This document shows positions 1-64,000 of a DNA stretch of 64,000 nt, one piece after another. Positions within the stretch are counted from its first letter, which is position 1. The number at the start of each line of letters is the position of its first letter. Under the pieces are notes generated by a model. It saw only the letters and a program-made list of their open reading frames with translations, was not told the origin of the DNA and ran no database searches. Both the position numbers and the translations under genes were made by a program. This DNA comes from Lentisphaerae bacterium GWF2_49_21 (GTDB taxonomy: Bacteria; Verrucomicrobiota; Lentisphaeria; Victivallales; GWF2-50-93): positions 1 to 64,000 of the forward strand of contig MHBH01000070.1 of assembly GCA_001804805.1 (NCBI GenBank), in the 5' to 3' direction.

Positions 1-266
1 AACAACTTGTCTCTTAAATGACTCACTATACCTGAAAACCTCTTTCATACTACTTGCCTTTCCTTTTGGCAAGTGTCAACTTATTTCAGGACAAGACATA
101 AACATCGAACATCCAACTTCGAACTTTGAACATCGAATCTAATATCAAAAAGATTTATTGCAAATTATAAATTTCCTGATGGGACATTTTATGTCCAGTC
201 GGAAAATTTATGCTCTCTCCCTCTTCAATAATTTAATGGTGATGATAGATTATTTGAATAGACCAA
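1..266. other. Non-coding left edge with small repeats
   Basis: No convincing gene is seen here. Positions 101-138 hold imperfect, closely spaced copies of a short word around CGAAC and GAACATC, the kind of low-complexity intergenic repeat that often recurs in these genomes. A small hairpin, GGACAT/ATGTCC with a TTT loop, lies at 182-196. The reverse-strand open frame at 233-460 has low-complexity hydrophobic sequence and overlaps the fossil gene that follows, so I do not count it. Confidence 0.5.
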
Positions 267-434
267 ATGGACAGGGTGGATAAAATGGACAAGAATATCG
301 GGATCGAACCTCTTATTCCAAAGCATGGCGGATTCAGGAAGCAGATCAATTCTCTTGCCAATAAGTTTGAAAGTGATGGCGGCTTTACGGAGAAGCTATA
401 CCGTATAAGAAAAATAAGGAGGGGGACATTCTGA
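267..434 (+). pseudogene. Remnant of a four-helix-bundle (23S rRNA IVS-type) protein
   Basis: A 49-55 codon frame (ATG at 267 or in frame at 285, TGA at 432). Its N-terminal part contains EPLIPKHGGFRK, which resembles the start of four-helix-bundle suffix-domain proteins. Its last part contains GGFTEKLYRIRKIRRG, which resembles their C-terminal end (GGF/I-x-E-R/K ... R-x-RR). The roughly 100 or more residues that normally form the bundle between these ends are missing, so this is probably an in-frame internal deletion. The stop lies four bases before the following ATG, and the AAGGAGGGGG that should serve the next gene lies inside this frame. The family assignment is from memory of the motif. 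Confidence 0.55.
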
Positions 435-438
435 AACC

Positions 439-2244
439 ATGAAGTTATTCTTGATAGCAATCGCCGCCCTCCTCCTTTGCTCCTGTGGAAAACAGGATGT
501 CTCTGAGCAGAAAGACTCGGGACGCACCCTATATACGAATGCCGGAGGGAAAATTAACACGATCGAGCCCGCCCTCGCCTCAGACTACCCAAGTTCCATC
601 ATGGTCATGAGCTTCTACGACACCCTCCTTCAATATGACTATGTCGAACGTCCATACAAGCTCATCCCTTCCATGCTCGAATCAATGCCGGAAACAAGCG
701 CCGACTGCCTTCACTACAAGTTCAAGCTAAGGGATGACCTGTATTTCCAGGAAAATCCATCTTTCAGGGACAAAAACGACCGCAAAGTCACCTCGCGCGA
801 TGTCGTATTCTCCTTCCTGAGACTTGCTGACGCACGCGTCCATTCCAGCGGATTCTGGCTCTGGCGGAGCAAGGTCAAAGGAGTTGACGAATTTTATTCT
901 AAAAGCACTTCTCTCAAATCTGGCGACATGTCGATCTATGACACCGGCTGCGAGGGATTCGAGATTATCGATGATGCGAACTTCGCAATCCACCTGAACA
1001 AGCCCGATCCCCGCCTCCTCTACATGCTCGCAATGTCCTACTCCGCTGTCGTATCAAAGAAAACCGCCATTGCCAACGCCAACTCCCTAGCGGAAATAAC
1101 CGCAGGTTCAGGTCCGTTCAGGCTTGCTGAATGGCAGAAGGACTATAAGATCATCCTGGAGAAGAATCCGGAATTCAGGAATGAATTCTTCCCTCAAGCA
1201 CAAAATCCAGCTGACAGAACACGCCAGCTTCCATTTCTGGACAAAATCGTCTGCTATCTTGTGAAACAGCCGATATCAAGCTGGCTACTGTTCCTGCAGG
1301 GAAAACTTGACCTCAGTTCCCTGGACAATGAAAACCGTGATGCTGTGATATCAGGTGGAGAACTTGTTCCTGCATTAAAAGACCGGGGGATAAGACTTCT
1401 GAAAATGCCTGATTTCCAGATCAATTACATAGGTTTCTCCTTTTCCGACCCGCTGCTCTCAAGGAATATTGAATTGCGCAAGGCCATAAGCCTCGCCTAC
1501 AATGTTGATGTAAGAGTGAAATACTCCAACAACTCCCTTGTCCCGGCAAATGGACCTATTCCACCCAACGTCCAGGGGCATGACGATAAATTCGTAAATC
1601 CCTACAGCCAGTTCAATCTGGAAAAGTCCAGGGAGCATCTCGTCAAGGCCGGATTTCCCGGAGGAATAAATCCTGCAACCAAAAAACCTTTGGAACTTAC
1701 CTTCGATCTCGGCGACAACTCTCCTGCATACAGGCAGCTTGCTGAACTTATGAAGGACGACATGAGGAAAATAGGGATTGAAATAAAACCATTCCTGAAT
1801 GATAAGCCGAGATTCCTGCAGAAGCTAAAGGAGGGGCAAAGCCAGCTTTTCCGTTATTCATGGGTTGGAGATTATCCAGATGCCGAGAATTTCCTCCAGG
1901 TCTTCTACGGCAAAAATATCGGCGGTTGCAACAGGGTCGGCTACAATGATCCCGAATTTGACAAAATGTTCCAGGAAATCATCTTCATGCCTGATTGCCC
2001 TGAACGCACGGAGAAATACAGGAAAATGTCATTGTACCTTACTGAACAGTGCCCATGGATCTTCGAGGGCAACCCGACTTCATTCCAGCTTCTGCACGGA
2101 TGGCTTGAAAATTATATTCCGCACGACTTCGCTTTCGCCAGATGGAAATATCTCTCCATTGATCCGGAAGCCAGGGCGAAAGCAAGAAACGCATTCAAAC
2201 CGCTGAAGATGTCGGAACTGCGGAATTCGCAGGGGACGGAATGA
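439..2244 (+). CDS. Peptide/oligopeptide ABC transporter substrate-binding lipoprotein (family 5)
   Basis: A 601-residue extracellular solute-binding protein of the DppA/OppA type (SBP_bac_5), expected to bind peptides outside the inner membrane for an ABC importer. The N-terminus is a lipoprotein signal, with hydrophobic residues 2-13 ending in LLCSC, and Cys16 is the likely lipidated residue. The body has the family pattern: an early NTIEPALASDYPSS region, a DVVFSFLRLAD segment after the charged loop, ELRKAISLAYNVD in the middle, and a C-terminal WVGDYPDAENFLQ segment. The Shine-Dalgarno AAGGAGGGGG precedes ATG 439. No permease or ATPase genes for this family are adjacent, so the partner transporter must be elsewhere. 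Two TGCG-N5-CGCA palindromes lie inside the gene (975 and 2219). Confidence 0.9.
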   Translation: MKLFLIAIAALLLCSCGKQDVSEQKDSGRTLYTNAGGKINTIEPALASDYPSSIMVMSFYDTLLQYDYVERPYKLIPSMLESMPETSADCLHYKFKLRDDLYFQENPSFRDKNDRKVTSRDVVFSFLRLADARVHSSGFWLWRSKVKGVDEFYSKSTSLKSGDMSIYDTGCEGFEIIDDANFAIHLNKPDPRLLYMLAMSYSAVVSKKTAIANANSLAEITAGSGPFRLAEWQKDYKIILEKNPEFRNEFFPQAQNPADRTRQLPFLDKIVCYLVKQPISSWLLFLQGKLDLSSLDNENRDAVISGGELVPALKDRGIRLLKMPDFQINYIGFSFSDPLLSRNIELRKAISLAYNVDVRVKYSNNSLVPANGPIPPNVQGHDDKFVNPYSQFNLEKSREHLVKAGFPGGINPATKKPLELTFDLGDNSPAYRQLAELMKDDMRKIGIEIKPFLNDKPRFLQKLKEGQSQLFRYSWVGDYPDAENFLQVFYGKNIGGCNRVGYNDPEFDKMFQEIIFMPDCPERTEKYRKMSLYLTEQCPWIFEGNPTSFQLLHGWLENYIPHDFAFARWKYLSIDPEARAKARNAFKPLKMSELRNSQGTE

Positions 2245-2291
2245 TAGCTATTGGTGATCTGCGCGCTCCAAGGATTGACCACAAATAAAGT

Positions 2292-2314
2292 AGGAGTTCA
2301 CAACTTTAGTTGTG
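2292..2314 (+). repeat. Dispersed GGAGT-tagged hairpin, single copy
   Basis: The tag TAGGAGTT is followed by the 7-bp hairpin CACAACT/AGTTGTG with a TT apex. The same layout (GGAGT tag, then a hairpin around CT-TT-AG with variable stem) recurs at 4160-4258 (two inverted copies), 37796-37818 and 46940-46962. It sits between two convergent genes. No poly-T tail follows, so a terminator role is not supported. Confidence 0.6.
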
Positions 2315-2324
2315 TCTTAAATCT

Positions 2325-3380
2325 TTAGAAAATCTTTATCGCCTTTGCCATCCCCATCTCAAGGAAGGGCTCCTTCGCATATAAAGAACCGCAACAGGCT
2401 TCAGCCGCAGCCTTGCAGCCGCCTTGACACTCCCTTTCCATTTTGCACCCGCTGCAGAATGCTGGACGTGCAGACATGAAATCCGCTAGTTTTTGCGACT
2501 TGAGAATTTTCTTCAGCGGTTCATTAAGAATATTCCCAAGGATTGTAGGCGTATGGTTGCACGGACGGACATTCCCAACTGGATCAAGCGTGTAATATGC
2601 CCGATCCGTTCCGGCAGCACAAAATCCAAAGCCGACATGCGGATAAGCCTTGATATCAATCAGGCACGGTTGAATTGCAATTGATGCACCTACGCCGATC
2701 CTATATTTCAAAGAGTATTTCTCAGCTATTGCAAGCCCGTCCTTGATGTCCTCGACGGATGGCATCAGCTCTTCCGGATGAGCATGGCATTCCCCGCCGG
2801 CATTGTAGCGGTTGTAAAGGAAGCTCCGCGCCCCGAGGGCAATCCCGAGTTCAAGAACTTCCTTCCAATGCCTGATATTCAAAGACGTCCCCACAAAGAC
2901 AAATGCGACTTCGCCTCCATGATAACGGATATCGGCAGCGGCCCGGGTAACCTTGTCGAAACATTCAAAACCTCCAGCCATCTTGTCATGGATATTCCTG
3001 TCTGCAGAATTGAGCGGAAGCTCAAACAAGGATATTCCTGCTTCAATCAGCGACTGGATCCTGTCCTCTGGCAGCAGCGTCCCGTTCGTTATAAGGTTTA
3101 CACTTCTGCATTTCGATCTCACCGTGGATACCAGTTCCTCAAGGTCGTCCCGCATCAGCGGTTCGCCTCCGGTGAATGTGAAATTACGGCATCCGCTTTC
3201 CCGGATGGATTTCAGAATCAGTTTTTTAGCCGCCTGCGTACTCAGTTCCTTCTCCGGATATCCGACATCATCCTTCCAGGCATTATAGCAATGCAGGCAT
3301 TTGAGATTGCATCTCGGAGTCACCTCATATAGAATTGAATTATACGAGGTGATATTCAGGATTTTCCTGAGGAATTTCAT
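2325..3380 (-). CDS. Radical SAM/SPASM domain protein
   Basis: A 351-residue radical SAM enzyme. The [4Fe-4S] cluster that cleaves S-adenosylmethionine is bound by Cys24, Cys28 and Cys31 in TPRCNLKCLHCYN. FTGGEPLMR (glycine-rich SAM contact) follows. The C-terminal part is a SPASM-type domain with several cysteines: GFCAAGTDRAYYTLDPVGNVRPCNH, then CSGCKMERECQGGCKAAAEACC. SPASM enzymes commonly modify ribosomal peptides or proteins (PqqE, AlbA, anSME), so protein maturation is the likely role, with the exact chemistry unknown. The start codon overlaps the stop of the upstream lipoprotein gene by four bases (ATGA, 3377-3380), which indicates translational coupling and a functional pair. Confidence 0.88.
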   Translation of the reverse strand: MKFLRKILNITSYNSILYEVTPRCNLKCLHCYNAWKDDVGYPEKELSTQAAKKLILKSIRESGCRNFTFTGGEPLMRDDLEELVSTVRSKCRSVNLITNGTLLPEDRIQSLIEAGISLFELPLNSADRNIHDKMAGGFECFDKVTRAAADIRYHGGEVAFVFVGTSLNIRHWKEVLELGIALGARSFLYNRYNAGGECHAHPEELMPSVEDIKDGLAIAEKYSLKYRIGVGASIAIQPCLIDIKAYPHVGFGFCAAGTDRAYYTLDPVGNVRPCNHTPTILGNILNEPLKKILKSQKLADFMSARPAFCSGCKMERECQGGCKAAAEACCGSLYAKEPFLEMGMAKAIKIF

Positions 3381-4099
3381 TCTTTCTCGATCTCAACTAT
3401 GATTTGGGCAGCTGAAATGGCAGTGCCGCCAGGACTTACTGCGCTGTTCTTACACTTCTCCAGGAACTTCTTCTGCTCTTCAAAGCTTAAATCGGAAATC
3501 GCCTTGGCATCTGACAGGAATTGCAATTCTCTCGAGAGCGTTTCAGCGACCTTCTTCGCTGTTTCATCATCAATCGTACCCTTTTCCTTTGCTGCTCTGA
3601 GCAGTTCAATCTGCTTCAATGCTGTTTCATTCGATTCCTGCATGTTGAAACCAAGCACAGTTGGCTTATAGCAGGTTGGGACTTCTCCTTTGTTTCTGGT
3701 CATCATCTTGTGCTGGCTCAGTTCCGAATAAGCCAGAGTAAGCATTTTCGATACATTCTCGTCCATATTTTTATTCTTTACACATTCTTCCAACTTGTTT
3801 CTGAACTCCTCCCCTTTATCAGCATCGAGCACCTTCCAGGCAGCACTGATTGTATCAATTACCTTATATGTTTTCTGAGTCTTCTCGTCAACTTCTGTAT
3901 ATGCCGGCCGATAACATAATACTGGGCTTCTGCACCCAGTATTCATCAGCATTCCCGCAAAGAGCAGTACGGCCAGTATGAACCGGCGTTTCAATCCTGT
4001 CTTCATCCTCAGATCAGGCAGTTTGCGTTCCAACAACACCAGCCACACCGCATAAATGAATGCGGCTACAATAAGAATAGCAATACTAATCTTTGACAT
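3377..4099 (-). CDS. Membrane/lipoprotein partner of the radical SAM enzyme (unknown function)
   Basis: I choose ATG 4099 (240 residues) over the longer frame from 4171, because an AAAAAGGGGG ribosome site precedes it and the extension runs towards a dispersed repeat. Residues 4-22 form a first hydrophobic segment. A second one (about 41-53) ends in GMLMNTGC, which resembles a lipobox. Just after it comes LCYRP, and about 90 residues later TCYKP, so a Cys-Tyr-[Arg/Lys]-Pro motif occurs twice. The rest is charged and predicted helical. Families of putative lipoproteins paired with radical SAM/SPASM enzymes are known, and here the pair is coupled by an ATGA overlap, so this protein is a reasonable substrate candidate. 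That is inference. Confidence 0.65.
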   Translation of the reverse strand: MSKISIAILIVAAFIYAVWLVLLERKLPDLRMKTGLKRRFILAVLLFAGMLMNTGCRSPVLCYRPAYTEVDEKTQKTYKVIDTISAAWKVLDADKGEEFRNKLEECVKNKNMDENVSKMLTLAYSELSQHKMMTRNKGEVPTCYKPTVLGFNMQESNETALKQIELLRAAKEKGTIDDETAKKVAETLSRELQFLSDAKAISDLSFEEQKKFLEKCKNSAVSPGGTAISAAQIIVEIEKE

Positions 4100-4159
4100 G
4101 ATAAACCCCCTTTTTAATGAGGCAATTTCAAAATTGCCTCTATTGAGCTGATTGCTTTT

Positions 4160-4258
4160 GTTGGAGTACAAGCTTCAGCTTGCGTAACCTGTTGTCGAAG
4201 ATCCCGGCCCCAATGGGTGTCGGGAAATACTAAGACAAACTAAAGTTTGGACTCCAAC
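4160..4258. repeat. Inverted pair of GTTGGAGT-tagged hairpins (REPIN-like)
   Basis: Two units face each other. The left one is GTTGGAGT (4160-4167) followed by the hairpin CAAGCT/AGCTTG (4169-4182). The right one is the hairpin CAAACT/AGTTTG (4236-4249) followed by ACTCCAAC (4251-4258). The terminal tags are exact inverted repeats while the stems differ. A few tens of bases of unrelated sequence lie between them. The layout resembles REPINs, which are inverted REP doublets. Confidence 0.6.
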
Positions 4259-4313
4259 GGGCATATTTCCGCGACAACCGTTTTATTGTATTTTTGAAAT
4301 CAGCTCTAATCTT

Positions 4314-5747
4314 CTATTTCAGTTCCCTGTCGGCTTTTTCCATTATCTCCTGGAGTTTCCCGACCACCTTGTCGGAAAGCGGATTTTTCAGAGGAGACTG
4401 GAGTATTTCATTGACTTTCTCCTTGGCCCTGCTGTAAAGGTCTGGGCGTCCAAGTTCCTGCCATTGGTCGAATGTGTTCCTGTCGACAAGCTGCGGCATG
4501 TAGAACTCACCGCTGTGGCATGCTGCCAGGGTGCTTTCCTCCATCAAGAAATGTCCGCCGGGCTTGACCCTGGCGACATCTTCGAGGTAGTTCTTAGAGT
4601 CGCTGATCTCGATCCCGTCCTTCAGTCGTTTGCACATGCAGGCGATTTCGTGGTCGACTATGATCTGTTCCTGGATCAGGAGCTGGCTGGTCTCAAGTTC
4701 GCCGATGCCGTTGATTATATCGACACCGGAAAGAACTAACGGTACCGTGGAAAGCATTTTTTCCATTATCGCCTGAGGTCCCGGCGCTTTTGCATCTGTA
4801 AGGCATCCCGCCTGTATGCAGGGAAGCCCGTAGAACCGCGCCATCTCGCCTGTCCCACTGCTGACAAGTGCCGATTCCGGCGCCCCTTCAAGGAATCCGC
4901 CGGTCTGGAAATTCATTATCCCAGCGGCATTTCCCATTATAATTGGAGTTCCAGGACAAGCCATCTGGAAAAGAACAAGTGTTGAAAGTCCCTCTGCGTT
5001 GGCGACGGCGATGTTCGAGTAAAGGCTGGCCGGACCGGTGGAACCGCATGCTGGCATCGGATATGAAAGAATAGGCACATGGAATTTGGCAAGCTCAAGA
5101 TACGCCTCGCACATATCCTCGTCATGTGTCAGAGGCGGGATCGTGCAGTAACAGACGGAAAATATTTTTCTTTCGCGAATGGCCTGTTCGCTTCCAAGCA
5201 CCGCCTTTAGAACTTCGATCAGATATGGGACTTCTTTGACATTGTGCAATTCATGCTGGATATGCTTTGAAGAATTCATAAGGGAGATACAAGTGCTCCG
5301 GATGTCAGCCGATTCAATCTTGATATCACTCAGCATGACATTCGGCCAGACAATAGTTCCCAGTTGCATCTCCTCGAATATCCGTAGGCTGGCGATAAGA
5401 TCCTTGCTTGTGCCATTACGGCGCTCGCCTGTCTTGTAATCAATTGCAAAAGTCGCTTCGCCGTCAAGAGTGTAACCGGTCCAGGCCGAAGGCACGGTGA
5501 AATCGAACTGGGGATTCCTTGCCCCGAGCGTGAATGATTTTGGAGCCGTCTTCAATGCCTGGTCGACCATCTCCCTTGGGATATGCGCAATCTTTTCATC
5601 TTTGTCTATCTTTGCACCATTCCTGGAAAGTATTTCAAGCGCCTTGGAGCTGGCGAAACGGACACCGACCTCCCAGAGGATCTTCAGGCTGTCATTGTGT
5701 ATCCGCTCCTTCTCCGAATCCGAGATGAATTTCAGCTGTGAACGCAT
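4314..5747 (-). CDS. MttB-family (trimethylamine methyltransferase-like) protein, non-pyrrolysine
   Basis: A 477-residue protein of the MttB/COG5598 superfamily of TIM-barrel methyltransferases, which move methyl groups from quaternary or tertiary amines to a corrinoid protein. Typical features are ILWEVGVRF and NGAKID near the start, the central MPACGSTGPASLYSN stretch, and GTGEMARFYGLPCIQAG. True trimethylamine enzymes read an internal TAG as pyrrolysine. This frame has no internal stop, so it belongs with the non-Pyl relatives, some of which act on glycine betaine or similar compounds. ATG 5747 is preferred over 5828 because GGAGG lies seven bases upstream of it. No corrinoid protein or activating protein is next to it, so the substrate remains unknown. 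Confidence 0.85.
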   Translation of the reverse strand: MRSQLKFISDSEKERIHNDSLKILWEVGVRFASSKALEILSRNGAKIDKDEKIAHIPREMVDQALKTAPKSFTLGARNPQFDFTVPSAWTGYTLDGEATFAIDYKTGERRNGTSKDLIASLRIFEEMQLGTIVWPNVMLSDIKIESADIRSTCISLMNSSKHIQHELHNVKEVPYLIEVLKAVLGSEQAIRERKIFSVCYCTIPPLTHDEDMCEAYLELAKFHVPILSYPMPACGSTGPASLYSNIAVANAEGLSTLVLFQMACPGTPIIMGNAAGIMNFQTGGFLEGAPESALVSSGTGEMARFYGLPCIQAGCLTDAKAPGPQAIMEKMLSTVPLVLSGVDIINGIGELETSQLLIQEQIIVDHEIACMCKRLKDGIEISDSKNYLEDVARVKPGGHFLMEESTLAACHSGEFYMPQLVDRNTFDQWQELGRPDLYSRAKEKVNEILQSPLKNPLSDKVVGKLQEIMEKADRELK

Positions 5748-5858
5748 GTCCCGCCTCCGTATGTTTTCATACAAGATAGTCTCATCTCGTTGATTTATCA
5801 ATCCACCTGGTTTCAGGTCTATTTCCAAGCTTGATTTAAGCCTTTTTAAGTCTTTATT

Positions 5859-5891
5859 ATAATCCGTCCATTATACGAAAGGACGGATTAT
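5859..5891. promoter_or_regulatory. 11-bp inverted repeat over the start of the HIT gene
   Basis: ATAATCCGTCC (5859-5869) and GGACGGATTAT (5881-5891) form a perfect 11-bp stem with an 11-base loop. The right arm includes the only purine-rich site before the HIT start codon and the first two bases of its ATG. In mRNA this would hide ribosome entry, and as DNA it could be an operator between the divergent MttB-like and HIT genes. Both are inferences from the geometry. Confidence 0.55.
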
Positions 5892-6321
5892 GAAAAACTG
5901 CATATTCTGCAAGATTGTGGCCGGGGAGATACCGTCCGTGAAAATATACGAGGACGAACTTGTCCTGGCGTTCCTGGATATCGCCCCTATAAACTACGGG
6001 CACATCCTTGTGATTCCCAAGGAGCACCACACCAGTTCCGCAACCATACCGGAAAACATCTCCGGGAGGATGATGACTATAGGGGCCAGGCTTGGGGTCG
6101 CCGCAAAACGTTCCCTGGATCTCGAAGGATTCAACCTGCATCTCGCCGATGGCGCATGTGCCGGACAGGTCGTCCCGCATGCACACCTCCATGTGATTCC
6201 CCGCGGGGTCGAAGACGGCTTCCACTGGGGCTGGAGACAGAAGAAATATGAGAATGACGCACAACGGGATGGGATCGCTGAAAAGATCAAAGCAAAATTT
6301 AAACTTGCGCCGACAGAGTGA
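5890..6321 (+). CDS. HIT family protein (nucleotide hydrolase/transferase)
   Basis: A 143-residue histidine-triad protein. The active-site motif VVPHAHLHVIPR is present with His97, His99 and His101. A CIFC pair near the N-terminus (Cys4, Cys7) is the usual zinc site of HINT/Hit-type members, and INYGHILVIPKEHH is the second conserved block. HIT proteins split nucleoside phosphoramidates or related nucleotide conjugates in the cytoplasm. The last bases overlap the start of trpA by four bases, so the two are co-translated. The start codon sits in the right arm of an 11-bp inverted repeat. Confidence 0.93.
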   Translation: MKNCIFCKIVAGEIPSVKIYEDELVLAFLDIAPINYGHILVIPKEHHTSSATIPENISGRMMTIGARLGVAAKRSLDLEGFNLHLADGACAGQVVPHAHLHVIPRGVEDGFHWGWRQKKYENDAQRDGIAEKIKAKFKLAPTE

Positions 6322-7133
6322 AATACATGACAAGAATAACTGAAACCTTCGAAAGATGCTCCTCCCGTGATCGGGCTGCTTTTGTTGCGTATATTACGGC
6401 AGGAGATCCCGACTACACCTCATCCCTGAGGATCGCCAACGCGATGGTGCTTGCCGGAATTGACATTCTCGAACTTGGAGTTCCTTTCTCGGATCCCCTC
6501 GCCGACGGAGAGGCCAATCAGCTCGCCGCTGAACGCGCCATCAGTTCAGGGATGACTGCACACAAGGTGCTTGATGAAGCCCGCGAAATCCGCAGAAGGC
6601 ATCCCGCTATTCCAATAGTCCTCTTCACCTATATGAACCCGATCGCATATTCAGGGAATTTCAAAAGCTTCTGCAAAAAAGCTGTTGCGTCCGGAGTAGA
6701 TGCAATTCTTCCGCTTGATCTGCCGCCCGAAGAGGACGCCGCTCTGCGTAAGACAATTGAAGATTCCGGGCTTTCAACCGTCGGACTCATCGCTCCGAAC
6801 ACGCCGAAGAACAGGATCCCCCTCCTCTGTAAAAACGCCAGCGCCTTCATATATTATGTCTCCCGCGAAGGAGTTACCGGCGAAGGGAAGGATTTTTCTG
6901 CGAATTTCGCAGGCACCATATCTGAAATCAAGAAGCATACGGATCTTCCAGTCGTTGTCGGGTTCGGCATATCCACGCCAAAACATGTGAAGGCCGCAGC
7001 GGCCACAGGTGTTGACGGCGTTGTCGTAGGCAGCGCGATCGTACGAAGGATCGAGTCAATGTCAAAGGGAATAGAAACAATGGGTTCATTCAAGGCATTC
7101 ATTAGGAAGATGTGCGATGCGGCAAACAAGTAG
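6318..7133 (+). CDS. trpA: Tryptophan synthase alpha subunit
   Basis: A 271-residue TIM-barrel enzyme that splits indole-3-glycerol phosphate to indole and glyceraldehyde-3-phosphate. The catalytic acids are present: Glu52 and Asp63 in ELGVPFSDPLADGE. The phosphate-binding region VVGFGISTPKHV and the late GVDGVVVGSAIV segment also fit. The start is GTG 6318, overlapping the HIT stop; an in-frame ATG at 6327 is an alternative. No trpB or other trp gene is nearby, so the beta subunit must be encoded elsewhere. A TGCGR-N3-YCGCA palindrome lies at 6899. Confidence 0.95.
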   Translation: MKYMTRITETFERCSSRDRAAFVAYITAGDPDYTSSLRIANAMVLAGIDILELGVPFSDPLADGEANQLAAERAISSGMTAHKVLDEAREIRRRHPAIPIVLFTYMNPIAYSGNFKSFCKKAVASGVDAILPLDLPPEEDAALRKTIEDSGLSTVGLIAPNTPKNRIPLLCKNASAFIYYVSREGVTGEGKDFSANFAGTISEIKKHTDLPVVVGFGISTPKHVKAAAATGVDGVVVGSAIVRRIESMSKGIETMGSFKAFIRKMCDAANK

Positions 7134-7134
7134 G

Positions 7135-7226
7135 ACAGGCATTCCTGCCTGTTCATAAAAGTAACTCGGTCATTCCTGACCGAGGATGTTTCGAATTTTA
7201 ATCTCGGGCTGGAAAGCCCAAGTTAC
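7135..7226. repeat. Three hairpins with TTCC/GGAA loops; two form an inverted pair
   Basis: Hairpin 1: ACAGGCA/TGCCTGT with loop TTCC (7135-7152). Hairpin 2: CTCGGTCA/TGACCGAG with loop TTCC (7165-7184). Hairpin 3: GGGCT/AGCCC with loop GGAA (7206-7219). Hairpins 2 and 3 are flanked by the inverted tags GTAACT (7161-7166) and AGTTAC (7221-7226). Stems differ in sequence, but the tetraloop is always TTCC, or GGAA read on the other strand. The same family recurs at 45948-46028 and 58112-58153. Confidence 0.65.
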
Positions 7227-7247
7227 TTAAAAGCATGAGGTGGAATC

Positions 7248-8375
7248 ATGAAAAAATTGAAAGTCCTGGTTGCAGTACTGCTGATAGGCGGAATATATCA
7301 CTCTGGCGTTTGCGGTGAAATCAAGGTCGGAATCAACCTTCCGCTGTCAGGCAATCTGACATCCTACGGCAAGGCGACTCTTGACGGAATGAAGCTCAAG
7401 GCTGATGAAATCAATGCAGCTGGCGGAATCAACGGGAACAAGCTTCTCCTTATCATCGAAGACAATAAAGGTGATCAGACCGAAACCAGGAACGCCTACA
7501 AGAAACTTGCCGGCAGTGACAAGGTCGTCGCCGTCCTCGGCCCTATCACCAGCACGAATGCGATCGCCGTCCGCAGGGATGCAGCTGAAATCAAAGTTCC
7601 CGTGATCTCTCCTACTGCGACAAATGATTCTGTGACTCCGAGAAATCCATACATGTTCAGGGCATGTTTCAATGATTCCTTCCAGGGTAAAATAGCCGCG
7701 AACTACGCATTCAATGAAAAAAAGTTCAAGACTGCGGCGGTGCTTGTCGACATGAACAGCGACTATTCAAAAGGCCTTTGCAAGAACTTCAAAATGGCAT
7801 TTGAAGCCGCCGGGGGCAAAATTGTGACCGAGGAAAATTACCAGCAGAAGGACACCGAATTCGGCGCACAGCTCAAGAAGATCAAAGGGAGCGCTGCCCA
7901 GACCTTGTTCGTCCCCGGATATCCTCCCGAACTGCCACTCATAATAAAGCAGGCGAAAGTGATCGGACTTGAATCCAAGCTATGCGGAGCGGACGGATGG
8001 GACCAGGAGTCGGTAATAAACGGATCAGGCCCCAATATCGAAGGATGCTTCATAGTCGGGGCGTTCTCCAGGGAAGACAAAAGGCCGGCCGTACAGAATT
8101 TCGTCTCTTCCTTTGAGAAGACCTACAAGGCCAAGCCCGGAACTTTTGAAGCACTTGGCTATGATACTGTTTCAATGTTCTGCGAAGCACTGAAGAAAGG
8201 GACTACCCCGGAAACCATCAAGGATGGTCTTCGTGGAATCAAGGATTTTGAAGCTGTAACAGGAAAGATTTCAGTGACCCCCGATGGCAATGTCGAAAAA
8301 AACGCCGTAATCCTGGAGATCGAAAAAGACGGCGACAAATACGTTGCAAAATACAAGGCGACCGTAAATCCATAA
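7248..8375 (+). CDS. livJ: Branched-chain amino acid ABC transporter, substrate-binding protein
   Basis: A 375-residue periplasmic binding protein of the Peripla_BP_6/LivJ family. A signal peptide covers about residues 1-23 (ending near GVCG), followed by EIKVGINLPLSG, the usual start of the mature domain. INAAGGINGNKLLLIIEDNKGD and VISPTATNDSVT are typical family blocks. GAGGTGG precedes ATG 7248. It is the first gene of a five-gene unit followed by two permeases and two ATPases, so it should deliver leucine, isoleucine, valine or a similar compound. Related systems also carry urea or amides, so the exact ligand is not proven. Confidence 0.92.
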   Translation: MKKLKVLVAVLLIGGIYHSGVCGEIKVGINLPLSGNLTSYGKATLDGMKLKADEINAAGGINGNKLLLIIEDNKGDQTETRNAYKKLAGSDKVVAVLGPITSTNAIAVRRDAAEIKVPVISPTATNDSVTPRNPYMFRACFNDSFQGKIAANYAFNEKKFKTAAVLVDMNSDYSKGLCKNFKMAFEAAGGKIVTEENYQQKDTEFGAQLKKIKGSAAQTLFVPGYPPELPLIIKQAKVIGLESKLCGADGWDQESVINGSGPNIEGCFIVGAFSREDKRPAVQNFVSSFEKTYKAKPGTFEALGYDTVSMFCEALKKGTTPETIKDGLRGIKDFEAVTGKISVTPDGNVEKNAVILEIEKDGDKYVAKYKATVNP

Positions 8376-8397
8376 ATTTACCGGTCCATATTCTATA

Positions 8398-9315
8398 ATG
8401 GATAATTTTCTTTTTTTCCTTACAAGCGGGTTGTGCATCGGGGCTGTTTATGCGCTGATAGCCCTGGGATACACGCTTGTCTACGGAATAATAAAGCTCA
8501 TTAATTTTGCACACGGCGAATTCTACATGATAGGAGCCTATGCGGGCTTTGGAATCTATCTCGTGCTGCCATCAGGGACACCAGCCATTCTTTCGATACC
8601 TCTCATCATCCTAAGCTCAGGGATAGCCGGAATAATAATCGCAGTCCTTACAGAGCAAATCGCATACAAGCCTATTCGGAAATCCGGAAGGCTTGCTGCT
8701 CTTCTCACAGCCATAGGGGTCTCGTTCCTGCTGCAGAATCTCGCATCCTTCATCAACAAGGCCAATCCGCTTCAATATCCATCCGACAAGTCCGGGTCGA
8801 TCGGTGAAATCTGCCAGCGTTCCATTGTCATTGGAGGCGGAGGCATAAAGATAATCCAGTTCGTCTATATCCCGCTCACAATTGTCCTGACATTGATCCT
8901 GTGGCACATCGTGATGAAAACAAACTTCGGAAGGGCGATGCGTGCGGTAAGCCAGGATCCTGACGCGGCGGCGCTTATGGGCATAGACATCAATTCCGTT
9001 ATCAGAAAGACGTTTCTGCTTGGAGGGCTGATGGCGGGAATAGCAGGCGCTCTCATCGGATTCCAGAGCGTAATCGAACCGATGATGGGATTCATGCCGG
9101 GTTTAAAGGCCTTCATAGCGGCAGTTGTAGGTGGAATCGGCTCGATTCCGGGCGCCGTCCTTGGCGGGTTCATAATCGGGATTGTTGAGAACATGGTGCT
9201 TTTCTGCAATATACCGAGCGGATACAAGGATGTCGCCGCTTTTGTAGTTCTGATACTGGTGCTGCTTATCAGGCCGCAGGGGATATTGGGCAGCAATGTA
9301 AGGGAAAAGGTATGA
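8398..9315 (+). CDS. livH: Branched-chain amino acid ABC transporter, permease LivH
   Basis: A 305-residue inner-membrane permease with about eight hydrophobic segments. It begins with the family signature GLCIGAVYALIALGYTLVYG and then LINFAHGEFYMIGAY. The cytoplasmic loop GRAMRAVSQDPDAAALMGID is the contact site for the ATPases. A late GGIGSIPGAVLGGFIIG segment is also typical. It starts 22 bases after livJ and overlaps livM by four bases, which supports one transcript. Confidence 0.95.
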   Translation: MDNFLFFLTSGLCIGAVYALIALGYTLVYGIIKLINFAHGEFYMIGAYAGFGIYLVLPSGTPAILSIPLIILSSGIAGIIIAVLTEQIAYKPIRKSGRLAALLTAIGVSFLLQNLASFINKANPLQYPSDKSGSIGEICQRSIVIGGGGIKIIQFVYIPLTIVLTLILWHIVMKTNFGRAMRAVSQDPDAAALMGIDINSVIRKTFLLGGLMAGIAGALIGFQSVIEPMMGFMPGLKAFIAAVVGGIGSIPGAVLGGFIIGIVENMVLFCNIPSGYKDVAAFVVLILVLLIRPQGILGSNVREKV

Positions 9316-10304
9316 GCTGGTTTGAATTTAATTCAGTGCTGGGAAATATCGGGATTTTCGCGATCCTTGCCCTCTCCCTGAACGTGATATGCGGGATGAC
9401 CGGCCTTCTCCAGCTCGGACAGGCCGGATTTTTCGCGATAGGTGCTTATGCCGCAGGTCTGACCTCCATATATTTTACATTCCCCGAACTGGGAGTCCTG
9501 AATTTTGCCATAAGCGCATCTGCGGCAATGATGGCGGCAGGAATATTCTCGATAATTCTCGGGATACCATGCCTCAGGCTCAAGGGTGATTATCTTGCGA
9601 TAGTGACTCTTGGCTTCGGAGAAATCACCAGGCTTGTATTAATCAATCTCATGTTCCCAGGCGGTAAGATGCATCCCGGTGAGAAAATAGGAGGAGCAAC
9701 CGGCATAAAATTCACTGAGTTCCCAGGCGACCTCTGGCCAAATTCGCCTAACTACACTGCGGAATTCGCATCATGGTGGTTCATATGGATAGCAGTCATA
9801 ATAATCTGTGTTTTCCTCATAAACATCAAGAAATCCTCATTCGGACGCGCAATGATGTGCATCAGGGAGGATGAGATCGCCGCCCAGGCCATGGGAATTA
9901 ACATTTCAAAATACAAGATGATAGCTTTCCTCTTGAGTGCAGTCGTAGCAGGTCTGGCCGGGGCTCTTTTCTTCCATAAGGAGCTCTCCATAGCTCCAGG
10001 AAAGTTCAATCTCATCTGCAGTATCGAAATCCTGCTTATGATCGTCCTTGGGGGACTTGGGTCATTCAGTGGCGCCGTGACCGGGGCCGTTGTCCTTGGA
10101 ATCACGCCCTATATCCTAAGGCATGTCGAGATATGCGGATACCGCCTCGGTGAATACCAGCAGCTCATGTATGCAGTCCTGCTCATAATACTGATCAGGC
10201 TTGCGCCAAACGGGATATTCGGAATGAACGAAGTTCCTGTATGGATCGGAAAGCTATTAAAGATGAAAAACAAACCTCCGGCAAAGCAAAATGAAACAGC
10301 TTGA
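9312..10304 (+). CDS. livM: Branched-chain amino acid ABC transporter, permease LivM
   Basis: The second permease, 330 residues, with multiple membrane spans. Family blocks are LALSLNVICGMTGLLQLGQAGFFAIGAYAA and the ATPase-contact loop FGRAMMCIREDEIAAQAMGIN. GGLGSFSGAVTGAVVLG precedes the last spans. ATGA overlap with livH at its start and a 14-base overlap with livG at its end indicate coupled translation. A TGCG-N5-CGCA palindrome occurs at 9758. Confidence 0.95.
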   Translation: MSWFEFNSVLGNIGIFAILALSLNVICGMTGLLQLGQAGFFAIGAYAAGLTSIYFTFPELGVLNFAISASAAMMAAGIFSIILGIPCLRLKGDYLAIVTLGFGEITRLVLINLMFPGGKMHPGEKIGGATGIKFTEFPGDLWPNSPNYTAEFASWWFIWIAVIIICVFLINIKKSSFGRAMMCIREDEIAAQAMGINISKYKMIAFLLSAVVAGLAGALFFHKELSIAPGKFNLICSIEILLMIVLGGLGSFSGAVTGAVVLGITPYILRHVEICGYRLGEYQQLMYAVLLIILIRLAPNGIFGMNEVPVWIGKLLKMKNKPPAKQNETA

Positions 10305-11100
10305 GACAATCCAGAAGGAATTCAAACAGTTCTTCGCCGAGGGCGTAAGCAAAAGCTTCGGCGGGCTCAAGGCTGTCGACAATTTCTCGATGGAACTCAA
10401 TACCGGTGAGATTGTCGGCCTGATAGGTCCCAATGGGGCCGGCAAGACCACGGTATTCAATCTCATAACCGGAATGGAGACTCCTGATTCCGGGAAATTC
10501 TATTTCCAGCGCGACTTCATCACCGGCAAGCCCCCTCATATGATTTCCGAGCTGGGCATAGCAAGAACTTTCCAGAACATACGCCTGCTTGATTATCTGA
10601 CTGTAATCGACAATATCAAGATTGCCTATCACAAGCATATCAGCTATAATTTCGCCCACGCATCCCTCAGATTGCCGAAATTCTTTTCAGTTGAAAAGGA
10701 AATAACTGAAAAATCGTTTGGTTTCCTGGAACTCTTCGGAATTGAAGACTCAGCTTATGAACTTGCATCGTCACTGCCATACGGTAAGAGGAGAAAGCTT
10801 GAAATGGCAAGGGCTCTTGCAACTGAAGCAAGTCTTCTTCTCCTCGATGAACCTGCGGCAGGACTCAATCCCCGCGAGACCACAGAGCTTACTGAACTTA
10901 TCAGGAAAATCCGTGACGACTTCCATGTTTCCATCTTCCTGATAGAACACGACATGAGCCTTGTCATGAACCTATGCGAAAGAGTGATAGTGCTTAATTT
11001 CGGTGAAATAATAGCCCATGGGACTCCGCATGAAGTCCAGAATAATCCGGATGTGATTGAAGCATATCTGGGAACAGGAAAAAAGAAAAATGTTTCTTGA
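10291..11100 (+). CDS. livG: Branched-chain amino acid ABC transporter, ATP-binding protein LivG
   Basis: A 269-residue ABC ATPase. Walker A is GPNGAGKTT (residues 46-54). The signature region reads LPYGKRRKLEMARAL, the LivG variant of LSGGQ, and Walker B is LLLLDEPAAGLNP. The switch histidine follows in LIEHDMS. It couples ATP hydrolysis to transport by LivH/LivM. The N-terminus begins inside livM and the C-terminus overlaps livF. Confidence 0.95.
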   Translation: MKQLETIQKEFKQFFAEGVSKSFGGLKAVDNFSMELNTGEIVGLIGPNGAGKTTVFNLITGMETPDSGKFYFQRDFITGKPPHMISELGIARTFQNIRLLDYLTVIDNIKIAYHKHISYNFAHASLRLPKFFSVEKEITEKSFGFLELFGIEDSAYELASSLPYGKRRKLEMARALATEASLLLLDEPAAGLNPRETTELTELIRKIRDDFHVSIFLIEHDMSLVMNLCERVIVLNFGEIIAHGTPHEVQNNPDVIEAYLGTGKKKNVS

Positions 11101-11803
11101 TGTCAGAAAATTATGCGTAGCCTACGGGGCTATTGATGCCTTGAAAAGCGTATCCCTGCATATCAATGAAGGGGAGATAGTAGCCCTTCTTGGAGCAAAC
11201 GGGGCGGGGAAAAGCTCCGTGCTGGATGCAATAAGCCGGATCACCACGGCAAAATCAGGGAAGATAATTTTCAATGGAACCGATATCACAAATGAAAAAC
11301 CTGAGAATATTGTCAGAAAAGGCATCGCGCACTGCCCTGAAGGAAGAAAGATCTTTTTCGATCTCACCGTTTTAGAAAATCTGCAGCTCGGAGCCTATAC
11401 GATAAATGACCAATATGCCATAGAGGCGAACTTGGAGAAGATATTCACATATTTTCCAGTCTTGAAAAGCAGGAGATCGCAGAGAGGCGGGACGCTTTCC
11501 GGCGGTGAACAGCAGATGCTTGCCGTAGGAAGGGCGCTGATGAGTTCGCCCAAGCTTCTTCTTTTGGATGAACCGAGCCTTGGACTTGCACCGAAGCTGA
11601 TAGACCATATTTTCGACATCATCCGTGAGATCAACCATAAGGAGAAGGTGACAGTCTTTCTTATCGAGCAGAACGCAAATGAGGCCTTGCTCCATGCCGA
11701 CAGGGCATATGTGCTGGAAAACGGAAGGATATCAATAAACTCCGATAATGCTGAAGAGCTCCTGAAGGATCCGCATATAATTAAAGCATATCTGGGGGGA
11801 TGA
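11090..11803 (+). CDS. livF: Branched-chain amino acid ABC transporter, ATP-binding protein LivF
   Basis: The partner ATPase, 237 residues from ATG 11090. The frame is open from 11057, but 11090 gives the usual LivF length and N-terminus (MFLDVRKLCVAYG) and lies after AGGAAAAAAG. Walker A GANGAGKSS is at residues 35-43, the signature is LSGGEQQMLAVGRAL and Walker B is LLLLDEPSLGLAP. It overlaps livG by 11 bases and is the last gene of the unit. Confidence 0.95.
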   Translation: MFLDVRKLCVAYGAIDALKSVSLHINEGEIVALLGANGAGKSSVLDAISRITTAKSGKIIFNGTDITNEKPENIVRKGIAHCPEGRKIFFDLTVLENLQLGAYTINDQYAIEANLEKIFTYFPVLKSRRSQRGGTLSGGEQQMLAVGRALMSSPKLLLLDEPSLGLAPKLIDHIFDIIREINHKEKVTVFLIEQNANEALLHADRAYVLENGRISINSDNAEELLKDPHIIKAYLGG

Positions 11804-11987
11804 AGGAAAACCCCAATTCCTACCGTCTGCGTTTTTCACAATTTAACAAGATATTGAAAAGCAAGTTGTAGCTGTGGCCTGCCGAGGCGTAGTTTGGAAC
11901 TAAAACGGTTATAGCCCGGCTTCGCTAAATCTAAAAACGAGCTTCGCCGTGGCAGTCTTCGTTTTGCACTGTGTTCCAAACGAAGAC
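11804..11987. other. Intergenic stretch with a 12-bp perfect hairpin next to tRNA-Glu
   Basis: No gene is seen between livF and the tRNA. A perfect 12-bp stem, CAGTCTTCGTTT (11953-11964) and AAACGAAGACTG (11978-11989), has a 13-base loop, and its right arm runs two bases into the CCA end of the tRNA gene. On the tRNA strand there is no T-tract after the stem, so it is not a classic terminator. Several short CTTCGCC/GGCGAAG words nearby resemble the repeat debris at 41890-42010. Confidence 0.5.
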
Positions 11988-12063
11988 TGGCGTCCCCAAC
12001 CGGATTCGAACCGGTGTCGCCAGGATGAAAACCTGGTGTCCTAGGCCTCTAGACGATGGGGAC
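11988..12063 (-). tRNA. tRNA-Glu (anticodon TTC)
   Basis: A 76-base cloverleaf on the reverse strand. The acceptor arm is GTCCCCA/TGGGGAC. The anticodon stem CCAGG/CCTGG carries loop TTTTCAT with anticodon TTC, and the T-arm contains GGTTCGAATCC. The discriminator base is G, and the 3' CCA is encoded in the DNA (11988-11990). A good promoter lies just upstream. Confidence 0.97.
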
Positions 12064-12085
12064 ATTTTTCAGGCAAACGGCGCTT

Positions 12086-12113
12086 ATAATACCTATGTTT
12101 CAGCAAAAGTCAA
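12086..12113 (-). promoter_or_regulatory. Sigma70-type promoter of tRNA-Glu
   Basis: Read on the reverse strand: TTGACT (12108-12113), 16 bases, TATTAT (12086-12091). Transcription would start about 15 bases before the mature tRNA end at 12063. The position and match to the consensus support the call. Confidence 0.65.
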
Positions 12114-12149
12114 GGTTTCCTGTCCATATAAAGGCGGTAAGCAATCCAT

Positions 12150-12713
12150 TTATTTGAGCAAGGCTGATATTTTCCTGAATGACGGATGGGATGCGTCCCT
12201 TAGAATTGAAAAAATCACTGATTCAGTGCTTGTAACATATATGTCCAAGCACCTCATGAACTCCAGGGAGAGCGACATGTCCTTTTCATTTCTTGAGCAC
12301 ACGGCGTCTGCAGGCAGAAAGACCTGGAAGCCGCGGCTTAGGGCGTCAATGGCGGTCTGCTGGATGCACACATGGGTTTCAATCCCCATCAGGATCATCG
12401 ACTTGAAATGTCTTCTTTCAATTTCCTTGCGGAAATTGCTCTCACCAAAACAGGAGAACGAGGTCTTTTCGATCAATGGCCAGCCTTCCCGGAAAAGTCC
12501 TGAAAGTTCTGGAGCGGTCCTTCCAAGTCCTTTCGGATATTGTTCAGTGATTATCACAGGGATCTGCAATTCCTTCGCCACACCGAGCATGATTTTATGC
12601 CGGGTCACTATCCGAGCTGCCGTGTCCTGCTCCATCGCCGCAAGAAGCTTCTCCTGCATATCAACAAGGACAAAGACGGAAGTGTCGGCGGCTGGGTGGG
12701 TGTATGAGAACAT
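12150..12713 (-). CDS. Isochorismatase-family cysteine hydrolase
   Basis: A 187-residue protein with the isochorismatase/nicotinamidase fold. The catalytic triad is visible: Asp18 in VLVDMQEKL, Lys83 in LIEKTSFSCFG and Cys116 in GIETHVCIQQTA. The sequence is closest in style to the YcaC-like hydrolases of unknown substrate, which favour the IETHVC motif. It probably hydrolyses an amide or a related small molecule in the cytoplasm. It lies nine bases after the receiver-domain gene on the same strand, so the two may share a transcript. Confidence 0.85.
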   Translation of the reverse strand: MFSYTHPAADTSVFVLVDMQEKLLAAMEQDTAARIVTRHKIMLGVAKELQIPVIITEQYPKGLGRTAPELSGLFREGWPLIEKTSFSCFGESNFRKEIERRHFKSMILMGIETHVCIQQTAIDALSRGFQVFLPADAVCSRNEKDMSLSLEFMRCLDIYVTSTESVIFSILRDASHPSFRKISALLK

Positions 12714-12722
12714 ATAGGAGGA

Positions 12723-13124
12723 TTATTTGTTGAGCTGAGCTTTGATCGTATCTTTAAATTTATTGAGATCAAAATCACCCTTATGCATGACGGCCTGGCA
12801 GGTGCTCTTGACCTTTTCAAATTCATCGAATGAAGCGGCAAGCCCGGTGATTGCAATAATGGGAACATCCTTGTATTGGGGATTCTTCTTCATGTACTGG
12901 ATAAGTTCCCATCCGGTCCTTACAGGCATCAGCAGATCAATTATACTGAGTTTTATATCATGTTTGCCGCTTTCCAGGATGCCTATCGCCTCGTCACCGT
13001 TAGTGGCGCATACCGGTTCATAGCCTTCAGCCGCAAGCACGCGTGAATAAAAATTCCTAAGCAGATCATCATCATCCACTATAAGGATCACTGTCTTTGA
13101 TTCATTTTTATTTTGAGAACTCAT
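12723..13124 (-). CDS. Stand-alone response regulator receiver domain
   Basis: A 133-residue CheY-like protein without an output domain. The acidic pocket VDDDD (Asp17-19), phosphoacceptor Asp63 in SIIDLLMP, Thr93 in AITGLA and Lys115 in VMHKGDF are all present. Such single-domain regulators work by phosphorylation-dependent binding to other proteins. No kinase gene is next to it, so its partner is unknown. Confidence 0.9.
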   Translation of the reverse strand: MSSQNKNESKTVILIVDDDDLLRNFYSRVLAAEGYEPVCATNGDEAIGILESGKHDIKLSIIDLLMPVRTGWELIQYMKKNPQYKDVPIIAITGLAASFDEFEKVKSTCQAVMHKGDFDLNKFKDTIKAQLNK

Positions 13125-13189
13125 TTTTAAATATTCCTTGGCTATAAGGTAAACTGTAATTATTTCAAATCAAATATAAATCCAATATT

Positions 13190-14149
13190 TCATGATGTCT
13201 TTTTGCCATAATAAATATTGGAAATAGTTAATTCTGGAGAAGGGAGCTCTTTTCCAGAAAGGAACAATTCAACCAATCCAGAGGCTTTTTCCCAGTTTCC
13301 CTCCCTTACCCAGTGGATGGGATGTCCTTCCCTTTCCATCTTTCTGAACCATATATCCTGTCTTTTGGCAAACTGCCTTATTTTTTCAAGCAATTTCCGC
13401 CTCATTTCATTAAATGACATCTTTCCCTGGAGATAAAACGCAAGATATCTGTATTCAAGCCCCAGAAACTCAAGCCGCTCCCACAATACTCCTTGATTAT
13501 GAAGATGTTCCACCTCTTCGACCATGCCGTTTTTCAAGCGTTTGTCAAGCCTTTCTTCAATCCTTGAATGAACTTGCTTCCTTTCATAAAAAACGCCTAT
13601 CACCAGGTATTCCGGCTGAAATGGCATTGGCTTGGCCCCCTGGCCTTCAGAAACTGTTTTTTCAATGATTCTTACAAGCCTGTTCTTATTTCGAAGATCC
13701 TGCTGATTTTGCAGCTGGCCGGCGAACTGTCCAACAAGCTCCTCGATTTTCAGCTTCTGAAGCGACTCCCTTAGAAGAGTCACTGGTGCAGATCCCGGCA
13801 TAGTATATTCAGAGAGAATGGAGTCTATATACAATACGCTGCCCCCTGCAATGAAAGGAATCTTCTTCCTTTCATCTATGTTCAATATGATTCCCGGAAC
13901 TTCATTCCTGAATCTCATCAGATTATACTCACCGGAGGGTTCAACTATGTCAATCAGATGATAAGGGACGTCCCCATATTCCTGGATGTCCTTGCCGCTA
14001 CCGATATCAAGCCCCTTGTAGACCTGTCTGGAATCAGCGCTTATTATCTCTCCGTCATAAGTCCGCGCAAGCCTGACAGCAAGGGCAGTCTTCCCTGTAG
14101 CAGTAGGGCCTGTAACAACAATTATTTTAATTTTTTTGGTTTTCCCCAA
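13190..14149 (-). CDS. miaA: tRNA dimethylallyltransferase
   Basis: A 319-residue MiaA, which adds a dimethylallyl group to N6 of A37 in tRNAs reading UNN codons. The P-loop GPTATGKTALA is at residues 14-24, followed by the substrate-binding ISADSRQVYKGLDIGSGK. The usual GGTGLYI is replaced by GGSVLYI, and GTAKP by GSGKD, so this is a somewhat divergent member. The C-terminal RQFAKRQDIWFRK block matches the RQYAKRQ-TWFR motif of the family. Confidence 0.9.
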   Translation of the reverse strand: MGKTKKIKIIVVTGPTATGKTALAVRLARTYDGEIISADSRQVYKGLDIGSGKDIQEYGDVPYHLIDIVEPSGEYNLMRFRNEVPGIILNIDERKKIPFIAGGSVLYIDSILSEYTMPGSAPVTLLRESLQKLKIEELVGQFAGQLQNQQDLRNKNRLVRIIEKTVSEGQGAKPMPFQPEYLVIGVFYERKQVHSRIEERLDKRLKNGMVEEVEHLHNQGVLWERLEFLGLEYRYLAFYLQGKMSFNEMRRKLLEKIRQFAKRQDIWFRKMEREGHPIHWVREGNWEKASGLVELFLSGKELPSPELTISNIYYGKKTS

Positions 14150-14275
14150 GGAAATTTTCCAATTTTAACCTATGTTAATGCTTCAATTTTTGAATGAAAT
14201 AAACACCTTGTCAGTATATATTACAAAACATTGGCATGAAAATTATCAACAGCTTAAAATTCAAGGGATGAACAT

Positions 14276-15199
14276 ATGTCGGAAACAATATTCTGCACTG
14301 ATCAAATCAGGGAAATGATTCCTTATCGCTATCCAATGCTACTCATAGACAGGCTGCTTGTTGAAAATGAGAGGAAATATGTCGGGCTGAAAAACCTCTC
14401 CATCAATGAGGAAGTTTTCCAGGGGCATTTTCCAGGCCATCCGATATTTCCAGGCGTAATGCATGTTGAAGCCATGGAACAGGTTGCCGAAATAGCATGC
14501 CGAAATCTGCTGAAGCCGAAGAATGACGAGGAAATTTACATAAAAGGGATGAAAAAGGTCAAATTCAGGAAACCAGCTGTTCCCGGCGACCGCTTGAAAA
14601 TTGAAATTGAAGTAAAGAGTGTAAATGGCGCTGAAGCAGACATAACTGCGGCTAATTATACTAATTCAGGCCTGGCATGCCAGGCCAATCTGATTCTTTC
14701 CGTAAGGAGCATGAAAAAAACTGACGCCATGCCCAAGCTTTTCACCCAATATGACAAAAGCCCTGAAATAGCAATGGATGTCATGAAGATAATGTCTATA
14801 ATTCCGCACAGATATCCATTTCTCCTTGTTGATTATATAGTATCTGTCAACGGTCCCCATGTAATAGCCATAAAGAATGTCACAGGGAATGAACCTTTCT
14901 TCCACGGTCATTCTCCGGATTATTCGGTTCTTCCTGGTGCAGTACAGGCCGAGATTATCGCCCAATCAGGATGTGTAATGGTGCTTTCAAAACCTGAAAA
15001 CAAAGGCAAGATCGCCTATTTCATGGCCATTGACAATGCTGAATATTTCCATCCAGTCACCCCCGGAGACCAGCTAAGAATTGAAGTTGACGTACCAGAA
15101 GGCAGTTCCAGGTTCGGACGCGGTGAAGGATTCATATATGTTGAAGACAAGCTCGTGTCAAAATCTGAAATCACTTTTGGAGTGATAGATAACAAATAA
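14276..15199 (+). CDS. Tandem FabZ-FabZ fusion (3-hydroxyacyl-ACP dehydratase)
   Basis: A 307-residue protein made of two hot-dog domains. Domain 1 (about 8-145) has the FabZ site HFPGHPIFPGVMHVEAMEQ with His51 and Glu65. Domain 2 (about 165-305) starts with IPHRYPFLLVDYI and has GHSPDYSVLPGAVQAEII with His212 and Glu225. FabZ normally has about 150 residues and acts as a dimer of single domains, so this fusion could form an intramolecular double hot-dog. LpxC-FabZ fusions are known in some phyla, but here neither half is LpxC. It is transcribed alone and ends at a strong terminator. Whether both sites are active is unknown; the second has lost the Phe of HFP. Confidence 0.88.
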   Translation: MSETIFCTDQIREMIPYRYPMLLIDRLLVENERKYVGLKNLSINEEVFQGHFPGHPIFPGVMHVEAMEQVAEIACRNLLKPKNDEEIYIKGMKKVKFRKPAVPGDRLKIEIEVKSVNGAEADITAANYTNSGLACQANLILSVRSMKKTDAMPKLFTQYDKSPEIAMDVMKIMSIIPHRYPFLLVDYIVSVNGPHVIAIKNVTGNEPFFHGHSPDYSVLPGAVQAEIIAQSGCVMVLSKPENKGKIAYFMAIDNAEYFHPVTPGDQLRIEVDVPEGSSRFGRGEGFIYVEDKLVSKSEITFGVIDNK

Positions 15200-15232
15200 T
15201 CATTTCCTTCCCGATGGTTTACTCCATGCAAT

Positions 15233-15263
15233 AAAAAAACCCGGCTGATCAGCCGGGTTTTTT
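15233..15263. terminator. Bidirectional rho-independent terminator
   Basis: A run of seven A's, the 18-base perfect palindrome CCCGGCTGATCAGCCGGG (15240-15257), then six T's. It lies between the convergent FabZ-FabZ and secretin genes and can stop transcription from both sides. Confidence 0.93.
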
Positions 15264-15287
15264 ATTTAATAATTATCTGAAATTATC

Positions 15288-17663
15288 TTATCTTCTGAAC
15301 GGAGGCAGACCGCGTATTTCGCGTTCGCGCAACGGTGAACCATCAGGATTCACAAGCCTTACCGTGACAAATATGAGCAGATTTCTCTTCTCCCTGTTTT
15401 GAGCCTGGGATCTGAAAAGCGCTCCAACAAGAGGCAAATCTCCAAGTATTGGAATCCTGTCATCGGTAAAACCGCTTGTATCTTTTATCGAACCGCCCAT
15501 TACAACTGTTTCACCGTCGTAGACAACAAGTTTTGTCTCAATAGTCCTGACCTCGAAAATAGGCATCCTGATTACGTTCCAAAGCGGAGGTACGACTGTG
15601 TTGTCCATTATGTAACTGTAGTCTGTCCATCCGATAAAGGACTGGACGATAGGGGTCATATCAAGGGAAATAGTATAACGATCGGCGTCTACAGTCGGGG
15701 TCACCGTCAACCTCACACCAAGTTCGGTAGGTTCGGAAAGCTCAGGGACTGACGGTGAGAAAACACTGTTAATACCAGTCTGAGTCATTGTGGCCTCCGT
15801 CCAGGATGTCGGGAAATATTCTTCAGTTACCATTCTAATGGTGGCTTCCTGACCGTTCTGAGTTGTCACACGGGGAGTTGCAAGCACATCAGCTGTCGAA
15901 GACTTGTTAAGAGCATGAACAAGCGCCTGATATGTGATACCCTGCGATGTATGCCGCGTAATATGGAAAAGTGTATCTTCAGTATTTGTAACAGTTGCAG
16001 CACCGTAACGGTTTATAGGATCGTTCTGCCCGAACGTCATCTTGCTTTTGCTTATATCTGTCCCGAGATCTGCAGCAGTTTTTCTTACAAGCCATTCAAC
16101 ACCAAGTGAATCAAGGTTGATCTGGGAAATTTCAACAAACTTGGTTTCTATCAGCACCTGAGGATCAACAACATTGAGTTCATGTATGATTTCCTCGATC
16201 TTCGTGAGATTATCAGGTGTATTTGTAGCAATAAGACGGCTGATCCGGCTATCAAAGACCATTTTTGCACCTTCAGGGAAGGAAATACCCCTAGTCCTGA
16301 AATACGCTTCCATTGGATCTCCGCCTGCTGCATCGCCTGCTGCCGCACCACCAGCTGCTGGAACACCGCCTCCAAGTTCAGTGAAAGCATCTTTTTCCAC
16401 GGGATAAATGCGTGTTTCCAATTCATCTAGAGGTATGTCCTGGGCCGCTATTACAACAGCATATCTTTCTATCCTGTATTTAAGATTTGCACCTCGGCAT
16501 ATATATCTTATGGCATCGCCAAGAGGGATGTCGTCAACAAGCATGGTTATGGTCGGAACATCGGCAGCAGCAGGAGCAGGAGCAGGAGCAGCCCCTCCAT
16601 CTGCAGGTGCCGCTGCTCCATCAGCAGCAGGAGCAGGAGCAGCAGCATTTTCACCAGTGTTCAGACGAAGAAGGATATTGACACCCTGTTTTTCAGGATC
16701 AAGTTCCCTGCTGCGGGTCTTAAGATACTTGACCACAGTGGGTATTGAAACATCTTCAAACTCAATATGGTCGATGATTATATCTGAAAGCTTCTTCTGA
16801 ATCGAACTCGTCCCCTCGTCCTTGAGCATTGGCTCTTTTCCCATGACTTCCTTGTTGCCAGAAAGGGTCCGTGGAATAATCGGAGGAACATATTTCCATT
16901 CAGCCTCGGTCAACCTTTCACGCCTTGTCAGCTTATATCTCCTGTCACCATCCCTGTAGAGCGCCGCATTGATGTTCTTGATATACTGGATGGCCCTCAT
17001 ATGATATGGATTTATGACAAGAATTTCCTCGAACTTGTCCCTTGCCTTGTCATACTGGTCATCATCATAAAACTTCTTCCCCTGTTCGAAGAGGACATCG
17101 ATATTGTACTCCCTGCTCTCTTTTTTCGGATCAATATTCTTTTCGGAAGTGTCGCTCCTGAACTTGACAGCTTCTTTCATCGTGTTGAATCTTTCAATGA
17201 GATTCTCCATCCTGTCCTTGCATGAAGGGCTTACTTCAATGGCGTCCATACAATGCTTGATCGCCTCATCATACTGGGAAGCAGAGACAGCCTTTTCTGC
17301 TTTTGCCGCAAGATCCTCCGCCCAATACTGATAAACCGCAGCCAAGGCTTCATTTATAGCCTGTATTCTTGCATTGTTATAGTCGCCCGCACCAAGGTTC
17401 TTCTTCATTATTTCCCTGGCTTTAAGATAAAGATCCCTTGCCGCTTCAAAATCATCCTTCTCAAAGGCCTTCCTTGCCTGAGCGGAGAGAGTTTCCGACT
17501 CTAATTCAGCCTCATCCTTGACCGCCTTGGCCTTCGCCATGTCATTCTTTCTTTCAGTCTCCAGATCAACCTTCTCCTGTGCAAGAAGCCGGCCGGCAAA
17601 ACAGAAAACCAAGGTCAGGGCGAGCAACCATGACGCAATGTGAATATATTTTCTCTTAAACAT
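15288..17663 (-). CDS. Secretin (Amuc_1098/PilQ-like), second copy
   Basis: About 791 residues (ATG 17663 gives better spacing to GGAGG than ATG 17666). A signal peptide ends near LLA-Q. A helical, TPR-like N-terminal region follows, then a domain with FEDVSIPTVVKYLKTRSRELDPEKQG and DIPLGDAIRYICRGANLKYRI, and a C-terminal secretin domain from about 490 to the end (VLIETKFVEISQ, LATPRVTTQNGQEA, VVMGGSIKD, PILGDLPLVGALFRS). The protein should form an outer-membrane ring for pilus or pseudopilus export. It ends in RGLPPFRR, nearly identical to the end of the neighbouring secretin. An Ala/Pro-rich linker (positions about 345-375) gives the GCAGGAGCAGGAGCAGG-type DNA repeat near 16570. It is the last gene of the pilus-like operon. 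Confidence 0.87.
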   Translation of the reverse strand: MFKRKYIHIASWLLALTLVFCFAGRLLAQEKVDLETERKNDMAKAKAVKDEAELESETLSAQARKAFEKDDFEAARDLYLKAREIMKKNLGAGDYNNARIQAINEALAAVYQYWAEDLAAKAEKAVSASQYDEAIKHCMDAIEVSPSCKDRMENLIERFNTMKEAVKFRSDTSEKNIDPKKESREYNIDVLFEQGKKFYDDDQYDKARDKFEEILVINPYHMRAIQYIKNINAALYRDGDRRYKLTRRERLTEAEWKYVPPIIPRTLSGNKEVMGKEPMLKDEGTSSIQKKLSDIIIDHIEFEDVSIPTVVKYLKTRSRELDPEKQGVNILLRLNTGENAAAPAPAADGAAAPADGGAAPAPAPAAADVPTITMLVDDIPLGDAIRYICRGANLKYRIERYAVVIAAQDIPLDELETRIYPVEKDAFTELGGGVPAAGGAAAGDAAGGDPMEAYFRTRGISFPEGAKMVFDSRISRLIATNTPDNLTKIEEIIHELNVVDPQVLIETKFVEISQINLDSLGVEWLVRKTAADLGTDISKSKMTFGQNDPINRYGAATVTNTEDTLFHITRHTSQGITYQALVHALNKSSTADVLATPRVTTQNGQEATIRMVTEEYFPTSWTEATMTQTGINSVFSPSVPELSEPTELGVRLTVTPTVDADRYTISLDMTPIVQSFIGWTDYSYIMDNTVVPPLWNVIRMPIFEVRTIETKLVVYDGETVVMGGSIKDTSGFTDDRIPILGDLPLVGALFRSQAQNREKRNLLIFVTVRLVNPDGSPLREREIRGLPPFRR

Positions 17664-17693
17664 CATATCCTCCGTAATATATGAATTATAAAT

Positions 17694-20558
17694 TTATCTT
17701 CTGAAATCAGGCAGTCCTCTTGTTTCACCTATCCGGACCGGTATCCCGTCGGGATTAACCAGTCTTGCCGTCACAAAAATAACGAGGTTCTTCTTGGAGC
17801 TAGTTCCGGTCTTGGTCCTCCAGAGACGGCCAATCAACGGAATATCCCCAAGTCCTGGTATCCTGTCATCAATTCCACCGACGTCATCTCTTATCATTCC
17901 GCCCAGAATCAAGGTTTCACCATCATACACCTTCACATTTGTTGTAACATCCCTGAGTGAAAGAATCGGCATTTTAAGCAATGCGGTAACATTTCCAAAG
18001 GCGAAAGTAGTGGTGATTGTATAACTGTAATCGGTCCAGTTGATAAGTTCCCTCACCTGTGGATGCAGGTTAAGGGAGATAGTATAATTATTCGGGCTGA
18101 CAGTTGCAGTGACTTCAAGCCTTATACCAAGATCTGTCGCATCACCAAGTTCAGGATATGACGGTACAATTTGAATCACGCCATCACCAATCGTTATTTC
18201 AGGTTCTGTCCATGAGGTCGGGAAATACTGGGTGCGAACCATTCTGATAAGAGCCGGCTGGCCACTGGTCGCTATTACCTTTGGAGCTGAAAGGATTTCA
18301 GCTTTGCCGCTTCGATCCATGGCATGAACGACAACATCAAGGAAAAGCTTGTTGTTTTTCCCGAATCCGGGGAAATGTATGGCTGGTACATCATTATTCT
18401 CAACTGGGCGCATAAGATTATTAACAATAGTGCTTCCAGCAACATGTGGTCCCATCAATGTGCTTGAGGCCGTGCTCGCAGGCACCGCTACTCCATTACC
18501 GCCTTGAACTCCTGGTATAACCCCGCCAGTGCTCCAGCTAGTCCAATCTCCTTCGGGTTGTCCGTTTGTAATCTTATTCAATGCCCATTCAAAACCCAGC
18601 TCTTCCGTGTCATCCTGTGTAAGCTCAATGAATTTTGATTCGATAAGCACAAGAGGAGTTTCAATGTCAAGATCCCTGAGGAGGGACTCAAGACGCCTCA
18701 AGTTTTCCGGAGTGTTCTTGACAACGAGCTTGCCACCGCGCCTGTCATAGGCAATAGCAGTATTGGGATCGACGAAATTAACGCCACGCTGATTGAAATA
18801 ATCCTTCAAGGCCTGGCTTGAAAGCGGGATTCTAGGAGTTGCAGTATCATCGGCCCTGAGAGTGGCCGCCAAATCTATCCCCCCTCCCCCTCCGCCAACT
18901 TCAAATCCTGTATCTGCTCCTCCCTCATTAACCACTCCGGGAGCAATGTTATTGATAAGCGCTCCACGGACCTTGAAGAATCTTGTTTCCATGACATCAG
19001 TGATTTCAGAGCTTATGATCACAGCCCTTTCTTCAACACGGTATTTCAATCCACAAGCCTGGCATATATATCTTATCACTTCACCAAGGGGGATACCGTC
19101 AAGGCTCATCGTTATTTTCGGGGTGTTGATTATTTCTTCGGGCTTCAACCTGAGCAGTATGCTGACACCGGTCTTGTTTGCCGACGGATCCAGCTCCCTG
19201 CTTCTCTGAATAAGGAGGTTTACAACTGAGGTTATCGTCGCTTCTTCAAAATCTATCTGGTCGATCAGGATTTCAGAAAGCTTGTCGGAAAGCTCTGTTT
19301 TCACAAGCGCGGCGGCACCAGCCCCTGCGGCGGGCTTGATTGCAGGAGTCGGCAGCACGGCTTCGTTCCAGTTCCATCTGTTTTCAGAAATTATCTCCTG
19401 TTCCTCGTTGAACCTTCTCATCTTAGCAACCTGATAGAGCTTGTCATAGACGGTCTGCAACATTCTTGTCGCGGTCTGATTGTAGGGATCGCGCACTAGC
19501 ACTTTTTCAAGAGCATCCCTCGCCCTTACAAAATCATCATTCTTGAGCAAAACCTTCGCCTGCGCAAGTGAAACTTCTATATCAGCATGCCTGCTAGGCC
19601 GTTCCGGATCAAAGGCCGCGAAATCAGTGTCCCTGAGGAACTTTTCAGATGCGATCTGCTTCTTGCAGTCATCCTCAAATTTCTGCAAGGATTCTATTTT
19701 CCTGGAACCTTCTCCTATTAAATTATCCAGCTTCCTGAGCTCATGAGGCTCGGTCTTGCATTCAGACCTGAACTTTTTGAGCTGTTCAGTGGCAGAGTTT
19801 ATTATTTTCTGGGAAATATTGGTCAGAACTATGGCCTTGTCATATTTTTTCTCTACATACGCCTGTCTGGCATTGTCCTCGATATTCCGCGCCAGCCTGT
19901 TCTTGATGCCATAAACGGCATCAAAGATTTTCACACTTTCAAATTCAGTCTGATAATTGAGAGAGACTTCCTTGACAGTGTTAATATACTCATTGAGGAA
20001 TCTGTCGACAAGCTGACTGGCATCATCCATCTTCTGCTCATCTATTAAAAATCTGCCCAGCGTGACAAGATCTGTTGTCGTCGTCTTATAGTCAATATCT
20101 TCGCCGTTTGCACTGTTAACAAATGTACTGGATCCGAACTCGGAATTATCCACAAGGGACTTGTATCCGGGGCTGTCTTTTGTGAAAACAGCAAGAGGAT
20201 TGACGTTCTTGGTCCTATCCTCCTCGGAAAGATAAAGAGTGATATTTGCAGAAGTCCTTTTGATATAAACCTTGAATCCACCAAAAAGGGGCTGTGCATT
20301 CTTCAACGCATCCGCCAGAGCTTTATCCCGCGCCTCACGGATTGCCGCTTCCTCCTGCATAAGCTGCTCCTGGACAAGAGGATCGACTGCAGGAACCGGA
20401 GCTGCTACCGGAGCAACAGCAGGCTGCGCATCTGCAGGAGCCGGTTGCTCCTCAACTGCGGCCGGCGCGGCGGCGGCCGCATTTTCTTCCTGGGCATACA
20501 CGAAAAAAGCCTGTAGCGACAAACAGGCTATCAGCAAGATCATCTTAAATCTTATCAT
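17694..20558 (-). CDS. Secretin (Amuc_1098/PilQ-like), first copy
   Basis: A 954-residue outer-membrane secretin. A signal peptide (about 1-22) is followed by an Ala/Pro/Val-rich stretch, then a long helical region, and QIDFEEATITSVVNLLIQRSRELDP and GIPLGEVIRYICQACGLKYRV blocks shared with the second copy. The secretin core starts near 640 (PLVLIESKFIELTQDD) and includes LSAPKVIATSGQPALIRMV, LILGGMIRDDVGGIDDRIPGLGDIPLIG. The end is RGLPDFRR. Its position after the Amuc_1099-, 1100-, 1101- and 1102-like genes matches the Akkermansia pilus-like locus. The two secretins in this window probably arose by duplication. Confidence 0.88.
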   Translation of the reverse strand: MIRFKMILLIACLSLQAFFVYAQEENAAAAAPAAVEEQPAPADAQPAVAPVAAPVPAVDPLVQEQLMQEEAAIREARDKALADALKNAQPLFGGFKVYIKRTSANITLYLSEEDRTKNVNPLAVFTKDSPGYKSLVDNSEFGSSTFVNSANGEDIDYKTTTTDLVTLGRFLIDEQKMDDASQLVDRFLNEYINTVKEVSLNYQTEFESVKIFDAVYGIKNRLARNIEDNARQAYVEKKYDKAIVLTNISQKIINSATEQLKKFRSECKTEPHELRKLDNLIGEGSRKIESLQKFEDDCKKQIASEKFLRDTDFAAFDPERPSRHADIEVSLAQAKVLLKNDDFVRARDALEKVLVRDPYNQTATRMLQTVYDKLYQVAKMRRFNEEQEIISENRWNWNEAVLPTPAIKPAAGAGAAALVKTELSDKLSEILIDQIDFEEATITSVVNLLIQRSRELDPSANKTGVSILLRLKPEEIINTPKITMSLDGIPLGEVIRYICQACGLKYRVEERAVIISSEITDVMETRFFKVRGALINNIAPGVVNEGGADTGFEVGGGGGGIDLAATLRADDTATPRIPLSSQALKDYFNQRGVNFVDPNTAIAYDRRGGKLVVKNTPENLRRLESLLRDLDIETPLVLIESKFIELTQDDTEELGFEWALNKITNGQPEGDWTSWSTGGVIPGVQGGNGVAVPASTASSTLMGPHVAGSTIVNNLMRPVENNDVPAIHFPGFGKNNKLFLDVVVHAMDRSGKAEILSAPKVIATSGQPALIRMVRTQYFPTSWTEPEITIGDGVIQIVPSYPELGDATDLGIRLEVTATVSPNNYTISLNLHPQVRELINWTDYSYTITTTFAFGNVTALLKMPILSLRDVTTNVKVYDGETLILGGMIRDDVGGIDDRIPGLGDIPLIGRLWRTKTGTSSKKNLVIFVTARLVNPDGIPVRIGETRGLPDFRR

Positions 20559-20594
20559 ATAAACTCCTCCATATATAAAGTATTTATTTTAATT

Positions 20595-21872
20595 TCATTC
20601 CACAGGTGGCATCACTGGCTGCATTGCTCCGGGCTGCATTGCTCCGGGCGGCATCGCTCCAGGCGGCATTGCTCCGGGCGGCATCGCTCCAGGCGGCATT
20701 CCAGGATTTACAGCAGCGGGAACGTTCTCTTTCCGTTCTCCAGGCAACAGTTCGTATTCAGTATTGTCGCTCAATCTTAACAATACAACTTTCTTCTTGG
20801 CACTGTTGATGATTTTAACCTTATATTTCTCTTCTCCGGCCTTGCTGTCACCAACTGCAATATCCTCATTGACAGACACCATGTATTCCTTATTTGTGAA
20901 TCGATCCACAATTTTCGCGTTTTCCTTGCTCTCCCAAATTTCTTTTTTCTCGGTGCCTGTTATCATTGAACCATCTTCTTCCTGCAAGGTAATATTATAA
21001 ACAGTTTTCTTGATAGTCTGTGAATTCTCCCTCCTGTCGACTTTTTCCTCGATTATCTCGAATTTGATATTCTTTATCTCGTATTTTCTTTCATTGAATG
21101 TCAACACATTGCCCTGTTTGTAGAATCTCGTCTTTACTGAACCGTTAGGCATGGTCTCATCCATCTGTATAGTCCAAGTCTTGGTATCTTCCCCATGCGG
21201 GGTAACCTTTATAAGCTTTATTGGCAGCATGCTGCGTTTTATGCTTTCAATATAAAGTCTCTTGGCATAGGCAGGATGGAATTTGGGATCTTTAAGGTAT
21301 TTCCCCATCTCTGCGCTGGGAAGTTTCCTCAATCTCAACTCATTTAATTTTTCAGCGTATGTAAAGCCGCTTGGATCTGTTTTTTCTGCACTGTCGGGAT
21401 CCGTGGGATCCAGGCCAAGTTCCTTTTCAACGACATCAGGTATCCCGTTTCTATTTGAATCTATCACGTTGGGATCCACAGGTCCTGAACCTTCAATCGC
21501 ACGAAGAGGACCTCTGCACAAAGGACATGAGCCATTATCAACAAAACTAGACGCAGGTATCAGTTTCCGGCAGTCGGAGTTAGGGCATCTTGAAATAGCA
21601 TATGGAGCAAGGAGATCTGTAAAATTTTTGTCTCCCTGCACCCTCGGAGCGCCTGGATTCCATTTTTTTTCCGCCTCAAGAGTCTTCTTATAGTTGATTT
21701 CATCAATATTGATCTTCTTATAATCGGGGGCCTTGGTAGGAAATCTCAGCTCCTCCTCCTTGATATCCATGGACTTGCTGAGAGCAAAAATAAGGAGTAC
21801 AAGTGATACGATAAATACCAGCAGAAAAACTGCAAGTATTATCTTCTCATAGTGTTTCTTTAGAAAGTTCAT
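20595..21872 (-). CDS. Amuc_1099-like pilus-system membrane protein with zinc ribbon and PGAMP tail
   Basis: A 425-residue bitopic inner-membrane protein. One hydrophobic segment at about 12-32 is followed by a periplasmic domain. Two cysteine pairs (CPNSDC and CPLC, about 95-118) look like a zinc ribbon. DSNRNGIPDVVEKELGLDPTDPDS resembles a calcium-binding type 3 repeat. The middle is beta-rich, and the last 35 residues are repeats of PPGAM. The gene order identifies it as the Amuc_1099 counterpart. Its function in that system is not known. The start overlaps the previous gene by four bases (ATGA). Confidence 0.72.
   Translation of the reverse strand: MNFLKKHYEKIILAVFLLVFIVSLVLLIFALSKSMDIKEEELRFPTKAPDYKKINIDEINYKKTLEAEKKWNPGAPRVQGDKNFTDLLAPYAISRCPNSDCRKLIPASSFVDNGSCPLCRGPLRAIEGSGPVDPNVIDSNRNGIPDVVEKELGLDPTDPDSAEKTDPSGFTYAEKLNELRLRKLPSAEMGKYLKDPKFHPAYAKRLYIESIKRSMLPIKLIKVTPHGEDTKTWTIQMDETMPNGSVKTRFYKQGNVLTFNERKYEIKNIKFEIIEEKVDRRENSQTIKKTVYNITLQEEDGSMITGTEKKEIWESKENAKIVDRFTNKEYMVSVNEDIAVGDSKAGEEKYKVKIINSAKKKVVLLRLSDNTEYELLPGERKENVPAAVNPGMPPGAMPPGAMPPGAMPPGAMQPGAMQPVMPPVE
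20617..20700. repeat. 15-bp tandem repeat coding the PPGAM tail
   Basis: Five full copies and one partial copy of a 15-base unit (consensus GCTCCGGGCGGCATT) lie in frame at the 3' end of the Amuc_1099-like gene. Copies alternate between two slightly different versions. The copy number could vary by slippage without changing the frame. Confidence 0.85.
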
Positions 21873-23194
21873 GGCTGTTTTTTCACCTTTACCTCATCAG
21901 CGATATAAATGACGTAGTCAAATTTCAGTTCCGTCACAATTTCATTCGAACCTCCGATAAGAGTGGCGCCATAATTTTCATCTTCCCCGCCCGTCCTCCT
22001 AGGTTGTCTGTCTCCAGGTATTACAGGAGCTGTTCCAGTGGCTTTTGCTGCGGCAGTCCCTAATCCAAGGCTTTTGACTTCATCCTTCTCCTGCTTCAAG
22101 GACAAGTCCCTGATTATATAAACCCTGTTCTCCTTGTAGGCGTCCTGCAGATTGTTGATGAAATTCCTGGTCGATTCCATTGAGCCCTCTATCTGCATCT
22201 TGTAGGTCAAAGTCATGAATCCGCCTCTGATAACTCCTTCCAAGGAGACAGGAGCCAAAGAATTAAGCCCTTTCACCCTTGTTTCCTTAAGCCTGTAGAC
22301 AATATCCTCAAGCAGTTTATAATGCTTTATTATTATAGGTATCCTGTCAGCCGTAGGCATGCCTTTTAAAACTGTGAACATAGCCGTATTCTGAGGAACG
22401 ATAAGAGTCGACATGTTGTTATCGGCCTTCAGGACCAAACTGTTCAGCTTCGCATCCATGCTCGAAATATAAGCGGTACATACTTCAGGACTCATGACTC
22501 TCGAAAAGCCAAGTCCTTCCATGATCAATAAATTTAAATTTCTCTGATCGAGGTCTTCAATTGTACGTTTTTCAAGTACTGCCTTAAATGCATTTAGAGC
22601 ATTATCGACCTTCTGGGCGTCGTCCTCGGCCCTCTTAGCTTCTTCTTCAGCTTTTTTGGCATCTTCCTCGGCCTTCTTGGCGTCTTCTTCAGCCTTCTTC
22701 TCTCCATCAACTTTCTTGTCCGCCTTGGGCTTGAAATCCACTTTCGGCGCCTTGCTGTCGGCCTTCGGCTGTGGTTTCCCCTCATTTACGACGTCGCTCA
22801 TGAACTTAAGAAATATCTGGTCTACTGAACCAAGTTTCTTTTCCTTATCATAAGAAGCCTTCCACTTGGCATAGAGCGTTGTCTCGCTGACACCAAGAGC
22901 ATCGGCAAACGCCTGGATAGCGGAACGGTACGGCTTTCCAAAAATCAGATGAATCTCATTGACCTTGTTCTGGACAAGGTTGGTATCGAGATTTATTGCA
23001 TCAAGATTTGCCTTGAGCGGTGCAGGCTTGTCTTCAATTAGCTTCTTGATCTTGTCCCTGTGCACGACCAGCTGCGCCTGATAATCCTTCATCGTCATCG
23101 ACACCCGGAAAACAAAGAAGATTAGGATAATCGACACCAGGACGGATACGCCCAGGACGACAAACAAGACCATGTTTTTCTTGATTATTTCCAT
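21869..23194 (-). CDS. Amuc_1100-like pilus-system protein
   Basis: A 441-residue protein with one membrane segment (about 9-30) and a large periplasmic part. A charged helical linker carries repeats of KAEEDAK (about 165-200). The C-terminal half (about 310-400) contains LEGVIRGGFMTLTYKMQIEGSMESTRNFINNLQ, which resembles the PilO-like fold proposed for this family. In Akkermansia the counterpart is a surface-exposed protein that signals to host TLR2. Sequence identity to it is not evident by eye, so the name rests on gene order, length and topology. Confidence 0.7.
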   Translation of the reverse strand: MEIIKKNMVLFVVLGVSVLVSIILIFFVFRVSMTMKDYQAQLVVHRDKIKKLIEDKPAPLKANLDAINLDTNLVQNKVNEIHLIFGKPYRSAIQAFADALGVSETTLYAKWKASYDKEKKLGSVDQIFLKFMSDVVNEGKPQPKADSKAPKVDFKPKADKKVDGEKKAEEDAKKAEEDAKKAEEEAKRAEDDAQKVDNALNAFKAVLEKRTIEDLDQRNLNLLIMEGLGFSRVMSPEVCTAYISSMDAKLNSLVLKADNNMSTLIVPQNTAMFTVLKGMPTADRIPIIIKHYKLLEDIVYRLKETRVKGLNSLAPVSLEGVIRGGFMTLTYKMQIEGSMESTRNFINNLQDAYKENRVYIIRDLSLKQEKDEVKSLGLGTAAAKATGTAPVIPGDRQPRRTGGEDENYGATLIGGSNEIVTELKFDYVIYIADEVKVKKQP

Positions 23195-23201
23195 AATATT
23201 A

Positions 23202-24947
23202 CTATCTATTGAAAGGCACTTTCAATTTTATTGACATCTTGAAGGTTATAAAATTGTTTTTTGGATCAGCGGGAGGAATGAATACCGGAACAAGCAGTTC
23301 TTTTTCCTTGTCGGTAAACACAGTTGTCGTCAAAAGATTCTTCTTGAAGCTGTCGATTTCATTTGCGGTTCCAAAGAAATATCCTTCAAAATCAATCCAT
23401 TCAACCTTTCCGGAATCAACAGCTGGACCGCCAGGACGGCCTCTTCTCTGGAATATCGGGAATACAGGCCTGTTTTCATCTTCGGCAGGCGCTGCGGCCG
23501 CAGCTGCAGCACCAGCTCCCGTTCCGGGCGCAATGCTCACAAGCCACATGTTGTCAGGAATCTTCTCCTGAAGTTCATTTAAAATGTTGATCCAGTTGCT
23601 CCTGCCGGAAAGTATGTTCTGGGCCTCCCTGAGTTCGCCCTGAAGCGCATCCTTCCTCTTGCCAGCATTGCTGACCTGATCCTGCAGCTGGACCGTCGAA
23701 TCGACTATCTGCTTGGCCTTGGTAACCTTTATACTGTCGATCTTCTCCTGCTTGGCAAGTGAAAAATAGATCAGGACAAGACAGAGCACGAAGGAAGCCG
23801 CGCTTGCGTAGAAATACGGTGTCTTATGCCTGATCTCCTGGATCTTCTTCATCTTTTCAGGTATCAGGGAGATTTCTATCGGACATGATGTTATATGCCG
23901 CAGGCCAAGGCCTATGACTTCAGAGAACATATGCGCAACTTCAGCAAGCTGTTCCCTGTTTATATGGTCGGGCAGCGATACTACCTGGAAAGGATTGAAA
24001 TATTCAACGGGGATCTTCAGCTTGTCCGAGAAGAATCTCGGGGTGAAGGCCATGACGGAGCTTCCTCCAGAAAGATACAGCTTGACAGGCTTGTTTCCTT
24101 TTTCCTGCGATCTGTAGACGTTTATCGACCTGTTCAGTTCGCCATGAAGACGTGTCATGACATTCCTGACGATCTTTGATATCGTCGCGGCAACTTCTGA
24201 ATCTGGTTCTTCATAGGCGCCTCCGAGCGCCACGAATCCGTGCTTCCTCTTCAATTCCTCGGCATCCTTGAAAGGTATCCCGAATTCCTTGCTTATCTGC
24301 TGGGTGATCGAATGTCCTGCTATGGGTATCGTCCTCACAAAGAAGCGCCCGCTGTCGATGAACACGAGGCTCGAACACTTTGAGCCAATATTGAGAATCA
24401 TTACGCATTCCGTTCCACCGACTTCGTTTGCACGCGCGGAATTATAGCAGGCTACAGGAGCTACGTCTACAACCGCTATTTCCTTGCCGAAAGACTCTAT
24501 CGCAGCGGTAAGTTCCTCTACAACCGTATCCTTTACGACTATGAACATGACTTCAATCTCAGTCTCTACGCCGGTGCTTATCAGCTGGTAGTCCCACACG
24601 ACCTCGTCTATCGGGAAAGGAACATTCTGCTTCGCTTCGTATTCGACCACTTGACGGACCCTGTCCTCCTTCTCGCCCATTGGAGGAAGTTTGACAAACC
24701 TTATGAAGGTCGACTGTCCGGATATGGATATGAATACTTTTTTGGATTTAAAACCATTTTCAGCAAGGACTGACTGCAGCTTGTCCTTGAGGGCGGGGAG
24801 TATCTCTTCCTCCTTGAGATCGCCGCCGTATTCGGCAAAGGCGAATTTCTCAAGGACGAATTTGCCACCGGGAGGACAGCTGAACTCGGCCAGTTTCACA
24901 CTGTCCGCGCCAATATCAATCGCAAGAATTGTATCAGTTTTTGCCAT
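23202..24947 (-). CDS. PilM-PilN fusion (Amuc_1101-like)
   Basis: A 581-residue protein. Residues 1-370 are a PilM-type actin-like ATPase: AIDIGADSVKLAEF, LNIGSKCSSLVFIDSGRFFVRTIPIAGHSIT and YLSGGSSVMAF. A membrane segment follows (about 379-398) and then a PilN-like part with a coiled coil and NILNELQEKIPDNMWLVSI. PilM and PilN are usually separate cytoplasmic and membrane proteins of the type IV pilus alignment complex. Here they are one chain. A short Gly/Ala-rich and Arg/Gly-rich insert lies near 485-520. It is seven bases from the Amuc_1100-like gene. Confidence 0.87.
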   Translation of the reverse strand: MAKTDTILAIDIGADSVKLAEFSCPPGGKFVLEKFAFAEYGGDLKEEEILPALKDKLQSVLAENGFKSKKVFISISGQSTFIRFVKLPPMGEKEDRVRQVVEYEAKQNVPFPIDEVVWDYQLISTGVETEIEVMFIVVKDTVVEELTAAIESFGKEIAVVDVAPVACYNSARANEVGGTECVMILNIGSKCSSLVFIDSGRFFVRTIPIAGHSITQQISKEFGIPFKDAEELKRKHGFVALGGAYEEPDSEVAATISKIVRNVMTRLHGELNRSINVYRSQEKGNKPVKLYLSGGSSVMAFTPRFFSDKLKIPVEYFNPFQVVSLPDHINREQLAEVAHMFSEVIGLGLRHITSCPIEISLIPEKMKKIQEIRHKTPYFYASAASFVLCLVLIYFSLAKQEKIDSIKVTKAKQIVDSTVQLQDQVSNAGKRKDALQGELREAQNILSGRSNWINILNELQEKIPDNMWLVSIAPGTGAGAAAAAAAPAEDENRPVFPIFQRRGRPGGPAVDSGKVEWIDFEGYFFGTANEIDSFKKNLLTTTVFTDKEKELLVPVFIPPADPKNNFITFKMSIKLKVPFNR

Positions 24948-24986
24948 AACCTGTTATATTATTGTATTAAGGGTATAAGGTCGGAT

Positions 24987-25664
24987 TTATTTTACGTCCG
25001 GGTTTACCTGCTCGAAATAGTCATAATTAAGAACTGACCATGGAGTCTTGTCCTGTCCCAAAATGGCGTCCTTCTGCCTTACTAGGTTCGGGAGCGTCTT
25101 GGCCTTGGCAAATCTTTCCGCGACCTGGGCCGCAGTTGACTGCCTGGCAACCTGATAGCCTGTTGCGATTTCCGCATCATTGTATTTGAAAATGACCTTG
25201 GTCTCTATCTTTTTGGCGTCAGACTTGCTCATCCTGCTGCTGCCTGAAAATTTTTCCAGTATCCTCGGAGGTACAAATGCAATCAGGTGGTGGACCTGCC
25301 CGTCTAGGGCGATCGCCCAATATGCCGCCTTGCCTGAAATCAATACAACAGAGGCGTTCGGAGCATCCGAGGTAGGAAGCAGCATTTCAAACTCAGCCGT
25401 GACATTGTCCAGCGATTCATTCGCCTTATTGGAAGCTCCCGTTGTAAAATCAACTTCAATCTGCAGCCATTTCCTCGGCTTGATGCCGCCCTTCTCCATT
25501 ACATTGATGACTTTCCATATGGGAGTGTCCACCGGTTCCACTGATATTGATACATCCCTGATGATTTGCTGCCTGGCCGCCTGGGAATATAAATTCTGGG
25601 GGAAAACAAAAAGGGAAATAAAAATCACTGCCAGAAAGAGAGCAATTGAACGGATAGTATTCAT
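24987..25664 (-). CDS. Amuc_1102-like secreted pilus-system protein
   Basis: A 225-residue protein with a signal peptide (about 1-28, ending LYSQA) and a single beta-rich domain. It is the first gene of the operon, directly before the PilM-like gene, which is the place of Amuc_1102 in Akkermansia. Amuc_1102 has an immunoglobulin-like fold, and the pattern QIEVDFTTGASNK, TAEFEMLLPTS and AYWAIALDGQVHHLIAFVPP is compatible with that. The assignment relies mainly on synteny. A TGCGR-N3-YCGCA palindrome is at 25164. Confidence 0.7.
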   Translation of the reverse strand: MNTIRSIALFLAVIFISLFVFPQNLYSQAARQQIIRDVSISVEPVDTPIWKVINVMEKGGIKPRKWLQIEVDFTTGASNKANESLDNVTAEFEMLLPTSDAPNASVVLISGKAAYWAIALDGQVHHLIAFVPPRILEKFSGSSRMSKSDAKKIETKVIFKYNDAEIATGYQVARQSTAAQVAERFAKAKTLPNLVRQKDAILGQDKTPWSVLNYDYFEQVNPDVK

Positions 25665-25799
25665 TGTTTGTCTTCCTTAATTTTTCTTTTTAACAACAAA
25701 ACAGATAGAAAATTATATCCACATGATTAATTTTGCAAGTTAATATTGATAATTTTTTTTTATCTTATATTTGTTAATTCCAATTTAAGGAAATCCCAG

Positions 25800-26510
25800 A
25801 TGCCGGACATTCAAAGAACATGGATTGCGGTACCCGTCTTCAACCACTCTGCAAAACTTGCAAGCCTTGTAGATGAGATCCTCAAGGCCTGCCCAAACCT
25901 TGTCGTCGTCGACGACGGTTCGACAGACACAGATATCGGAAAAGTCCTTTCCGGCAAGGCTGTGGAACTTGTTTCTCACAGGAAAAACATGGGAAAGGGG
26001 GAAGCGATAAAGACAGCCGCACAATTCATCATCGGCAGAAACGGAGATTACATGATAACCATAGATGCCGACGGCCAGCATTATCCCGGAGAGATCAAAA
26101 GCTTCCTCGAAGCTATCCGCCACACGGAGGAAAAGATCATACTGGGAGCGAGAAACTTCAATTCCCCCAAAATACCTCTCTCCAGCAGAACAGGAAGAAA
26201 ATTATCCAACTGGTTTGTCAGAATAGAGACCGGAAGGAAATTAAATGATACCCAGAGCGGATTCAGGGCGTACCCAGTCTCCCTCTTCAATAAAGTAAGC
26301 TGCCGCTCCTCCGGATTCTCCTTTGAGACTGAAATAATTGTCAGGGCGATATGGAGCAGATATGATGTTTCAGAAATAAACATCTCAGTCCACTACCCCG
26401 GCAGCAGGGATAGGATTTCCCATTTCGGCTTCTTCAAGGACAATATCAGGATATTCCTTCTCCACATGTCCCTGCTCCACGAAAAGTTCATGCGCATAAT
26501 CCGCAGATGA
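25800..26510 (+). CDS. Family 2 glycosyltransferase (dolichyl-phosphate mannosyltransferase-like)
   Basis: A 236-residue GT-A fold enzyme. AVPVFNHSAKLASLVDEIL starts the domain, VVDDGSTD binds the nucleotide and ITIDADGQHYPGEI contains the metal-binding Asp pair. NDTQSGFRAYP and FSFETEIIVRA are conserved blocks of the DPM1-like group. ATG 25800 with AAGGA upstream is preferred over the open frame from 25746. It has no membrane segments. It is divergent from the pilus operon, and a role in surface glycan or glycoprotein synthesis is possible. Confidence 0.88.
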   Translation: MPDIQRTWIAVPVFNHSAKLASLVDEILKACPNLVVVDDGSTDTDIGKVLSGKAVELVSHRKNMGKGEAIKTAAQFIIGRNGDYMITIDADGQHYPGEIKSFLEAIRHTEEKIILGARNFNSPKIPLSSRTGRKLSNWFVRIETGRKLNDTQSGFRAYPVSLFNKVSCRSSGFSFETEIIVRAIWSRYDVSEINISVHYPGSRDRISHFGFFKDNIRIFLLHMSLLHEKFMRIIRR

Positions 26511-26579
26511 CACATGGTGGCAGTTGTCTGTGCACTGGAGATTGCGGTATTTGGAAGCCTGCAGGTTCCGGATGGGGAT

Positions 26580-26837
26580 TTATAAATTCTTCATCCGGGG
26601 CTCAAGATAGCTTATGCAGCTGTTCAGTGTTGCAAGCCGGGGATAGTCCGCTTCTGGAACCTCGATGCCATACTTCTTCCTGAGTTCCATGACGATGTCA
26701 AGGAAATCCATGGAGTCAAGCTCAAGCTGGTCCCTGAGCTTCTTTTCGGGATCGACTCCTGAGCAGTCACCTTCCGGAAGAATATCGTTAATGATGCTTA
26801 TTATCGCAGTTGAAATCTCTTCTCTGGTCATCAACAA
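26580..26837 (-). CDS. Acyl carrier protein
   Basis: An 85-residue acyl carrier protein. The phosphopantetheine attachment site is Ser42 in LELDSMDFLDIV. The length and four-helix pattern fit. ATG 26831 is another possible start. It precedes a ketosynthase gene on the same strand in the transcript, separated by about 60 bases (26838 to 26895 lies between stop and start in map terms, with the ketosynthase transcribed first). Together with the divergent acpS this forms a small fatty-acid-type set, perhaps separate from the housekeeping pathway. Confidence 0.9.
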   Translation of the reverse strand: MLMTREEISTAIISIINDILPEGDCSGVDPEKKLRDQLELDSMDFLDIVMELRKKYGIEVPEADYPRLATLNSCISYLEPRMKNL

Positions 26838-26894
26838 ACTCCTGAATTTTTAACACAATAAATATTGAGGGGGACTTAATGTAACATTATTTCT

Positions 26895-28142
26895 TCAGTC
26901 TGCAAATCTTTTTATTATAAGAACTGAATTTATTCCAAGCATCCCGAAGGAATTATTGAGGATGTATTTCAATTTTCCACCGGCTTCCACCGGTTCAAGG
27001 AGCAGGTTTGGAAGCTCGCATTCAGGATCCAGAGAGTCAATGTTCATGCAGGGGTGGATGATATTGTCGGAGAACGACGGTATGTTGCCGGCCAGCTCAA
27101 GAGTGCCCGCAGCCCCCATTGCATGTCCGATAAATCCCTTGGTATTATTGATATAAGGAAATCTGGATGAGCCTCCAAAAACCTTCCTCAGGGCCTCGCA
27201 TTCCTGTATGTCGCCGGCCTTGGTCCCGGTGGCATGAGTGTTCACAAGATCAATATCCTCAGGAGAAAGCCCCGCATTCCTTATCGCCTTCTGCATGCAT
27301 TCGGCCTGACGATCCGGATTTGGCAGGACAAAATGCGTGCCGTCCGAATTCATTGCATATCCCGCCACCTCCGCGTAGATCTTCGCACCACGTTTCTTCG
27401 CATCCGACAGCCTTTCAAGGACATACAAGCAACCTCCTTCGGACACCACAATTCCGGTCCTGTCCTTGTCAAAAGGCCTGCTTGCCTTGCAGGGATCGCT
27501 GTGGAAGGCAAGAGCCCCCTGGCTCTTGAAACTCGCAAAAATACCAAACGTATGGATGCTTTCGGAAACTCCGCCTGCCACCGCAACATCCACTTCCCCC
27601 AGGAGAAGCTGCTGGATTCCCTGGATTACTCCCGCATTACCGGCCGCGCATGCGGCGCCAAGGCAGTAGTGCGGTCCGGTTATCCCCATGTTCACCGTGA
27701 CTTCTCCAGCGGGATTGTTGGCCACTGTCCTTGGATTATGGTAGTGGTTCCAGAATTTCACATCGTATTTGAACTGGCTTATGTTGTAGATCTCGTTCTC
27801 AGTCTCGACGTTCCCATGTTCAGTTATACCTATATATACACCTGTGGCGCTCCGGTTCTCATCGCTTATCTTCAGTCCTGCATCCGCAAGCGCCTCGTTC
27901 GCGCAGAAAATAGAGATGGATCCTGATCTGGTGCCAGTCCTGACATCCCTCTTGTTCTGGTACTTCAAGGCGTCGAAATGGCATACCCCGGCATGCACCT
28001 CCCCTATATATCTAAGGGTGATGTTTTCAATCTTCGACCTTTTGTTGAGAAGGCTTTCCCTGAATTCCTTGAGCGAATTGCCGTTCGGTGCCGTAAGCCC
28101 GATCCCAGTTATCACTATCCTGTCATCCTTCCGCTGCATCAA
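26895..28142 (-). CDS. Beta-ketoacyl-ACP synthase (FabF-like)
   Basis: A 415-residue condensing enzyme that joins malonyl-ACP with an acyl chain. The Cys-His-His site is complete: Cys165 in GAACAAGN, His303 in NTHATGTKAGD and His340 with Lys335 in TKGFIGHAMGAAG. The sequence differs from classic FabF in the first 100 residues (LRYIGEVHAGVCHFDALKY). ACP follows downstream and acpS is divergent upstream. This may serve a special lipid or polyene pathway rather than bulk fatty acids, but that is inference. Confidence 0.9.
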   Translation of the reverse strand: MMQRKDDRIVITGIGLTAPNGNSLKEFRESLLNKRSKIENITLRYIGEVHAGVCHFDALKYQNKRDVRTGTRSGSISIFCANEALADAGLKISDENRSATGVYIGITEHGNVETENEIYNISQFKYDVKFWNHYHNPRTVANNPAGEVTVNMGITGPHYCLGAACAAGNAGVIQGIQQLLLGEVDVAVAGGVSESIHTFGIFASFKSQGALAFHSDPCKASRPFDKDRTGIVVSEGGCLYVLERLSDAKKRGAKIYAEVAGYAMNSDGTHFVLPNPDRQAECMQKAIRNAGLSPEDIDLVNTHATGTKAGDIQECEALRKVFGGSSRFPYINNTKGFIGHAMGAAGTLELAGNIPSFSDNIIHPCMNIDSLDPECELPNLLLEPVEAGGKLKYILNNSFGMLGINSVLIIKRFAD

Positions 28143-28246
28143 AATATCCTTCTATATGTATTTGCTTTAAAAAAAATACTGTCTTATATTCTTCAAGTCA
28201 ATAAAGGCAAAAGTCTAATTTATAGCTCGGACATAAATAATCCAAT

Positions 28247-28624
28247 ATGATTTTAGGAATGGGCACAGATATTGTTGAAATTTCAAGGATAAGGAAAATC
28301 CTGAAAAAGAATTCCTATGAGTTTCTTTCAAAGGTTTTCACCAGGAAAGAGCTCAGGGAGTCGCAGGCCAAGAAGAATTCGGCCGAATACCTCGCAGGCA
28401 GATGGGCCGTCAAGGAGGCAGTCTCCAAGGCCCTCGGATGCGGAATCGGCTCCGACTGCAGCTGGAAGGACATAAATACGGCAAATGACGCCAAAGGCGC
28501 GCCAAAAACATCCCTTTCAGGAACCGCCTTGAAGACCTCCAGAAAGAAACATGCGGGGAAAATACATGTTTCCATAAGCCATGAGAAGGATTTCGCAATT
28601 GCAACTGTCATACTGGAAAAATAG
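28247..28624 (+). CDS. acpS: Holo-[acyl-carrier-protein] synthase
   Basis: A 125-residue phosphopantetheinyl transferase of the AcpS type, which attaches the 4'-phosphopantetheine arm to ACP. Asp8 in GTDIVEISRI and Glu57 in AGRWAVKEAVSKAL bind magnesium, and HVSISHEKDFAIATV closes the domain. It is divergent from the ketosynthase-ACP pair and six bases before nnr, with which it is probably co-transcribed. Confidence 0.95.
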   Translation: MILGMGTDIVEISRIRKILKKNSYEFLSKVFTRKELRESQAKKNSAEYLAGRWAVKEAVSKALGCGIGSDCSWKDINTANDAKGAPKTSLSGTALKTSRKKHAGKIHVSISHEKDFAIATVILEK

Positions 28625-28630
28625 ACGTCC

Positions 28631-30169
28631 ATGAAAACCGTGACCTCAGATCAGATGCGAGAACTCGACAGGCTCACCATCGAATCCGGAACTCCAGGAA
28701 AAATCCTCATGGAACGTGCCGGAGAAGGCGCCACCTGTCATATTCTCGAATTCATTTCCACTCTCCATCCTTCACATGTCCGGAGATTTGTCATCCTTGC
28801 CGGAAAAGGCAACAACGGTGGAGACGCATATGTGGTCGCCAGACTCCTTTCAGAAAAGACTTCCCTGCCAGTCAAAATATTCTCGACATGCAGCAGCAAC
28901 GAACTTTCCGGCGATGCAAAGCTCAATGCGGGGAGAATCCCGGAAGGGATATCCTGCGAATTTCGCAGCGAAATGAACAAAAAAGACTTCTCCGACGGTG
29001 ACATAATAATAGACGGCCTTCTCGGCACAGGAATAAGCGGTCTGTTGCGCAAACCGTACAAACAATGGATTGAAGCTGTCAACGCTTCCGGCAAGCCTGT
29101 AATATCTCTCGATATTCCATCAGGACTAAACGGCGACGACGGCTCAACAGCCGGTGCTGTCATCAAAGCCGATCTGACGATATCAATAGGCCTCCCTAAA
29201 AGAGGCCTATTCGAAGGAAGCGGCACTGAGTCTTGCGGCCGTCTGCGCCATGTGGACATCGGAATACCTTTGAAATTCACTGGAAAAATATCTTCCGACA
29301 TCGATGCCATCTTCGCCCAGGACATGAAACACTTTCTTGGCAGGCTGGAAATGAACTCCCACAAGGGAAGCAGAGGCCATGTCCTCGTGATAGGTGGAAG
29401 CCGGAAATACAGGGGCGCTCCGTTTCTTTCAGGACTTTCAGCGCTCAGGAGCGGAGCCGGACTCGCGACTGTCGCAACCCCGGAAAATGTTCATGCCGTT
29501 CCTAAGACACTATCTCTAATAGTAAGAAAAATATCGGATGACGGAACCGGATATTTCACAGCTTCATCCCTGCCGGAACTCCTGGGACTGATCAAGAAAT
29601 CAGACTCTCTTGCCATTGGTCCGGGCATGAGCGACGAATCTTCAGTCAAGGAAATGCTGCTCTCCGCAGGAAATTTTGAAAAACCGGCGGTATTCGACGC
29701 CGACGCCCTGAACATAATTTCAAAGCAACCAAGCATCATCTTGAAAAGAAAATTCCCTTCCGTTCTTACTCCGCACCCGGGGGAAATGAAAAGACTGCTC
29801 GCAGGCTTCGGACTTGCAAAACTCGTAGACGCAGACCGTCTCCTTCAGGCAAGATCGCTGGCTGAAAAAACAAATTCTGTTATCGTACTAAAAGGGCATA
29901 GGACTGTTATCGCATCAAAGAAATGCACCCCGGCGGTCAATACCAGCGGTTCCCCCGCGCTTTCAACGGCCGGAAGTGGTGATGTCCTCTCAGGAATGAT
30001 CGCGTCCTTCATCGCGCAGGGATTTTCACCATTCGCCGCATCAGTGTTCGCAGTTTTCATCCATGGGCTTGCAGGGGAGAATGGAAAGTTCGGCAATAGA
30101 GGGTTGATCGCTGACGATCTCCCGGCACTGATCCCTGTCACGATGAAAAAGATCTCACCTTTTGCATGA
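28631..30169 (+). CDS. nnr: Bifunctional NAD(P)H-hydrate epimerase / ADP-dependent dehydratase
   Basis: A 512-residue two-domain repair enzyme for hydrated NADH and NADPH. The N-terminal YjeF_N domain (about 1-215) has GKGNNGGDAYVVARLL and LLGTGISG. The C-terminal ribokinase-like domain (about 230-505) has PHPGEMKRLL and STAGSGDVLSGMIASFIAQG with the catalytic Asp. The gene ends 32 bases inside the convergent lpxB. A TGCG-N5-CGCA palindrome is at 28955. Confidence 0.95.
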   Translation: MKTVTSDQMRELDRLTIESGTPGKILMERAGEGATCHILEFISTLHPSHVRRFVILAGKGNNGGDAYVVARLLSEKTSLPVKIFSTCSSNELSGDAKLNAGRIPEGISCEFRSEMNKKDFSDGDIIIDGLLGTGISGLLRKPYKQWIEAVNASGKPVISLDIPSGLNGDDGSTAGAVIKADLTISIGLPKRGLFEGSGTESCGRLRHVDIGIPLKFTGKISSDIDAIFAQDMKHFLGRLEMNSHKGSRGHVLVIGGSRKYRGAPFLSGLSALRSGAGLATVATPENVHAVPKTLSLIVRKISDDGTGYFTASSLPELLGLIKKSDSLAIGPGMSDESSVKEMLLSAGNFEKPAVFDADALNIISKQPSIILKRKFPSVLTPHPGEMKRLLAGFGLAKLVDADRLLQARSLAEKTNSVIVLKGHRTVIASKKCTPAVNTSGSPALSTAGSGDVLSGMIASFIAQGFSPFAASVFAVFIHGLAGENGKFGNRGLIADDLPALIPVTMKKISPFA

Positions 30170-31307
30170 CGGCTTCAGCGGCCTTACGGCTTGCATCCGC
30201 GCTTCCCGGCGAAAGAGCCTCGACAACACCAGCAATGTCCTTTTCAACTTCGGCTCTTCTCGAGCCTCCTGGCAGGATTTTTTCCATGGCCCCTGACAAG
30301 GTCATTGCATTCACGTCCTCCTGGAGGAATTCCTCGAACACGCGTTTCTTCGCTATGAGATTGACCATGGTGAAGAAAGGAATTTTCACAAGCATCCGCC
30401 CCAGCCAGTAAGTAATTGGATTCAGCCTGTAGACCACGACAAGCGGAAGTCCGGCGATCGCAGATTCGACAGTTATCGTCCCCGAAGCAGCAAGTCCTGT
30501 TGCCGCCTCCTGCAGGAACCTTGCTGTTTCTCCGGAGTATATCTTCACCTCCGGCAGCTTCTCGTCTTTGCGGACTTCGCAGAATTTCCGGAGTATTTCA
30601 TTGGTCCTCTCATAAATCGCCTTTCTTGGCGCGGAAACGGCAAACCTCAGGTTCGGATGCCTCCTGTGAAGCTCAACCGCAGTCTCGAGCATCGGAACAA
30701 AAAGCCTGTTTATCTCGTTGAACCTGCTGCCCGGCAGAAGTAGCACGAGATCAGGATCCTGTTTCATGTCAGGGCTCTTCCTCTTATGGACGATGTTCAC
30801 CAGCGGATGGCCGACGAACTCGGTGTCCAAGGATGTGTTCTTATAGGTCTCAGGTTCAAAAGGAAAGATCACCATCATCTTTGCACAGTATTTTGCAAGC
30901 TTGGGTATGCGCCCCTTCCCCCATGCCCATACCTGGGGGCTTATGTACCAGATCACCGGGATCTTATTCTTGTACATCTGTTTTGCAAAACGGAGGTTGA
31001 ATCCGGGATAATCAATGAGGATTACTGCATCAGGCCTCTCCTTGATCGCACGGTTCTTGAGGTTCTGGAATATCCTGACGAATGTTCCGATGTTTTCGAA
31101 AACCTCGATAAGTCCGACAACTCCAAGCTCGGTCGAGTCCACCATGATCTCGACGCCTGCATCCTTCATGAGGTGTCCGCCCATGCCGGCAATGCGCAAC
31201 TTTTCCGGAGGAAGCATTTTCCTAAGCTCCTCTGCAAGCCTCGCCCCGTAAATGTCGCCCGAAGCCTCTCCGGCGAATATCCAGACTGAATAAGTGTCTT
31301 TCATCAT
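30138..31307 (-). CDS. lpxB: Lipid-A-disaccharide synthase
   Basis: A 389-residue GT-B glycosyltransferase that joins UDP-2,3-diacylglucosamine and lipid X at the inner membrane. It starts with FAGEASGDIYGARLAEEL, followed by GIGGHLM-like GMGGHLMKDAG, STELGVVGLIEV, LIDYPGFNLRFA and YISPQVWAWGKGR, and has VGHPL before the C-terminal domain. ATASGTIT is changed to LAASGTITVESA, as in normal LpxB. It shows that the organism has lipid A. The 3' end overlaps nnr. Confidence 0.96.
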   Translation of the reverse strand: MMKDTYSVWIFAGEASGDIYGARLAEELRKMLPPEKLRIAGMGGHLMKDAGVEIMVDSTELGVVGLIEVFENIGTFVRIFQNLKNRAIKERPDAVILIDYPGFNLRFAKQMYKNKIPVIWYISPQVWAWGKGRIPKLAKYCAKMMVIFPFEPETYKNTSLDTEFVGHPLVNIVHKRKSPDMKQDPDLVLLLPGSRFNEINRLFVPMLETAVELHRRHPNLRFAVSAPRKAIYERTNEILRKFCEVRKDEKLPEVKIYSGETARFLQEAATGLAASGTITVESAIAGLPLVVVYRLNPITYWLGRMLVKIPFFTMVNLIAKKRVFEEFLQEDVNAMTLSGAMEKILPGGSRRAEVEKDIAGVVEALSPGSADASRKAAEAVMQKVRSFSS

Positions 31308-31432
31308 TTTCCCTTTAGGAGCCGTACAGAAATAACTCCTTAATTGAAATTCTATTTAATTCATATTATAGTTTAACCATTCTGAAAAAAAAGCGGTTGA
31401 TGTGCAATAAGAAGTTTAACGGAGGGCATGAC

Positions 31433-31609
31433 ATGAAATTAATCTTGGCGATCATTGCAACGGCATCCCTTTTGATTATCGCAGGATGCGACACAATTCC
31501 ATCCGCTGGCGTAAACGCCAACAATTCCGGAGTTTCAACAAATGCCGGATGGGGGCCTGTATCAGGCGGTGTGAATTCCAACGGCGGATTCGGCGTGAAT
31601 GCACACTGA
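31433..31609 (+). CDS. Small Gly/Asn-rich lipoprotein
   Basis: A 58-residue protein from ATG 31433, which has GGAGGG about seven bases upstream; the open frame from 31397 is less likely. Residues 2-18 are hydrophobic and end in IIAGC, a good lipobox. The mature part is only about 40 residues and rich in Gly, Asn and Ser (NANNSGVSTNAGWGPVSGG), with no known domain. It is probably anchored in the outer or inner membrane. Function unknown. Confidence 0.65.
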   Translation: MKLILAIIATASLLIIAGCDTIPSAGVNANNSGVSTNAGWGPVSGGVNSNGGFGVNAH

Positions 31610-31613
31610 GCTG

Positions 31614-32384
31614 TTATTCCGTCATAACCGGCCACTGTTTCGGCTCGGAATATCTCAGTGTTTCAACATGTCCGTCGCCGAATAGCGAATTGAAGCATCC
31701 TGAATGGTGTTCTCCAACATCCCTCTTCTCAGAACCAGTCCCAAGGGGATATTCCCCATGGTCGGTTTCAAGGTAGCTGACAATCCTTGTCGCATCGCTG
31801 TCAGTAAGTGAATATTCCGGTTTTCTCCTCAGGACGTCAGTGACAAGGATCTTTCCGCTCATATCCCTGATCCTCTTTGTATTTATAGGAGTAAACGAAT
31901 CAAATCCCCAGCCTGTCGACTTGGAAGGATCCGAACCGATTGGCGCCCCTCCCCACGAACCTTTGCCTATCACATTCATTGTGTATGATGCCCTGGTTAT
32001 GAACTTAGGCAGAGGAATCGACTGTCCTCCGTATGGATCGAAGCATTCTTCGTCATTCATGGAAGGACACCTTGCAGTCTCGGCACTAATGGAAGAGATG
32101 TTGTAAAGATAATCTATCCAGCTGAAGTACTTTGTGGATGATCCATAGGATACTTGGAATATGCACGGCATAGCAGACCCATTGCTCTCATCCGAATAAG
32201 ATCCGGAGGCTGAGCCTATCTGCTTCAGGTTGTTCCCGCAGACCGCCTCCCTCGCCTTCTCCCTTGCCTTGGCAAGCGCAGGCAGCATCATGCTCATGAG
32301 TATTGAAATTATCGCCATCACAAGAAGCATTTCAACCAGCGTAAAGCCGGCAAGGCAATTTCTCCCGCATCCCCCCATCATCAC
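31614..32384 (-). CDS. Prepilin-type (type II secretion-like) protein
   Basis: A 256-residue protein with a prepilin signal: a short leader ending in LAG, then [24 protein letters not shown], with cleavage expected before Phe. The helix continues into [20 protein letters not shown]. Near the C-terminus it has [18 protein letters not shown], the H-x9-DG type box seen in the large prepilin families of Lentisphaerota and Planctomycetes. Function is unknown; such proteins could be pseudopilins or surface proteins. It converges on the small lipoprotein gene, with four bases between them. Confidence 0.82.
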
Positions 32385-32593
32385 TCCAAAAATAGTTGTA
32401 TAATGTAAAAGTGCTTATATTAATATGGAGTATGCATAATTCAAGAAGGCTGCATTGCAATTTTCTGATTTTTAACTGCTTTTCTTTTCCTTTCCCTGAT
32501 ATAAATTAGAAAATGTTATCAATAGTTTGATTTTAAGATAATCAGGCATTTTGTTACAGAAATGGCAAAGGCGTAAAAATACGGAAAGGTATT

Positions 32594-34069
32594 ATGGACA
32601 GACGTGAATTTATAAAGACGATATCGGCATCCGCACTTATCTGCACGCTTCCCAGTTTTTCATGGGCTGAGGGCAAGGGTTCTCAAAGTCCCAATATCCT
32701 GTTCATGCTGACAGATGATCAGGGCTATAATGATCTCAGCTGTTATGGCAGCAAGAATATCAAGACCCCGAATCTCGACAAACTTGCAGCCCAAGGCATG
32801 AGATTTACTGATTTCTATTCCGCTTCGCCACTTTGCTCGCCTTCGCGCGCTGGCTTGATGACAGGACGCACGCCCTCCCGCTGCGGGATTTATACCTTTC
32901 TTCCCGCGGACGGAGACAAGAATGCAGCCGAATCACCCATGCATCTGCCCGGTACCGAGATTACCATTTCGCAGTTGCTCAAGAAAAAGGGATATTCGAC
33001 CTGTCATCTGGGCAAATGGCATCTCAGCCACCTCAAGATAGAAGGCTGGAAAGGCCCCCATCCCGACCAGCCTCAACCGAAGGATTTCGGATTCGATTAT
33101 TCTTTTGGAACGACCAACAATGCGTTAAAGGATCACAAGGATCCCGGCAACTTTGTCCGTAACGGGAAAAAGGTGGGGAATCTGCAGGGATATTCATCCC
33201 AGATTGTCGTGGATGAGGGCATTAAATGGCTGAATGGACGGAATGACAAGAGCAACCCCTTTTTCATGTATCTCTGCTTCCACGAGCCACATGAAATTGT
33301 TGCGGCCCCCCAGGAAATGGTTGACCGCCATGAAGGCAATAACGACAAAGTAAAGACTTATTTCGCCTGCATAGAAAACATGGATGATGCGGCAGGCCGT
33401 CTCTTGAAGCATCTGGATGAATCTGGCCTGGCTGAAAACACCATCGTCCTTTTCTATTCCGACAACGGAAGCCGTTCCTCCATGAGCAAGGCGGCGAACA
33501 CGAACAGCCCCCTGCGCGGGATGAAGGCTGATATCTGGGACGGCGGAATACGCGTGCCGGGAATCATGCGCTGGCCTGGAAAAATCAAGCCGGGATCAGA
33601 ATGCAGCGAGCCAGTCGGCGCCATTGACATGCTTCCCACATTCTGCGACATCACGGGCGCGACTGTTCCAAATGACAGGAAGCTTGATGGAACCAGCATC
33701 ACTCCGCTCTTTGAGGGTAAAAACATCACCCGCAAGAATCCCCTTTTCTGGCATCTTTATGGCAGTACCCCTGCCGCCGCGATGCGCGATGGCGACTGGA
33801 AGATAGTCGGTTATTCCACCAAGCCTGGACAACGTCTTGAGCCATGCTTCAACGAAGAGGCGATGAAATTCATCAAACAGGCAAAGCTTGTCAATTTTGA
33901 ACTTTACAACATCCGCACCGACATCGCAGAAACGAAGGACGTGTCCGCAGGAAATCCGGCCATCTTCGAAAAGATGAAGAAGAGTCTTCTAGATAGGTTT
34001 ACCGAGGTCGTCGCAGAAGGCCCAACATGGACTTGGGACGGAACGAAACCAGCGAGAGGCAAAAAGTAA
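32594..34069 (+). CDS. Secreted sulfatase (arylsulfatase type)
   Basis: A 491-residue sulfatase. It starts with a Tat-like signal (MDRREFIKT, hydrophobic stretch, SFSWA). The metal-binding Asp41-Asp42 lie in MLTDDQGYNDLSCYG. Cys81 in SPLCSPSRAGLMTGR is the residue converted to formylglycine. KWHLS, then FYSDNGS and the later GTSITPL blocks are also typical. It probably removes sulfate esters from polysaccharides in the periplasm. The sulfatase-maturing enzyme could be a radical SAM protein elsewhere; the one at 2325 is not an obvious anSME. Confidence 0.93.
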   Translation: MDRREFIKTISASALICTLPSFSWAEGKGSQSPNILFMLTDDQGYNDLSCYGSKNIKTPNLDKLAAQGMRFTDFYSASPLCSPSRAGLMTGRTPSRCGIYTFLPADGDKNAAESPMHLPGTEITISQLLKKKGYSTCHLGKWHLSHLKIEGWKGPHPDQPQPKDFGFDYSFGTTNNALKDHKDPGNFVRNGKKVGNLQGYSSQIVVDEGIKWLNGRNDKSNPFFMYLCFHEPHEIVAAPQEMVDRHEGNNDKVKTYFACIENMDDAAGRLLKHLDESGLAENTIVLFYSDNGSRSSMSKAANTNSPLRGMKADIWDGGIRVPGIMRWPGKIKPGSECSEPVGAIDMLPTFCDITGATVPNDRKLDGTSITPLFEGKNITRKNPLFWHLYGSTPAAAMRDGDWKIVGYSTKPGQRLEPCFNEEAMKFIKQAKLVNFELYNIRTDIAETKDVSAGNPAIFEKMKKSLLDRFTEVVAEGPTWTWDGTKPARGKK

Positions 34070-34194
34070 TAATCAAAATTCCTATCAGCAGATATAGTGA
34101 AAATCGAATATAAGGCACGCAGCCCTCGCATCGCTCCTCTTGCAATAGGAGGAAATGAATTTATCGTGCCAAGGTCCGACGCTCGGAAAACAGA

Positions 34195-35313
34195 TTATCC
34201 CTTAAGCTGCCTGTGCGCTTCCGCGAGCATTTTCCGGATGGGGATCTTCTGAGGGCATTTATCCTCGCAGACTCCGCAGTTGACACAGGCATCAGCCTTG
34301 TTGCCCTTCTCCCAGGTGAGAGTACCAATATCCGCATAAGCCTTTTTGGCGTTGTCCCAGAGGCCATAGACGCGTCCTCTGTTATATCTTTCAAAAATCT
34401 TCGGTATCTGGACCTCCTTGGGGCAAGGCATGCAGTAGTTGCAGCCTGTGCAGTATAATTCAGCCATCTTCTTGAGACTCTTCATATGTTCATCAATGAT
34501 TGCAAGCTCATCCTTTGTGAACGGCGCGGCATTATCTGCGATCTTTATGTTTTCCTCGACCTGGGCCATTGTACTCATCCCGGAAATCGCGGTGCTGGCA
34601 TTTGGATTTGAAAAGACAAAACGCAATGCCAGCTCGGGCACTCTTTCCACTCCGGGTATGAACTTCTCCAGAACTTCGCTGTCAACACCAAGCCGTCCAC
34701 CGCCGACAGGCCCCATTACGACAATCCCAATTCCTTTCTTATGCGCAAGGGCGATTCCCTCTTCAAGGCTGCGGTCAAGAAGATTGTATTGGAGCGTTAT
34801 CGCGTCGGGATATCCTGTATTGATCAGCTTAATAAGGTTTTCGTTGTTGTCATGAAAGGAAAAACAGATATGCCTGATCAATTTCTGTTCCTTGGCCTTA
34901 TACATGAGCTTGCTCAGGAAAGGCTCAGTAAACTCCGTCCATTTCTGCCAGTTCATTCCATGATGATTATATATGTCTATGTGCTGGACCTGTAGCCTTT
35001 CCAGGCTGTCTTCAAGGTTCTTCCACCATCCCTTCTCGTCATTCGCATAAAATGGATTCTTCGTGGAGACGACGATCTTTTCGCGCCAGCCCTTGAGCGC
35101 CTCACCGACAACCCGTTGGCTGTCGCTGTTGCAGTAGCCGACTGCGGAATCGATGTAATTGACGCCCGCCTTGAACGCCTTGTGGATCATCGGGATCGCA
35201 AGGGATCTGTCGACCGTCTGGTCCTTCCCCTCGCCTTTCATCGGAAGCCGCATGGCTCCGAAACCAAGTATCGACACCGACAAGCCTGTCCTGCCAAGTT
35301 TCCTGTAGATCAT
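34195..35313 (-). CDS. Aldo/keto reductase with C-terminal ferredoxin domain
   Basis: A 372-residue oxidoreductase. The aldo/keto reductase barrel (about 1-285) has Asp55 and Tyr60 in NYIDSAVGYC, Lys85 in VSTKNPF and His117-118 in IYNHHG. The C-terminal part binds iron-sulfur clusters: CTGCNYCMPCPKEV and CVNCGVCEDKCPQ, about 35 residues apart. This family (COG1453) is common in anaerobes. Substrate unknown. It is transcribed away from the GHL10-type gene. Confidence 0.9.
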   Translation of the reverse strand: MIYRKLGRTGLSVSILGFGAMRLPMKGEGKDQTVDRSLAIPMIHKAFKAGVNYIDSAVGYCNSDSQRVVGEALKGWREKIVVSTKNPFYANDEKGWWKNLEDSLERLQVQHIDIYNHHGMNWQKWTEFTEPFLSKLMYKAKEQKLIRHICFSFHDNNENLIKLINTGYPDAITLQYNLLDRSLEEGIALAHKKGIGIVVMGPVGGGRLGVDSEVLEKFIPGVERVPELALRFVFSNPNASTAISGMSTMAQVEENIKIADNAAPFTKDELAIIDEHMKSLKKMAELYCTGCNYCMPCPKEVQIPKIFERYNRGRVYGLWDNAKKAYADIGTLTWEKGNKADACVNCGVCEDKCPQKIPIRKMLAEAHRQLKG

Positions 35314-35408
35314 TTATTTCATTCTTTCAAATGTTTTCTGATTTTGAAAAGCTATAATATATCAGTTTTTCAATAAAACACGTACTGGAAAAAGTTTTAA
35401 GGACCTTC

Positions 35409-37751
35409 ATGTTCAGGAAATCATCAAGCCTCTTGTCCTTGATTTTGTTTTTCACCACGTTCTCATCTTCACAGGCAAAAGATCAAAAACCTCCATTTCT
35501 GCTCGATCCTGTTTGTACCGAGATAAAGGCCCAGGAGAACTCATTTCAAGCCGGATCAATCAAAGATGACGACAGAATAGTCCTCATGTTCAAATGCAAC
35601 TTCCAGGAAATATCCGGAGCCCGGTGCTACTGGGACATCACTTTCGCGAATGACATGTCGGAGATGAACGGCTTCAGCATTGAATTCAAATGCCCGGATC
35701 CGGCTCCGGTAGCCATGTTCACGATCTACTTCCACAGCGGAAATGGCTGGTACTCCAAATCATTTTATCCTTCAACTGACGAGAACTGGGAGAAAATATA
35801 TTTCTCCAAGGATGAGTTCGGAACCGAAGGGAAACCGTCTGGCTGGGACAAGATCGACACAATGCGGATCTCGGCTTGGCTCGCAGAAAAGAAAGACACC
35901 AGCTTTTTTATTGCAAACGTCGCAGCCGGCAACAGAGGTTCGGAAAAGATCGCTGTGATCATCAACGACTCGGAGGTCAAGAAACGGGATTCCGAACGCG
36001 ACTCCATATTCAAATACTCGAAGACTGTGACTTCCACTCTTGATGCACTCGGGATCGGATACAGGCTCCTGAGCGATATGACGCTTACGCCGGAAAAGCT
36101 GAAGGATACAAAACTTGCGATAATCCCGTTCAGTCCGAATCTTGACGTAAAAGCTGCCGAGGTACTGGCGGGATTCCTTAAGAAGGGAGGGAATCTCATG
36201 ATTTTCTATGTAATACCTCCAGGACTGGAAAATGCCTGCGGTATTAAATTTGATAAATTCAAATCCCAGCCTTCGCCTGGATACTTCTCGGAGATCCGGC
36301 CTGTTCAAAGAAATTTGATTCCCGGGATTCCAGAAAGAACAAGGCAGGCTTCCTGGAATGTCGATGAAATGCTTCTTTCAGGAACCGCCAAGCCCGCCGC
36401 CTACTGGCATGACAGCAAAGGCGCAAGTACCGGAATACCTGCGCTTATCGTGTCGGAAAACACGATCTACATGAGCCATGTCCTGCTGACAGATGATTTT
36501 TCCAACAAGAAGATCTTCCTCCTGTCGCTGCTCGGGAAATTCCTCCCGGAGCTTTTCAAGACTTCTGCGGAATTCGCAGTTTCAGGCATTGCCAAGGATA
36601 CAGATGAAGGCGTCTCTGAATTTAATAAGGCCGACACTCTCATAAAGGAAGGAAAGTATCTTGCCGCAATCGCTTCCGCTGATAAATCAAGTAAAAAAAT
36701 GACTGAGACTTTCTGCAGGAACCAGAGTTCGAAGGAAAATGAAAGACGGCTTTTCTGGTGCCACAGCGCATTCGGTGTAGAGGGAAAAACCTGGGATGAA
36801 GCTGTAAAAATCCTCGCCGACAACGGGTTCACGGACATAATCCCCAACATGCTCAGCGCCGGAACTGCGTATTATAAAAGCGATGTCCTTCCGGTCGCTC
36901 CGGAAATTTCAAAGTCAGGCGACCAGATCGAAGAATGCCTTGCCGCCTGTAGGAAATACGGTATAAAATGCCATGTCTGGAAGGTGAACTGGAACACTCT
37001 GGGGAAAGCACCTGCGGATTTCATGAAGAAGATGAAGTCCGAAAATCGCCTGCAGGTGAATTTCAATGGTAAAGGAAATACTCATTGGCTATGTCCTTCA
37101 AGCCCGGAAAACCGGAAGCTCGAAGTTGAATCGATGCTGGAAATAGTAAAAAAGTACGACGTCGATGGAATTCATTTCGACTATATCCGCTTTCCCGACA
37201 ACGAATATTGCTTCTGCAGCCGATGCAGGCAGGAGTTCGAAAAGGCAATCGGTGAAAAAGTACCGGACTGGCCGAAGGATGCAAAGTCTGAAAAATATTC
37301 CGTCAGATGGAATGATTTCCGGAGAAATCTCATAACAACCGTCGTCGAGGAAACATCCCGTAAGGCGAAGGAAATCCGTTCGTCAATCCAGGTATCTGCG
37401 GCTGTCTTCGGCAACTGGCAGGCCGACCGTGACCAGGTCGGACAGGACTGGAATCTCTGGTGCGAGAAAGGTTATGTGGATTTTGTCTGCCCGATGGACT
37501 ACACCGATAGCAACCTTAAATTCAAAAATTTGGTTTCTAAGCAGAAAATATGGGCCGGAAAGACACCTTTTTACCCGGGAATCGGCATTTCAACATGGAC
37601 CGATCATGACAATATCCTGAGGCTTATCAAACAAATCAATATATCCCGGAATTATCATACCGGAGGTTTTACGGTCTTCGAATTCAGTCCGGAATGCGCT
37701 GATTACATCCTCCCCTTATCCGGCAAGGGAATAACAAGACCTGGCAACTGA
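35409..37751 (+). CDS. Secreted GHL10-type glycoside hydrolase with N-terminal beta domain
   Basis: A 780-residue secreted protein (signal about 1-23, SSSQA). Residues 30-175 form a beta-sandwich of the carbohydrate-binding kind (FSIEFKCPDPAPVAMFTIYFHSGNGWYSK). Residues 178-280 look like a Rossmann-type, ThuA/GATase-like unit (IAVIINDSEVKK, LAIIPFSPNLDVKAAEVLAGFLKKGG). From about 435 to the end a GHL10/DUF187-type TIM barrel follows: ILADNGFTDIIPNML, KCHVWKVNW, VDGIHFDYIRFPDN and CPMDYTD. The acid residues in GIHFDYIRFP and near it are the likely catalytic centre. It should act on an unknown polysaccharide outside the cytoplasm. Confidence 0.82.
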   Translation: MFRKSSSLLSLILFFTTFSSSQAKDQKPPFLLDPVCTEIKAQENSFQAGSIKDDDRIVLMFKCNFQEISGARCYWDITFANDMSEMNGFSIEFKCPDPAPVAMFTIYFHSGNGWYSKSFYPSTDENWEKIYFSKDEFGTEGKPSGWDKIDTMRISAWLAEKKDTSFFIANVAAGNRGSEKIAVIINDSEVKKRDSERDSIFKYSKTVTSTLDALGIGYRLLSDMTLTPEKLKDTKLAIIPFSPNLDVKAAEVLAGFLKKGGNLMIFYVIPPGLENACGIKFDKFKSQPSPGYFSEIRPVQRNLIPGIPERTRQASWNVDEMLLSGTAKPAAYWHDSKGASTGIPALIVSENTIYMSHVLLTDDFSNKKIFLLSLLGKFLPELFKTSAEFAVSGIAKDTDEGVSEFNKADTLIKEGKYLAAIASADKSSKKMTETFCRNQSSKENERRLFWCHSAFGVEGKTWDEAVKILADNGFTDIIPNMLSAGTAYYKSDVLPVAPEISKSGDQIEECLAACRKYGIKCHVWKVNWNTLGKAPADFMKKMKSENRLQVNFNGKGNTHWLCPSSPENRKLEVESMLEIVKKYDVDGIHFDYIRFPDNEYCFCSRCRQEFEKAIGEKVPDWPKDAKSEKYSVRWNDFRRNLITTVVEETSRKAKEIRSSIQVSAAVFGNWQADRDQVGQDWNLWCEKGYVDFVCPMDYTDSNLKFKNLVSKQKIWAGKTPFYPGIGISTWTDHDNILRLIKQINISRNYHTGGFTVFEFSPECADYILPLSGKGITRPGN

Positions 37752-37795
37752 CTGAAACCGCATCTCCAAATCAAGTATACCTCAAATCTCATTTG

Positions 37796-37818
37796 TTGGA
37801 GTTCACAGCTTTAGCGTG
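37796..37818 (+). repeat. Dispersed GTTGGAGT-tagged hairpin
   Basis: The tag GTTGGAGTT is followed by CACAGCTTTAGCGTG. The sequence TTGGAGTTCACAGC and the nine bases that follow it recur exactly, on the opposite strand, at 46940-46962. It lies between two genes on the same strand. Confidence 0.65.
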
Positions 37819-37883
37819 TCTTTGATTTTGAGATTTTTCAAAATGGCTGTAAGTTATAGCAAATATTTAACAATGGAGTCAAA

Positions 37884-38369
37884 ATGAAGAACCTGTACAG
37901 AATACTGATTTTCCCCACGCTAATCTTCTCATTCGTCTCAATACAGGGATGCGTAAGCGTCTCCTACAGCGGCAAATCTTATACATCAACGGAGAAGGTC
38001 GAGATCCTGAAACCTCAGGACACGGCACCTGCAGGTTATGAGATCATGGGCAAGGCAGTCGCCAGCGGTCCTGATCAAGACAGCAGCCGTGCGGATCTCC
38101 AGAAAAAGATAATGAACAAAGCCAAATCCGAGGGCGCTGACGCTGTCATGATCGTACTTTATGAAAATGTCATCATCGGAAAGGAACGCGAAGATGAGTT
38201 CCTCAACTCCGGTCCGACAAATTCGGCCTGGGGCATGAATGTCAATACCCAGGGAGATACAGACCAGCTGAATATCCAGCGCATCAATCTTGGGAAAGCC
38301 GACAGCAACCAGACCCCGATCTTCAAACATGTGATGAAGGCCGTGTTCCTGAAAAAGACGGACAAATAA
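37884..38369 (+). CDS. Lipoprotein with YbjQ/DUF4156-like domain
   Basis: A 161-residue lipoprotein: hydrophobic residues 7-20 end in SIQGC, and Cys23 is the likely acylation site. The mature domain has AGYEIMGKAVASG and LQKKIMNKAKSEGADAVMIVLYE, a pattern found in small secreted proteins where helices follow a GADA(I/V) motif. Partners and function are unknown. It ends at a clear terminator. Confidence 0.7.
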   Translation: MKNLYRILIFPTLIFSFVSIQGCVSVSYSGKSYTSTEKVEILKPQDTAPAGYEIMGKAVASGPDQDSSRADLQKKIMNKAKSEGADAVMIVLYENVIIGKEREDEFLNSGPTNSAWGMNVNTQGDTDQLNIQRINLGKADSNQTPIFKHVMKAVFLKKTDK

Positions 38370-38370
38370 A

Positions 38371-38402
38371 AAAAGGCGGTCCGGTTTTCCGGACCGCCTT
38401 TG
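38371..38402. terminator. Rho-independent terminator after the lipoprotein gene
   Basis: AAAA is followed by GGCGGTCCGG (38375-38384), loop TTTT, CCGGACCGCC (38389-38398) and TTTG. The 10-bp GC-rich stem with a flanking A-run suits termination in both directions, although the T-run is short. Confidence 0.8.
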
Positions 38403-38412
38403 CATTGTATAC

Positions 38413-38442
38413 ATAAAATAATTTACGCGTAAATTATTTTAT
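38413..38442. repeat. 30-bp perfect palindrome between convergent genes
   Basis: ATAAAATAATTTACG followed directly by its reverse complement, centred on ACGCGT. It overlaps the last codons and stop of the gene at 38434. It lies 11 bases after the terminator hairpin. A second terminator, or a protein-binding site, are possible. Confidence 0.75.
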
Positions 38443-38922
38443 CTTGAAAACGACTCTGGATGTCTTTTCGCCTGCAACGATATTCATCAAATAGGTCCCG
38501 GCAGGGATCTTCTTCTTGTCGATTGTCTGGTCAATAGTTCCCTTGTTCGTCTTCTGGAACATTATTATGATGGCTGCGGCTCCCTGCTTGACGTTCCCCT
38601 TCTCGTCGGCAGGAAAGACGTTGATGATCACCATCTCAGGTTTCTCTACAGCAACTTCAAGCTCCGCGTTGTCTGCAACTGGCTGCTCGACAGTTGCGAA
38701 ACTCGCATCGCCCTTTGCAGCAGCCTGCTGTCCACCGAGCTTCACGCCAAACGGCAGCGCAGTGCTGGCGCCCGCAACCTTTGCATCATCCTTTTTCGCT
38801 TCTTCCTTCTTGGCTTCCTTCTTGGCTTCCTTCTTGAATCCGGGAACTTCGATTCCAAACTGTGCGTAGGCTCCGGTTACTGCGAGCATTGTCACGGCGG
38901 CCATCAACATTTTCAATTTCAT
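38434..38922 (-). CDS. Secreted protein of unknown function
   Basis: A 162-residue protein with a signal peptide (about 1-20, ending AYAQ). A Lys/Glu/Ala repeat (KKEAKKEAKKEEAKKDD, residues 30-46) forms a charged linker. The C-terminal part (about 95-162) is beta-rich, with MVIINVFPADEKGNVKQG and IPAGTYLMNIVAGEKTSRVVFKIK, like small Ig-like or T9-type strands. I do not recognise a family. A TGCG-N5-CGCA palindrome is at 38695. It directly follows the beta-helix gene (16 bases) and is probably in its operon. Confidence 0.6.
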   Translation of the reverse strand: MKLKMLMAAVTMLAVTGAYAQFGIEVPGFKKEAKKEAKKEEAKKDDAKVAGASTALPFGVKLGGQQAAAKGDASFATVEQPVADNAELEVAVEKPEMVIINVFPADEKGNVKQGAAAIIIMFQKTNKGTIDQTIDKKKIPAGTYLMNIVAGEKTSRVVFKIK

Positions 38923-38938
38923 TTCAACTCTCCTTTTG

Positions 38939-40627
38939 TTATTTTACTATTTCATCAATAATTATAGCTGTCGTGTATGAATAGCTTTCTTTTCCGATGT
39001 AAGTAGCCTTCCCCTTGATGGAAACTCCACCTTCCTTGTTTACCTTGTCCTTCTTCTTGCTGAGCTTCTCCCATTCCTTGTCAGCATCGGTTCCCTTGAG
39101 AATGTATCCGTAGGTAAGGTTTCTTGTGGGATATGACTCGCCCGGCTTCAGAAGTTCAATGCAGATATAATCCGAATTAGGAGCATCATTTAGAAGAAAT
39201 GTCATTCTCTTCTCTCCTAATCCCGCCTTGAAGGAGACCGGTGCTGAAGCATAGGCCTTCGATTCCGGAGCCCCTTTCTTGAACGTATCAAACTCAACCT
39301 GCTTGTAGTCGACATTTGCATTGGCCTTCGCCGCAGGCTGTCCGGGCTGAGCAGCTTCCGCCGCAGCTCCCTTGTATTCCTGGAAAGGCCCGGCTGCCTG
39401 GACACCTTTCCCCGGCAGCTTCGACACCAGATCCGGAATGACCTTCTTCAAAGGATACTCCATTCCCCAGTTCTTCCTCGGCGAACCCGGTTCCGCCTGA
39501 AGGGGTAGCCCGACGCTCCTGCGCCATTCATTCAGGAAATCCATGTTCAGCTTCCCGGGTTTCGACGCCACGAAATTCGAGAATTTCTCATAGTAGTCCT
39601 TGTCGGGAACAAGTTTCGGATCGGTCTCGGCGTTCCCTTCGGCCTTCTCAAGCATGAAGTCGTCGCTCTTGGCGTTGAGCTGCTTGAGCTCCTCGGGCTT
39701 CCATAAAAGAAGATTCTTCTTGTCGGCATCCATGAACTTGTAATATCCGCCCTGGCACTGGAAGAATACATTGTTCTTCATCACCGTGTCTTCATTTCCA
39801 AAAGTGTTGCTGACTGCGAAGCCCGCCTCTCCGTCCTCGGTCTGGGCAAACGCGAAAATATTGTTTTCAATTATTGTCTTCCCCTTGCTGCCGACAAACA
39901 GGCACATTCCCCCGCCCTTGCTCGGCTGGAACCAACAGAAGGCTATTGTGTTGTTCGTGATTTTGATGACGCTGTCAGGCTGGGCTGACCGCGTAGAGAC
40001 AGCACAGTAAAATGTATTGAGGATGAAATTGTTGCTGACTTCGTTCTCGGGTCCCTGCCAGGTGGAGGCAATGCCTTCGCCGTAAGGATTGATGAGTATG
40101 CAGTTCCTGATCTTTATATTCTTCCCATTTGTCTTCAAGAGTGCACCGTTCCATGAATCCTTGGCGTTGATCTTCCCATCGTCGTAGTATGAATTTCTCG
40201 AAGCGGAATTAAGGACAAGACCATCTATGACAAGTCCCCCATGGTCGGCTCCCTGCTTGCCTTCGATGATTCCGTCGCCAAGCCCCATTGAGTCGCCCTT
40301 GTAGTCCTTGGCCCTTTCAAGGATTGTTAGGTTTTTGAAGGGATCTCGGGCGGAGAAATTCTGGTCATATCCGCCGGCAATAGTTAGATTGGGAGTTTTG
40401 ATGGTGAAATTGCCGCAACCACTCTTGCCGTTATAGGTTCCGGCTGCAACATGGATAATGTCGCCGCGCTTGGCGCTATCAACCGCCTGCCAGAGATCTC
40501 CGAACGGAGATTCCTTTGTGCCGTTTCCGCCCGAGCCGGCTTTCACATACAGATCCGCAGCGCAGAGAAATGATGATGTGGCGAGAAGAACCGCAATTTG
40601 GATTGAGATGACCTTTGCAAGCTTCAT
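38939..40627 (-). CDS. Secreted right-handed beta-helix protein
   Basis: A 562-residue protein with a signal peptide (about 1-23). ADLYVKAGSGGNGTKESPFGDLWQAVDSAKRGDIIHVAAGTYNG is the start of a DUF1565/pectate-lyase-like beta-helix, and repeated N-N-(T/I) turns follow (KIRNCILINPYGEGI, VIKITNNTIAFCW, TIIENNIFAFA, TVMKNNVFFQC). After the helix comes a Pro/Ala-rich linker (about 410-440) and a small C-terminal domain. It probably binds or cleaves polysaccharide, but no catalytic residues can be named. Confidence 0.82.
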   Translation of the reverse strand: MKLAKVISIQIAVLLATSSFLCAADLYVKAGSGGNGTKESPFGDLWQAVDSAKRGDIIHVAAGTYNGKSGCGNFTIKTPNLTIAGGYDQNFSARDPFKNLTILERAKDYKGDSMGLGDGIIEGKQGADHGGLVIDGLVLNSASRNSYYDDGKINAKDSWNGALLKTNGKNIKIRNCILINPYGEGIASTWQGPENEVSNNFILNTFYCAVSTRSAQPDSVIKITNNTIAFCWFQPSKGGGMCLFVGSKGKTIIENNIFAFAQTEDGEAGFAVSNTFGNEDTVMKNNVFFQCQGGYYKFMDADKKNLLLWKPEELKQLNAKSDDFMLEKAEGNAETDPKLVPDKDYYEKFSNFVASKPGKLNMDFLNEWRRSVGLPLQAEPGSPRKNWGMEYPLKKVIPDLVSKLPGKGVQAAGPFQEYKGAAAEAAQPGQPAAKANANVDYKQVEFDTFKKGAPESKAYASAPVSFKAGLGEKRMTFLLNDAPNSDYICIELLKPGESYPTRNLTYGYILKGTDADKEWEKLSKKKDKVNKEGGVSIKGKATYIGKESYSYTTAIIIDEIVK

Positions 40628-40783
40628 GATACCCCCCCTTTTTCTTATTGATTAAGCATATGTTAGATTATAAACTTTTCTTTCTCGGACTTCTACAATA
40701 ATTATGCAAAAGTGGATTTCAAGAAGACAGTTTTAATATCTCTCAATTCCAGCTATATTGTGCCAATCGAAAAAGAAGGGAAT

Positions 40784-41377
40784 ATGACCATGTCATTCAC
40801 GCTGCAGATCGGCGACAAGGCTCCGGACTTCAAAGTTCAGGCTACTGACGGCAAGACCTATGGCCCTGCGAATTTCGCAAACGCCAAGGTCCTTGTGGTG
40901 TTCTTCACCTGCAACCACTGCCCTTTCGTGACAGGTTCGGACGAAGTCACCCGCAAGACGGTGGAAAAATTCAAAAGCAAGGGCGTCTCATTCATCGGAA
41001 TCAATTCCAACAGCGAAAAGACCCATGAGAACGATAGCTTCCCTCACATGGTCGATCGCATGAAGGAACAGAAGTTCACCTGGATTTACGCCCGAGACAA
41101 ATCACAGGAGGCCGCAAAGGCATATGGCGCACTCAGGACGCCTCATTTCTATGTTTTCGACAAGGATCGCAAACTCATCTATACAGGACGCGGAGTCGAC
41201 AATCCGCGCGAGACAGTCAAGATGACCGTAAATGATCTCGACCGAGCGCTCGAGGAACATCTTGCAGGAAAGAAGATCAGCGTTCCATTGACCAATCCTA
41301 TCGGGTGCAATGTCAAATGGGAGGGCATGGACGCCCACTGGATGCCTCCGGAGGCATGCGACCTGGTATTGAAGTAG
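40784..41377 (+). CDS. Thioredoxin-fold (AhpC/TSA-type) protein
   Basis: A 197-residue protein from ATG 40784 (AAGAAGGG upstream); the frame is open from 40712. The fold starts with [21 protein letters not shown] and has the motif [10 protein letters not shown], with two cysteines spaced CxxC as in thioredoxins. [24 protein letters not shown] completes the domain. There is no signal peptide, so it should work in the cytoplasm in thiol redox reactions or peroxide reduction. A TGCG-N5-CGCA palindrome is at 40867. Confidence 0.85.
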
Positions 41378-41480
41378 GTACGCCCTTTCTGTGTCCGCCT
41401 TAGCTTCTTAGCGACGGCGGAAGGGTGTACCATTCAATCCATGAATTCATGGGACAGCCTAAAGGCCATCCCTACTTTTT
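41377..41480. terminator. Hairpins after the thioredoxin-fold gene, the last followed by T's
   Basis: Three structures follow the stop codon. GGTACGCCCTT (41377-41387) pairs with AAGGGTGTACC (41421-41431), with TCCGCC/GGCGGA inside. CCATGAATTCATGG (41439-41452) is a perfect palindrome. GGGA-CA-GCCT (41451-41460) pairs with AGGC-CA-TCCC (41463-41472) and is followed by TACTTTTT. The last could be a terminator. The others resemble the dispersed hairpins elsewhere. Confidence 0.4.
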
Positions 41481-41506
41481 GCATGCAAACTCAACTCCTA
41501 AGACAT

Positions 41507-41764
41507 TCATTCAGCAGGCAAATATTTCACCAGCACCAGTGAATATACAGGAACATTTATTTCCGAAGACAGCTCCTTTACTTCCCTGTAAGGTTCAGTC
41601 CTTTCCATGATCAACGCCAAAGACGGCTTAAGATTTGAGCCCTGGATATCTATCTTGCATTTGTAGGCGGAATCAGGGGAGGTATTGACAATGACAACAT
41701 TCATTTCATTCCCGTTTTTCGAGGCGAAGCTGAACAGCTCATCACCAAAAACATGTTCCGGCAA
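41507..41764 (-). pseudogene. C-terminal fragment of a glycoside-hydrolase-like gene
   Basis: An 85-codon frame without a normal start (TTG at the break) but with a natural stop. The peptide has HVFGDELFSFASKNGNEMNV, then VVIVNTSP and a beta-rich tail ending VPVYSLVLVKYLPAE. This resembles the C-terminal beta-sandwich of GH39/GH51/GH30-like enzymes, where a 'function and continue' strand pattern ends in S-hydrophobic-V-hydrophobic-K. The upstream catalytic barrel is missing; the sequence changes abruptly near 41760 into a piece of a different gene on the other strand. Confidence 0.5.
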
Positions 41765-41883
41765 AAATTGACGGAGTTCTCTTCTTCGATGTGGAGGATG
41801 TAAAAAAGGCCGTTCTTGAAATCCAGGATTGGAGGTTTGCGATCACGCGATACGCACAGGCGACCTTGCGCGACGTGGTCGTG
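41764..41883 (+). pseudogene. Internal fragment of a stomatin/slipin (SPFH) gene
   Basis: About 40 codons on the forward strand: KIDGVLFFDVEDVKKAV, then LEIQDWRFAITRYAQATLRDVV. This matches the pattern of slipins (xVxAVVYFRVxDPEKAVxEVxDYRYATxQLAQTTLRxVxG), a block in the SPFH domain. Neither a start nor the rest of the protein is present; a stop follows at 41920 after unrelated codons. The fragment abuts the glycosidase fragment at about 41760, so a rearrangement joined two broken genes here. Confidence 0.6.
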
Positions 41884-42031
41884 TGTATTACTCTTGGAGC
41901 GCCGGTCTCCCGCCTATGCTGAGATGCCACGGGGCGGCAAGCCAGACCGGCTTTTAATGCCGACCAGACCTGTCTTCGCCGGAAAACTTCGCTACGGCAC
42001 GCGCTCGGCGGTCCTTGTTCAGGGATTTATC
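41884..42031. repeat. GC-rich repeat debris
   Basis: After the slipin fragment the sequence contains words of a dispersed palindromic family: GGAGCGCCGGTCTCCCGCC (41895-41913), GCCAGACCGGC and CTTCGCCGGAAAACTTCGC. Related words occur at 44345-44370 and 44548-44625. No frame with protein-like composition is seen. Confidence 0.45.
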
Positions 42032-43528
42032 TCATAAAGATGCTGGCGTCTTCGCCGTAAGCATATGCCATTTCGGACGCGTCCAGCTTTTCTTGAATTC
42101 GTCCTCTGTGGATTTCACAGCCTTTTTGTCCTTTTCACTTCCATCATAGAAGACGACAAGGTCGGTCTGCTGCTGATCAGTACCGGCCTGTTCGGCATAT
42201 TGCTTGGCCATTTCGTTGGCCGGAGTGACTTTCCTTCCGCCAATATCTACCAGAGGAAATTTAAGCCCCTTGAAACCTTCCCGGGGCTCATAAGACTTGT
42301 ATACGAGTTCCGTACATACGATCGTAGCGTCGGAAAGGAAATCGAAATCAAAGTCGTACGGCCTTCCGCTGAAATGGAAAGCGTCGAGAATTGCACGGGC
42401 CTTTTCAATCTTCGGCAATCTCGGCCTGAGGACGGCAACGAAATCGCAGGACGTTGAATGTTCAATTGACGTAAACAGGACTCCCTCGCTCATTGCCTCA
42501 AGTATCCTCCGAGGATGATTGGATTCGGGAGTCAGCGAGATCTTGTAGGCGTCCGGATTTTTTTCCATGATAAGCTTTTCAAAGTCTCCGCTCGCCTCCC
42601 CCTGTTTCACAGTCCACTCGGAAACAGCCTTGTCTCCGGCGAAATATTTCGCTCTTTCCTCAGGCGTCCCTATGTAGAGAGCGGCGTGCGGCCAGAATCC
42701 CGGGAGACCGACGTTGGAAAGATACCATTCCCTCCTCTCCAGGAGAATGTCTCCAGGTTGAAGTACTGAAACAAGTTCCTTCATCTGTTCTCCGGAGATC
42801 AGCGTTTTCCCTTTCCTGTATACCTTCGTATCTCCCATCCATTCGGAAATCTTGTATTGCGCCGGAAAGATTGCCGTAAAAGATTCATCCCTTATGATCT
42901 TCAGGGCGTTTGCAAAGGTCAGCTCGAGCCCTTTCCCCCTGCCGGCGTCCAGAATCCCTTTCCTGTCGGTTTCCATGTCCGCTGAAGCATCCTTGTCGAG
43001 CTTATATAGCATCCTGAGGGAATCCAGCGCGGCGAACTTGCTCGCTATTCCGGGATTGAGGAAACGCAGCTTGAATTCCGAATAGGTGCCTTCCGGGATG
43101 TCGAGTTCGGGAACCTTGTCGTTGAGTATCTTGTGTAACATCGGATTTTTCTCGACAAGACCTATGAAATCAAGAGCAAGCCTGTACTCCGCCAGGAATG
43201 ACGAATAGTAGCAAATGAAGGAGGCCTTCTGTTCTGCGGTAGGAGTTATGGATGTGAAATCCGGACATGAGTTCTGTATTGTATCAAGCCCAAAATAGTA
43301 ATCGAGCAGGCTCTTCCATGAATTCCATAGCATTTCCTTCTGCTCCCTGCGTGGCATGACGTCCTTTCCAGCAAAAAGCTCGGAGCACTGGGTCTTGAGA
43401 TAGGTCTGGACACGTTCCACTCCGGCCCTGTATCTGGCAGCCTCAGTATTCAGCTTTCCAATGTCTTCTTCAGCAAATAGTGAAACCATGAATGCAAGTG
43501 AAATAATAATCGCGGCAAGTTTTTTCAT
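42032..43528 (-). CDS. YiiX/YebB-like cysteine amidohydrolase (NlpC/P60 clan), secreted
   Basis: A 498-residue protein with a signal peptide (about 1-19). The N-terminal half (20-250) is helical and of unknown function. The C-terminal half is a permuted papain-like domain: LQPGDILLERR (about 256-266), His281 in GFWPHAALYIG and Cys405 in SDATIVCTELVYKSY. These are the markers of YiiX/YaeF-type enzymes, which act on peptides, lipids or cell-wall amides. Its start overlaps the stop of the upstream esterase gene by four bases (43525-43528). Confidence 0.85.
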   Translation of the reverse strand: MKKLAAIIISLAFMVSLFAEEDIGKLNTEAARYRAGVERVQTYLKTQCSELFAGKDVMPRREQKEMLWNSWKSLLDYYFGLDTIQNSCPDFTSITPTAEQKASFICYYSSFLAEYRLALDFIGLVEKNPMLHKILNDKVPELDIPEGTYSEFKLRFLNPGIASKFAALDSLRMLYKLDKDASADMETDRKGILDAGRGKGLELTFANALKIIRDESFTAIFPAQYKISEWMGDTKVYRKGKTLISGEQMKELVSVLQPGDILLERREWYLSNVGLPGFWPHAALYIGTPEERAKYFAGDKAVSEWTVKQGEASGDFEKLIMEKNPDAYKISLTPESNHPRRILEAMSEGVLFTSIEHSTSCDFVAVLRPRLPKIEKARAILDAFHFSGRPYDFDFDFLSDATIVCTELVYKSYEPREGFKGLKFPLVDIGGRKVTPANEMAKQYAEQAGTDQQQTDLVVFYDGSEKDKKAVKSTEDEFKKSWTRPKWHMLTAKTPASL

Positions 43529-44337
43529 CTTAGACTCCTTTTGAAAAACTCTACCAACGGCATGAAGTTCCCGTCGGCATCGAACTGAGGCCCCCCGTGG
43601 ACCGCATCATCTATCAATATCATTTTAGCCTCGACTCCTGCCTTTTCAAGAGCATCGGCAAAAACTACGCTCTGGAGATATGGCACAACCGGATCCTTCT
43701 TCCCATGGATTAGAAAAAACGGAGCCGATCCGGAATGTACATAACTCATCGGGCTTGCGAGTTTCGCATTTTCAGTGGCCACATCTATTGGCCTTCCAAG
43801 AAACGCTGGAATGCATTCGAACACCGATGCCGCAGTCTCCTTGGAAAAACCGCAGTCTATAAAATGCTTTCCCCAGATGAGGAAGTCAGTCGGAGGATAC
43901 CATGCGCCTACCGCCTGCACATCGCTACGCTGATCAAGATTTAGGCCTACATCGAAATGCCTGGTGTTGCCGGTAACTCCAAGAAGACACGCAAGATGAG
44001 CACCTGCGGAATCTCCGCATACGCCGATCCGTTCGGGATCAATCCCGTATTCTGCGGAATTCGCACGCATCCACCTGACAGCCGCCTTGCAGTCCTGGAG
44101 CTGGGCCGGGAACCGTGCCTGCGAACTGTAACGGTAGTTCGTGCTCACAAAAATGAAACCGTGGTCGATCAACCGGTGGGCTACATGCAGATCGTTCTTT
44201 GAATACGCCCTCCAGGCCCCGCCGTGGATGCGCAGGATCGTCGCTGCAGGAGTTTCAATTCCATCAGGAATATAAATATCCAGCCTGTTCCTCTCACCAC
44301 CACCCGGTATGAATTCGATGTCCTTGATGATTTTCAT
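43525..44337 (-). CDS. Alpha/beta hydrolase (esterase/lipase, BD-FAE-like)
   Basis: A 270-residue hydrolase from ATG 44337; the longer frame (to 44373) is read through a dispersed repeat and is not used. The oxyanion motif HGGAW (38-42) and nucleophile Ser110 in GDSAGAH are present, followed by the Asp in HGKKDPVVP and the His in DDAVHGG. No signal peptide. It probably cleaves esters, for example acetyl or feruloyl groups on sugars. Coupled to the YiiX-like gene by an ATGA overlap. Confidence 0.88.
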   Translation of the reverse strand: MKIIKDIEFIPGGGERNRLDIYIPDGIETPAATILRIHGGAWRAYSKNDLHVAHRLIDHGFIFVSTNYRYSSQARFPAQLQDCKAAVRWMRANSAEYGIDPERIGVCGDSAGAHLACLLGVTGNTRHFDVGLNLDQRSDVQAVGAWYPPTDFLIWGKHFIDCGFSKETAASVFECIPAFLGRPIDVATENAKLASPMSYVHSGSAPFFLIHGKKDPVVPYLQSVVFADALEKAGVEAKMILIDDAVHGGPQFDADGNFMPLVEFFKRSLR

Positions 44338-44622
44338 GATTTTGATTACGCAACGCTGGCGTCTCGCCGGCATCTTTTATTGGTTTTCTCACTCAAACTT
44401 ATTATTCCTTATGAAATGGTCAATCTCTTTTGCTATTTTTCTTGAACACAAAAGTGTGGCATGTTACAAATTGCAGGCAGTTCGCCTGATCAACATGAGG
44501 GAGATATCCTCTTGAATGCCATTTCTTATCTTGCATAATATTTGCCGGCGGGACGCCAGCGCTCCTATAATCAACTGCCGGCAAGACTTGCCCTGAGTTT
44601 ATCGAAGGATGCCGGCGCTCCA
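44338..44622. repeat. Intergenic region with GCCGGCG-type repeats
   Basis: No gene is supported. On the reverse strand GATGCCGGCGAGACGCCAGC lies at about 44352-44371, and on the forward strand GCCGGCGGGACGCCAGCGC at about 44548-44566. A third unit, GGATGCCGGCGCTCC, is at 44608-44622, preceded by a short TGAGTTTATCGAAGG word that is common in environmental genomes. A reverse frame here spells SAGVPPA and SINSGQ peptides, which are products of these repeats and not of a gene. Confidence 0.55.
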
Positions 44623-45927
44623 TTAGATTACATCCAGGATCAGCACCCAGTCTGGACCGTCAAGAGGAGTTGTAACTGACAATTCTCCGGTGTTCCTGAA
44701 TATTGCGAATTCCGCAGATTTCCCGCTCCTCGGATTATACCAGGACGCACGTAGGCTTTTACCTTTCAAGGATTTTGTCTTGAGCGAAACTTTATTGTAT
44801 GACGGGAAATAGATCATCGCGTAGCTTCCTTTGCTGTCACGGGTTGCCCGGATATGTTCAGCCTTGCCTGCTGGCGCGTTGACAATAAGTTTCTGATCGG
44901 GAATGCGAGTCTGATACGGGCGCGATTCCATAAGCTTCTTCAGATAAATCATCTGTGAAGCCCCAGGACGGCTTATTGCGTCGGTCCAGTCGCGGTCTGG
45001 ATGGTTCCTCGGTTCAAATCTCGGACTCAGGAACTGCCAGATGGAATGATGCCCGTAGGTTACGCCGCAACCTCCTGCGAAAACTGAACGGTAGCACTGC
45101 TTTCGCACATCATAGTCACGGTAATAACCTTTCTCAGGAATCCATTCCGGCCATGGAATTATAGGATGGTCCTCGTAGTTCGGCTCACCGTCGAGAGTCG
45201 GCCTGACAGGCTTAAGGTTCCAGTCGCGTTCGATCCAGTTCCAGACCGGCACGTCCGAGCCGCTGCCGTGTCCGGACTGCATCATGTGTATATCGAGCCA
45301 TTTCTCATCATTCATCCATTCTGATGAGCATTTGCCTCCGCAGGGATGGAAGGTCATCACAGGTTTAATTTTCCCAAGCCCTTTCCGTATTCCTTCAGCC
45401 AAAGCTCTCCACACACCATGATAATCCTTGTCATCCTTGACAACAGGCCTGTCGCCGCCGATGCACCATATTATATTCGTATCATTTCTGTATCTTTTGC
45501 CCAGCCATTCACCATACTTATATATATTCTTCTCATTAAAAATTTCAGGGCCTGTACCCCAGATCTTGCTCACTTTGTCACCCCAAGCGGGGAGGAGGGC
45601 AACATAAATCCCTTTCTCAGCAGAAAGACGGATTATCTTGTCGACATATTTGAAATATTTCTCGTTCGGCCTGAGAGGATCTTCGTTGATCAGGGGAAGA
45701 TCTCCATAGAAGTTCGGAGTCCTGAGCCCGTCGAATTCCGCAAGGACGACGGCCTGTATGACATTGAACCCCTGCCTGCTTCTAGTTTCGAGATAAGTCT
45801 CGCATTCTTCAAGGCTGAGCCTGTGGAATATCTCCCAGGCGGTATCTCCGAGCCAGAAAAAAGGTTTTCCACTTTCAGTCTCAAGATAATGTCTGTTGGA
45901 GCTCAGCCTGATACGTTCGAGAGGCAT
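44623..45927 (-). CDS. DUF4038-type glycosidase (apiosidase/GH140-like)
   Basis: A 434-residue protein from ATG 45927 (AAGGAG seven bases upstream). It contains [24 protein letters not shown], the usual start of DUF4038 proteins, and [17 protein letters not shown]. The likely catalytic acids, by analogy with GH140, are Asp159 in [10 protein letters not shown] and Glu248 in [11 protein letters not shown]. The C-terminal 90 residues are a beta domain. No signal peptide is seen, so it may act in the cytoplasm. It could release apiose or a related side-chain sugar; other substrates are possible. Confidence 0.85.
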
Positions 45928-45947
45928 TGTTTTCTCCTTGTTAGGTA

Positions 45948-46028
45948 AAACAGACATTCCTGTCTGTTTAATTCAGTATCTTCTCTTTAAAGATATCATA
46001 AATATAATCGCAGACAGGAATGTCTGCG
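45948..46028. repeat. Two hairpins with TTCC and GGAA loops
   Basis: AAACAGACA/TGTCTGTTT with loop TTCC (45948-45969) and CGCAGACA/TGTCTGCG with loop GGAA (46009-46028) lie in inverted orientation. They belong to the family also found at 7135-7219 and 58112-58153. They sit between two genes on the reverse strand. Confidence 0.65.
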
Positions 46029-46056
46029 CTACTTAATCCTATTTTGCCCCGAGAGA

Positions 46057-46878
46057 TCAGGCCTCGGGGCGCTCCGTAATCATTTTCTTCAGCCATTTCC
46101 TCAAGTTCCTGCGGGCTTTACCGTCGCGCAAAATCCAGGCATCATTGTGATTGCGGAAGAATGTCGGCTGGAAAGTGAAATTCCCTTTGATTCCAGTGGA
46201 TCGGATATATTCTTCTGTTGCTGCGCAGGAATCGCCTTCGTTGCAGATGAATTGAGGCCTTCCCTTGAGCCTTTTCAGCCTCACGAGTGCAGAAGCACGG
46301 TCGGCTCCGGCATATCCCCAGTTTTCCCTGACTCCGTCATAGTGGCTGAATGCAATGAACGCCTTCCACAATTTGGCAATCTTATCATCGTGGAGCCCTA
46401 TGAAATTGCAGGCGATCGCTCCGCGTGAAAGTCCCGCAATTACCAGCCTTGTCTCATCTCCTCCATATTTCTTGCAAACTATCTTCACGGTCTTCCGGCA
46501 ATATTCTGCAGTAGCATCAACGTCACCCCACCATTGACACTGGTTTTTCTTCTCGGCAAGGTTCACGTACGGCATGCAGATCCAGATGAATCCCTTTCCT
46601 GCGGAAATTCCATATCCCAGCTTACTCCCTTCAACTGTCCCGTTGGATACGTCCCCGTACCTGTTATGATACGGACCATTGCCAGCATATTCCACGATCA
46701 CAGGATACTTCCTCCCCCTCTTCCAGTCGGTCGGCAGATATAGAAGATGATGGATGGCAGTCCCATCATATTCCTTCAAGGTCAGGCTTACACGTTTCCC
46801 GGGGCCGGGAAGCCCGGATGAGATTTCCGGAATCTCAAGATCTTCAGGAACAGTGCGGATGTCTTTGACTATGGGCAT
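46057..46878 (-). CDS. Alpha/beta hydrolase fold protein
   Basis: A 273-residue protein. LYLPTDWKRGRKYPVIVEYAGNG starts the fold and Ser151 in VIAGLSRGA is the nucleophile. Later HNDAW may supply the histidine. No signal peptide. The sequence resembles the esterase or peptidase-like hydrolases encoded in polysaccharide-use loci. It follows the GH140-like gene's strand, separated by about 100 bases with the TTCC/GGAA repeats. Confidence 0.8.
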   Translation of the reverse strand: MPIVKDIRTVPEDLEIPEISSGLPGPGKRVSLTLKEYDGTAIHHLLYLPTDWKRGRKYPVIVEYAGNGPYHNRYGDVSNGTVEGSKLGYGISAGKGFIWICMPYVNLAEKKNQCQWWGDVDATAEYCRKTVKIVCKKYGGDETRLVIAGLSRGAIACNFIGLHDDKIAKLWKAFIAFSHYDGVRENWGYAGADRASALVRLKRLKGRPQFICNEGDSCAATEEYIRSTGIKGNFTFQPTFFRNHNDAWILRDGKARRNLRKWLKKMITERPEA

Positions 46879-46939
46879 AAATTCAAATAATCCAAATGAA
46901 ATTGAACTGGAAAATCAGATTTTTCAATACAATGAAGAG

Positions 46940-46962
46940 CACGCTAAAGCTGTGAACTCCAA
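46940..46962 (-). repeat. Dispersed GTTGGAGT-tagged hairpin, reverse copy
   Basis: CACGCTAAAGCTGTG followed by AACTCCAAC. On the reverse strand it is identical, over 23 bases, to the copy at 37796-37818. The rest of 46879-47090 holds no gene. Confidence 0.65.
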
Positions 46963-47090
46963 CATAAAACAATCATGTATTATAACATTATTTTGCGGAA
47001 GAGCCAGTATTTGCAGGAAGTGAGAAGAGGTCTTTGAACTTGACGGCTGGATGCTGGAAAACATCAATCTTGAAATATACGTGGCTTGCG

Positions 47091-47837
47091 TCACCTGTTT
47101 GGAGATCCGGTAAAATTCTTCCACTCCTTATAACTGTTTGCAGAATTGTTGTAGATGTTCTTGTATTCCAGCAGGGTGAGGGTGTCGACATGCAAATCGC
47201 CATACAGGAAGTTTGCATTGCTTCCAGGATGGCTTCCTGACATGTTATAATAATAGCCCCAGGACCAGGGGCGCATGATCCCCTGCTTTACATCAAGCCC
47301 GGTATCAAACCTGGCCTTGCCAAGGTATGGTCTTGCAGACCCGTCGGCGAACCAGTGTTTTTTCTCGTTGAGGTTTTTGAGTTTCGGCAGATCCGGAGTC
47401 CGCCACCAGTCGCCTGGATTGCTCTTGCTGGCGCCAAGGAAGAAGTTTAAGCCATAATTGTTCCATGAATAGATCCATCCGGTGTCCATTGGGCTCACGG
47501 AAGTGGCGACCTGGGGGCAGTGAAGGACGGTGCCCGCATCCACCCTCTTCATGAATTCGCATTTCTCCACCCATGTCGTATTTGAGATTGTTGTATATCC
47601 TGCAACGCCACAGCCGCCCCACGTACCCCCCTCGGTCGGAAGAATCTCCTCATAGTCGAAGGCATACATCATGGCCCAGTTGCCAATCTGCTTCAGGTTG
47701 TTCTTGCAGCATGCGGCATTCGCCATCAGTTTCGCCTGTTTCAGTGCAGGCAGGAGAAGAGCCGCCAGAATTGCGATAATCGCAATTACTACCAGCAACT
47801 CAATCAAGGTGAATTGATTCCATGCTTTGGATTTCAT
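47091..47837 (-). CDS. Prepilin-type protein with H-x9-DG-like box
   Basis: A 248-residue protein. A very short leader (MKSKAWNQ) precedes [28 protein letters not shown]. The C-terminal [19 protein letters not shown] is the H-x9-DG type box (here G-D for D-G). Between them lies a Trp- and Cys-containing globular domain. It is followed on the transcript by nothing on the same strand for about 200 bases. The V-I-A-I-I-A-I codons create a TGCG-N5-CGCA palindrome at 47772. Confidence 0.85.
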
Positions 47838-47852
47838 ATGGATATCCCTTCT

Positions 47853-48194
47853 TTAATACGCATTGTTCGGGGCGCCTGTAAATTTCCTGTATTCCGGTCC
47901 ATTGTTATAGATCAGCATATACTGCCGGAGGTTCAATGAATCCACATGTGAATCTCCGTAGACGAAATTTGCAGCTCCGCATGCACCCCAATATGTGCCG
48001 TCCGTCGGAAGAACACTGTCATAATCCGTCGCATACAGCACTCCCCAATGGGCAATCTGCTTGAGATTGCTTTTACAAAGCACGGAAGTCGACTGGAGTT
48101 TCGCATTCTTCAAGGCAGGCAGGAGCAATGCTGCGAGAATTGCGACAATCGCAATTACGACGAGTAACTCGATAAGCGTGAAAGTTTTTCTCAT
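47853..48194 (-). CDS. Short prepilin-type protein, probable internal-deletion paralog
   Basis: A 113-residue protein. The first 67 residues match the neighbour at 47091 ([62 protein letters not shown]), then it jumps to [14 protein letters not shown] and a tail [15 protein letters not shown] that also matches the neighbour's tail. About 135 residues of the middle domain are missing, in frame. It may be a minimal pilin-like protein or a decaying copy. It is 15 bases upstream of the neighbour in transcript order. Confidence 0.75.
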
Positions 48195-48228
48195 GGTTAT
48201 TTCCGTTCGGTCTCCGATATCTATGTTC

Positions 48229-48287
48229 TGTAGTAGGCGAATTCATACGCCGTCATTAAAGAACGTGCAATAAATTGCACTACTACA
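48229..48287. repeat. Inverted-repeat element with TGTAGTA ends and two inner hairpins
   Basis: TGTAGTA (48229-48235) and TACTACA (48281-48287) flank two hairpins: GGCG/CGCC around AATTCATA (48236-48251) and GTGCAAT/ATTGCAC-like GTGCAATAAATTGCAC (48265-48280). The plan is the same as the inverted hairpin pair at 4160-4258. The GTAG word next to a hairpin is a known hallmark of REP elements. Confidence 0.6.
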
Positions 48288-48347
48288 AACATAAAATCAC
48301 CAAATCCTGCAATCATCAAATCGCCAAATCTCCAGATCACCAGATAA

Positions 48348-51134
48348 TCACGGCACCAGCTTGAGCCTTCCCCAGGCGCCACGGTCGCTGGAATTCCTGG
48401 CTATGCCGTTCCACATGAGCTGGCATCTGCGCCCCTTGCCGTCGGCACTGTCGTCAACACCGATGTCGAAGAGAAGTTCCATCCCTTCCTTGGGTTTTAT
48501 GTCCAAGGCGCTCCATGGAATTGCTGCTTCGATCGTGTATCCCTTGCCATCAACTGAAGGGGCGACAGCCGTCTCGATCTGCGGCTGCGTGCTGGCGTTC
48601 ACGACGCAGAACTGTCCGGATTTACCTCCTCCGATCAGGATCTGCCTGTCGGTGAAGAGCAAAGGACCGGCCTGATCCAGCTTCTCGCCGCCGATGAATA
48701 TTTCAATTCCATCCGAGTTCCAGAGGCTGTCATCCTTCTGTTCGTTCTTCATCGGAGTCGGATCAGTGATGTTAACAAGCAGATACAGGTTCTTGTCGTC
48801 CCAGCACGCCTTGAATGCAGCCTCCACCCCGAAGTTCTCGCGCCCGATGACAAGCCTTTCACCGGAGATCATTGTCGGGGGACGGCCCGGCCAGTTTTCT
48901 ATCTGGCAGTCGATCTTCATCGGTCCAAGGGCTTTTCCTGCCTGCACGTCGCGCGACGCCTTCGCCTTTACGCTAAACCTTGGATTATCGTAGATATACG
49001 GAGCCTTTCCATTGAGTACGACATCATAGATTCCGTAGTTTGTCTTCATCATTTCCGCAACACAGTTCTTATATGGACGGTCGGCGACATTGAATATTCC
49101 AGTGTTAGCCCGTTCACCGTTCTGCTTTTCGAAGAAACGGCCTGTGACAGCCTGATCCAGCATCGTGAACCATTCGATTCCCACCACGAACCCGAGTGCT
49201 GCGGCGCCTTCGACATAGTACCTGTAGGCTTCGCCGCGTTCCTTCTGCGAAATAACATCATTCCCTGCGCCGGCGTTGCTCTCCTTTTCAGCTGTGAAAT
49301 AGAACTCGCTCCACATCTGCGGCTTCTTTCCAGTCCACTCGTAAAGCCTGCGTATGAAGGCGGCATCAATACCGCTCGTATAGTAGTTGATGCTGATTAT
49401 GTCCATGTATTTTCCTGCGACTCGGCAGAGGACTTCGCTGTTGGCAGTGCCCGGCTGCCAGCGGTTTCCGATGAGCATGTGGTTCTTGTCGTACTTCCTG
49501 AAAGTGTCGACTATCGCCTTGTAGTATGCTTCAAGGAAAAGCTCATTGTATGTCTGCATGTCCTCGAATGACGCCTTGGTCTTCAGGGGAAGCCCCTGCT
49601 CCTTCAGGTCGTCGAACGATGCCACTGTCATTCCCCATGCGGTGTTGAACGCAGCGATGTCCTTGTATTTATTCTTGAGCATTTCAACGAGTTTCAGCTT
49701 GCAGGGATGCTTGCCCGGCAGCGCCGGAACCGCGCGCGGCAGATCCTCCCAGCCCTGTTCGTTCGCGAGGAAATATCCGATTACCAGCGGTTCGTCCGCG
49801 GATCCGGGGATGGACTTGGAGAAACTCTCATCCATCTTCTTCAGCAGACCTTCATCGAACGGATCAAATACTCCGCGGATCCCGGGGACCTCGCCGAGAT
49901 ACAGCGGAAGATGCGCCACATACGGGAATTTCTCCTGCTTTGCGACACCTGCCGAACCGGAGAATGCGCCGACCGAGTTGAATCCGAACTTCTTCACGCG
50001 TTCAATCAGCCGCTTCGTATTCACATCATCATTGAAGGCCTCTCCATATTTGCGGACGACATTCGCCTTGTAGAAGGATACTGCGCGGGGATTCCACCAC
50101 TTGTCAGGATGCCAGGCGGATCCGAAACTCCCGTCGTGCGGAGGCAGCCATTCATAGATATTCTCACGGCCCTCGATGTAGGTGCTGTCCTCGCCGCCTG
50201 CGCCGAAACTGCAGATCCCGAGATGGAAGAAGGCATTGCCTTCAGGATCCGCAAGGAACCATTTCTCCCCCTTCTTCTCGACATGGAAGAATCCTGTCTT
50301 CTTCAGACCCAGCTTTTCTCCGCTGCCGGGGAATCCACCAAGGGCGTCCATCGCCGGAACCTTCAGGGAATCATAATATGCCTTCTCGGTTTCGACATCC
50401 TTTTTTAGCTCCTCCTCGGATTTCACTTTGTCAGGAAAATCCTTCTTGAACGCCTGCCCGAACTTGTCGACCTTCAGGATCGATGTGTCCTTCTGTCCGG
50501 GGATGGATGGCGCTGCGGCCCCGCCTTTGATCGTGAACTCTGACTTGGGATTGTCGTTGTTGAAGTTGGCGAACATAATCCAGACAAAAATCTTCCAGTT
50601 CCATTCGCGGTTGTCCTGGAGCTGGTGGTAGGTGTATTCCGGAACCTTGAAGGACATAACCTGTCCGGTGTCGGACGTTATCTGGACTGAATTGGCGTTG
50701 CCTTGGTAGAACTGCGGCTTCGGCGGTTTTTCCTTAGGAAACTCTCCTTCCTTGTCGCCGACCTTCCATTTTCCACCATCGTTGAAGTTGAACGGGATCA
50801 TCATCTCCATCCTGTACTTCTCGAGATCCCCTGGATTTGAGAATGTGATCGAAAGGTTATCGCCGCTCTTCTCAAGATCGGCCTGGATTCCACCTTCGTA
50901 TTTAAGGACGGCCTTGCCGCCGTTCACCTTCTTCTCGATAGGATCCTTTGGTTTGTCCCCTCCGCCCCTGAGAGAAATTTTGGGATATGAAAGCTCAAAG
51001 TTCCCCATGGCTCCACCATTTATTTCGATCCCCTTGTCAGAAAACTTGAAGTCGAGGGCGGAAGCCTGGACGGACAGCATGCCGACAGCGGCAAAGAGCG
51101 AAGTACACATTGTCAGATTCTTAAGAATTCTCAT
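48348..51134 (-). CDS. Secreted agarase-like glycoside hydrolase with C-terminal CBM9 domain
   Basis: A 928-residue protein with a signal peptide (about 1-26). Residues 27-205 form a beta-rich domain also found alone in the gene at 51157. A TIM-barrel part (about 285-700) starts with KGEKWFLADPEGNAFFHLGIC. Likely catalytic acids are the Glu in GYFLANEQGW and the Glu in PQMWSEFYFTAEK. The last 180 residues resemble a CBM9 domain: WDDKNLYLLVNITDPTP, DGIEIFIGG and TIEAAIPWSAL. The closest known types are GH50/GH86-like beta-agarases, but the substrate is not certain. The LacI gene nearby may regulate it. Confidence 0.8.
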   Translation of the reverse strand: MRILKNLTMCTSLFAAVGMLSVQASALDFKFSDKGIEINGGAMGNFELSYPKISLRGGGDKPKDPIEKKVNGGKAVLKYEGGIQADLEKSGDNLSITFSNPGDLEKYRMEMMIPFNFNDGGKWKVGDKEGEFPKEKPPKPQFYQGNANSVQITSDTGQVMSFKVPEYTYHQLQDNREWNWKIFVWIMFANFNNDNPKSEFTIKGGAAAPSIPGQKDTSILKVDKFGQAFKKDFPDKVKSEEELKKDVETEKAYYDSLKVPAMDALGGFPGSGEKLGLKKTGFFHVEKKGEKWFLADPEGNAFFHLGICSFGAGGEDSTYIEGRENIYEWLPPHDGSFGSAWHPDKWWNPRAVSFYKANVVRKYGEAFNDDVNTKRLIERVKKFGFNSVGAFSGSAGVAKQEKFPYVAHLPLYLGEVPGIRGVFDPFDEGLLKKMDESFSKSIPGSADEPLVIGYFLANEQGWEDLPRAVPALPGKHPCKLKLVEMLKNKYKDIAAFNTAWGMTVASFDDLKEQGLPLKTKASFEDMQTYNELFLEAYYKAIVDTFRKYDKNHMLIGNRWQPGTANSEVLCRVAGKYMDIISINYYTSGIDAAFIRRLYEWTGKKPQMWSEFYFTAEKESNAGAGNDVISQKERGEAYRYYVEGAAALGFVVGIEWFTMLDQAVTGRFFEKQNGERANTGIFNVADRPYKNCVAEMMKTNYGIYDVVLNGKAPYIYDNPRFSVKAKASRDVQAGKALGPMKIDCQIENWPGRPPTMISGERLVIGRENFGVEAAFKACWDDKNLYLLVNITDPTPMKNEQKDDSLWNSDGIEIFIGGEKLDQAGPLLFTDRQILIGGGKSGQFCVVNASTQPQIETAVAPSVDGKGYTIEAAIPWSALDIKPKEGMELLFDIGVDDSADGKGRRCQLMWNGIARNSSDRGAWGRLKLVP

Positions 51135-51156
51135 TTCGATTCCTTTCTTTAATAAA

Positions 51157-51762
51157 TCAATTAATTGTTATATTATATTCAGTTGCTTCCTTCATTATCG
51201 GGGCGTTGAAAAAGAACGTGAAGTTCTTCCAGTTGTTCCATTCGCGGCAGTCGGTAAGCTGGATGTAGGAATACGCTGGAACCGTCATCTTCATCTTCCC
51301 GGCTGTTCCGGCAAGCTCGAAGTTCGTCGTGTTGCCCTGATACAGGTGAGGGGACGAAGGCTTCTCCGGGGGGAACGCAACCAGCTCCCTGTCTCCGGCC
51401 TTCCATTTTGCGGACATCGCAAAATCGAAATTTATCTGCATTGTCATCCGGAAATGCTTCGCTTCCGCAGGAAGCTTTTCGAACTTCACCGAGATCTTGT
51501 CCTTGTCGACCGCCACCACGGCTTCAGCTCCTCCTTCGAACTTCATCTTCACATGCTTGCCGACGACCTTCTTGTCATTCGTCATGAAAATCTTATCCCC
51601 GTCCCCTCTGAGCTCAGGAAACCCGAGGATGAACGAGGAGGCCCCTCCGGTTGGAATCTTGATTCCTTTTTCGTCGACGCTCAAAGTCGCGGCCTGCGAT
51701 ACCATTGTTCCAAGCAGCATGACCGCGGCCCCCGTCATAATCGCTCTTCCAAATCCTTTCAT
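51157..51762 (-). CDS. Secreted stand-alone copy of the agarase N-terminal domain
   Basis: A 201-residue protein from ATG 51762 (AAGGGG upstream; the frame extends to 51783). A signal peptide ends near VSQA. The rest matches residues 27-205 of the following 928-residue enzyme: LSVDEKGIKI versus FKFSDKGIEI, MQINFDFAMSAKWKAGDRE versus MMIPFNFNDGGKWKVGDKE, LYQGNTTNFELAGTAGKM versus FYQGNANSVQITSDTGQV, and YSYIQLTDCREWNNWK versus YTYHQLQDNREWNWKI. I know no family name. It is 23 bases upstream of the large gene in the transcript, so the two are probably made together. Confidence 0.72.
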   Translation of the reverse strand: MKGFGRAIMTGAAVMLLGTMVSQAATLSVDEKGIKIPTGGASSFILGFPELRGDGDKIFMTNDKKVVGKHVKMKFEGGAEAVVAVDKDKISVKFEKLPAEAKHFRMTMQINFDFAMSAKWKAGDRELVAFPPEKPSSPHLYQGNTTNFELAGTAGKMKMTVPAYSYIQLTDCREWNNWKNFTFFFNAPIMKEATEYNITIN

Positions 51763-51823
51763 CTTTATTCCCCTTCTTAACAATTATTTTCGTGTAATTC
51801 GTGTGTTTCGTGGTTGGTTCTTT

Positions 51824-52942
51824 TCACGCTTCCGCCGTCGACTCACGTTTCACCAGCAGCGGCAGGAGGCGCATCCTGCACTGGAAACCCGAATACGACG
51901 CACCGTTGCCAAGGGTTATCATCAGCTCCTTGACAGCTCTCCTCCCGATCTCGTATTGCGGCACCCTTATGGTCGTCAGAGGCGGCGTGACAAGCGATGC
52001 GGCATCGACATCGTCAAATCCAACGATGCTGAGTTGCGACGGTATTTTTATTCCGCACTCGGATGCGGACCTCACCACTCCGAGAGCGCCATAATCGTTG
52101 GAACAGATAAATGCGCTTGGTCTTTTCCCGGATTTCAGGACTTTCGCGCACCACTCCGAAACTGCCAGCACATTGTTCTCGCCTGTGTATGTCCATTCAC
52201 CCTTGACTTCAAGGCCCTTTTCTGCCGTCTTGTAGACGAAGGCCTTGTATCTTTCGCGGTATGCCGGATTGTCATCGCTCCTTATGAATCCGATCTTCCT
52301 GTGACCTAGTGAATACAAGTGGTCGAAGGCAAGGGAAATACCTTCGAGATTGTCGGTGGTTATCTCGACCGGGCCTGCACCGGACATAAGATCCGCGAGG
52401 ACCATCGGGATCCTGCAGGATTTTATGAACTCGGAGAGGCTGTCGGGATAAAGTCCCGCCAGGATCAGCCCGGAAATATCATCTTCATATAGGGAGTTTA
52501 TGAACTCCAGGTTGTTCAGGTTCTCCTTCCTGATGCATCTCACAATTGTCTTGTAACCGCATCTTCTCGCCTCCTCGATCACACCTTCGCTGAGCATCCT
52601 GTAGAACGACGATCCGTAGCGAAGCTGGTTGTCAACCTCAGGATCAATGGGAACTGGCGTGATTTTTGTGACGTCGAGATTTTCCGCCCCCATGGAAATC
52701 TTCTCTACTATATCCCTGAAGCAGAATACCAGCTCTATCAACTTGCCGTCTTTTTTTGAAACTGGAGGAGCCTTTGTTTTTTTTCCGTTCAAACCCCGTG
52801 GAACATAGTTGACGGACTTGACGGCCTTCATTACGGACTTCCTGGTCTCATCGCTGATCTGTCCGATGTTGTTGAGGACGCGCGAAACGGTGGCGGTCGA
52901 ACATCCCGCCATCTTCGCAATGTCATTTATGCTATGCTTCAT
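51824..52942 (-). CDS. LacI-family transcriptional regulator
   Basis: A 372-residue regulator. The N-terminal helix-turn-helix is SINDIAKMAGCSTATVSRVLNN, followed by the hinge NYVPRGLNGKK. The ligand-binding core (about 90-350) has GLILAGLYPDS, GHRKIGFIRSDD and LSIVGFDDVDAASLVTPPLTTIRVPQYEIGRRA. Nearby targets could be the GH130 gene just upstream, whose promoter carries a TTTACAGTAAA site, and the agarase-like genes downstream. Confidence 0.92.
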   Translation of the reverse strand: MKHSINDIAKMAGCSTATVSRVLNNIGQISDETRKSVMKAVKSVNYVPRGLNGKKTKAPPVSKKDGKLIELVFCFRDIVEKISMGAENLDVTKITPVPIDPEVDNQLRYGSSFYRMLSEGVIEEARRCGYKTIVRCIRKENLNNLEFINSLYEDDISGLILAGLYPDSLSEFIKSCRIPMVLADLMSGAGPVEITTDNLEGISLAFDHLYSLGHRKIGFIRSDDNPAYRERYKAFVYKTAEKGLEVKGEWTYTGENNVLAVSEWCAKVLKSGKRPSAFICSNDYGALGVVRSASECGIKIPSQLSIVGFDDVDAASLVTPPLTTIRVPQYEIGRRAVKELMITLGNGASYSGFQCRMRLLPLLVKRESTAEA

Positions 52943-52968
52943 TTATAAAATTCTCCTTGGAAATTTTA

Positions 52969-53961
52969 TTATTTTCTTCCAAACGGCATGAGCGGCGTGT
53001 GATCCGGAGCCTTGATCCGGTTGTGGCACGCATCGAGCAAAGTCTTCAATGTCGTTGTCGCAACGCACATCACCGTATCGGCACCTCCATAATAGATCTT
53101 GATTTCGCCATCGTCCTCGAGTATATGCCCGGCGGTGAAAACCACGCTCGGGGTCTGGCCGTGCAACTCGTAGTCCATTTCCGGTGACAGGATCATGTCG
53201 TCGCACATCGCTATGCATTTCGAAGGATCCTTCAGATCAAGAAGCATCACGCCGAGGTTGTAGACAAACTGGTAGTTGCAGACTGTATAGACGGAATGGA
53301 ATATGCACAGCCATCCTTCCTTGGTCCTTATTGGAACTGATCCCGGACCGATCTTGCCCCAAGACCAGCGGAGCTGGCTGTTGCGGACGACGCACCTGCT
53401 CTGCCCCCAGTGGATCAGATCCGGAGAATAGGATACCCAGATGTCGCCGATATTGGCGTCTGTGTTCGGGCGGTCCATGCGGCAGTATAACCCGTTGAAC
53501 TTCTCAGGGAACAGGACTCCGTTCCTGTTGTCGGGCTCGCAGATGAAGCCTCGCCACTTGAACTTCTCGAAATCCTCGGTTTCAAGCAGGCTCAGTCGGC
53601 AGGTATGGCTGCTGTGGCAGGAATGGATGATGTAGTATTTACCATCTATGAAGGTTATGCGCGGATCGTAATAGACTTCGCCGTTGTACGTGTAGTCCTG
53701 GAATTCCTTGTTCCCCATCGGCATCTTCACCGGGGCAGGACGCGGCTTGAACTTGTATCCGTCGGAACTTTCGGCGATCCAGAAACGGTCGCGCAGGCGG
53801 TGGTCCTCGGTCCTGCACATCATCAGATACTTGCCCTTGTACTTGATCATTCCGGAATTGAAGACATGGCGGATCCCGTATTCATGCGGGAAATCCTTTC
53901 CCTGGAGGATCGGGTTTCCCTTGTAGCGGGTGAGATACGGATTAGGTGATGAATATTTCAT
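52969..53961 (-). CDS. GH130-type glycoside phosphorylase/hydrolase
   Basis: A 330-residue five-bladed beta-propeller protein of the GH130 type. It starts NPYLTRYKGNPIL and has SGMIKYKGKYLMMCRTE and YDPRITFIDGKYYIIHS, where the Asp-Pro-Arg region holds the general acid and phosphate or sugar contacts. No signal peptide. GH130 members act on beta-mannosides by phosphorolysis or hydrolysis, and the exact substrate cannot be told here. It lies 26 bases upstream of the LacI gene and probably shares its transcript. Confidence 0.87.
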   Translation of the reverse strand: MKYSSPNPYLTRYKGNPILQGKDFPHEYGIRHVFNSGMIKYKGKYLMMCRTEDHRLRDRFWIAESSDGYKFKPRPAPVKMPMGNKEFQDYTYNGEVYYDPRITFIDGKYYIIHSCHSSHTCRLSLLETEDFEKFKWRGFICEPDNRNGVLFPEKFNGLYCRMDRPNTDANIGDIWVSYSPDLIHWGQSRCVVRNSQLRWSWGKIGPGSVPIRTKEGWLCIFHSVYTVCNYQFVYNLGVMLLDLKDPSKCIAMCDDMILSPEMDYELHGQTPSVVFTAGHILEDDGEIKIYYGGADTVMCVATTTLKTLLDACHNRIKAPDHTPLMPFGRK

Positions 53962-53979
53962 TTTTCTCCTGCTTGTTAA

Positions 53980-54072
53980 TGTAATTTACAGTAAACAATA
54001 CGCCCGTATTCATACTTGTCAAGAACAATATTGCCATTATTTTTATAATTATTATTGTAATTTACTGTAATA
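53980..54072. promoter_or_regulatory. Promoter of GH130 with two operator-like repeats
   Basis: On the reverse strand TTGACA (54017-54022), 16 bases, TATTGT (53995-54000) forms a good promoter for the GH130 gene. A TGTAATTTACAGTAAAC site (53980-53996), with the odd palindrome TTTAC-A-GTAAA, overlaps the -10 box. A near copy, TGTAATTTACTGTAATA, lies at 54056-54072 before the divergent prepilin gene. They share 14 of 17 bases. A LacI-type repressor site is the natural reading. Confidence 0.6.
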
Positions 54073-54120
54073 ATAATATATTCGCATTGATTGATAATTT
54101 AATTGACAGCGGAGGGGAAG

Positions 54121-54873
54121 ATGTCGCGCAAATCCAGCAAGAGGCGTTTCACCTTGATTGAATTGCTTGTCGTAATTGCGATCATCGCAATACTTGCCTC
54201 CCTGCTTCTTCCGGCTCTTAGATCCGCAAGGGAAGCTGTCAAGGGCATCGACTGCGTCTCCAACCAGAGGCAGGTGATGATATCATACATCCAGTATTCG
54301 GATGACTTCAATGATTACGTGCCGGGATACCAGTTCAGGAGGACATGGGCTGAATGGCCCTGGTGTGTTTATTTCATAGGATGGAAAAACAGCGATCCGT
54401 GGCCAGGCAGTTCAGGTCCAGACTACCTCAAGAACAGGACAGTCGTGAGATGCCCCTATTTTCCTCCGACAAAGGCGATATTGGAAAGTGACAGCGGTCC
54501 TGCCTGGTACACTTATGGAGTGCTTGGCACCTATGGGACAGTTAATGGAATAGATCTCAGCAAGGCCGGCAGAGGATTTTACGAATCGAATGGCAGCTGG
54601 GGAGGACATAGCTGGAACATGAAGAAAATACCGTCACCGGAAAAGATTCCATGGATTGCGGATTCCGCAACTGGAGGCGCATCATTGCAGCAGTCGGACA
54701 TGTTTTCAGTCTCTTCAACATGGCCTGCCGGAGGATATGCGGTAATGACAAGGCACAATGAGAGGGCGAACGTGACATTTGTCGACGGACATGTCGATTC
54801 ATTCAAGGGCCCCGAACTCAAAAGCGGGGCTGGAATCGGACGATACTACACAGGCCAGGGCGGCAAGAGGTAG
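54121..54873 (+). CDS. Prepilin-type protein with H-x9-DG box
   Basis: A 250-residue protein from ATG 54121 with GGAGGGG upstream. A leader (MSRKSSKRR) precedes [28 protein letters not shown]. The C-terminal box is [18 protein letters not shown], a clean H-x9-DG. The middle domain is rich in Trp, Tyr and Pro. It is divergent from GH130 and may be controlled by the same operator. TGCG-N5-CGCA palindromes lie at 54177 (in the signal) and 54657. Confidence 0.87.
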
Positions 54874-54980
54874 GCAATAGACCAATGATGATCACAAAAG
54901 CCTTGCTCAGTATTTTATCAGAAAGCCACTAGGACAAACAAGTCGGTTGTGATATAATCAACTCTCAGGAGGGTGGAGCA

Positions 54981-55745
54981 ATGTTTCTTGAACCAGGCAA
55001 ATTCAAAAGAACATTCACGCTAATTGAACTGTTGGTGGTAATTGCGATCATCGCAATACTTGTCGCATTGCTTCTTCCCGCCATCACACAGGCGAAGAAA
55101 ATGGCACTGGCGTCCCAGTGCCTCAACAACCAGCACCAGACATCACTGGCCCTTCTACAGTACGCCGACGACTATCAGGGATGGATACCCAGCCAGTATG
55201 TCTACAACTATATCAACCACATCATGCCCTGGGGCGTGATGATCTGCAAGGTCACCAACCGCTGGGGCGGACCCGATCCGGGCGTGTACCTGCAGAACGG
55301 CAACGCCCTCTTCTGTCCGAGCCAGAATCCTTCGGACGTGTTCGACTGGTCTGCCACGGTCAACACTACATATCTTACCTACGGGATTATTTCTCCTGCC
55401 AGCAGTGGCAATTGGAATGGCTATCCATGGACCAGCTGGACATTCACGGAAACGAGAAGCTCCGCTTATGACCGCTGGCTCAATCTTGCCAAGTGCCCAA
55501 AGCCCGACGGTATCGGCCTTATCGGTGACACTGTACAGAACAGCGGATCAAGGAAACAATACTGCTTCTATGAGCCAAACAACTCATGGTCCCATATCAA
55601 TGTCCATACCAGGCACAACAATGGCGCAAACTTCGCGTTCGTGGACGGACATTGCGCAATGGTGAAGGAAGGGGATATCAAGAGCGAGCTTGCTATCCGA
55701 TATTACTGCAAGCAGAACTTCATCGAAGTGGTACTGCCACCATGA
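54981..55745 (+). CDS. Prepilin-type protein with H-x9-DG box
   Basis: A 254-residue protein. A leader ([11 protein letters not shown]) precedes [28 protein letters not shown]. Later [18 protein letters not shown] is the H-x9-DG box. GGAGGGTGGAGC lies upstream of the start. About 105 non-coding bases separate it from the previous prepilin gene. A TGCG-N5-CGCA palindrome in the signal region is at 55043. Confidence 0.87.
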
Positions 55746-55758
55746 TTTCGGGGATTCC

Positions 55759-57210
55759 TTACTCGACCCTTGCAGATGGATCAATGGCTCCTTCCAGCGG
55801 CTTCTCTGCACTAGAAGGATTTTTCCTGAGCCATTCCATGACCGGATCCCGCCAGTCCTCAGACACGGTTTCAGGCCGGGGATCGGCCGTCTTGAGCTCA
55901 GCGCTCAATCCATAAAGGTAGCTGTTGATAAGAAGACTGTAGCCCGAAGCTGGATCTATCGCCTTGTCAGTTTTCAGGATTGTCATTCCATCACCCTTGC
56001 GCTTCGCCCCTCCGAACACAAGGACCTCCTTTTTCATCGTAAGTATATAATTCTTCAGCTGTTCTCCGCTTATCTTCATCCTGAGAAGAGTGTTGTCGAA
56101 CGGCATCACCCCGATGAAATCGAGCTTTCTAATTTCTCCCGGCTGCAGATCCTGGCGGAATCCACCGAGGTTGCTGATAGCCAGATCAGCAGGATATCTG
56201 GAAAGCCATGAGTCCGTCACAAGATTGCAGATCGCCCACTGTCGTCTGAGTCCGCTTGAAGTGAATCCCAGCGACTCTCCATGCTCCTTTGTGACTTTTT
56301 CATGCCATTTGCCGATATCAGCCTTCACGTTTGGATCGGACTGCGCATCCTTCCTGTCCTGCAACAACCAGACCTGCTTTGCCAACTGCACGGTCGAACG
56401 TCCGGTTTCCGGATCAAAGTTCAAGTCAATGCGCCCGTAGCACTCCCACCACTGTCCGCAGCTCATCACCCATGTATTTCCAATCTTCTGCTGAGAGATC
56501 TCGTGGGTATGTCCGCCAAGCATGAGAGGGATGTTCAGATCCGCGACCTCCTTCGCCAATATACACAGCTCCGCCTGCGGAACATGTGAGGCAACAATGA
56601 TCACCTTGGCACCCTTTTCCCGGAGCGCGGCAGTAAATTCCCTCACGTATTCCGCATATGGACGGCCTGATATATTATTTGAGCTTGTTATGCTGGCAAG
56701 ATTCTGGAGAGTCAACCCTATGATCCCGACCTTCACCCCCTGCTCCTCGTACATCATTGCCGGTGGAATGAAATCGACAGGGGTTCCGTCTGCATTGGCG
56801 ACATTCGCCGCCATGATCGGAAACTTCGCCCATTGCTGCATCTTCTTAAGTCCTTCAGAACCTCCGAAGTCGAACTCATGGTTTCCCAGGGCGGAAACAT
56901 CGTATCCCATCAGGTTCATGACTGCAATCGCAGGTTCCCCCTTGTAGACCGTTGAGATCGCGGGCCCGGTCGCAAGATCCCCGCATCCTATCACCAGGAA
57001 CTTTTCAGGACTGTATCCTTCTACCGCCTTCCAGTATGCCAGCATCTCCGCCGCCCCTCCAAAAAGCTTGCCTTCTACTGCCCGAGGTTCAATCCAGCCA
57101 TGCATGTCTCCGGTCACGATTATCTTAAGCTGCTGGGCAAAAAGATTTCCAACACACAAGAAAAACGCAATAAAAACAGAAACATTTCTGATGTATTTCA
57201 TAAAGTCCAT
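55759..57210 (-). CDS. Secreted 5'-nucleotidase/metallophosphatase
   Basis: A 483-residue protein with a signal peptide (about 1-26, LFAQ). The N-terminal calcineurin-like domain has GDMHGW, GCGDLATG, ALGNHEFDFG, ASHVPQ and GGHTHE, which bind two metals. The C-terminal 5'-nucleotidase domain (about 300-480) has SNLGGFRQDLQPGEI and GVMPFDNTLLRMKISGEQLKNYI. It should release phosphate and nucleosides from nucleotides in the periplasm. Confidence 0.93.
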   Translation of the reverse strand: MDFMKYIRNVSVFIAFFLCVGNLFAQQLKIIVTGDMHGWIEPRAVEGKLFGGAAEMLAYWKAVEGYSPEKFLVIGCGDLATGPAISTVYKGEPAIAVMNLMGYDVSALGNHEFDFGGSEGLKKMQQWAKFPIMAANVANADGTPVDFIPPAMMYEEQGVKVGIIGLTLQNLASITSSNNISGRPYAEYVREFTAALREKGAKVIIVASHVPQAELCILAKEVADLNIPLMLGGHTHEISQQKIGNTWVMSCGQWWECYGRIDLNFDPETGRSTVQLAKQVWLLQDRKDAQSDPNVKADIGKWHEKVTKEHGESLGFTSSGLRRQWAICNLVTDSWLSRYPADLAISNLGGFRQDLQPGEIRKLDFIGVMPFDNTLLRMKISGEQLKNYILTMKKEVLVFGGAKRKGDGMTILKTDKAIDPASGYSLLINSYLYGLSAELKTADPRPETVSEDWRDPVMEWLRKNPSSAEKPLEGAIDPSARVE

Positions 57211-57294
57211 CCTTGTTCAAGTACTTTTAAAGAACATGTCTTGCGACATTGACTACAAACATATCCAGGTCTTCTCCTTGTAATTCGTTCGTAG

Positions 57295-57498
57295 TTAAGC
57301 TCGCAAGAGCTGTTCTTTTCTCTTCTTCTTGAAAAGTTGATATCTAAAATTCGACTTCACCTTCCCGCAATATTCCTTGAGGATCTTTACATATCCCTTG
57401 AAAGCATCGAGGCTGACCGTCGGCGGAGTCTGATGGTCCGTGGTCGGAATGTACCCTCCTGATCTCATGACAGGCAGAAGCCGTTCGCGGTTATTCAT
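57295..57498 (-). pseudogene. C-terminal fragment of a uroporphyrinogen-decarboxylase-like gene
   Basis: A reverse-strand frame whose useful part starts at codon ATG 57498: RERLLPVMRSGGYIPTTDHQ, then TPPTVSLDAFKGYVKILKEYCGKV. This matches the C-terminal end of UroD-like methyltransferase proteins (x-GGYIPxTDHxxPPDVSxENxxYYVxLLREY). The rest of the barrel is missing. The last 20 residues (KSNFRYQLFKKKRKEQLLRA) are unrelated and very basic. The frame overlaps the 3' end of the HNH gene, so the fragment was probably captured by a rearrangement. Confidence 0.6.
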
Positions 57499-57922
57499 TA
57501 TTCCCTTCGTCTTTTTTCTTTTCCTCGGCATTCTCCTCCGCACCGGATTCCTCATCGGGAATCTTGATCAGTGAGTCAAGATTCTCGAACGGAGAAAAAA
57601 GCGGGGCAGGCGGTTCTTCCTTCGCGCCGGCAAAACAACTCTCAGTCCTGACTTCATGCTCGCTGTCATGGCAGTAGATGCAGAGAAGCTCCCAGTTGCT
57701 GCCGTCAGCAGGATTGTTGTTGTGGTTGCCGTCCTTGTGGTGCACGGTCAATTGCTGGAGCCTCCTGCCGGAGAATTCGCGGCCGCAGCGTCCGCAGATG
57801 TGAGGGAAAAGCAGGAGTGCCCGTTCCCTGTAGCCGCCCCTCCGGGCCGCGGCATCATCGACAAGCTTCTTCAGAATCTGCGCCTTCTCCTCGGGATTCA
57901 AAGATGTCTTTCTGGTGGTCAT
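57491..57922 (-). CDS. YajD-like HNH nuclease
   Basis: A 143-residue protein. CGRCG and CIYCH are zinc-binding pairs, and HHKDGNHNNNPADGSNWELLCIYCHDSEH is the HNH core with the catalytic His pair. The last 40 residues are acidic and disordered (ESGAEENAEEKKKDEGNNE). YajD-type proteins are small, of uncertain biological role. It stands alone. Confidence 0.88.
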   Translation of the reverse strand: MTTRKTSLNPEEKAQILKKLVDDAAARRGGYRERALLLFPHICGRCGREFSGRRLQQLTVHHKDGNHNNNPADGSNWELLCIYCHDSEHEVRTESCFAGAKEEPPAPLFSPFENLDSLIKIPDEESGAEENAEEKKKDEGNNE

Positions 57923-58068
57923 GGGAAATCCACTCTTTTATGTTTCTTACACAGCCTTAAAGATACGAATCACCCAATATATTGTCAATGTAAAAAGGAA
58001 GATACCTTCTCGTATAGCCCTTTTCAATTGCCCTGCTGCCTAGTGGCTGCGGCATGCTCGGTGCATGA

Positions 58069-58194
58069 ATTACTAATAGTCCCGTAATAGAATGGACATA
58101 AATTAACGGAGGGCGGACTTTCCAGTCCGCCTTGGCGGGTTGGAAAACCCGCCCTCCTTTGCAGTGTCAATACAATTATGCGACTATTAGTAAT
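58069..58194. repeat. 126-bp element with 13-bp terminal inverted repeats (MITE-like)
   Basis: ATTACTAATAGTC (58069-58081) and GACTATTAGTAAT (58182-58194) are perfect inverted ends. Inside, GGAGGGCGG (58108-58116) pairs with CCGCCCTCC (58149-58157). Two small hairpins are also possible: GGCGGACT/AGTCCGCC with loop TTCC (58112-58131) and GGCGGGTT/AACCCGCC with loop GGAA (58134-58153). There is no coding frame. The right end is five bases from the stop of the PL8 gene. The rest of 57923-58068 shows no feature. Confidence 0.65.
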
Positions 58195-58198
58195 CAGG

Positions 58199-60235
58199 TT
58201 AAAACTCGACCTTGGCAGATTTCCCGGCATCGCCGCCGGATGGAAGTTCCACCTTCAAAGGTTTTCCTCCAATAACGACATCCAAATCCTTCAACTTCTG
58301 CGTGGGATCGGACAAAATGACAGTTTCACCTTCGAAATCCAGAATCATCAAGCAGGGACTTCCAGCTTCTAAAAACTGCCCTTTCCCATATTCCAGCTTC
58401 CCAGGCTTCCAGAACGCCACGGCTATGATTCTCTCGTTCAACTCGACCGCCTGCATCGTTGGCTTATCCTCGCGAATATCGATTGTATTTATTTCTTTCC
58501 CAGCCGGACCTATTGTATATGCATAATTGACCAAAGACGGTTTCTTATCATGGTCGATCCAGATGGAAAATACGTCCTTGCTGATCTTATCCTTGGGCGT
58601 GTTTGAATTCGTGAACACCCTCGACCATTCCCCGGACTGCGGACCCGCGTTCACTACTACTTCGCAATGATTCAGGAATGAATAGCGCCAACCATCATGT
58701 TCCACCCATTCCACGGCAAAATAACTCTTTTTCCCTTTATGCATGACCTGTTCATTTCCTGCAACCTTCACCTTTACATCCCCGTTCAGAAGGCACTGGT
58801 TGACGCTGGTCGCAACAGGAAATTCCGATGCCGATGACACTCCAGAACCGAAACAGAATATAATGCCATCCCCGAAAACCCAGGACTTGCGGACCGAGGC
58901 TCCGTCATGCTCGAAATCCATTACTGCGCATCCATATACCCCGTCGGAAACACCGCCGACAAAATCCCTGGGGTTCTTCCAATTCTTGCAGTGCTCAGGA
59001 TCACCCGGCGATTGGATACACGTGGTTCCCGGAATCCTCTTCCAGTCCCATATCGGGAAAATATTCTTGTATTCTTCACCGTTCCTGTAAAGATAGAGCG
59101 CCCCGTCGGCAAGGTGTCGTCCAAGAAGATTTTCATTGTTGATGGATTCCATTCCAAGGACGCGGTTCGAGGACATCTTGAGAGAGACGTAAAAATCCTT
59201 CCCTCGGTGGACCATGTAGTCGGAACACCAGAAATACTTGTTGCCTACAAGATCATTCACCGCGTCTGCCTGATTCCTGTCTGCAAAAGATTTGTACTCC
59301 TTGGCATTTTCCGGATCCACCTTCATCATCCTCTTCATGAACCCTGTGGCAGATCTGCCCTTCCCTGCTGGAGAATTTGGCGATATCTGACGTCCGCAAG
59401 AATTGATGTCCATGGCTCCCTTCCAGACGATCCAGTTCTGTCCGTCAAGGGCATATCTGCGCAGGATATCGAGCTTTTCCGGCGGCATCGCCCATGGTGT
59501 TCCTGCAAAAATAACAGCCCACATAGAGATGTCGTTCGCATAGGCGAGACCGTAGTTTCCAAACTGCAGCATCGCCCCATGCTGCTGGAAGCTGTAGTCA
59601 GGCTTTACACCTTCCTTTTCAGAGACCTTGACCTCATCCCAGATGACTGCGGCGGCCTTTTTGATCATTGATTCGTCTCCCATCAGCGCAGCACGCACGG
59701 CCGTACCTCCGGCCAGCCAGACCTTGTTTTGTCCAGTCATCCCTATTGCAGATCTCGGCAGGACTGTGTTGACTATGTAATCATATTCATCCGCGTTCAG
59801 TTCACTACCCATGATGACGGCAATCCTGCCAAATCTATCAGGCACACCAATATTGTTGCACCACCAGTTGTCCGACTTGAAGTCATGCTTGCGCCAGTAG
59901 GCAAGAGCCCGGTGTATCGCTTCCAGGTTCCGCTGGCGGTCATCCTTTATAGCATCAGACCTGAACGTTGCCAAAGATATCTCGAAGAGACGATCGACAT
60001 GCTCCATCGGATCCCAGCCGGAACGGTCCTTGGATGAATAGTCTATGTCCTTCCAGCTCCCGTCATCGCGGCATGAGGCAACGTATTCGGGCACGGCCTT
60101 CTTCGCCTGGTATTCCAGATAGAACTCACGGAAATTACTGATCATAATCTCAATCTCCTTGGATTTCTTGACAGGTTCAGCGGTAGACGCAGGAATCGTG
60201 AAAAGGATCGTGATAAATAGAATCAATGTCTTCAT
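58199..60235 (-). CDS. Secreted polysaccharide lyase family 8 (chondroitin/hyaluronate lyase type)
   Basis: A 678-residue protein with a signal peptide (about 1-19). The N-terminal alpha/alpha toroid has NWWCNNIGVPDRFGRI and KPDYSFQQHGAMLQFGNYG, with the catalytic His in QQHG and a nearby Tyr. Then MVHRGKDFYVSLKMSSNR marks the beta-sandwich part. PL8 enzymes cleave chondroitin, hyaluronan or xanthan by elimination. The FAD protein upstream and the sulfatase earlier in the window suggest use of sulfated glycans. Confidence 0.88.
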   Translation of the reverse strand: MKTLILFITILFTIPASTAEPVKKSKEIEIMISNFREFYLEYQAKKAVPEYVASCRDDGSWKDIDYSSKDRSGWDPMEHVDRLFEISLATFRSDAIKDDRQRNLEAIHRALAYWRKHDFKSDNWWCNNIGVPDRFGRIAVIMGSELNADEYDYIVNTVLPRSAIGMTGQNKVWLAGGTAVRAALMGDESMIKKAAAVIWDEVKVSEKEGVKPDYSFQQHGAMLQFGNYGLAYANDISMWAVIFAGTPWAMPPEKLDILRRYALDGQNWIVWKGAMDINSCGRQISPNSPAGKGRSATGFMKRMMKVDPENAKEYKSFADRNQADAVNDLVGNKYFWCSDYMVHRGKDFYVSLKMSSNRVLGMESINNENLLGRHLADGALYLYRNGEEYKNIFPIWDWKRIPGTTCIQSPGDPEHCKNWKNPRDFVGGVSDGVYGCAVMDFEHDGASVRKSWVFGDGIIFCFGSGVSSASEFPVATSVNQCLLNGDVKVKVAGNEQVMHKGKKSYFAVEWVEHDGWRYSFLNHCEVVVNAGPQSGEWSRVFTNSNTPKDKISKDVFSIWIDHDKKPSLVNYAYTIGPAGKEINTIDIREDKPTMQAVELNERIIAVAFWKPGKLEYGKGQFLEAGSPCLMILDFEGETVILSDPTQKLKDLDVVIGGKPLKVELPSGGDAGKSAKVEF

Positions 60236-60277
60236 GCACTCAACGCCTTATTAAATTTTCCGCATTGCGGAAATTTT
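60236..60277. other. Hairpin between the FAD oxidoreductase and PL8 genes
   Basis: AAATTTTCCGCA and TGCGGAAATTT form an imperfect 11-bp stem in this short gap. It could act as a processing site or weak terminator in the reverse-strand transcript. Confidence 0.4.
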
Positions 60278-62569
60278 TCAATAACATCTGATCTCGAACA
60301 CCCGTGCACTCCTGCCTCCGGCATGGATCTCCTCCACCACGATTTTCACTGCATCTGTCACACAGGTTTCGAACTCATGTATCTTGAATCTGGATCTGTT
60401 GTCTTTGCAGGATGCTACCGTCTTCCACTTGCCCTCCGTCCTCACCGCCACGGAATATTTCTTTACAATGTAGTCTATAGGCAGGACAGCAGGATGATTC
60501 ATATCAAGATCGGTATCGAACACTATCCTTGCGGAAGATATCTTCCTTGCTTCCTTCCAGGACAAGATGATCTCCTGCGGCATTTTTCCGTCCGGATCGG
60601 ATATCCACAGGTCAGGAATCACATCCGTATGCGATACTCCGCTGGTCACGTTTGCCGCATTATACGGACGCTGGACCGGACTTGTCTCAATGAAAGGAAG
60701 ATGCGTATTCGTGCGGTTTTCCGGACGCCCGAGCTTGAGCTCGCGGTTCTTCCGCATTTTCTCCCATTCGACAGGCTCCGAGTTCCTGGTAACCATAATC
60801 GGCTTCTGGATCATATAGAGATCTTCCCTCGTATCCGGTTTCGGCGTAAAATAATGATCTGGAGCATATTTACCGGTATAGCATCCGTAGGGTTCAATAT
60901 TCGACTTGAGCCATCCTATCTCGCCATCGGAGATCATGAGTACGGCATAAAGTCCCGGTTCAGGAATTGATACCACAAGATCCCAGGAGATATCCTGTTC
61001 CCCGGGTTTGACCACGATGGTCTTTTCCGCAATCGCCTTCCTGTGTGAAAAATGGTTCGGGTGTTCTGATCTGGCAAAATACAGTTTCACCTCGGCAGGA
61101 GACCTTCCGGAATTCCTGAGCGGAATGACAATCCTGTCGATACGCTTTTCAGTGACAGGAAATGAAAGTGCTTTCCCTTTTTCGAGCGGCAGGTATTCCT
61201 TTGATCGTTCAAACGAAAGAACTTGCTCACTCGTCGCTGCGATCTTCGCAGAAAGCGCATGATCTTTTTCATCAGTATTCTTCACGCCGGGAATGAATGA
61301 ACCGTCCTTCAGGATTTCCTGCTGGATATCCCTGATGAAGATTTTGGCCGTCTTCCGTGCGCTCTTTTTATTGCGGTGTGCAATAGCTGCAGCGATACCA
61401 ACAGCGTGCCCGGTAGTCCCAATTGTCGCCTGCAGCCTCGTCGCACCGAGAGCAACGTGCGAAACGCTCATGTCGCGTCCCACCAGCCACAGGTTGTCCT
61501 TGTCCTTCGCGTAAAGCGAACGCAGCGGGATGTTGAAAACCCACTGGAACATGGCGTGGATATTCGGCTTCTGCCTTGACTTGAAGCCGCCGGGAACGTG
61601 TATGTCTATATTCCATCCCGCGTAAGCCACGGCATCATAGAACTTTGTTCTCTCAACTATGTCCTTCTCCAGGATGATGTAGTCCCCGACTATGCGGCGG
61701 CTCTCGCGTTTCGCCGGCGAAATGCTTACATTGTCGAGGGAATAATATTCCATCTTGCGGGACGGATCCCTCTTCAGAAAATCCCAGACGCCGTATGTGC
61801 ACTTGAGCAGGTCCTTCCGGATGCTCTCGTATTCCCCGATCGGATCGTTGTGGTCGCCTGCATATTCCACCCACCAGAAACCGCATTCCACAGGCCCCTT
61901 GTACATCGACAGCCTGTACGGAAGATCGTCCTCCTTGGTGTATTCATATGCCCAGGAAGGCCGCTCAAAGACCGAAGGGACTTTCTTCTCGCTAGCTCTG
62001 AAGAGAACTGATGCCCCCATGATGCCCCTGTCAACCTTGTCAGGCGCCAGAAGCTCTCCGAATTCCTTTTTCGCCTCGCGTCCTATGCGATATTCGCAAC
62101 CCGCAAGAGCGGCCACCGTGCCGTCGCCTGTGGCATCAACAAACTGCTTCGCCACAAACTTGTAGTTGCGCTCTGTGCCCGACTGTGATCCGTGTACGGC
62201 TGTCACCTTCCGCCCTTTGGTGTCAACGTCATTTATGTTAAGTTCGGAATAAACATCGACATTGTTCTCCTCGCACCAGAAAAGCATGGTCGTGCTTCCC
62301 TGAGTGCTCCGGCAGAACGGATCCAGCTTGACAAGCTGTTCCTTCAGCTCCTCCACCGGCCCGCCTTCTCTCATGTTCTGAAACAGTCCGAAACACTCGG
62401 CTCCGTCAATGGAAACCCCTATCTCCGAGCAGGCATTACCCCCGAGTCCGGGTTTGTTGTCGACCAGGGCCACACGGAGCCCCTTCCTTGAGGCCGTTAT
62501 AGCGGCTATCACTCCGCCGACTCCGCCGCCGGCGACGACAAGATCATACTTCTTCTCAATGTATTTCAT
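60278..62569 (-). CDS. FAD-dependent oxidoreductase (xanthan-lyase-associated type)
   Basis: A 763-residue protein. The FAD site DLVVAGGGVGGVIAAITASRKGLRVALVDNKPGLGGN is at residues 9-45. CSEIGV, VDATGDGTVAALAGCEYRIG and IHAMFQWVFNIPLRSLYAKDKDNLWLVGRDMSVSHVALGATR are blocks of the PF12831 family. The C-terminal 300 residues are beta-rich, with SYAVAVRTEGKWKTVASCKDN resembling an F5/8-type domain. It is upstream of the PL8 gene on the same strand, about 40 bases away. No signal peptide is seen. It may oxidise a sugar derived from the same glycan. Palindromes at 61238 and 62086 fit TGCGR-N3-YCGCA. Confidence 0.87.
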   Translation of the reverse strand: MKYIEKKYDLVVAGGGVGGVIAAITASRKGLRVALVDNKPGLGGNACSEIGVSIDGAECFGLFQNMREGGPVEELKEQLVKLDPFCRSTQGSTTMLFWCEENNVDVYSELNINDVDTKGRKVTAVHGSQSGTERNYKFVAKQFVDATGDGTVAALAGCEYRIGREAKKEFGELLAPDKVDRGIMGASVLFRASEKKVPSVFERPSWAYEYTKEDDLPYRLSMYKGPVECGFWWVEYAGDHNDPIGEYESIRKDLLKCTYGVWDFLKRDPSRKMEYYSLDNVSISPAKRESRRIVGDYIILEKDIVERTKFYDAVAYAGWNIDIHVPGGFKSRQKPNIHAMFQWVFNIPLRSLYAKDKDNLWLVGRDMSVSHVALGATRLQATIGTTGHAVGIAAAIAHRNKKSARKTAKIFIRDIQQEILKDGSFIPGVKNTDEKDHALSAKIAATSEQVLSFERSKEYLPLEKGKALSFPVTEKRIDRIVIPLRNSGRSPAEVKLYFARSEHPNHFSHRKAIAEKTIVVKPGEQDISWDLVVSIPEPGLYAVLMISDGEIGWLKSNIEPYGCYTGKYAPDHYFTPKPDTREDLYMIQKPIMVTRNSEPVEWEKMRKNRELKLGRPENRTNTHLPFIETSPVQRPYNAANVTSGVSHTDVIPDLWISDPDGKMPQEIILSWKEARKISSARIVFDTDLDMNHPAVLPIDYIVKKYSVAVRTEGKWKTVASCKDNRSRFKIHEFETCVTDAVKIVVEEIHAGGRSARVFEIRCY

Positions 62570-62741
62570 GGTTTATTTTAACCTTAATTAGCAATTTATT
62601 TTAATCTGCAATCCTGCTAATGTACTCGAAAACAAGTTCAGTTCAATCATAAAGGGAATCCCTGTAAATTCACTTTCCTTCTTCCATTGGACAAGGCCGG
62701 ATTTGCAATTCCCCCTTCAGTCTGTATTTTTATAGGCTCTA

Positions 62742-64000
62742 ATGGACAATATCATTCAAAATCTGAAGGACCTGTGTCTCGAGGCGGAGAACCACGCCAA
62801 GGCGTCCAACTGGATTGCCGCGGAACAGTTTTTCGCCGATGCCGGACAGAAATTTAAAGACCTTGCGGCAGAAGGGCACCACGTCGAACTGAAGAAACGT
62901 TTCGACGATGCATTCGCTCTTTTCCATTCACGGATGGAAAGCGAAAAGACCCGCAAGGCCAGGACTTCCGAGCGAGAAGCCTTCTGCACGGAAATTGAAA
63001 AATATTCATCCTCGGAAAATCCTGCGGAATTCGCAAACCGTGTAAAGGAGATCAAGTCCGCCTGGAAAAACCTGCCACCTCTCCAGTCCCAGTACCTCGA
63101 AATCCTGCAGGCCCGTTTCGACAAGGCCATACATGCATTCTCAAGCAGCATTGAAATCCAGCGCGAGGATCTCGCCCTGAAGAACGAAAGACTGCCCGAG
63201 ATGGAACATCTCTGCGGCAGGGCCGAGGATCTTGCAGAAGGTTCCGAATGGATCAATGCCGAGAAGGAGCTCAAGGAAATCAAGAAGAAGTGGCTCAAGG
63301 CAGTCGCCGGTGTCAAGGGCGTCTCACATTTCCACGAACGCTTCGACAAGGCTCTCGCCGATTTCGACAGGAGGAAGAATGAACTTGCAGCCACGCTCGA
63401 AACCGAAATCAACCTGCTCAAGGAACTATGCGGCGAGATGGAATCCTGTCTTAAGGCCGAAAACCTGAAATCCATGCTGCCGAAGGTAAAGGACATCAAA
63501 GCCCGATGGAAACTCACCGAGATCAGGGATCCCGCGAAAGAAAGCCTCCAGAGCCATTTCAGGTCCATGCTGAACTCCTACCACAGGAAGATCAACGAGA
63601 TATTCGAGGAGGAGGACTGGCATAGATGGGAGAACTACACTATAAAGATCGGACTCTGTGAAAAGGCGGAGAAGCTCATGTCTGAAACCAGTTTCAGCAT
63701 GCGGTTGAGATCAATGAAGGAACTCCAGGACGAATGGAAGAAAATCGGTGCCGTCCCCAGGGAGAAGTCGAACGAGATATGGGAGAGGTTCCATTCGACG
63801 TGCGAGAAGATATATAAGGGCTGCAAGGAGTTCTTCGACGAACAGGACAGGAAACGCGCTGAAAACCTGGCAAGGAAAATATCCTTCTGCGAACAGGCTG
63901 AGTCGGTCCAGAACTCCGAGGAATGGGAGAATACCGCAGACAAGCTGAAGTCGCTTCAGATGGGATGGTCTGAGACCGGACAGGTCACCAGGGGCAAGGA
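62742..64000 (+). CDS. DUF349 domain protein, cut by the right edge
   Basis: A frame open from ATG 62742 to the window end (419 codons, no stop). The protein is helical and charged with repeats of about 75 residues: LCEKAEKLMSETSFSMRLRS, MKELQDEWKKIGAVPREKSN and EIWERFHSTCEKIYKGCKEFFDEQ are a good DUF349 match. Earlier copies include LKEIKKKWLKAVAGVKGVSHFHERFDKAL. The end is missing, and further repeats are expected. The function of DUF349 proteins is unclear, though some are linked to RNA or ribosome-related processes. A TGCG-N5-CGCA palindrome is at 63023. Confidence 0.88.
   Translation, partial: MDNIIQNLKDLCLEAENHAKASNWIAAEQFFADAGQKFKDLAAEGHHVELKKRFDDAFALFHSRMESEKTRKARTSEREAFCTEIEKYSSSENPAEFANRVKEIKSAWKNLPPLQSQYLEILQARFDKAIHAFSSSIEIQREDLALKNERLPEMEHLCGRAEDLAEGSEWINAEKELKEIKKKWLKAVAGVKGVSHFHERFDKALADFDRRKNELAATLETEINLLKELCGEMESCLKAENLKSMLPKVKDIKARWKLTEIRDPAKESLQSHFRSMLNSYHRKINEIFEEEDWHRWENYTIKIGLCEKAEKLMSETSFSMRLRSMKELQDEWKKIGAVPREKSNEIWERFHSTCEKIYKGCKEFFDEQDRKRAENLARKISFCEQAESVQNSEEWENTADKLKSLQMGWSETGQVTRGK

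Follow-up and report, generated by a model that had tools for sequence, protein, structure and literature searches.

A window of 64,000 nucleotides from Lentisphaerae bacterium GWF2_49_21 (the whole stretch of contig MHBH01000070.1 analysed here) carries on its reverse strand a gene pair (Table 1) that probably encodes a two-part protein-maturation system. In this system, a stand-alone radical SAM/SPASM enzyme would modify the Cys-Tyr dipeptide of a CY-hairpin module in membrane-anchored proteins encoded upstream of the enzyme and sometimes elsewhere. The occurrence of the enzyme with CY-tagged membrane proteins points to a widespread and so far undescribed protein-modification system whose modified spot would be the tag itself. 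With somewhat less assurance, we also favour the broader view that the pair represents a new class of radical SAM maturation. One enzyme would then act on a portable Cys-Tyr/helical-hairpin module of many unrelated envelope proteins in Planctomycetota, Verrucomicrobiota/Lentisphaerae, Myxococcota and Armatimonadota and yield a new Cys-Tyr-derived group working outside the cytoplasm. A search of the open literature, with subscription papers mostly outside its reach and an earlier report therefore possible, returned no description of the pairing of this enzyme with CY-module proteins.

Table 1. Features of the enzyme and partner genes in the window.
Feature	Position	Strand	Details
Radical SAM/SPASM enzyme, 351 aa	2325..3380	-	ATG 3380, stop 2325; AF2 model pLDDT 89, pTM 0.89
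SPASM region (residues 254-329)	2394..2621	-	C254-x14-G-x4-C274 ... C309xxC312x5C318xxxC322, C329; PF13186 E 3e-7
Radical SAM core (residues 18-178)	2847..3329	-	CNLKCLHCYN cluster motif and GGEP; PF04055 E 5e-25
ATGA stop-start overlap, partner/enzyme	3377..3380	-	bases common to both genes
Partner protein, 240 aa, predicted substrate	3377..4099	-	ATG 4099, stop 3377
CY-hairpin module 2 (residues 141-195)	3515..3679	-	module profile match E 9.6e-20
Second Cys-Tyr motif, TCYKP	3662..3676	-	C143-P146 at 3673-3662
First Cys-Tyr motif, LCYRP, C62-P65 (CYRP)	3905..3916	-	in 6/7 aligned orthologues
Partner N-terminal membrane region	3938..4090	-	hydrophobic segment 4-22 (strong), LPDxR loop, weaker segment 38-54 before Cys56
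Ribosome-binding site AAAAAGGGGG	4106..4115	-	6 nt upstream of partner ATG 4099

The two genes share the ATGA overlap reported in the original prediction, which was made from the DNA letters of the window, and the N-terminus of the partner agrees with the conservation in its relatives, which begins at the Met of the same start codon. The pair is flanked in the window by genes for an MTTB-family methyltransferase and a family 5 solute-binding protein. These neighbours are not kept across the enzyme family; outside the window, the solute-binding gene was seen again only in L023 and L024, which are close relatives. Nor did we find a third conserved gene (exporter, protease or RRE) beside the pair across the loci of the family. 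Immediately upstream of the partner gene (window 4119-4140 and 4163-4255 region) are a perfect inverted repeat (GAGGCAATTTTGAAATTGCCTC) and a short palindromic element (GGAGTxCxxxCTTxAG) in two copies. These may be repetitive elements of the intergenic DNA.

By its sequence, the enzyme is a radical SAM/SPASM protein with the defining features of the group, and it falls in no known subfamily. It has the CX3CX2C (CNLKCLHC) and GGEP motifs of the radical SAM core as well as the CX9-15GX4C - CX2CX5CX3C - C pattern of SPASM proteins, and it scores above the cut-off of PF13186 and matches PF04055, all of which bears out the assignment originally made. An alignment of 26 family members, in which the window enzyme shares 41-81% identity with the rest, revealed invariant residues in the core (C24, C28, C31 and G71-P74) and in the SPASM region (C254, G269, C274, C309, C312, C318 and C322, with C329 present in most members). 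An extra cysteine upstream of the SPASM region (Cys239) is also invariant. The closest folds to the AlphaFold model of the enzyme (Foldseek) are SkfB, SuiB, anSME and PqqE, all of which modify peptides or proteins, and PqqE is the nearest solved structure by sequence (PDB 6c8v, E 7e-25). Searches of NCBIfam, Pfam and PADLOC identified a specific family for neither enzyme nor partner, and the enzyme was under every curated NCBIfam cut-off (the best match, PqqE TIGR02109, had 121 of 381 bits). Matches to viperin in PADLOC were rejected as hits to the generic radical SAM core. Pfam detected no RRE or PqqD-like domain in the enzyme, which starts about 15 residues ahead of the core.

PqqE, an enzyme of pyrroloquinoline quinone biosynthesis, resembles the window enzyme in being a stand-alone radical SAM/SPASM protein that acts on a ribosomal product. 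However, the window enzyme is 260 bits under the family cut-off, and its presumed substrates are proteins of 180-1088 aa, mostly membrane-anchored and bearing CY modules, whereas the substrate of PqqE is PqqA. No PqqA precursor or PqqD gene lies beside the enzyme genes at the loci, where CY-module proteins are the sole conserved neighbours. SuiB, SkfB and other SPASM peptide cyclases (RiPP maturases) are among the nearest folds (Foldseek E 1e-14 to 2e-15) and oxidise Cys or other side chains by two electrons, as proposed here. Yet they act on short peptides via an N-terminal RRE, unlike the window enzyme, which has no RRE and whose presumed substrates are large membrane proteins. Comparison with known radical SAM/lipoprotein pairs, as originally suggested, also places the enzyme outside existing families, with no NCBIfam cut-off neared. 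TIGR04133 (rSAM_w_lipo) and TIGR04134 describe radical SAM/SPASM genes that occur together with genes for putative lipoproteins, but the window enzyme reaches 77 bits against the TIGR04133 cut-off of 425 and the partner matches no NCBIfam lipoprotein model.

The partner protein contains the membrane segment and both of the motifs (LCYRP and TCYKP) first noticed in it. The second motif is the better conserved: C143 and Y144 are invariant in 7/7 partners of the window type, with variation in the adjacent Lys and Pro (K/E, P/M). The first copy has lost both Cys and Tyr in one orthologue (L015). Among 149 relatives, partner orthologues adjoining the enzyme gene are present in exactly the 4 genomes that bear the enzyme. 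The original label of lipoprotein holds for some members only. The weaker hydrophobic segment of the window partner terminates at MNTGC56, a sequence that fails the strict PROSITE lipobox rule (PS51257) with Asn at -3. The strict lipobox is found in two same-genus orthologues with TAGC, and more distant relatives whose partners are of this type (L025/L015, L026 and L027) lack it. As read from their sequences, the partners have in common a membrane anchor and the CY-hairpin module, not lipoprotein nature. The structure model of the partner has low confidence (pLDDT 68, pTM 0.58) and matched no fold in the PDB, so we left unused an apparent strand contact that it contains between the two CY motifs.

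The association of the enzyme with Cys-Tyr proteins extends well past the window. Scanning genomes with an alignment of closely related enzymes, we identified 28 loci in Lentisphaerae, Planctomycetota, Verrucomicrobiota, Myxococcota, Armatimonadota, Holophagaceae and others. At each locus, we applied a fixed, content-blind rule: of the same-strand ORFs with 100 aa or more that end no more than 420 bp upstream, the longest was taken. This gave 32 upstream ORFs once the window and later-found loci were counted in. CY was present in 29/32 of these ORFs, compared to a mean of 3.4 and a maximum of 10 in shuffled proteins (300 trials), and its enrichment ranked first among the 400 dipeptides. Loci discovered only after the motif had been stated had CY in 5/5 cases versus 0.5 expected. 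The same rule at loci of unrelated radical SAM genes, which served as controls not phylogeny-matched to the test loci, returned CY in 4/38 ORFs (Fisher p 4e-12). Viral contigs had distant radical SAM proteins only (up to 38% identity over the aligned stretch), which served as controls, and plasmids had no enzyme homologue at E 1e-30. The three exceptions are as follows: L043 has TCYMY within a shorter ORF, the partner of L029 is downstream of the enzyme, and L039 has TCYKT in a shifted frame. In L039 (1-600), a frameshift splits the partner gene and leaves TCYKTSSMP in the other frame; a sequencing error or decay could each account for it.

The element common to the partners is a module of about 55 residues composed of T-C-Y-[KDE]-[P/M/V], a short linker and a helical hairpin. 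In 69 sites (with Cys as position 0), Thr occupies position -1 in 59%, position +2 is mainly Lys, Asp, Glu or Arg, and position +3 is Met, Pro or Val. The hairpin begins 10-18 residues past the motif and has the form QxxLLxxL-x4-G-[KV]-[IVL]-x3-[TV]-x2-K; its likeness to the SHOCT domain, seen by eye, was unsupported by Pfam. Across 31 divergent modules, the only invariant columns are the Cys, the Tyr and one Leu, which agrees with the earlier expectation that the motif would be the most conserved part of the partner in homologous pairs. The motif first proposed, CY[RK]P, was right in its Cys-Tyr core but too narrow, the actual form being [T]-C-Y-[K/D/E/R]-[P/M/V]. A module located away from the enzyme gene in L144 (G358:C249, about 2928-3671 on the reverse strand) reads ECHQMAYLPP and lies in a row of similar genes. 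This C-H module may be a site in decay, or His may have replaced Tyr there as natural variation.

The proteins that carry the module fall into at least five groups with no detectable similarity between groups. They include the window type (10 loci), a planctomycete/myxobacterial type (8 loci), proteins with a T2SSG pseudopilin-like domain followed by a C-terminal membrane segment and the module (8 loci), the L089/L091-L093 type and HEAT-repeat proteins. The pseudopilin-like architecture is seen, for example, in L145 (G388:C8), L032, L038, L041, L042, L046 and L047, and prepilin-like genes adjoin the CY-module partner in L145. A planctomycete locus (L031, 4879-9832) has six consecutive genes with nine CY sites upstream of one enzyme gene. 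Such unrelated proteins, which share the motif and hairpin alone and are encoded several per locus and in some cases in trans, look like multiple substrates of one enzyme.

The partner could instead serve as a membrane anchor or electron donor, with CY as a binding site for a metal or for the enzyme. The real substrate would then be a small molecule, for instance a precursor of haem. The scores of the enzyme against the haem-pathway models NirJ2 and AhbD are close to its score against PqqE, and a fixed partner would likewise stay beside the enzyme. However, the haem-pathway scores are all hundreds of bits under the cut-off, and the partners are unrelated outside the module, number up to six genes per locus (L031) and in several genomes are encoded far from the enzyme. 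A set of unrelated, multiple and distant partners is more easily read as many substrates of a single enzyme than as one anchor, and a non-substrate role for the partners is, in our judgement, improbable.

Enzyme and module also occur together at the genome level. A module profile derived from CY-containing modules had matches in 4 of the 149 relatives, the same 4 that carry the enzyme. Among 236 Planctomycetota, 7 genomes matched the profile and 7/7 had an enzyme homologue, six at E 1e-110 and the seventh (G490) as a homologous reading frame at E 5e-84. One genome with the enzyme (G360) lacks a profile match, yet its partner has two CY motifs. Further modules lie far from the enzyme gene in eight enzyme-bearing genomes, seven with CY and one with CH. 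In the taxonomic family of the window, half of the sampled genomes have both enzyme and module and half have neither, a pattern drawn from close relatives that are non-independent. These results bear on the objection that the adjacency is a lineage-specific gene order devoid of a functional link and that CY is there by chance or for purely structural reasons. The rarity of the enzyme family and the origin of many loci in metagenome assemblies lend this objection some weight. Yet the pairing recurs with differing partner bodies in all of the lineages named for the scan, from Lentisphaerae to Holophagaceae, and the genome-level co-occurrence is complete in two samples. We give almost no credence to a chance association, which the pairing and co-occurrence tests contradict.

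The pairing, the motif conservation and the co-occurrence are what was observed, and the modification, its chemistry and the export of the module are inferred. The tight gene pair, which is the part of the scheme seen directly, would allow enzyme and substrate to be produced together. The enzyme would then recognise the module in the cytoplasm, with the hairpin after the motif probably serving for recognition in the manner of a follower peptide. Cys or Tyr would lose a hydrogen to a 5'-deoxyadenosyl radical, and the electrons would go to the SPASM clusters. SPASM enzymes typically catalyse two-electron oxidations; the simplest product is therefore a thioether or other cross-link, or another oxidised group, at Cys-Tyr, with a predicted mass change of about -2 Da per motif. 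As a strong hydrophobic segment lies ahead of the last CY in 26/29 partners, the module is likely exported following its modification in the cytoplasm. Insertion into or export across the membrane would place the motif just outside, beside the anchor, where the modified module may have a redox or protein-docking role in the envelope. Oxidation of Cys-Tyr by the enzyme in the cytoplasm, prior to export of the module, is the most likely of the readings considered. Counting against modification of Cys-Tyr are the C-H module in L144, the first motif copy in L015 and the absence of a recognisable RRE in the enzyme. Furthermore, because Cys comes immediately before Tyr, joining their side chains directly inside a single motif would close a small strained ring, and we know of no example of a cross-link between adjacent Cys and Tyr. 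CY could also be conserved for binding instead of modification.

Other chemistries at the same site are less well supported than oxidative modification of Cys-Tyr, as is the non-substrate role. The enzyme might, by an oxidation like that of anaerobic sulfatase-maturating enzymes (anSMEs), turn the Cys in the motif into a formylglycine-like aldehyde, with the Tyr and following residues acting as recognition determinants. anSME (PDB 4k37) is among the closest folds and, as a SPASM enzyme, alters a short Cys-containing linear motif in later-exported proteins; furthermore, Cys is the most strictly kept residue, and the lone Y-to-H module retains it. On the other hand, the enzymes are about 20% identical, the partners have CY[KDER][PMV] in place of the sulfatase motif ([CS]xPxR, or CxPxR in its Cys form) and none resembles a sulfatase. 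Sulfatase sites may have Ser, a variant not seen among the modules, and the near invariance of Tyr exceeds what recognition alone needs. Formylglycine formation is, in light of this evidence, unlikely. Splicing at the Cys-Tyr motif of the partner is less likely still. PlpX, the radical SAM enzyme of the PlpXY splicease, acts at the residue before a Tyr inside a larger protein (PMC10533398), as the window enzyme would. But PlpXY requires Tyr-Gly, and here the Tyr is followed by Lys, Asp, Glu, Arg, Met, Ala and others; Gly is not among the common post-Tyr residues of the 69 sites and is at none of the listed sites. PlpX also needs a second protein, PlpY, whereas the CY-module loci have no third conserved gene. 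We regard splicing as very unlikely and retain oxidative modification of Cys-Tyr as the preferred reading.

Most known radical SAM peptide maturases act on small, dedicated peptides from which natural products are made. The present system appears to target a transferable tag in large membrane proteins, found in several copies and also in trans, which would be nearer to a cellular protein-modification pathway than to natural-product maturation. If the modification is real, it would bring a new residue chemistry at Cys-Tyr, a lead to what unannotated envelope proteins of at least five families do, and a genetically encodable tag. The motif is short, exact and amenable to mass spectrometry.

We also identified a more distantly related radical SAM gene (158 bits) in L100 (G368:C12:184500-196500) that is flanked by four paralogous Cys-Tyr proteins (at 2665-3483, 3490-4035, 7677-8375 and from 9815). 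Their motifs (CYDMAGPP, CYEVASND, CYKPAMPP and CYAPMPMH) are followed by CPxC/CxxC pairs in an architecture that differs from the CY-hairpin. This locus hints at a second Cys-Tyr system and at a targeting of Cys-Tyr that is wider than the family of the window enzyme.
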